From a virus: 20,364 nucleotides of DNA. Positions 1 to 20,364 of this stretch are shown here, in pieces; the stretch's first letter is position 1; each line of letters starts with the position of its first letter. Both the position numbers and the translations under genes were made by a program. Where the stretch lies: positions 1 through 20,364 of IMG/VR virus record IMGVR_UViG_3300030328_003608; one strand, given 5' to 3'. The notes beneath the pieces were generated by a model. The model worked only from the letters and a program-made list of their open reading frames with translations. It did not search any database and was not told where the DNA came from.

Positions 1-1437
1 TGGTATTGGAATCAATATGATAATACTACTACACTTAAACAAACTATTACTGGTTCTGATGGTTCTGTCTCTACTCAACAAAGAGTTATACAAGATACAG
101 GATGTGGAAGTATTAACTGTGGGTCTTTTACCAACTACACAGACACGCATATACAAGGTACGAACACACAAACAGATTTTGATATAGAAGTATCAATAAC
201 AAATACTAATAATAGAACTGGTCATTGGGGGCCAGATATAGATAATGTAACACTAGGTTTAAGTTATACTTATATTAACCCATTACCAGAAGATACACAA
301 GATATTGTAGAAGATATTGATACAGATATCGTTGATATTATAGAAGATATTCCAGAAGATTTTGATTGGGATACTGATGATTTATATTTTGATAATACAT
401 ATACTTGGGAAGAAGATATGTATTTTGAAGAAGAATATGTCATGGATGAAGACATATACTTTGAAGAATTTGAAATGGAAGAATTTGACATGGTAGAGTT
501 TGAAGAACTACCAATGTTTGAAGAGTTTGAAGTTTTTGAAGAAATGCCTATGATTGAAGAGGTATTTTTTGAAGAGGATTATATGATGGAGCCTCCACCA
601 ATGATAATGGAGGAAATATTTACAGAAGAATTTGAGGAGGATTTTACTGAATTTTTAGAAGAGACTGGCATGGAAGAAGAATTCATGGAGTTTTTAGAAG
701 ATGAAGGCATAACAGCCGAAGAATTTTTCGAAGAGATAACCGAGGAGGAGTTTAATGATGAACCTACTGCGGAATCTTTTGAAGAGTTTGAGGAAGAGTT
801 TGAAGAAATCGAAACAGTTGAAGAAAGCCCACCAGAGATTATTGAAACTGAGGAAGAAACAGTGGAGCTTGAATCAGAATCAGAAATAGTAGAGGAAGAA
901 GAAGTAGCCAAAAATGAATCAACAGAAGAAACAGAGCCACAAGAAGACGAATCCAGTAGCGAAAGCACTGAGGAGTCCGAAGTACAATCAGAAGATAGTG
1001 AAAAGCAAGATGATGTACAATCGGAAGGAAGAGAAGAAGTGGACACCAATGACAGGGTTACTGCAGATGTTGCAAAGATAGAGAGCAAATTTAAAAAGAA
1101 TTTAAAAAAGATAGCTAAACAAATAGCAAAAGTAACAAAACAAACAACTCAAAACTTAACAAAAGAGGATTTATTTTTTAAGAATAATACATTAGACGCC
1201 TATAATAAAATACAATTTTATAAATCAAAAGATATATATAAAGATACAAGTTTAGATTTATTTAATAACCAAATAGATTTAGGCGTCTATGATAAAGAAA
1301 TTTATGGTGAGATAACTCTTGCAAGTTATTCACAAAACGACCCAGTAGAAGTACATAGAGTACAACTACTAGAAGCAAAACAAAAAACTAATAGATTAAA
1401 ATTAGAATTGGAGGCTATGAAGAATGAAAATAATTGA
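1..1437 (+). CDS. Hyperacidic phage protein, C-terminal part (5' end outside window)
   Basis: The frame is open from base 1, so this is the last 478 residues of a longer protein; the ATG at 418 is internal, not a likely start. Residues 1-92 look beta-rich (many T, N, G, Y and alternating hydrophobics), as in a phage surface or tail-type domain. Residues 93-135 are Asp/Ile rich (repeated ED-I-x-D units). Residues 136 to about 355 are extremely rich in Glu, punctuated by Phe, Met and Tyr, then turn into an E/S/T/Q linker. The last 120 residues switch to Lys-rich, probably helical sequence. The next gene overlaps its end by 14 nt. No catalytic motif is seen. A virion or late protein is inferred from position at the head of the rightward block; the true function is unknown. 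Confidence 0.8.
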   Translation, partial: WYWNQYDNTTTLKQTITGSDGSVSTQQRVIQDTGCGSINCGSFTNYTDTHIQGTNTQTDFDIEVSITNTNNRTGHWGPDIDNVTLGLSYTYINPLPEDTQDIVEDIDTDIVDIIEDIPEDFDWDTDDLYFDNTYTWEEDMYFEEEYVMDEDIYFEEFEMEEFDMVEFEELPMFEEFEVFEEMPMIEEVFFEEDYMMEPPPMIMEEIFTEEFEEDFTEFLEETGMEEEFMEFLEDEGITAEEFFEEITEEEFNDEPTAESFEEFEEEFEEIETVEESPPEIIETEEETVELESESEIVEEEEVAKNESTEETEPQEDESSSESTEESEVQSEDSEKQDDVQSEGREEVDTNDRVTADVAKIESKFKKNLKKIAKQIAKVTKQTTQNLTKEDLFFKNNTLDAYNKIQFYKSKDIYKDTSLDLFNNQIDLGVYDKEIYGEITLASYSQNDPVEVHRVQLLEAKQKTNRLKLELEAMKNENN

Positions 1438-1990
1438 AAAACTTAGTACCTATGCGGCACTCTTAGGAGTAATTGGGGCTATTGGTGGTGGCTTTTACAC
1501 ATGGGGCCAGTTTAATTCAAGGCTTGATGCAATTGAAGGCACACCTCCAGTTAATTTAAAACCATTACATGAAAAGGATAAAGCATTAGAAAAACAATTT
1601 GATGAAGTATTATTATATGCTAATGAATACAAAGTAGATTTAATAGATAGAATTAAAAAGGTTGATGATAAAATACAACCTGTAGATTTAACTCTTGTAT
1701 TTAAAGAGATAGGAAAAATAAGAGAACAAATTGCTATGATTGACATACCAGAAGATGTAGATTTAAAACCTATATCAAAAGAACTTAAAAGATTAAGTGA
1801 AGAAATGGTTAGAGTATTATCAAATTTATCAAAAATTAATCTTGTACCACTTGAAGAAAGTATAAAAATAATAGAAAATACTATGGCAGAAATAAGTAAA
1901 AAACTAGCTATTGTATCTAAAGAAAATGAAGTACAAGATGCTGAGATAGAAGAAATTAAACTTAAATCTAATAACCCTTTGGCTAATTAA
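1424..1990 (+). CDS. Membrane-anchored coiled-coil protein
   Basis: 188 residues. Residues about 8-28 form one hydrophobic Gly/Ala-rich segment ending in Trp-Gly, then the rest is charged, heptad-like helix with repeated L/I-x(6)-L/I spacing. This suggests an N-terminal membrane anchor and a long coiled coil. GGAGG at 1410-1414, nine bases before the ATG, fixes the start inside the end of the previous gene. The stop overlaps the next start (TAATG). The topology resembles inner-membrane spanins or tethered phage structural proteins, but there is no partner gene that settles this; the family is not recognised. Confidence 0.8.
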   Translation: MKIIEKLSTYAALLGVIGAIGGGFYTWGQFNSRLDAIEGTPPVNLKPLHEKDKALEKQFDEVLLYANEYKVDLIDRIKKVDDKIQPVDLTLVFKEIGKIREQIAMIDIPEDVDLKPISKELKRLSEEMVRVLSNLSKINLVPLEESIKIIENTMAEISKKLAIVSKENEVQDAEIEEIKLKSNNPLAN

Positions 1991-2313
1991 TGGTAGCTGT
2001 AGATAAACCAAAATCCTTAATGGCAGTAAATTCTCTTGAAGAAAATCCTAAAAAATTTATGGAACAAGAAGAACAAGCATACAAAAAAAGAATGCTTAAT
2101 TTACCTGCAGGAAATGTAATGGATTATTATAAAGCATTGAGAGGAGAAGGTGGTGATGGTGAATTTAAATCTCAATCAGAAGTTAAAGGTCATGATTTAA
2201 GAAATGCTATAAAAGGTTTAAATTTTTATAGTTTAAGTTTTCAAGAATTAAATGATGCCTTTGGAATGGCAACACAATCATATAAAAAAACACTATTATT
2301 GGAGGAAGAATAG
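1990..2313 (+). CDS. Hypothetical phage protein (107 aa)
   Basis: Starts in a TAATG overlap with the previous gene, so translation is probably coupled. The product is charged, with an N-terminal Glu/Lys helix-like part and a glycine loop (GEGGDGE) in the middle. No signal peptide, membrane segment or known motif was seen. It sits between two other orphan genes of the late block, so a minor virion or morphogenesis role is possible but only inferred. Confidence 0.7.
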   Translation: MVAVDKPKSLMAVNSLEENPKKFMEQEEQAYKKRMLNLPAGNVMDYYKALRGEGGDGEFKSQSEVKGHDLRNAIKGLNFYSLSFQELNDAFGMATQSYKKTLLLEEE

Positions 2314-2314
2314 A

Positions 2315-2755
2315 ATGGCACTACCAACAACAACACAATTAAGTAATCAAATGATGAATGAAACAGTACGTGATATACCTACAAGTGCAATGGATGGTAA
2401 TGTAACAAGACCTATGATTATAAAAGATTTAATATCTGCAATGAAAGATGTTAATTTTAGCCAGCTTGTAGAGGAATACGGGAGTATGGCAGGATTACCA
2501 AGAGAAGATGCCACCCCAATGACTAAATCTTTAATGGAAAAAAGTCCTAAAGCACCTGATACACCATTAAAACAATCAGGAGAAAAAACAGAAACAAACG
2601 TAGCGGCTTCAGAACAATTTGTGGCTGATGACGTAGAGGTTCCTACACCTATGTCAGATGCTATGGCATCAAATACTTTAGCCCCAACAGGCTCAATAGT
2701 AGAACAGAATAGTGGGTTAATGACACAATCAAATGGTCTTCAACAGACCACTTAA
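2315..2755 (+). CDS. Hypothetical low-complexity phage protein (146 aa)
   Basis: The start at 2315 is chosen because GGAGGA at 2301-2306 stands nine bases upstream and the ATG follows the previous stop by one base; an upstream in-frame ATG at 2252 lies deep in the previous gene. The product is rich in Met, Thr, Pro, Gln and Ser, with a short helical part (residues 30-55) and a disordered-looking second half. The end overlaps the convergent gene 2729-2956 by 27 bp. No family recognised; probably a minor structural or scaffold-like late protein, by position only. Confidence 0.65.
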   Translation: MALPTTTQLSNQMMNETVRDIPTSAMDGNVTRPMIIKDLISAMKDVNFSQLVEEYGSMAGLPREDATPMTKSLMEKSPKAPDTPLKQSGEKTETNVAASEQFVADDVEVPTPMSDAMASNTLAPTGSIVEQNSGLMTQSNGLQQTT

Positions 2756-2956
2756 TTGTTCATCAAAATAGTAGGAATCAGATTTGCAATGATTGACAAT
2801 TGCACAAATAAGATGTGCATAATAATCATCACTAAGTTTATTTAAAACTTCATTTGTTGGTAATGACTCATGACGAGTTATTAAATTACCTTCATTATTA
2901 ATTGACACTGTAGTACTAAAGAGGATGGCCTCATCCCTTTTAGGACTTGGTGTCAT
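2729..2956 (-). CDS. Hypothetical protein (75 aa)
   Basis: Last gene of the leftward block. An ATG at 2980 is possible, but the one at 2956 is preferred because GAGGG lies about eight bases upstream of it. It overlaps the end of the preceding gene by 17 nt and the convergent late gene by 27 nt. The product is a small mixed protein with two Cys/His (AIVNHCK) and no recognisable motif. Confidence 0.55.
   Translation of the reverse strand: MTPSPKRDEAILFSTTVSINNEGNLITRHESLPTNEVLNKLSDDYYAHLICAIVNHCKSDSYYFDEQLSGLLKTI
2734..2750. terminator. Possible bidirectional terminator hairpin
   Basis: Perfect 6-bp stem TGGTCT / AGACCA with a five-base loop, inside the coding overlap of the two convergent last genes. 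T-runs on either side are short, so strength is doubtful. Confidence 0.4.
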
Positions 2957-3131
2957 TTTTTTTGCCCTCATCTTGCACAAAACTTGGATTTATTTTTGGG
3001 TCAAGTTTAGGTAACTGCATTAAAACAGCTATTGCCGGTGCAACTTCTTGATAGGGTTTTGTATATAAATATTTTAACAAAACAGACCTATTAGCTTCTG
3101 TTAAAATATAGTTATTTATTTCTTTCTCCAT
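2940..3131 (-). CDS. Hypothetical protein (63 aa)
   Basis: Starts inside the end of the upstream gene (16-nt overlap) with an AGGAGA ribosome site nine bases before the ATG. The product has a helical N-terminal half (residues 3-40) and a charged Lys/Asp tail. No family recognised. Its place in an unbroken chain of overlapping genes supports that it is translated. Confidence 0.6.
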   Translation of the reverse strand: MEKEINNYILTEANRSVLLKYLYTKPYQEVAPAIAVLMQLPKLDPKINPSFVQDEGKKNDTKS

Positions 3132-3385
3132 TTTATTTCTCCTGCTATGGCACTATATGCAGACATATCAATGTAAGTATCTTTGCTAACAGCTCCAAGT
3201 TTTGTTCTTGCAACTTTTAATAAAGCCATCATAATAGCTACATCATGTGCTTCAATTTTTACATCTAAGTATGCTGACCATAACTTAGCAATATTATTAT
3301 GGTTCTCTACCTTGTCTCCATAATCCTTTTCTCTATCTGTTCCAACTAATCTGGTAGCCTCAGATAAAATATCTTTTGTTATCAT
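3116..3385 (-). CDS. DUF6378-like small phage protein
   Basis: 89 residues. The order of signatures (ILSEA..LV, DREKDYG near 18-24, N-HNNIAKLWSAYL near 28-40, HDVAIMMALLKVAR near 47-60, DMSAYSAIAGEI near 73-84) matches the DUF6378 family as I recall it, which is common in phages and has no settled function. The Asp/Glu-bearing helices are reminiscent of all-alpha NTP pyrophosphohydrolases, but that is speculative. ATG overlaps the stop of the 37-aa gene upstream in an ATGA. Confidence 0.75.
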   Translation of the reverse strand: MITKDILSEATRLVGTDREKDYGDKVENHNNIAKLWSAYLDVKIEAHDVAIMMALLKVARTKLGAVSKDTYIDMSAYSAIAGEIKWRKK

Positions 3386-3495
3386 TTCTTTTTTGCCTTT
3401 TTAAATTTTCTACCTACTACAAAGACAATGCTATTAATACAAGTGTTAATTGTCACCATAATTAAAATCCACCATTGCCAAAATTCTACACTCAT
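3382..3495 (-). CDS. Tiny single-pass membrane protein (37 aa)
   Basis: A short frame that fills the 109-base gap between the oxygenase gene and the DUF6378-like gene exactly: its ATG overlaps the oxygenase stop (TAATG) and its TGA overlaps the next ATG (ATGA). Residues 5-28 are hydrophobic with three Trp at the start (FWQWW), followed by a Lys/Arg-rich cytoplasmic-type tail (RKFKKAKKK). This predicts one membrane span with the C-terminus inside. Function unknown; the perfect double coupling is the main support that it is a gene. Confidence 0.7.
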   Translation of the reverse strand: MSVEFWQWWILIMVTINTCINSIVFVVGRKFKKAKKK

Positions 3496-4163
3496 TAAAA
3501 TTCAACACTCACATTAAATGATATACTTCTTCTTATACCTTTACCTCTAAATGGGTATACTTGATGTAATAACCAATTAGGAAAAACAAATAATTGACCA
3601 ACATGAGGTTTTATAGGATACTTAGGGTCTATCCACATAGCAGGATTACCATATAAAAATTCAATCCAACCTGCACGCTCTCTCTCCTCATCTTTCTCTA
3701 CAGATTCTGGCATCTTTAACCAACCTGCTGCAGATAATTGACCATAATGCATATGAGGTGGATTAAAATCCCCTGCAATAGAATTAACAAGCCAACTATT
3801 ATGAAGTGCTACTTTTTTAATACCCCTTTCAGCAGCTTCATTGTCTTGCTCATCCCCCTGTTTTAATTTTGTTTTTACATATAAATTAATACAGGCACCC
3901 ATCCAATTAAATAAAGAGGGCAAATGCTCATTAGGTTTTTCTTGCCATATATGTTCTTCAATTTTATGCTCTTGTTTAACATTGCCTACAAGATTGTCTG
4001 ACCAATCTAATTGTTTAGATTTTTTATCACTTGCAGATATCTTATCCCCATATTTATTTAATAAATTAATATAGGGTTGTGGAATTTGAAACTCCATTAA
4101 TATTGGACTAAAAGGTGCATGAAGTGTACCCTTTAATTTGTAGTCTTTATAACTATTTTCCAT
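3495..4163 (-). CDS. 2OG-Fe(II) oxygenase superfamily protein
   Basis: 222 residues. A first metal site NPPHMHYG (H137, H139) is followed by a beta segment, then FPNWLLHQVYPF with H200 and a RRSISFN strand with R211/R212. This is the layout of 2-oxoglutarate/Fe(II) dioxygenases of the phage putative-2OG type, where two histidines and an acidic or second His residue hold iron and the Arg/Ser binds 2-oxoglutarate. Such enzymes hydroxylate proteins, nucleotides or bases; the substrate here is unknown. It overlaps the phosphoesterase gene by 11 nt, so the two are co-translated. An AAGGAG site lies about 13 bases upstream. Confidence 0.8.
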   Translation of the reverse strand: MENSYKDYKLKGTLHAPFSPILMEFQIPQPYINLLNKYGDKISASDKKSKQLDWSDNLVGNVKQEHKIEEHIWQEKPNEHLPSLFNWMGACINLYVKTKLKQGDEQDNEAAERGIKKVALHNSWLVNSIAGDFNPPHMHYGQLSAAGWLKMPESVEKDEERERAGWIEFLYGNPAMWIDPKYPIKPHVGQLFVFPNWLLHQVYPFRGKGIRRSISFNVSVEF

Positions 4164-4893
4164 AAGTATTTTTTATCTCCTTCATATTAATTGTTTGTAA
4201 GTCATATTCTCCTTTTTCTACATTACGCTTTACTATTAAACCACTCCACCATAAATGCTGAGTTGATCGTGCAAATGACTCTCTATGATTAACATAACAC
4301 CCTGCATTTAATCCTATAATTTTTTTACCATTATATTTTGATCTAATAGCAATATCTAATAGATGTGAATGCCCCACAGTTACTGATTGATAGTTTTTCT
4401 TTAATAAATTAGAAGCTACAAAATCACCACTTATAGGTTTTCCCATAACTCCACTTGCTATATTATGACAATACAAAATGCCGTCAACTTCTACAGGCTC
4501 TTGGTATTCATAATAATCCCATCCATATTTTTCAAATTCAATATCATCAATTGATAATTTTCCATCAAGTTCTGGGTTATCTTGGACAAATCTTGTTATA
4601 CGATCTTCGTGATTACCCCCTAGCATAACTAGTTCAGCCTTTTTATTACCATAGGCTTTTTTAAATTTATCCAATGCTTCTTGAGCATGTGATATTTCTT
4701 TATCATAACGCCTACCTTCAAAAGACTTTTTACCTCTATCATATGATGATAAAGAATCCATATTAACCCAATCTCCTAAACAAATTACGACATCGGGATT
4801 AAGTTCTTTTGCAAGTTTACCTGCCCAGGTAAATCTATCATTTGACACTCCCACTTTAGAATGAGGGTCTGGTATAATTAAATGTGTACTCAT
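4153..4893 (-). CDS. Calcineurin-like metallophosphoesterase
   Basis: 246 residues with all the metal-site motifs in order: DPH (D9, H11), GDWVN (40-44), GGNHEDR (92-98), a histidine in YCHN (H143) and GHSH (174-177). These coordinate the two-metal centre of the calcineurin-like phosphoesterase superfamily. Substrate could be a phosphoprotein, nucleotide, 2'-3' cyclic end or DNA; phage members are often annotated only as metallophosphatase. Start overlaps the previous stop (TAATG) after an AAAGGA site. Placed among nucleases and an oxygenase, a role in nucleic acid or nucleotide processing is likely but inferred. Confidence 0.88.
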   Translation of the reverse strand: MSTHLIIPDPHSKVGVSNDRFTWAGKLAKELNPDVVICLGDWVNMDSLSSYDRGKKSFEGRRYDKEISHAQEALDKFKKAYGNKKAELVMLGGNHEDRITRFVQDNPELDGKLSIDDIEFEKYGWDYYEYQEPVEVDGILYCHNIASGVMGKPISGDFVASNLLKKNYQSVTVGHSHLLDIAIRSKYNGKKIIGLNAGCYVNHRESFARSTQHLWWSGLIVKRNVEKGEYDLQTINMKEIKNTYGK

Positions 4894-5165
4894 TAGTTAA
4901 GTTTCCTTTTTTTATTTTGTAGTATATCAGTCATGTTGACTATATCTGTTCCAGGGGGGTGTGTTATAGCATCAATGCCTTCATCATATATTAAATCAGG
5001 TCTGTCTAATGCCATTTTAACCATCCCATGTGCAATTGTTAAAGCCACCATATAATTATGTGTAGCCGGTGGATTATCTTTTTCTAATACAACACATGCA
5101 AACCCATCGTCAGCAGGGTGTATAGCAATAGTTATAAAGTTTAGTTTGTCTAAGCCATCTTCCAT
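4893..5165 (-). CDS. Hypothetical protein (90 aa)
   Basis: Begins right after the stop of the endonuclease gene, with AGGA six bases upstream of the ATG, and ends in a TAATG overlap with the phosphoesterase. The sequence suggests a small alpha/beta domain (FITIAIHPADDGFACVVLE near 9-27, then a helix around 40-55) and a basic tail (NKKRKLN). No known motif. Operon position suggests a link to the nuclease genes. Confidence 0.65.
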   Translation of the reverse strand: MEDGLDKLNFITIAIHPADDGFACVVLEKDNPPATHNYMVALTIAHGMVKMALDRPDLIYDEGIDAITHPPGTDIVNMTDILQNKKRKLN

Positions 5166-5507
5166 TTATTTTCCTATTTGTTTAAAAAAATGCATAGCAT
5201 CAACAATTACTAAAGGTTGAAATTGATTCATTTTAATTACAGCAATAGGAACTTGATTATCCTTTGCGTTATGTTGAGACTGATCCATAATATTATATAT
5301 ACTTTTAAATGTCTGCTTATTCTTACACTCAATAGCATACGGGATTAATGTTTGTGCTTTTCTGGATAGTTTAATATCTACTCCTTTTTCACCCATAATA
5401 GCACAATAAACATCATCTTCGGTTAAATTTTTAAAAATAGAAAGAAGGGTATCTCGTACCCAGTTTTGTAATCTCCTTCCTTTAGCCTTTCTACTTCTAA
5501 TTTTCAT
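5166..5507 (-). CDS. PD-(D/E)XK endonuclease (resolvase-like)
   Basis: 113 residues. N-terminus is very basic (KIRSRKAKGRRLQNWVR), as in small DNA junction nucleases. GEKGVDIKLS supplies D44, and PYAIECKNK supplies E60-x-K62, the PD-(D/E)XK catalytic set; Q78 in DQSQHNA matches the trailing Gln seen in many of these folds. Length and layout fit a Holliday-junction resolvase or recombination endonuclease (VRR-NUC/RusA replacement) of marine phages. Start overlaps the end of the exonuclease gene by 11 nt, so the two nucleases are produced together. Exact substrate is inference. Confidence 0.78.
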   Translation of the reverse strand: MKIRSRKAKGRRLQNWVRDTLLSIFKNLTEDDVYCAIMGEKGVDIKLSRKAQTLIPYAIECKNKQTFKSIYNIMDQSQHNAKDNQVPIAVIKMNQFQPLVIVDAMHFFKQIGK

Positions 5508-6387
5508 CTTCTACTCTTGGATTTTTAACATCAGTATACCAATACCATTTTGGATTCATTGCTTTTGATTGTTGTTGTGGAAGATACTGTAAACTTTCTC
5601 CCCAACAAGCCTTTTTATAAGGGCAAAAACCACAAGTAGTTCCTAGTATTCTATTTCCTGTAGGTTTTTTATTAAAAAATTCTTCAGAATCAGTAAAACA
5701 ACGTTTAAATTCATCATTATTTTTTAAAGCTTTAATATTATCCTCTGCCATTTGAATGGCATTTTTATTATATTCACCATCAGCTATAGGTGTTTCAGTT
5801 AGACACCATTCTCCTGTTGATTTATTAATAACAATCCAACCACCAAAATCACACCCTTCAGCATTAGAATATAGATAACCTTGTGTGACATATCCAAAGT
5901 CATCCTTTTTTGCTATGGTATCAAACCCACCCTTTTCTCCAAATTTATATTCGAAAGATAAAGGTGATGCACTTTTAATATCCCATACTCTCCCTTCTAT
6001 TTTAACATCATATGAACCATTAATAGAATCCCCATTAAATTTATGGGTAACTTTTTTTTGTTTTGATTCAATCTTAATACCTGCTGATTGCATAATGGCA
6101 ATTGCAGCGGCTTCAATTAAATCTCCAAATAAATTACGCATCTTTGCGTTATATGGCATTGGCTCTCGTTCAGCACCATTACGCTCCATTTGTAATTGAC
6201 ATAAAGGTCTTCCAATTGATGACATTCTAACTCTAAATTTATCTTCTCGAGTATCAGTAAATTGTTTTTTAAAAGCCTCTTTACAAGCTTCACCAAATTC
6301 ATCAATTATAGTACTTGATATAGGAACAGAGGCTTTATTAGCCTCTGTTAAAAATAATTGTACTCGATGTAATATAGTAGAGGACAC
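5497..6387 (-). CDS. Cas4/RecB-like exonuclease with Fe-S cluster
   Basis: 296 residues. The nuclease core shows GSYDVKIEG (D127), VWDIKSAS (D136-I-K138) and a VTQGYLY motif (Q169). A lone C63 pairs with C252-x2-C255-x5-C261 near the C-terminus, the four-cysteine Fe-S arrangement known from AddB and Cas4 nucleases. It probably resects DNA ends in recombination or degrades host DNA. The start is a GTG sharing its G with the TAG stop of the upstream gene; an ATG at residue 55 would cut off a conserved-looking N-terminal helix, so the GTG is preferred. Distal parts match phage rather than CRISPR Cas4 context: no repeats are nearby. Confidence 0.85.
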   Translation of the reverse strand: MSSTILHRVQLFLTEANKASVPISSTIIDEFGEACKEAFKKQFTDTREDKFRVRMSSIGRPLCQLQMERNGAEREPMPYNAKMRNLFGDLIEAAAIAIMQSAGIKIESKQKKVTHKFNGDSINGSYDVKIEGRVWDIKSASPLSFEYKFGEKGGFDTIAKKDDFGYVTQGYLYSNAEGCDFGGWIVINKSTGEWCLTETPIADGEYNKNAIQMAEDNIKALKNNDEFKRCFTDSEEFFNKKPTGNRILGTTCGFCPYKKACWGESLQYLPQQQSKAMNPKWYWYTDVKNPRVEDEN

Positions 6388-7265
6388 TATGATGCCAATA
6401 TAGTTTCAGGATTTGAATCTACAGTTTCAATATTTTCATCTGTAATATCCTTCATAACCTTAGAAGTTTCCTCATCCTTATTAGCCTTCTTATTAGCGTC
6501 TTGCCATAATTCAGAAACACGTTTATTTTCTTCTGTAATTAATTCATTGAACATTTCCATGGTCTCTAAATCTTTTTTAGAAAAATCTGTTTCCTTTTTA
6601 TCAACAGCAATTGACGCCACATAATAAACATTACTTCCACTTTTTTTACGCTTAGATGTAAGATTTAAAATATGATTAAACATTAAACTATTCCTACCCT
6701 TAAGGCTTTTTAATGATTCACCAATTGGTTTAAAGTTACTCCCTGTTACACGCCATAATATAGGCATATTTTCTATAGAAGTAGCCTCTCCATCAGCCTT
6801 TGTACATTTCATAGATAGCAATCCATATACTAAACGATAGCATTTAATATTACGTTGTGCATCTATTTCAGCTTGTGATAACTTATCTTTATCCTTACCA
6901 ATAACTTTACCACATCTAAGACCACCATTAGTATCTATTGGTTCATCTTTCCATGATTTAAAAATTACTGATGTTGAAGAATAGTTATTATTATCAGCAT
7001 CATATTCCATATACTGATATGCGTTAATGAATGGCCTAAAATGAACTGCTTCATCTTTTAAGCTATAGACTTTTGCCTCTGATTCTGGATCATAAATTGT
7101 ATAAACACCAGGACGCAAAGCATTTCCATCATCATCCTCTGCAGCTCTGTTTATTGACAATCTAGGTAAAGTACCTGACCCCATTTGTGACCCATCATCT
7201 TGACCAGTCAATTTCATTATCTCCTCTTTACTAAGAGAATCAAATGCTTGTAGTTCGTTTGCCAT
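6387..7265 (-). CDS. Putative single-stranded DNA-binding protein
   Basis: 292 residues, first gene after a strong promoter (7298-7325), with AAGGAG eight bases before the ATG. The middle part is beta-rich with aromatic/hydrophobic strands (VHFRPFINAYQYMEYD, LMFNHILNLTSKRKK) as in OB-fold phage ssDNA-binding proteins, and the last 40 residues are strongly acidic (DEETSKV..DITDENIETVDS), the usual tail for contacting other replication proteins. Sitting directly between polymerase and exonuclease genes supports this role. There is no diagnostic motif, so recombination mediator or another accessory factor remains possible. Confidence 0.6.
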   Translation of the reverse strand: MANELQAFDSLSKEEIMKLTGQDDGSQMGSGTLPRLSINRAAEDDDGNALRPGVYTIYDPESEAKVYSLKDEAVHFRPFINAYQYMEYDADNNNYSSTSVIFKSWKDEPIDTNGGLRCGKVIGKDKDKLSQAEIDAQRNIKCYRLVYGLLSMKCTKADGEATSIENMPILWRVTGSNFKPIGESLKSLKGRNSLMFNHILNLTSKRKKSGSNVYYVASIAVDKKETDFSKKDLETMEMFNELITEENKRVSELWQDANKKANKDEETSKVMKDITDENIETVDSNPETILAS

Positions 7266-7297
7266 AATATATCTCCTTATGGTTAATTGTTTAAGTT

Positions 7298-7325
7298 ATA
7301 ATAGCGAATTTATTAAATTTGTCAA
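7298..7325 (-). promoter_or_regulatory. Sigma70-type promoter before the ssDNA-binding gene
   Basis: TTGACA at 7325-7320, 16-base AT-rich spacer, TATTAT at 7303-7298. The TGA stop of the polymerase gene is inside the -35 box. It would drive the nuclease/nucleotide operon running down to 2729. Confidence 0.75.
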
Positions 7326-9361
7326 GCATATAATTGTGTATCCAACCAATTAGAGCCTACCTTTAATTCAACATCTAGGGGAACATTGAAATCAATACCA
7401 TAAATATCTTTCATTGCATTAATAACACCTAAACAACCATTGTTTAAGCAGGAAGCGACTAGCTTTTCCTCGCCAGGAAAAACATCAGCAACAATAGAAT
7501 CATGAACAGTATTAATTAGTAGGCTCTTGGTTTTGTTCTCATCAAGCAATTTTTGTATTAAAATACAAGCTAATGGAACAATATCAGCAGTAGCAAATCC
7601 CTGAACTGGATAATTTTTTATCTGTGTTGAGAAACTTGAACCACCCCATGGCATGCGTTCTGCTTTTGGGAAAGCATATTGTCTACCCGTAGGTAGTGTC
7701 ACGACTTTTTGTCGTATGGCTTCATCCTGCAGCTTTTCATGCCAAACTTTTATATCAGGATACTTCTCCAGAAATGCTTTGTAATATCTTTTTTCTGATT
7801 CTGTACCTGATATACCCCCGTACAATGGCTTAAAGGTATGCCCTTTAGCTTCTTGTCGGGAAACTCCAATTGTATCAGCAGTAAATTGATGGACATCAAA
7901 TCCATTTTTTATATCCTCTATACCTTGTTTATCTTGGGCTAAAAATACTGCTGTTCTAAATTCTAATTGTGCAAAATCTATTTCCATTATTTTACCATTT
8001 TCAAATCGTGAATTAATAACTTTACGAATAGGAAATGTTTTACCACGAGGTTGATTTTGAAAGTTAGGGTCTCTACTTGATAATCTCCCTGTTGCAGTTA
8101 CGCACTGCATAAATTGGGGATAAAGAAAATTTTTATCTGTCTTATGTTTTTTAATACCATCAACAAATGTTTTTAAATATGTATCAAGTGCTGTATACCT
8201 GCTAATTTTTTCAACAAACTTTTTTAATTCATCATTTCCTTTTGAAGCAACTTTTATTAAAGTAAACTTATCTGTTTTAAATCCACCATCTGAAATATCA
8301 CGAACACTTAATGATAAAAAATTACCACCAAAACCTGCTCTTGTTTCTAATTGTTCATAAATAAAACCATCGCCCTCGCAATTAAAACATTTTTGTAAAT
8401 GTAGATAAGGGTCTCCATTAACTTTAAATTTTTGAACTTTACCCTTTCCGTCACAAGAAGTACATTGTTGTGCTTTTGTTCTATACAAAGGTGTTAAATA
8501 TTTTTTACATATTTGTTTTACTTGGTGCTTAGTAAACTGAGGTCTTTTCTTTTGTTTTTTAGTGTATTTATCAATACCTAAATTAAATGTAAACTTCCAC
8601 GATCTTTTATCATGTACTTTCATACCATAAATTAACCATGATAACTGCTCTGGGCTAGCAGGATTTATCTTAGTATCCCCCATTTTTTCGTATATTTCCT
8701 CATCAATTTCTATTCTTAATTTATCAAATTCATTTTGAAAATCTGTTTCAACTTTTTCTAAAGCTGTTGCATCAATATGAATGCCATTATTTTCCATCTT
8801 AGCAAGTATAACTAAAAATTCACACATCATTTTTACAGTTTTTAATAGTCCATTATTCTTTTTCTTTTTGAAATGTAACATTTGTGCATCAAATAAAGAC
8901 CTAGTAGCTTTAATATCAAATCGACCATATTCATCTAGTTCAAACATAGGTACATTTTCAAAAGATATATTCATATCTAAATATTTATCCATTAAATCTG
9001 ACTTTTGAACAACACCATATCTTTCACAACAATGTTTTAATTTTAAACTTATACCAACACCTCGTTGTAATAAATATTCTCCTACCATTGTATCATAAAC
9101 ACGACCTTCATACTTAAATCCAGATTCCCATAACCAAATTAAATCAAATTTTATATTATGACCAACTAATAAGGTTGTTTTATCTAAAATGTCTTGTACT
9201 TTTTTTCTATCAGGTACACCTTTAAATTCACGATGTTTAAAAAATAAATACTCATCATTTAAACCCATACAAATTAAAAAATTATTAGGATTTTTAGATG
9301 ATGGGTCTTTTTTACCATCAATAACTTGAAAACTTGTTTCTACATCAAATGTAGTAATCAT
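7322..9361 (-). CDS. Family A DNA polymerase with 3'-5' exonuclease
   Basis: 679 residues from the ATG at 9361, chosen because it overlaps the helicase stop (ATGA) and has GAGG eight bases upstream; it gives the native N-terminus MITTFDVETS. Exonuclease (1-190): D6/E8 in FDVET, GHN-x3-D73, and D149 in RFDIKATRSLF. Polymerase: motif A MEIDFAQLEFR (D462, E467), motif B R502-x3-K506-x3-F510-x3-Y514-G, motif C VHDS (H620, D621). The residue matching E. coli F762 is Phe (F510). Between the two parts, residues 300-332 hold a pair CTSCDGKG / CFNCEGDG, a DnaJ-like zinc-binding insertion unusual for PolA. Replicates phage DNA with the helicase and primase upstream. Confidence 0.95.
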   Translation of the reverse strand: MITTFDVETSFQVIDGKKDPSSKNPNNFLICMGLNDEYLFFKHREFKGVPDRKKVQDILDKTTLLVGHNIKFDLIWLWESGFKYEGRVYDTMVGEYLLQRGVGISLKLKHCCERYGVVQKSDLMDKYLDMNISFENVPMFELDEYGRFDIKATRSLFDAQMLHFKKKKNNGLLKTVKMMCEFLVILAKMENNGIHIDATALEKVETDFQNEFDKLRIEIDEEIYEKMGDTKINPASPEQLSWLIYGMKVHDKRSWKFTFNLGIDKYTKKQKKRPQFTKHQVKQICKKYLTPLYRTKAQQCTSCDGKGKVQKFKVNGDPYLHLQKCFNCEGDGFIYEQLETRAGFGGNFLSLSVRDISDGGFKTDKFTLIKVASKGNDELKKFVEKISRYTALDTYLKTFVDGIKKHKTDKNFLYPQFMQCVTATGRLSSRDPNFQNQPRGKTFPIRKVINSRFENGKIMEIDFAQLEFRTAVFLAQDKQGIEDIKNGFDVHQFTADTIGVSRQEAKGHTFKPLYGGISGTESEKRYYKAFLEKYPDIKVWHEKLQDEAIRQKVVTLPTGRQYAFPKAERMPWGGSSFSTQIKNYPVQGFATADIVPLACILIQKLLDENKTKSLLINTVHDSIVADVFPGEEKLVASCLNNGCLGVINAMKDIYGIDFNVPLDVELKVGSNWLDTQLYA

Positions 9362-10569
9362 TCTGCATACCTCGATAATTCTGGGATAATAATACATGGA
9401 ATCATACCATGCCACCCGGTTATTTTATTTTTACTTACAGCTAAACTTCTTAATTCCTTATCTGTATCTAATTTATTTCTAAATCCTACACCAATAATCA
9501 CATCTGCCTCTGCTGCTTTTCCTGTTTTACTATTTTCCATCATATCAAATGTTATGTCAAGTTTACCTGATGCATCAGCACTTGCTTGTGATATAGCAAT
9601 AACACAACAGTTTCTTCTTTTAGCAATTTCTCTAGCACCTGTATAAATAGCACGAAGTCTTTCATCTGTACGAGAAAAATTTCCTGACACATAAACTTTA
9701 TCTAGCTGGTCAATTATAACAACATCTGGTTTTTCTTTTGCTACAAAAGAATCAACTTGTTCTAAACTCCAATCAACAGTATCAAGTATTTTGATATTAT
9801 TACTTATCTCTGACCATTTTTCTTTAGCCTTTTTTGTATCTTCCCTTATTTCCTCAAATGTCATACCTGTATGGGCATTAATTAGTCTCATTTGAGTCCT
9901 AATTGCAGGCTCTTCATTGATTAACGCACATATTTTAGCACCTTGAGAGGCAAATCCGTCAATTCCTGATACTAAATTTACCCAGAAAGCTGTCTTACCA
10001 CTCTCTGGTCTAGCAAATATGACCAAAAGATTACCTTCTCCTACACCATTTACTTTTTCTTTTAATGGGTGTAAATTAAATTTCCACTTTGTATTATCTT
10101 TTAAAGAATCAATTAAATTTGTAATATCAGATGTAACATAATCATATTGTTGTTTATCTGTTTCATTTGATTGATCAATAAATGATTGAATAGATGATAA
10201 ATCCTGATCTTTTCCATTATAAATTTCTGTAGCAGCAACAGCAATTTGTTGTGCAATATTTCTTTTGTGCATAGCTTTTAAAATATTACCTGCTATTTTT
10301 TTATTTGGAATTTCTTGTTCTTTTATTTCATTTATTAAACTAGAAAAGTTTTCTTTTGCTGTTCGTGTTAATGCAGGATTATATACTTCTGTATGTAATG
10401 TGGATACTTCTTCTAAAGATAAATCTTTTTCTGAATCATCATGTGCACGAGAGATAGTTTCATATAAATTTCCTGTACCATTCGTAAACATTTCTTTTGT
10501 TACACGACCTTTATTTTCTTCATAAAAATCTTTTTTTAATAATAAATTAATTAGTTCTTTTTCAATCAT
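9358..10569 (-). CDS. DnaB-type replicative helicase
   Basis: 403 residues from the ATG at 10569, which overlaps the previous stop (ATGA); a frame extension to 10629 lies in the upstream gene. N-terminal about 150 residues are helical, as in the DnaB primase-interaction domain. RecA-like core: Walker A ARPESGKT (186-193, first Gly replaced by Ala), a NEE acidic pair at 218-220, Walker B VVIIDQLD with D287, and SQAS motif with Q328. KNKITGWHG near the C-terminus takes the place of the DnaB basic/arginine-finger strand. It is a stand-alone helicase, primase being a separate gene at 13033-13815, unlike the T7 fusion. Confidence 0.9.
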   Translation of the reverse strand: MIEKELINLLLKKDFYEENKGRVTKEMFTNGTGNLYETISRAHDDSEKDLSLEEVSTLHTEVYNPALTRTAKENFSSLINEIKEQEIPNKKIAGNILKAMHKRNIAQQIAVAATEIYNGKDQDLSSIQSFIDQSNETDKQQYDYVTSDITNLIDSLKDNTKWKFNLHPLKEKVNGVGEGNLLVIFARPESGKTAFWVNLVSGIDGFASQGAKICALINEEPAIRTQMRLINAHTGMTFEEIREDTKKAKEKWSEISNNIKILDTVDWSLEQVDSFVAKEKPDVVIIDQLDKVYVSGNFSRTDERLRAIYTGAREIAKRRNCCVIAISQASADASGKLDITFDMMENSKTGKAAEADVIIGVGFRNKLDTDKELRSLAVSKNKITGWHGMIPCIIIPELSRYAE

Positions 10570-10862
10570 ATCGCCCTTAATTGTTTTAATATTTCTTTTA
10601 CTCTTTTTGTTTTTGTTTTGTTTTTCCAATGATTAATATAAAACTTTATAGTCTTTTTGTCAAGTCTACATGGTGATGTAGAAAGTGGCCATGTTTTTAA
10701 ATAAGCCAAATAGGCTCTACAATTCATCATATACATTGGTATTTCTTTTCTTTTTACTTTTAATTTTTTATACTCCCCTGTTGTTGCATGAATACAATGA
10801 AAATACTTTTGTTTTTCCATCACAAACCAGGGGTATGTCCCACAATCAACTAACTTCCACAT
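10566..10862 (-). CDS. Hypothetical basic protein (98 aa)
   Basis: Starts in a TAATG overlap with the zinc-finger gene and ends in an ATGA overlap with the helicase. N-terminal part has a YFHCIHATTGE hairpin-like stretch; the C-terminal 30 residues are very Lys-rich (NHWKNKTKTKRVKEILKQLR). No recognised family. Basic character and position next to the helicase suggest nucleic acid contact, which is inference. Its 3' part also holds a candidate promoter (10635-10663). Confidence 0.65.
   Translation of the reverse strand: MWKLVDCGTYPWFVMEKQKYFHCIHATTGEYKKLKVKRKEIPMYMMNCRAYLAYLKTWPLSTSPCRLDKKTIKFYINHWKNKTKTKRVKEILKQLRAI
10635..10663 (-). promoter_or_regulatory. Candidate internal promoter before the helicase
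   Basis: TTGACA at 10663-10658, 17-base spacer, TATATT at 10640-10635, lying inside the 98-aa gene about 65 bases before the helicase start. The hexamers fit, but they are also ordinary codons, so use in vivo is uncertain. Confidence 0.35.
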
Positions 10863-11077
10863 TATTTTACCAATGAATAATCATTTCCTGTTTGCCAATA
10901 CCCTGTACTTTTACAAGGAGTGCATAACCTATTATGAATACCCTCACTTTGAAAATTTTGCTCACAAAATAGGCATTTTCTAACTGTATAAGATTTTTTA
11001 ATTTTTCTATCATGTACTGCACCTCGTCTAAAATATTGGTCACGAGGTCTGCAATTTTTTTTAAACTTTTTTAGCAT
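10862..11077 (-). CDS. Small zinc-finger protein (71 aa)
   Basis: Two CxxC knuckles, CLFC (C35/C38) and CTPC (C52/C55), spaced 13 residues, flank an EGIHNR loop, giving a four-cysteine zinc ribbon. The N-terminal 30 residues are very basic (KKFKKNCRPRDQYFRR), so DNA or RNA binding is likely. GGGAGAG precedes the ATG. Small zinc ribbons like this are common in marine phage replication blocks and may act as HNH-less endonuclease relatives or transcription factors; no catalytic His-Asn-His is seen. Confidence 0.7.
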   Translation of the reverse strand: MLKKFKKNCRPRDQYFRRGAVHDRKIKKSYTVRKCLFCEQNFQSEGIHNRLCTPCKSTGYWQTGNDYSLVK

Positions 11078-11234
11078 TTTTTTTACTCTCCCTTAACATT
11101 GTAACCCATATATCTTCAAAATTATTTATACTTTTTTTTATATTTATTTTTGTCTTTGCTTTTTCTTTTAAATTATTATACATAAAATCAGTAAGTAAGT
11201 CAACAAATTGTTCTTGAAACATTTTTTTACTCAT
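11061..11234 (-). CDS. Hypothetical small helical protein (57 aa)
   Basis: The ATG at 11234 is preferred to one at 11252 because AAGGAG lies seven bases before it; it overlaps the lipoprotein stop by eight bases. The product looks wholly alpha-helical with a Lys-rich tail. No family recognised; it overlaps the zinc-finger gene by 17 nt. Confidence 0.6.
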   Translation of the reverse strand: MSKKMFQEQFVDLLTDFMYNNLKEKAKTKINIKKSINNFEDIWVTMLRESKKNAKKV

Positions 11235-11451
11235 CACATTTCTCCTTATCATCTACCTTACTACAATAAAACTCTCTAGCTTTACTTTGTTTCTTCTTTT
11301 TGTTTTCTAATATTTTCTTTTTCTTTTCTGGATTAGGGTCATCCTCTAAAATTATGTCAACAGCTTTGGCTGTTTCTTTTGCTACCATTAAAGCACAACC
11401 CATACAAGTAGAGAGTAATATTAATAATAATATGACAAAAAATCTATACAT
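11227..11451 (-). CDS. Small lipoprotein with Lys-rich tail (74 aa)
   Basis: The ATG at 11451 gives a typical export signal: MYRFF then ILLLILLSTCMGC. Either C16 (LSTC) or C19 (CMGC) could be the lipidated cysteine. After that comes an Ala/Lys helix, then a run of about 25 residues dominated by Lys (EKKKKILENKKKKQ) and a CSKVDDKEKC loop. The frame continues upstream to 11511 but that part lies inside the preceding gene. A periplasm-facing membrane lipoprotein in an early phage operon could act in superinfection exclusion or as an outer-membrane spanin; neither is shown. Confidence 0.7.
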   Translation of the reverse strand: MYRFFVILLLILLSTCMGCALMVAKETAKAVDIILEDDPNPEKKKKILENKKKKQSKAREFYCSKVDDKEKCDE

Positions 11452-11944
11452 GCACCCACCAATCAGGGGCAGATACACCCCGTTCCCATTTAGCAAAATA
11501 GGCTTTAGCACCTTGATAATATTTTCTGTATGCAGTTACATAATCTTTATCTTTGTATTCATCTGGCATACATTGTGGTGGTGTTGTTATCTTCCCTTCT
11601 GGTATATGTGCGTCAAGTTCAAAGTCAAGTATATTTTGAATAACTTTAAAAGATTTATGTTTTTTTTTAAATCTATATTTATACTCATTGTTAATCCACA
11701 TAGCATTTTCTAATGCCCAATTAAAATTATCTTTTGTTGTGCCTACCCATATAGTCATAGGGTGTTTAGGATAAGCTGATTTGTATATTGGTTCTGCTAA
11801 TGGTGTACTATTTGTTTCTTCTTCGTACTTTCTAACAGCAGTCGATAACATTTGTGCTGATTCTAATAACATTTTAGGTATATGTTTATCACATAAATAT
11901 TTTGCCGATAAACTTGGTGTCTTGTCTAAAAAAAATATGTTCAT
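11444..11944 (-). CDS. Conserved phage protein, function unassigned (166 aa)
   Basis: N-terminus MNIFFLDKTPSLSAKYLCDK followed by HIPKMLLESAQMLSTA is a signature I recognise from many phage proteins of about this length, together with the later HPMTIWV, NFNWALE and MPDEYKDKDYVTAYRKYYQG motifs. Some relatives have been labelled pyrimidine-dimer glycosylase-like, but I see no support for that here, so it is left unassigned. Conserved H/K/E residues in the first helix could be catalytic. Start overlaps the 36-aa gene stop (ATGA) after an AAGGA site. Confidence 0.75.
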   Translation of the reverse strand: MNIFFLDKTPSLSAKYLCDKHIPKMLLESAQMLSTAVRKYEEETNSTPLAEPIYKSAYPKHPMTIWVGTTKDNFNWALENAMWINNEYKYRFKKKHKSFKVIQNILDFELDAHIPEGKITTPPQCMPDEYKDKDYVTAYRKYYQGAKAYFAKWERGVSAPDWWVHV

Positions 11945-12051
11945 TTTCTTTTCCTTATATTTGTTAGTGCAATTTGTTTTACCATATCTTGAACCTCTTT
12001 GTCAAATAAAAGAAGTTCAAGAAAATATTTTTTTATTAATTTTTTAATCAT
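11941..12051 (-). CDS. Tiny basic protein (36 aa)
   Basis: Fills the gap between the methyltransferase and the 166-aa gene: its ATG lies in the last codons of the methyltransferase (ATGATTAA) and its TGA overlaps the next ATG. The product starts MIKKLIKKYFLELLLF, an amphipathic helix, and ends with RKRK. No good ribosome site is seen apart from coupling. Could be a real microprotein or just a leader that carries ribosomes to the next gene. Confidence 0.5.
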   Translation of the reverse strand: MIKKLIKKYFLELLLFDKEVQDMVKQIALTNIRKRK

Positions 12052-13039
12052 TTTGTAATGCTCTTATTATACTCATTCCAATAATATATGTCAATTGTGG
12101 TACAACTGCATTTCCTAACGATTTAATTCTGTCCACCCTATCGGAAATCCCATGAGCCACTCTACCCACGTTGGGTTCAACTGACCAGTTGTCTCTGGGG
12201 TTGAAGTCTCCAATAGTCCCACTGTATGAGGCAATTGCATCTGCTTCTTCTGTTCCTTTCTGTTCAAAGCATTCTTCGGGTGATGTTTGTGGTCTTGATG
12301 CTGTGGAGTTGGCCACATCGTTTCTGTATGATTCACTGCATCTCTCAGTTTCACTCCATGTCTCTCTCCCTTCTTGTTCTCCCGGTAGAATCCTTGTTTC
12401 TCCCCCACTTGAACATCCTTGGCTATTCCACCCTCTATGTCCGAAGCTGTTGGAGTTGGCCACATTCTCACTTCTTGAGAGAGGGGGGGTTTCTGCCCAC
12501 CTGATTTGTTCTTCTTTCTGGGTTTCGTTATATTGTTCGAGTCGAAGGTTGTCGGTGTCGACCATAGCGATAATGAAGACTCGGTAACGCCTGTGTGGGG
12601 CGTTGACGCTGCAAGCTGGTAAAACAACAGGTTGTACTTTGTAACCTTCGCTTTCCAAGTCAGAGACACATTGTCCGAGTGCCATCTGTGTGTTAATAAT
12701 GCCTGACACGTTTTCTCCAATAACGATGGATGGTCTTGCCTCTTTAATAATTCTAAACATTTCGGGCCAGAGATGCCTTTCATCTTCTTTACCTTTTCTT
12801 TTTCCGGCAACTGAAAAAGGTTGGCAAGGAAATCCTCCGACAAGAACATCTGTTTCGATTTCTTTTCCATTAATATCCTTTACATTTGGTATAATTGGCA
12901 CATTTGGCCAATGCTTTTTTAGTATTTTTTGACAGAATGGGTCTATTTCTGAAAACAGGGTTGTCTTGAAATACCCTGTAGCTTCCAGACCTAAATCTAT
13001 TCCACCAATTCCTGAAAATAGTGATGTAACTTTTAACAT
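12044..13039 (-). CDS. dcm: C5-cytosine DNA methyltransferase
   Basis: 331 residues with the ordered motifs of the family: I LFSGIGGIDLGL (7-18), IV GGFPCQPFS with catalytic C72, VI GENV (108-111), VIII HRRYR (149-153), and X GNAVVPQ (309-315). It methylates C5 of cytosine, probably shielding phage DNA from host restriction. The stretch between motifs VIII and X (160-300) is Ser/Glu/Arg/Asn rich and is overprinted by a second long frame (12115-12870), and its DNA is GC-richer than the neighbours, hinting at transfer. Start overlaps the primase stop by seven bases. Target sequence cannot be read from the protein. Confidence 0.93.
   Translation of the reverse strand: MLKVTSLFSGIGGIDLGLEATGYFKTTLFSEIDPFCQKILKKHWPNVPIIPNVKDINGKEIETDVLVGGFPCQPFSVAGKRKGKEDERHLWPEMFRIIKEARPSIVIGENVSGIINTQMALGQCVSDLESEGYKVQPVVLPACSVNAPHRRYRVFIIAMVDTDNLRLEQYNETQKEEQIRWAETPPLSRSENVANSNSFGHRGWNSQGCSSGGETRILPGEQEGRETWSETERCSESYRNDVANSTASRPQTSPEECFEQKGTEEADAIASYSGTIGDFNPRDNWSVEPNVGRVAHGISDRVDRIKSLGNAVVPQLTYIIGMSIIRALQND
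12115..12870 (-). CDS. Overprinted WPTP-repeat protein inside the methyltransferase gene
   Basis: A 251-residue frame shifted +1 against the methyltransferase and covering its residues 57-308. It has its own ATG with AAAGGA six bases upstream. The product is not random: it has SLTWKAKVTKYNLLFYQL (69-86), three WPTP-type boxes (LWSTP 102, MWPTP 136, MWPTP 185) and LNPTWVEWLMGFPIGWTEL at the C-terminus. I recognise this string of motifs from many phage and metagenome proteins associated with C5 methyltransferases. Function unknown. It could be translated from the internal start or as a frameshift product. The alternative is that the frame is an unavoidable shadow of conserved methyltransferase DNA. 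Confidence 0.6.
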   Translation of the reverse strand: MEKKSKQMFLSEDFLANLFQLPEKEKVKKMKGISGPKCLELLKRQDHPSLLEKTCQALLTHRWHSDNVSLTWKAKVTKYNLLFYQLAASTPHTGVTESSLSLWSTPTTFDSNNITKPRKKNKSGGQKPPLSQEVRMWPTPTASDIEGGIAKDVQVGEKQGFYRENKKGERHGVKLRDAVNHTETMWPTPQHQDHKHHPKNALNRKEQKKQMQLPHTVGLLETSTPETTGQLNPTWVEWLMGFPIGWTELNR

Positions 13040-13815
13040 ACATTAAACATTTCCTTTATTTTGTTTTCGTTATAATACTTAAGATCATCCTCAAGTATCT
13101 TAACTTCATTATCTATATAATATGATAATTTATTGGCTATGTCAAATGACTTGGTTGTTGCATCCCTATCAAGAGCAACAATAATTTTCTTGAACTTTTT
13201 TTGTAAAATAGGAATATAACTATCAGGTAAACTTGTACCCATCAAGGCTATACCTGCATATACACCTGAAACTGCACAAGCACTGGCACAATCTTCTACA
13301 AGAACGCCTACTTTTCCTTCTCCACAAATAAAAGGATACGACTTCTCACCATAAATATACCATTTAGGATATATTTGAGAGTTTAGCCCTCTCCCTATTG
13401 CACCGATTACTTTTTCTTTTTCTTTTATAAGAAAAACAATTCTATGCTGCTTAACATCATACATAAAACTTGCCTTTGCTTTTTCTTTTGCTTGTAAACA
13501 ATTATTTTTTTCTAAATATTCTTGACATTTTTTTTCTGATAATATGGACACAAAGCTTTTAGGAATAGTAAAAGGTTTAGCAGTTTCTTTTTTTTGTTTC
13601 ACTACGGTCTCATATACCTGTTCCATAGACATTTTCCCCACATGTTTTCCTTTAGCTTTGCATGATGCATGAAAACAATACCACATTAAATTAGAACTTT
13701 CTCTTCTAATAACTAATGTATTGGTATGATTACAAAATGGGCAATCTATTCTAGTATCTAATTCCCCTGAAGGAATTATAGAATTAATAATTGTATATTG
13801 TTGATTGAAATTCAT
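13033..13815 (-). CDS. DnaG/T7-type DNA primase
   Basis: 260 residues. Zinc-binding domain: C25-x2-C28 (CPFC) and C47-x4-C52 (CFHASC). TOPRIM core: EDCASACAV with E174, and VALDRDA with D216/D218. It makes RNA primers for the polymerase at 7322-9361; the helicase is a separate protein. The ATG at 13815 is the only Met before the zinc finger. A TATAAT box ends six bases before it, so the ATG would be at or next to +1 of its own transcript, and no ribosome site is visible: a leaderless start. Read-through from the upstream RNA is limited by a terminator at 13836-13875. Confidence 0.9.
   Translation of the reverse strand: MNFNQQYTIINSIIPSGELDTRIDCPFCNHTNTLVIRRESSNLMWYCFHASCKAKGKHVGKMSMEQVYETVVKQKKETAKPFTIPKSFVSILSEKKCQEYLEKNNCLQAKEKAKASFMYDVKQHRIVFLIKEKEKVIGAIGRGLNSQIYPKWYIYGEKSYPFICGEGKVGVLVEDCASACAVSGVYAGIALMGTSLPDSYIPILQKKFKKIIVALDRDATTKSFDIANKLSYYIDNEVKILEDDLKYYNENKIKEMFNVC
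13117..13145 (-). promoter_or_regulatory. Internal promoter before the methyltransferase
   Basis: TTGACATAG at 13145-13137 with 17-base spacer and TATTAT at 13122-13117, within the primase coding sequence and 78 bases upstream of the methyltransferase ATG. It shares the TTGACATAG start seen in the accessory-region promoters, which raises confidence. Confidence 0.6.
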
Positions 13816-13821
13816 AAGGAC

Positions 13822-13849
13822 ATTATAGTTTAATTAAAAAAAAAGTCAA
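13822..13849 (-). promoter_or_regulatory. Promoter of the primase operon
   Basis: TTGACT at 13849-13844, 16-base spacer containing the terminator T-run, and a perfect TATAAT at 13827-13822. The predicted first transcribed base falls on the A of the primase ATG (13815). Confidence 0.65.
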
Positions 13850-13875
13850 GGGCGTACGAAAGGGACGCCCCTGAC
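13836..13875 (-). terminator. Intrinsic terminator of the large RNA
   Basis: An 11-bp GC-rich stem (13845-13855 with 13865-13875, one mismatch, nine-base loop) is followed in the leftward direction by nine T (13844-13836). Strong Rho-independent terminator; its T-run doubles as the spacer of the primase promoter. Confidence 0.9.
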
Positions 13876-14447
13876 ATTATGGAGTAGCGAGGTACTACTA
13901 CTACTTTAGCAAACAAGTCCGACTTACCGCCATATGTACAGCTTTGGTTAGGGCGTTTCTTTTTTGCTACGCTTACAACTAACTGTTTTGCTACGAAGGA
14001 TAAACAGCAATCCGTTGGATTCAAGCCATTAACATAGTTGTAAAACTCTTAAACTTACGCTAGTACCAAAGGGTTTCTGGAATCTGTCTAGAACTCTTAC
14101 AACAGCCAACCCCATTAAGTGTCTCAGCTATGTGGTCACACTCCCACTTAACACAAGTCAATCACCGACAGGTTTGGTACTAACCTAAATTTGGGTAGTT
14201 TTATCTGCCTACGATTTCTCGCACTTCAATGGCACTACCCAAGCCAGTTAGTGAGGGGGTGCAAACCCAAAGTTTATTCCTCCCCTGCTAGTCGTGAACA
14301 AGATTCTATAGAAATCTTGAACTGTCGGAATAACACCTATATGCACTTTGTTGTCACGGTAACCCCTCATTTTTTCTAGCGTCTGTCCATTTCTGGATTA
14401 TGGAAGCCTATATTTTCAAGGTTCTCCTCAGCTAGAATATCCCACAG
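13836..14447 (-). ncRNA. Large structured noncoding RNA (about 610 nt)
   Basis: A 600-base stretch with no plausible gene and visibly higher GC than the genes around it, ending in a strong terminator. Read leftward it has many perfect long stems: 14061-14070 with 14173-14182 (10 bp), 14191-14199 with 14234-14242 (9 bp, holding an inner stem capped by a GAAA tetraloop at 14212-14221), 13973-13981 with 14035-14043 (9 bp, enclosing two hairpins, a three-way junction), 14115-14121 with 14145-14151, 14252-14258 with 14363-14369, 14274-14280 with 14327-14333, 14299-14305 with 14313-14319, and 14374-14380 with 14431-14437. A 7-bp match of 14165-14171 with 14322-14328 would form a pseudoknot. Size and phage setting recall GOLLD and ROOL ornate RNAs, but I cannot match either. 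No tmRNA, RNase P or intron core was found. The 5' end may be set by processing of the operon transcript. Confidence 0.85.
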
Positions 14448-14711
14448 TTAAGTGGAATCCTTTTCATCTATATATACAACAAAGCTATCAGCATCTTCAG
14501 GGGGACAAGAATGTCTATAACTTCCCTTTCCTCGCCAACGCCTTCTGTATGTATAGGTTCTTTTGTTTAAGTATTTTTTTACTAAACTCATGAAATGCAA
14601 CCCCTCTTCATTAAGAGGGATTCCATAAAAAATATATCGTGGATTATCAACACCATTATATTTTCGTACTGCTCTATCTTGGTGTTCTGTATCTACATCA
14701 AACGCACTCAT
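14448..14711 (-). CDS. Hypothetical basic protein (87 aa)
   Basis: ATG at 14711 is preferred over a TTG at 14714; an AAAGGTG site lies upstream. The product has an aromatic/charged first half and a very basic middle (KKYLNKRTYTYRRRWRGKG, 45-63). It is the last gene before the large RNA, whose first hairpin covers its stop codon, so a role in binding that RNA is worth considering, though nothing in the sequence proves it. Confidence 0.6.
   Translation of the reverse strand: MSAFDVDTEHQDRAVRKYNGVDNPRYIFYGIPLNEEGLHFMSLVKKYLNKRTYTYRRRWRGKGSYRHSCPPEDADSFVVYIDEKDST
14602..14619. repeat. GC-rich hairpin inside the 87-aa gene
   Basis: Perfect 7-bp inverted repeat CCCTCTT / AAGAGGG with a four-base loop, within coding sequence. 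Could be an RNA-processing site or chance; there is no T-run. Confidence 0.4.
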
Positions 14712-14859
14712 CAAATTTTACACCTTTCTGAACAAACCAGACTCTACTCCATGTTTGCCCACCTTGTCCATTATCCATACACTTTTTTCCTACTTTCATT
14801 TTATAGGAAGAACAACTAGATAAAACAAGAATAAAAAGTAATAGTAATATAATTCTCAT
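14698..14859 (-). CDS. Small lipoprotein (53 aa)
   Basis: Starts in a TAATG overlap with the 136-aa gene. MRIILLLLFILVLSSC is a textbook lipoprotein signal with lipobox LSSC (C16). The mature part is only 38 residues, with two more Cys (C27, C52) that could form a disulfide, and an aromatic TWSRVWFV strand. It should be exported and lipid-anchored. Candidate roles are superinfection exclusion, surface receptor masking or a small outer-membrane spanin; it lacks the Pro-rich body of classic Rz1. Confidence 0.75.
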   Translation of the reverse strand: MRIILLLLFILVLSSCSSYKMKVGKKCMDNGQGGQTWSRVWFVQKGVKFDECV

Positions 14860-15269
14860 TATGCTACCATTTTCTTTTGGTTAGCCTTTTGACTTGCAGA
14901 ATACTTTGAAGAATCAATTACAGGATTGCACAATGTAGGATTTACCCAATAAATATTCCTTGCTCGTTGGGCTAAGTATCTAGTAGGTGGTAATCCTTGC
15001 CTTGCTCTATCTATTTCTCTTCTCGCCATTTTAAGCCAATTAGATACATGAAGATGAATACCATAAAATTGTCTTGTTCGACCATTGCCTAAATCTTTTT
15101 GTATATTGAGATGATAAGCTGTTCCTGCCGAACCACTCTCATGAAATAAACTAGTAATTTCTTCAAAAGTAAAATCTATTTCTAATGGGTGTTCACTAGC
15201 ATTGTATGAATAGGTGGAATTTTGATTCCACCCACCATTATCTGTAGTATCATATTCTCTTGAATACAT
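14859..15269 (-). CDS. Hypothetical protein (136 aa)
   Basis: Coupled by TAATG overlaps at both ends. The N-terminus is rich in Asn, Ser, Tyr and Asp, the middle has a HLNIQKDLGNGRTRQFYG beta-hairpin-like part, and the C-terminal half is basic (ARREIDRARQGLPPTRYLAQRAR). No known motif. Belongs with the 314-aa gene and the lipoprotein as one operon driven from 16237-16265. Confidence 0.65.
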   Translation of the reverse strand: MYSREYDTTDNGGWNQNSTYSYNASEHPLEIDFTFEEITSLFHESGSAGTAYHLNIQKDLGNGRTRQFYGIHLHVSNWLKMARREIDRARQGLPPTRYLAQRARNIYWVNPTLCNPVIDSSKYSASQKANQKKMVA

Positions 15270-16213
15270 TACACACCTGCACTTTCTTTAGGTGTCACAA
15301 CAACAGCAACAGTATCGGCAAGTTTTCTTTCTGCCATATCCTGTTGTATTACACTTTGAGATACAGAAGATAAAGCCAAAGCTGTGCCTGTGCCTGTAAT
15401 TTTATGCTTAACATTTTCAGCTTCTGACCATACATCAATGACTTGCTCAAGAGTTTTAGAAGAACGAATAAGTTCTGCATATGCCTTGAACTTTTCTTTC
15501 ATCTGCTCATAGTGTTTGTGCCATTTTAGATGAATACCCTCAAGTTTATCCTGCCAAATCATAAGGACTTGGTATTCTTCTGGTGTGACTAAATGTGCTC
15601 GTTGATAACAAGAATAAGTAGAATTAGGCATAGTAAATTCAATAGATATATCATTATCTTCAAAGAATTTAGATTGATAAGTATCTATTTTATCTTTTAT
15701 ATCTCTAATTTCTTGATGATATGTTGTTGCCCTTTTACCATTGTAATCACAACCATTTTCTTCAACAAATTTGTATTTAACTACATCAATTCCATTTGCT
15801 ACCATATCCTCATAATACAGGGCAATTAAATCATCTCGATTAAGATTACCTATTTCTTTTTTAGAAGAGCCATAACTATAATGACTACCATAACCACCAC
15901 AAGCAAAGTTAGCATAGACAGACCTTTCTTTTCTAGACTCTCCACCCGTTTCTTCTTCTCTATCGGTAAACCAAAAACAAGATTCTTGATTAGTCAATTC
16001 ATATTTTTTAAGGATATCTAATTCTTCCTTTGGATATAAATTGCCTATCTTATTTTTGACGATTTCTTTTATTTGTGGAATACAGGCAAGAAACTCCTGT
16101 ATCTTTTTATTTTTTTCGTTAAGCCACTTACTTGGTGTCTTAGCAATTTGTTCCTGTGCGTAGGCATACAGTATTGGTCTACTCACAGTTTGATTTAACA
16201 TTGTTTTAGGCAT
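15269..16213 (-). CDS. Hypothetical phage protein (314 aa)
   Basis: First gene of its transcript, with a strong AAAGGGGG site seven bases before the ATG and a consensus promoter just upstream. No signal or membrane segment. Visible parts: a helical N-terminus, an aromatic/Gly/Ser patch (ANFACGGYGSHYSYGSS, about 101-117), a long charged helix (about 165-185) and another around 225-260, then an Ala/Ser/Val tail. No catalytic motif identified. As the leading, largest gene of an early operon it may be a host-takeover protein, which is inference only. Confidence 0.7.
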   Translation of the reverse strand: MPKTMLNQTVSRPILYAYAQEQIAKTPSKWLNEKNKKIQEFLACIPQIKEIVKNKIGNLYPKEELDILKKYELTNQESCFWFTDREEETGGESRKERSVYANFACGGYGSHYSYGSSKKEIGNLNRDDLIALYYEDMVANGIDVVKYKFVEENGCDYNGKRATTYHQEIRDIKDKIDTYQSKFFEDNDISIEFTMPNSTYSCYQRAHLVTPEEYQVLMIWQDKLEGIHLKWHKHYEQMKEKFKAYAELIRSSKTLEQVIDVWSEAENVKHKITGTGTALALSSVSQSVIQQDMAERKLADTVAVVVTPKESAGV

Positions 16214-16236
16214 ATAAGCCCCCTTTCGTTAATTAT

Positions 16237-16265
16237 ATTATAGACTAATCTTAACCTTATGTCAA
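16237..16265 (-). promoter_or_regulatory. Consensus sigma70-type promoter
   Basis: TTGACA at 16265-16260, 17-base spacer, TATAAT at 16242-16237: both boxes perfect. The -35 box encodes the last two residues of the 73-aa gene and its TAA follows at once. Confidence 0.85.
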
Positions 16266-16478
16266 ATTAGCCGTATATTGTTGAACTAATTCTTCTACTT
16301 GTTCTGGTGTAAAAAATCGTTCCCAATCATTATAAGTTGTATTAACATATTTCATAACATTTTCTACAACTTCATCAAAATCTCTGCCTTGATATAACTT
16401 TGGCATTTCATTGTATATCTCATCAAAGATTTGTTCTTGCATATGTTCTGCATAGACTTCCCATCTTAAATCGCTCAT
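16257..16478 (-). CDS. Hypothetical acidic protein (73 aa)
   Basis: GAGGTAGT just before the ATG supports the start. The product is acidic and helical, ending FFTPEQVEELVQQYTANLT. Its last codons form the -35 box of the following promoter. No family recognised. Confidence 0.65.
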   Translation of the reverse strand: MSDLRWEVYAEHMQEQIFDEIYNEMPKLYQGRDFDEVVENVMKYVNTTYNDWERFFTPEQVEELVQQYTANLT

Positions 16479-16505
16479 ACTACCTCACATATTTTAATGT
16501 TTGTG

Positions 16506-16823
16506 TTATTCCCAATCATAGAGACCTTCCCCTCCAATGCTACCATTATGTAGCATATCTTTTAATTCTGAATAGGAAATGTACTTATCCCATTCAATAC
16601 CCCTTTTGTCTAATTGTTGTGTATCATCATAGTTATTCATTAAATAAACACGAGTAGGATAAAAAGCAACTAAAGTTTGTAATCCAAATTCATTATTATC
16701 AAATGCTTTTTGATGTTCTTCAAATGTTTTATAATGCCATTTATAAATACACCAAGCCTCTATCAATGGTTCTTTAGTATATTTAATCAATGGTTCTTCA
16801 GTATATTTACTATAATCTATCAT
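16506..16823 (-). CDS. Hypothetical protein with internal repeat (105 aa)
   Basis: The ATG at 16823 is taken as start; a TTG at 16835 overlapping the previous stop (TTGA) would add four residues, and neither has a clear ribosome site. Near the N-terminus a 24-bp tandem duplication gives two near-identical eight-residue units (YTEEPLIK, YTKEPLIE). The rest is mixed, with a FYPTRVYLMNNYDD strand and a C-terminal helix. Function unknown. Confidence 0.6.
   Translation of the reverse strand: MIDYSKYTEEPLIKYTKEPLIEAWCIYKWHYKTFEEHQKAFDNNEFGLQTLVAFYPTRVYLMNNYDDTQQLDKRGIEWDKYISYSELKDMLHNGSIGGEGLYDWE
16762..16809. repeat. 24-bp tandem duplication
   Basis: Two adjacent 24-base units (16762-16785, 16786-16809) differ at one base; in frame in the 105-aa gene. 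Looks like a recent in-frame duplication. Confidence 0.9.
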
Positions 16824-16831
16824 TTGCTTTA

Positions 16832-17461
16832 TCAATGTTTGTGATAACTAACATTCTTGACCTCCTTATTCCAACAGGCACGACAATCACGGCACTCATT
16901 ATTTTGAAACCTAGCTGGGCAATCATGCCCAATAGCCTGTTTTTTATGATGTACAGTTGAAGTATAATCAAATGACTTCAATGGTTCTCCATCAATCATT
17001 GGGGCAGATACTCTTACCATAAGATTATCTGGAAACTCTTTGTATATTTTTAAATAATCTGATACAACTTTTACTTCTCTTGTTGGTAGCCAATGTTTTA
17101 TTTTTTTTGTGTTTTGACATACCATAACTATTTTTTCTAGCATATGTATATCTGCTAAATCACCACTATCAAACCAACGAAAGTATCCAGACTTTTCTGA
17201 ATACCTGTTAATCATAATAGACATAGCTTCGACAAATCGCTCATGTTTAAAAGCATGAAATCTTTTTTCTAATCCTGCTTGAACATTAGGAAATAAATAA
17301 TTTCCTTTCATAGCATAACAACCATGACAAGTTGAGCCTTTTCTTTTTCTTAATTTACTCCCTGTCTTACATAATTTTGCAGGAGTATTATAAGTTGGGC
17401 AAGGCATTTTACTTGCCGTACCCAAACTAATAATAATTTCTTTTGCTTGTTTTAGTTTCAT
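16832..17461 (-). CDS. GP88-family cysteine-rich phage protein
   Basis: 209 residues. SKMPCPTYNTPAKLCKTG, then GSTCHGCYAMKGNYLFPNVQ, FRWFDSGDL and HWLPTRE match the phage gene-product-88 family as I recall it. Cysteines C21, C31, C45, C48 lie in the first quarter, and C181-x8-C190-x2-C193-x2-C196 near the end, a ferredoxin-like spacing that may hold an Fe-S cluster or zinc. The family has no proven activity; a radical-type or metal-dependent enzyme is possible. Its ATG overlaps the stop of the 22-aa membrane peptide (ATGA). Confidence 0.72.
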   Translation of the reverse strand: MKLKQAKEIIISLGTASKMPCPTYNTPAKLCKTGSKLRKRKGSTCHGCYAMKGNYLFPNVQAGLEKRFHAFKHERFVEAMSIMINRYSEKSGYFRWFDSGDLADIHMLEKIVMVCQNTKKIKHWLPTREVKVVSDYLKIYKEFPDNLMVRVSAPMIDGEPLKSFDYTSTVHHKKQAIGHDCPARFQNNECRDCRACWNKEVKNVSYHKH

Positions 17462-17526
17462 AATTTCTTACCGAATATTACAATAAAAAAAACTATAATA
17501 ATAATTAATGTTATAACTGTTCCCAT
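17458..17526 (-). CDS. Tiny membrane peptide (22 aa)
   Basis: A 23-codon frame with AAGGA eight bases before its ATG and its TGA overlapping the ATG of the GP88-like gene. The product is almost entirely a hydrophobic span (TLIIIIVFFIVIF) closed by GKKL, so it should insert in the inner membrane with the C-terminus in the cytoplasm. The good ribosome site and coupling argue for real translation. Confidence 0.6.
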   Translation of the reverse strand: MGTVITLIIIIVFFIVIFGKKL

Positions 17527-17554
17527 TTGACAAATCCTTAAATGTTGATATAAT
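17527..17554 (+). promoter_or_regulatory. Candidate antisense promoter
   Basis: Perfect TTGACA (17527-17532), 16-base spacer, perfect TATAAT (17549-17554), pointing rightward against the genes. A transcript would start near 17561 and begin with the hairpin at 17563-17578. Confidence 0.45.
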
Positions 17555-17562
17555 GAATTACC

Positions 17563-17578
17563 CCTCCGAAAGGGGGCC
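17563..17578. other. GC-rich hairpin in an intergenic gap
   Basis: CCCC / GGGG-based inverted repeat between the 76-aa gene and the 22-aa gene. No T-run in either direction, so a full intrinsic terminator is unlikely; it may be an attenuator or a leader hairpin of the antisense RNA. Confidence 0.5.
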
Positions 17579-17605
17579 TTAGTATATAAATTTATAGGAT
17601 TAGTT

Positions 17606-17836
17606 TTACTCTGGGTCAGTACCACCATAGGATATAGTAGAACAATCTATATCATCAGCATTAATAGCATTAACAGAATACCAAAAACTACCAAGAGATA
17701 AATGGTCAAATCTATATGAATACATTTCTATGAATTCATACAATGTCACTTTTAATGCAATTTTTTTTATACCTCGTATATCATCTACTTTTGTTTCAAT
17801 ATCTTTATTAAATTCTTTTTTTGATAAGCTCGTCAT
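17606..17836 (-). CDS. Hypothetical protein (76 aa)
   Basis: AGGAGA six to seven bases before the ATG. Acidic and aromatic, with LYEFIEMYSYRFDHLSLGSF in the middle. No family recognised. It is the first gene after the promoter at 17908-17936 and its leader carries a perfect 8-bp hairpin and repeated TAACACA boxes. Confidence 0.65.
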   Translation of the reverse strand: MTSLSKKEFNKDIETKVDDIRGIKKIALKVTLYEFIEMYSYRFDHLSLGSFWYSVNAINADDIDCSTISYGGTDPE

Positions 17837-17873
17837 GTTATCTCCTATGTGTTAATTTTGTGTTAGGTATGTG

Positions 17874-17899
17874 TTAAGGGGACAGAATTATCCCCTTAA
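17874..17899 (-). promoter_or_regulatory. 5' leader hairpin
   Basis: Perfect 8-bp stem TTAAGGGG / CCCCTTAA (17874-17881, 17892-17899) with a 10-base loop. Its 5' side starts within two bases of the predicted transcription start (about 17901), so the mRNA would begin in a hairpin. Confidence 0.65.
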
Positions 17900-17907
17900 A
17901 TTATGTA

Positions 17908-17936
17908 ATAATATCAAATAGTTAAGCCTATGTCAA
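17908..17936 (-). promoter_or_regulatory. TTGACATAG-family promoter
   Basis: TTGACA at 17936-17931, 17-base spacer, TATTAT at 17913-17908. The TGA stop of the gene 17933-18178 is part of the -35 box. Confidence 0.75.
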
Positions 17937-18178
17937 ACAGCTTTGGACTCTTTCATTACTTCTGCATATGCAATTACATTTGCTTCAATTTCTGCAAAAG
18001 TAAATGAACGCAGATGTCTATGTTCAACATTAGTTTTTATTTCATGTAAAACCCAATCAGTAATATCAACTGATGAATCATCTGGGTCAAAATGTTTAGC
18101 AATGATATCGTCCATATCTTCATAATCATTTTCATTATCAATGATTCTTTGTTCTGCTCTTTCTTTTTGATTTAACAT
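17933..18178 (-). CDS. Hypothetical acidic protein (81 aa)
   Basis: AAAGGAGG stands seven bases before the ATG, which overlaps the stop of the AUA-start gene (TAATG). The product is acidic (IIDNENDYEDMDDIIAKHFDPDD) in the first half with a helical second half. No family recognised. Confidence 0.7.
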   Translation of the reverse strand: MLNQKERAEQRIIDNENDYEDMDDIIAKHFDPDDSSVDITDWVLHEIKTNVEHRHLRSFTFAEIEANVIAYAEVMKESKAV

Positions 18179-18423
18179 TAATACCTCCTTTCTATGTTAT
18201 CAAATGGTTTATAAAATTCCCAAGCTAATCGTAATTGGGACTTTGTTGGTTTGCTATGTTTCCAAAATTTTCTATGAAAACTTTTTATTGTTTTGTTTTC
18301 ATCAAAATTATTATATGCATATTCATCTAACAATCTTTCATTATATGTTTTACCTATTCCATTACTTGCAAGTGGGTGAAAAGGAAATGAATATTGATAA
18401 CTTTTTTTCTTTTTTTTAAATAT
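18178..18423 (-). CDS. Putative AUA-initiated small basic protein (81 aa)
   Basis: The frame between promoter 18446-18474 and the next gene has no Met at all. An in-frame TGA lies five codons before an ATA at 18423, and a perfect AAAGGAGG is placed five bases upstream of that ATA, so AUA is the likely initiation codon. The end overlaps the next ATG (TAATG). The product begins IFKKKKKSYQYS and contains KSFHRKFWKHSKPTQSQLRL and AWEFYKPF, a pattern that looks like a real folded basic protein. It could instead begin at a TTG about 30 codons in, but nothing supports that site. Confidence 0.6.
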   Translation of the reverse strand: MFKKKKKSYQYSFPFHPLASNGIGKTYNERLLDEYAYNNFDENKTIKSFHRKFWKHSKPTKSQLRLAWEFYKPFDNIERRY

Positions 18424-18445
18424 AGATACCTCCTTTCAATATTAT

Positions 18446-18474
18446 ATTATCGCATTTTTATAGCTCTATGTCAA
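18446..18474 (-). promoter_or_regulatory. TTGACATAG-family promoter
   Basis: TTGACA at 18474-18469, 17-base spacer, GATAAT at 18451-18446. The spacer end and -10 are nearly identical to the promoter at 19311-19339. It follows a terminator by three bases. Confidence 0.8.
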
Positions 18475-18476
18475 AT

Positions 18477-18504
18477 AAAAAACCCCCGAACTTGTCGGGG
18501 GCTT
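18477..18504 (-). terminator. Intrinsic terminator
   Basis: CCCCCGA / TCGGGGG stem (18483-18489, 18495-18501) with a five-base loop and six T leftward. Ends the operon 19263-18533. Confidence 0.92.
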
Positions 18505-18512
18505 TCATTCTT

Positions 18513-18530
18513 ATTAGGAGGAATAAGAAA
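18513..18530 (-). other. Hairpin with CCUCCU loop
   Basis: CTTATT / AATAAG 6-bp stem; on the transcribed strand its loop is CCTCCT, the sequence of the 16S rRNA anti-Shine-Dalgarno. It lies between the 24-aa gene and the terminator. Confidence 0.55.
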
Positions 18531-18532
18531 TT

Positions 18533-18607
18533 TTATTTCATCATATAAAATATTACAAATATACCAATCAAACAGCATACCATCATTACTAAAAATTCTG
18601 CTATCAT
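18533..18607 (-). CDS. Tiny membrane peptide (24 aa)
   Basis: Its ATG overlaps the stop of the 41-aa gene (ATGA). The product, starting MIAEFLVMMVCCLIGIFVIF and ending YMMK, is a single hydrophobic span with two adjacent Cys. It has no separate ribosome site, so translation would be coupled. Second of two membrane peptides in tandem at the end of this operon. Confidence 0.5.
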   Translation of the reverse strand: MIAEFLVMMVCCLIGIFVIFYMMK

Positions 18608-18729
18608 GATATCATCATACATATTACACAAATAACAGACAAGAGAAATACCATTGTTAAAAAATAACAAGTATATTCAACCATAATATCCCATGAATGT
18701 TTATCTATATCATCTGGATATTTCTTCAT
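18604..18729 (-). CDS. Small membrane protein (41 aa)
   Basis: ATG overlaps the stop of the 127-aa gene (ATGA) with GAGAGG upstream. A 20-residue acidic/charged N-terminal part (MKKYPDDIDKHSWDIMVEYT) is followed by one membrane span rich in Val, Leu, Cys and Met. Probably inner-membrane with a soluble head. Confidence 0.6.
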   Translation of the reverse strand: MKKYPDDIDKHSWDIMVEYTCYFLTMVFLLSVICVICMMIS

Positions 18730-19109
18730 GGCAACCTCTCAATCTCTATCTGTGGTTCATCAAATGGTTTTTCAGATATATCAACTGGCTTACATAAATA
18801 TTTATCACGATTAACTCTAAAATAATATAATGTATCCATATTGATTTTACGAAAGCTATGTTTTTGCTTATCAAACACATGAAGATATTGAGTAGATTCA
18901 CTCGTAGTTTCATGCCGTTTCATATTCTTAATCTTTCGCCACCTTTTCCACCTGTCGTCATAATATTTAACACGGGGTTTGAAGTCACACCTTATCACTC
19001 GCTTAGTCCCATCTGCCTTTATAAATTTAGCAACAATAGTTCTAGCACTAGACAATAAGATTTTTAAATCTTCAGCCGTGTACCTGCCGTCAATTAATGG
19101 TGTTGTCAT
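18726..19109 (-). CDS. SH3-barrel (DUF2693-like) phage protein
   Basis: 127 residues. FIKADGTKRVIRCDF (about 33-47) followed much later by YLHVFDKQKHSFRKINMDTL resembles the strand pattern of the DUF2693-type SH3 beta-barrel proteins of phages (a K-x-DGT-x-R strand, then V-x-D-x(3)-x-SFR). The middle insert is very basic and Trp-rich. Function of the family is not settled; binding of nucleic acid is plausible. AAAGGAGG lies 12 bases before the ATG; it overlaps the 57-aa gene by 20 nt. Confidence 0.6.
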   Translation of the reverse strand: MTTPLIDGRYTAEDLKILLSSARTIVAKFIKADGTKRVIRCDFKPRVKYYDDRWKRWRKIKNMKRHETTSESTQYLHVFDKQKHSFRKINMDTLYYFRVNRDKYLCKPVDISEKPFDEPQIEIERLP

Positions 19110-19263
19110 GGTTTATAACAACCTCCTTTCTTTCTAAAGACTTTTTTGAATCATTTAAAATATTAAAGTATTCAGTCTTTGTCATTACGCCTTTATTAAT
19201 TAGCTTTAATGCTAATTTATGAAGAATCTTTGGTACAATCTGACCAATAGTTTTCTCGGACAT
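19090..19263 (-). CDS. Hypothetical protein (57 aa)
   Basis: First gene after the promoter at 19311-19339, with an AAAGGAAA site three bases before the ATG. The product is helical and basic (VPKILHKLALKLINKGVMTK) and might be a small DNA-binding or antitoxin-size regulator, but there is no clear helix-turn-helix. It overlaps the next gene by 20 nt. Confidence 0.65.
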   Translation of the reverse strand: MSEKTIGQIVPKILHKLALKLINKGVMTKTEYFNILNDSKKSLERKEVVINHDNTIN

Positions 19264-19286
19264 AAGTTTCCTTTCGTTTTAGTTTT

Positions 19287-19305
19287 TGTAAAGTTCCCCT
19301 TTACA
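19287..19305 (-). promoter_or_regulatory. 5' leader hairpin
   Basis: Perfect 7-bp stem TGTAAAG / CTTTACA (19287-19293, 19299-19305) with a five-base loop. It starts at the predicted first transcribed base (about 19304), as with the leader at 17874-17899. Confidence 0.6.
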
Positions 19306-19310
19306 ATTAT

Positions 19311-19339
19311 ATTATCGCATTTTATAAGACCTATGTCAA
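19311..19339 (-). promoter_or_regulatory. TTGACATAG-family promoter
   Basis: TTGACA at 19339-19334, 17-base spacer, GATAAT at 19316-19311. Drives the operon 19263-18533. Confidence 0.8.
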
Positions 19340-19352
19340 ACGACTGGACATT

Positions 19353-19379
19353 AAAAAACCCCCTATTTCTAGGGGGTTT
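19353..19379 (-). terminator. Intrinsic terminator
   Basis: AAACCCCCTA / TAGGGGGTTT perfect 10-bp stem with a GAAA loop on the leftward strand, then six T. It ends the unit 20255-19403 just before the next promoter. Confidence 0.92.
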
Positions 19380-19402
19380 CTCGTATTCTCCTTTCGATTT
19401 AG

Positions 19403-19654
19403 CTAATAACCCTTAACTTCATTATATGCGTCAATACCATTGAGCATACCCTCTTCCATAGCAATTTCATCTTCCCATTCTTTATCATAATATGGTTCAA
19501 CTACCTTGCTAACATCAATTTTGCCCGTCCCATCACAAGACTTGCAATCGTCATACCAATAAGCAGTTTCACCATGACCATAATAAGCGTTTTCATCAAG
19601 GTATCTATGACTACCCTCGCCACGACAATCTCTGCATATTTCCCATTTATTCAT
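19403..19654 (-). CDS. DnaJ-type zinc-ribbon small protein (83 aa)
   Basis: Two CxxCxGxG units, CRDCRGEG (7-14) and CKSCDGTG (37-44), give a four-cysteine DnaJ-like zinc centre; the rest is acidic. GAGGAG five bases upstream of the ATG, in the last codons of the preceding gene, supports the start. The same motif pair occurs as an insertion in the DNA polymerase of this phage. May bind zinc and mediate protein contact; no enzymatic motif. Confidence 0.75.
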   Translation of the reverse strand: MNKWEICRDCRGEGSHRYLDENAYYGHGETAYWYDDCKSCDGTGKIDVSKVVEPYYDKEWEDEIAMEEGMLNGIDAYNEVKGY

Positions 19655-19656
19655 AC

Positions 19657-19857
19657 TTACTCCTCACTAGGCATATACTTGGCCCATTCTTCTTCAGTCA
19701 CACCAGTCATTAAGAATTCTCGTTGGTCTGGTGTGAGGTGTGGCATAGCCTCTTGTATAGGTGTGCCACTATTCCACTTATCAAGCTGTTCCTGAGTAAC
19801 TGGAATATCTCGTGTATGTTCCTTATCGGTGAACATACTAACCATTCTTATCATCAT
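19657..19857 (-). CDS. Short conserved phage protein (66 aa)
   Basis: The ATG overlaps the previous stop (ATGA). IPVTQEQLDKWNSG then AMPHLTPDQREFLMTGVTEEEW is a pattern I recognise from short proteins in many unrelated phages, with no assigned function. It is acidic and helical, with no Cys or membrane span. Later Met at residues 5 or 8 could also be the start. Confidence 0.72.
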   Translation of the reverse strand: MMIRMVSMFTDKEHTRDIPVTQEQLDKWNSGTPIQEAMPHLTPDQREFLMTGVTEEEWAKYMPSEE

Positions 19858-20255
19858 AAATCTGGGTGGCTTTCAACAGCCTGTTCAAAAGAATCCCAAG
19901 TTATATGATAACTAGGCATATGACTTAATGGTTCTATTACTTCTCCAAATGGATATTTAAAAACATCAATGCCAGAATAGTTAAAAGGTAGATTAAGTTC
20001 AATGGTGTTATCCAAATTTAAGAATAATCTACCCTCTTCAATTCTTTTGTCATCAACTGACCAAGTTATTTCTTGTCCATTCTTAAATATTATATCTTCA
20101 TAATCTGGTTTAATAATAATATCATTATCATTAAATCTATACTTCTTCATATCTTTCAAGAAGTATTCGCCAAAATAATGTCCTGATAATCTTACAAGTA
20201 TTTCTTGGCGTTCGAGCTGTTCTTCGTACATATCTCTTACATCATTAGAATCCAT
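19854..20255 (-). CDS. Hypothetical protein (133 aa)
   Basis: First gene after the promoter at 20277-20305; AAAGGGAAA seven bases before the ATG. N-terminal helix (MDSNDVRDMYEEQLERQEIL), then a beta-rich middle with alternating Asp/Ile (NDNDIIIKPDYEDIIF). No family recognised. Ends coupled to the 66-aa gene. Confidence 0.7.
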   Translation of the reverse strand: MDSNDVRDMYEEQLERQEILVRLSGHYFGEYFLKDMKKYRFNDNDIIIKPDYEDIIFKNGQEITWSVDDKRIEEGRLFLNLDNTIELNLPFNYSGIDVFKYPFGEVIEPLSHMPSYHITWDSFEQAVESHPDL

Positions 20256-20276
20256 AATGTTTCCCTTTCTAATTAT

Positions 20277-20305
20277 AAAATACCATTTCTAGGCAGCTAT
20301 GTCAA
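20277..20305 (-). promoter_or_regulatory. TTGACATAG-family promoter (weaker -10)
   Basis: TTGACA at 20305-20300, 17-base spacer, TATTTT at 20282-20277. Same -35 and following TAG as the other copies. Bases 20306-20364 upstream hold no gene I can support. Confidence 0.65.
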
Positions 20306-20364
20306 ACTCTTGACTTTGTAGCACTACGGTTTCACATTGCTTTTCTTTGAGAAACTACGGTATG

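Follow-up and report, generated by a model that had tools for sequence, protein, structure and literature searches.

Folded RNA domains exchanged between phages, and a possible self-associating RNA scaffold upstream of a primase gene

The known ornate RNAs of phages are single families, each with a fixed architecture. OLE is not a phage RNA, and domain shuffling is not known in it. On a smaller scale, the leader of T4 gene 32 places an H-type pseudoknot before a phage gene. GOLLD, a large ornate RNA of phages and prophages with kissing loops, forms a 14-mer nanocage, and its internal loop covaries as a palindrome, backing symmetric pairing between molecules; ROOL, also from phages and prophages, forms a nanocage as well; OLE RNA is dimeric, and the switching of one of its loops among self-complementary variants has been used as evidence for the dimer (PMC12286853).

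The array of RNA domains described here is like GOLLD in being large, ornate, phage-borne and equipped with candidate kissing loops, and like ROOL in its size class, its multiple pseudoknots, its phage origin and its want of a known protein partner. With OLE it shares a palindromic loop that changes between self-complementary forms, and with the T4 leader an H-type pseudoknot (module A, below) that precedes phage genes in several leaders. It departs from GOLLD, a single family that often neighbours tRNA islands, in that its domains shuffle between phages; from ROOL in having exchangeable domains, no fixed architecture and no Rfam match; from OLE in giving no match to that RNA's covariance model; and from the T4 leader in that module A is a portable scaffold, with varied inserts in its loop, that serves many genes and stand-alone arrays.

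The array lies in the window, by which I mean the whole stretch of DNA analysed, a 20364-base IMG/VR record that is probably a fragment. A noncoding block at 13836-14447 is flanked there by a small ORF (14448-14714, minus strand) and by the primase gene (13033-13815, minus strand). The initial annotation had seen a gene-free, GC-richer block between these two, and so it is, with the ORF counted at 88 aa and the GC content at 0.39-0.44, against about 0.32 in the surroundings. Two ORFs within the block (64 aa on the minus strand, 62 aa on the plus) show no conserved reading frame among relatives, where matches to them are short, broken by stops and track the RNA modules; conserved protein coding, which the initial annotation had said would speak against an RNA, is not what the relatives display. 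Farther upstream of the array, proteins of 314 and 136 aa (14859-16213, minus strand) are common to many relatives and match no PHROG or Pfam entry.

No strand had been named for the RNA before. It is encoded by the minus strand, from 14447 to 13836. Folded in that sense, the whole block reaches -182.6 kcal/mol (z -2.67, with 0 of 20 shuffles as good), and the plus strand folds less well (z -1.37). Among aligned cells that depart from Watson-Crick pairing on the minus strand, 21 are G-U and nine are A-C, five of the nine coming from one doubtful pair, and this excess modestly supports an RNA of minus-strand sense. Such an RNA predicts an excess of this kind, which tells against the thought that the block works as DNA, a hairpin-rich replication origin beside replication genes that is read in single-stranded form. 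The many inverted repeats, and the adjoining primase or ssb genes, would suit an origin well enough, but the orientation of terminator and promoter is constant and many of the modules are located at other genes, and I regard an origin as quite improbable.

Could the array be a member of GOLLD, ROOL or some other large phage RNA already described? Its size, its phage origin and its self-complementary loops agree with that idea. Against it, Rfam gave no match to the window at gathering score (and nothing but sub-threshold noise at E<=10), none to 16 relatives at gathering score and none to three further arrays at E<=0.5. The covariance model of GOLLD found nothing in the window, whether at gathering score or at E<=10, nor in the relatives, and those of ROOL and OLE found nothing in either. 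The introns, ribozymes and riboswitches of Rfam likewise gave no match at gathering score in the window and 16 relatives. ARAGORN found no tRNA gene in the window, itself a fragment, and no single architecture is conserved among relatives. It is thus very improbable that a described family has been met again. The suggestion in the initial annotation that a large ornate RNA distinct from GOLLD and ROOL is present gains support from this search and from the strong covariation described below. Its wording, a possible new class, was too modest, since relatives recombine a shared library of domains without a single architecture.

Searches at the DNA level were sparing too. The whole block gave only chance matches among annotated phages; arrays and single modules found HTVC115P and, weakly, phage Greip, where the match lies beneath an annotated gene. 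Two exact-pattern scans of bacterial and archaeal genomes, which exclude close copies only, found no modules. In the open-access full-text literature searched, no description of shuffled phage RNA domains was found.

Relatives were obtained with the flanking proteins of the block as queries, which gave 64 and 25 loci, and by scanning IMG/VR with module A alone, irrespective of the primase, which gave 30 contigs, many of them at other genes. Set against these relatives (named L plus a number where they must be told apart), the window array resolves into separately closed domains in the order M1-M2-A-B-C-D, several with pseudoknots, all on the minus strand. Before them a short hairpin, X (GGATTCCACTTAACTGTGGGATA; 14438-14460), predicted from a single fold, overlaps the end of the 88-aa ORF; its stretch AAAAGGATTCCACTTAACTGTGGGATATTCTAG recurs in L095. 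M1 (14374-14437; fold z -2.05) is a closed multiloop domain, present as a shorter core with a different inner hairpin in L098 and L122. M2 (14252-14369) consists of an outer domain in which an insert (GACAGTTCAAG..CTAGCAGGGGAG) is nested. Each part also occurs without the other, the outer one in L088, L109, L120 and L121, the insert in L095.

Module A (14192-14247) is an H-type pseudoknot, UGGC-UU-GGGUAGU-GCCA...ACUACCC, whose loop contains a GAAA-capped hairpin (GCGA-GAAA-UCGU) that had been noticed at the outset and is real. Its distinct copies number 34, and their loops, 17-132 nt long, hold differing inserts. Module B (14048-14188) is a long closed domain whose closing stem covaries, in five arm pairs, or six if the related module B2 is included. 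An extra hairpin in the window's copy (14115-14151) is missing from L093, whose B is almost identical in other respects, so that the interior measures 102 nt in the one and 65 nt in the other, a difference of 37 nt. The loop UCUAGA of module B (14087-14092) is self-complementary and has variants in relatives. Module C (13969-14045) is a closed domain with a pseudoknot (GGAU/AUCC crossed with CUGUU/AACAG) and a T-arm-like loop of 7 nt.

Module D (13908-13968) is the final domain before the terminator, and its relatives hold a like position before the primase. The window's D carries the self-complementary UGUACA (13935-13940) within a larger loop of 12 nt, and as a single domain folds no better than shuffles (z -0.58). 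A small hairpin, E (13883-13907), which follows D and precedes the terminator, was read from the sequence; comparison found no support for it. The strong terminator reported in the initial annotation is borne out as an intrinsic terminator on the minus strand (13836-13875; -19.5 kcal/mol, z -5.86, nine T at its end), and the promoter-like sequence of the primase, TTGACT-16-TATAAT (13822-13849; 11 of 12 matches), overlaps its 3' end.

The space upstream of the primase in relatives is likewise occupied by conserved noncoding blocks, the set varying from locus to locus. A library of 32 elements yields 37 distinct element orders across the relatives, and by that comparison the locus is a string of folded domains drawn from a shared set, not one fixed RNA class. 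Position within the string is constrained. P, G, H and J are found only first, at the 5' end, and D only at the 3' end; D or N is usually last, preceding the primase promoter. Of 24 contigs with a relative of D, 22 place it 106-159 nt ahead of the primase start; in another it lies 405 nt ahead, behind a small gene, and in the last contig tblastn did not match the primase start, although primase sequence is directly downstream. N occupies the place of D in other phages, and is followed by F in one string and by Q in another. Middle modules may trade places, F-B in L049 and B-F in L093. Nesting is common, as in the loop inserts of module A, the M2 insert that stands alone and the extra hairpin of the window's B. 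In L088, L098, L101 and L104 some modules occupy what is probably the 5' leader of another gene, so roles as mRNA leaders fit as well.

Two further features of this space deserve record. In five relatives (L021, L023, L038, L049, L010) a small gene, encoding about 45-80 aa and equipped with a hairpin and a Shine-Dalgarno site of its own, stands between the last module and the primase; the array precedes it and a second terminator follows. Upstream of the primase in L031-L033, L044 and L046 there is a different conserved element, AGGTGTAAGCCAT..GGGTTCGTTACCTAGT..AAACGCAACGCAAAG, which contains the T-arm-like sequence GGGTTCG.

The folds of single domains in the window beat shuffles only moderately (z -0.6 to -2.4, the terminator apart), as would be expected if the stems were there by chance. 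Compensatory changes refute this. Two-sided changes occur in 12 of the 24 pairs of module F, with 97.7% of cells paired, a number reached by none of 500 shuffles, and in 11 of 17 pairs of N (0 of 500 shuffles as many). In C, counted with its pseudoknot, 8 of 20 pairs show them, 99% of cells are paired and none of 500 shuffles does as well. For D, whose two types MAFFT misaligned and of which the hairpin alone was tested, they occur in 5 of 7 pairs (0 of 500 as many), and for the pseudoknot of A in 4 of 11, with both helices represented (2 of 500 as many). Control structures slid along the sequences had 22-60% of cells paired and never matched the two-sided counts, a comparison that gives an advantage to the pair lists, drawn by the analyst on the same sequences. 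The identity of the domains also far exceeds that of the flanking genes, and chance stems in ordinary intergenic DNA are scarcely conceivable as the explanation.

Relatives and compensatory changes in several domains, both of which the initial annotation had asked for, were therefore found, and of the perfect stems it noted those in modules B and C are backed by covariation. Its possible 7-bp pseudoknot (14165-14171 with 14322-14328) fails the comparative test: the partner CCGACAG is absent from 5 of the 6 loci outside the window (at least 4 of 5 contigs) whose module B retains AAACCUGUCGG, and the pairing also competes with a local stem. Two ideas about module F were discarded as well. A hammerhead-like reading (CUGACGA..GAAA) fell because CUGAC..GUAGA is part of a covarying hairpin, and a GACG/CGUC loop contact is not retained in L097.

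Then there is the evidence that domains travel. The window and L093 have primase genes 75% identical as DNA, yet they share M2 at 118 of 118 nucleotides, A at 56 of 56, part of B at 63 of 63 and M1 at 97% of 63, the last also true of L109. The same module A is unchanged in L089, L095 and L109; L089 and L095 have no relative of the primase on the DNA fetched. Named pairs of phages have blocks 97-99% identical and primases 66-72% identical; it is these pairs that constitute the evidence, as the overall counts of block pairs (475 and 252) include some coding sequence. Identical domains in differing neighbourhoods are not explained by strong conservation alone, and the comparison establishes, at the level of sequence, that domains move between phages independently of genes.

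Artefacts of assembly do not account for this, since related modules are present in the cultured phage HTVC115P, where part of module P lies within a leader (2738-2875) and ssb (gp23) is preceded by a Q-A pair. The leaders of the SAR11 phages HTVC115P and HTVC033P (MN698247, MZ892993) differ from the window array in being short, unannotated arrays, with no D or N in the parts read. In HTVC033P (L123), gp10 and gp13 have long, structured-looking leaders, one with a CUAGCUAG palindrome.

Phages of the HMO-2011 type are marked by a family A DNA polymerase whose exonuclease and polymerase domains are separated by a partial DnaJ central domain (PMC9038755). The DNA polymerase of the window has, by Pfam, an exonuclease domain at 77-176, a DnaJ_CXXCXGXG match at 313-354 (E 4e-4, below the curated cut-off) and a pol A domain at 377-691. 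A DnaB-like helicase and the primase are also encoded, the latter 47% identical to that of the pelagiphage HTVC033P, the closest primase from a cultured phage, and 32% to that of HMO-2011. By its polymerase insert and its related primase the phage is assigned to the HMO-2011-type group, and its GC content and kinship to HTVC033P place it probably in the SAR11-infecting part. Elsewhere in the window, a 251-aa ORF (12115-12870, minus strand) lies in another frame inside a methyltransferase gene (12044-13039, minus strand), where GC is 0.48, and matches the DNA methyltransferase PHROG phrog_1008 (E 3.6e-34). Positions 1-1437 (plus strand) encode a very acidic, glutamate-rich portion of a long ORF that matches no PHROG.

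How might the array be transcribed? Nearly half of 56 relatives have TTGACA-17-TATTAT or something similar directly upstream of the array, and promoter-like sequence precedes the primase in 25 of the 56, against 4.6% in shuffles. Where a sigma70-type promoter-like sequence is present, promoter, domains, D and terminator make up what reads as a stand-alone unit. The window array has no clear promoter of its own, so there it may be the 3' part (3' UTR) of an upstream transcript. One might instead see in the array a cis-acting leader or attenuator by which transcription into primase or ssb is sensed or timed. Arrays are indeed directly followed by the primase, or by an ssb-like gene in L147 and HTVC115P (ssb gp23), and module A of L101 ends 18 nt before the primase start. 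In the window and many relatives, however, a strong terminator and a separate promoter come between array and primase, and modules are present at unrelated genes as well. I consider such a leader unlikely.

A different view is that the domains are armour for transcripts, interchangeable folded beads that block host ribonucleases and shield mRNAs, or the terminal D RNA, on their 5' side; any compact fold would serve, and recombination would be free. The starters G and J directly follow promoter-like sequence, the closing stem of P begins near the expected transcript start, the same modules precede Shine-Dalgarno sites of various genes, and domain content is variable, all as armour would have it. 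A generic bead has no need to be near-identical in distant phages, as many of these domains are, and armour leaves the palindromic loops unexplained. It is possible, if doubtful, that protection is the whole story.

Those loops are hexamers. In N they are GUGCAC, GUCGAC, AUGCAU and ACUAGU, four palindromes out of four; in D, where the window has the UGUACA type, they are elsewhere GCUAGC, GUUAAC and GUAUAC, palindromes again, though the search pattern for D imposed no such requirement. B has UCUAGA, CCUAGG and ACUAGU, plus UCUAGG, which allows a G-U wobble, and V has ACUAGU and CCUAGG. The chance that a palindrome survives each multi-base change of the loop is at most 0.067, a figure to be read knowing that the palindromes were spotted by eye before testing and that independent variants are few (four for N, three for D, four for B, two for V). 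The arrays have 1.9 times the CTAG density of the rest. Adjacent loop bases cannot pair with one another within one chain, so symmetric pairing between chains is indicated, and the pattern suggests that the loops of D, N, B and V are candidate symmetric intermolecular kissing loops. Palindrome evidence of the same kind has been used for the kissing loops of OLE and GOLLD (PMC12286853).

I propose, with a probability of about one half, that the array is a modular, self-associating, ornate phage RNA scaffold. The minus-strand RNA, terminating directly upstream of the primase promoter, would be made as a stable RNA, either on its own or by cleavage from the 3' end of an upstream mRNA. Two or more copies would join through the self-complementary loops of the terminal domain (D or N), of B and of V, giving an RNA scaffold akin in function to GOLLD, ROOL and OLE, on which the exchangeable domains might bind or exclude host factors. 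Its most likely role, though a weakly supported one, would be that of an RNA-only assembly, long-lived and produced ahead of the replication genes or together with them, which exchange of domains might tune to RNases, RNA-binding proteins or other host factors. Stated for the group as a whole, and at the same even odds, some 30 or more folded domains would be shared by marine phages and combined mix-and-match, under a positional grammar of starters, middle domains and a last domain that forms dimers, and with nested inserts, into products that are RNA-only homo-oligomers.

What evolves as a unit here is the folded RNA domain, which phages trade and put together anew in the manner of protein domains. 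If the library is what it appears to be, genetic mosaicism extends to the level of RNA domains. The same domain set among different neighbours provides comparisons by which to test what large phage RNAs do, and first experiments are feasible, because the cultured HTVC115P carries related modules. If the loops do form homo-oligomers, the library would be a natural kit of parts for RNA nanostructures, and if the host is SAR11, all this would be taking place among the most abundant bacteria of the ocean.
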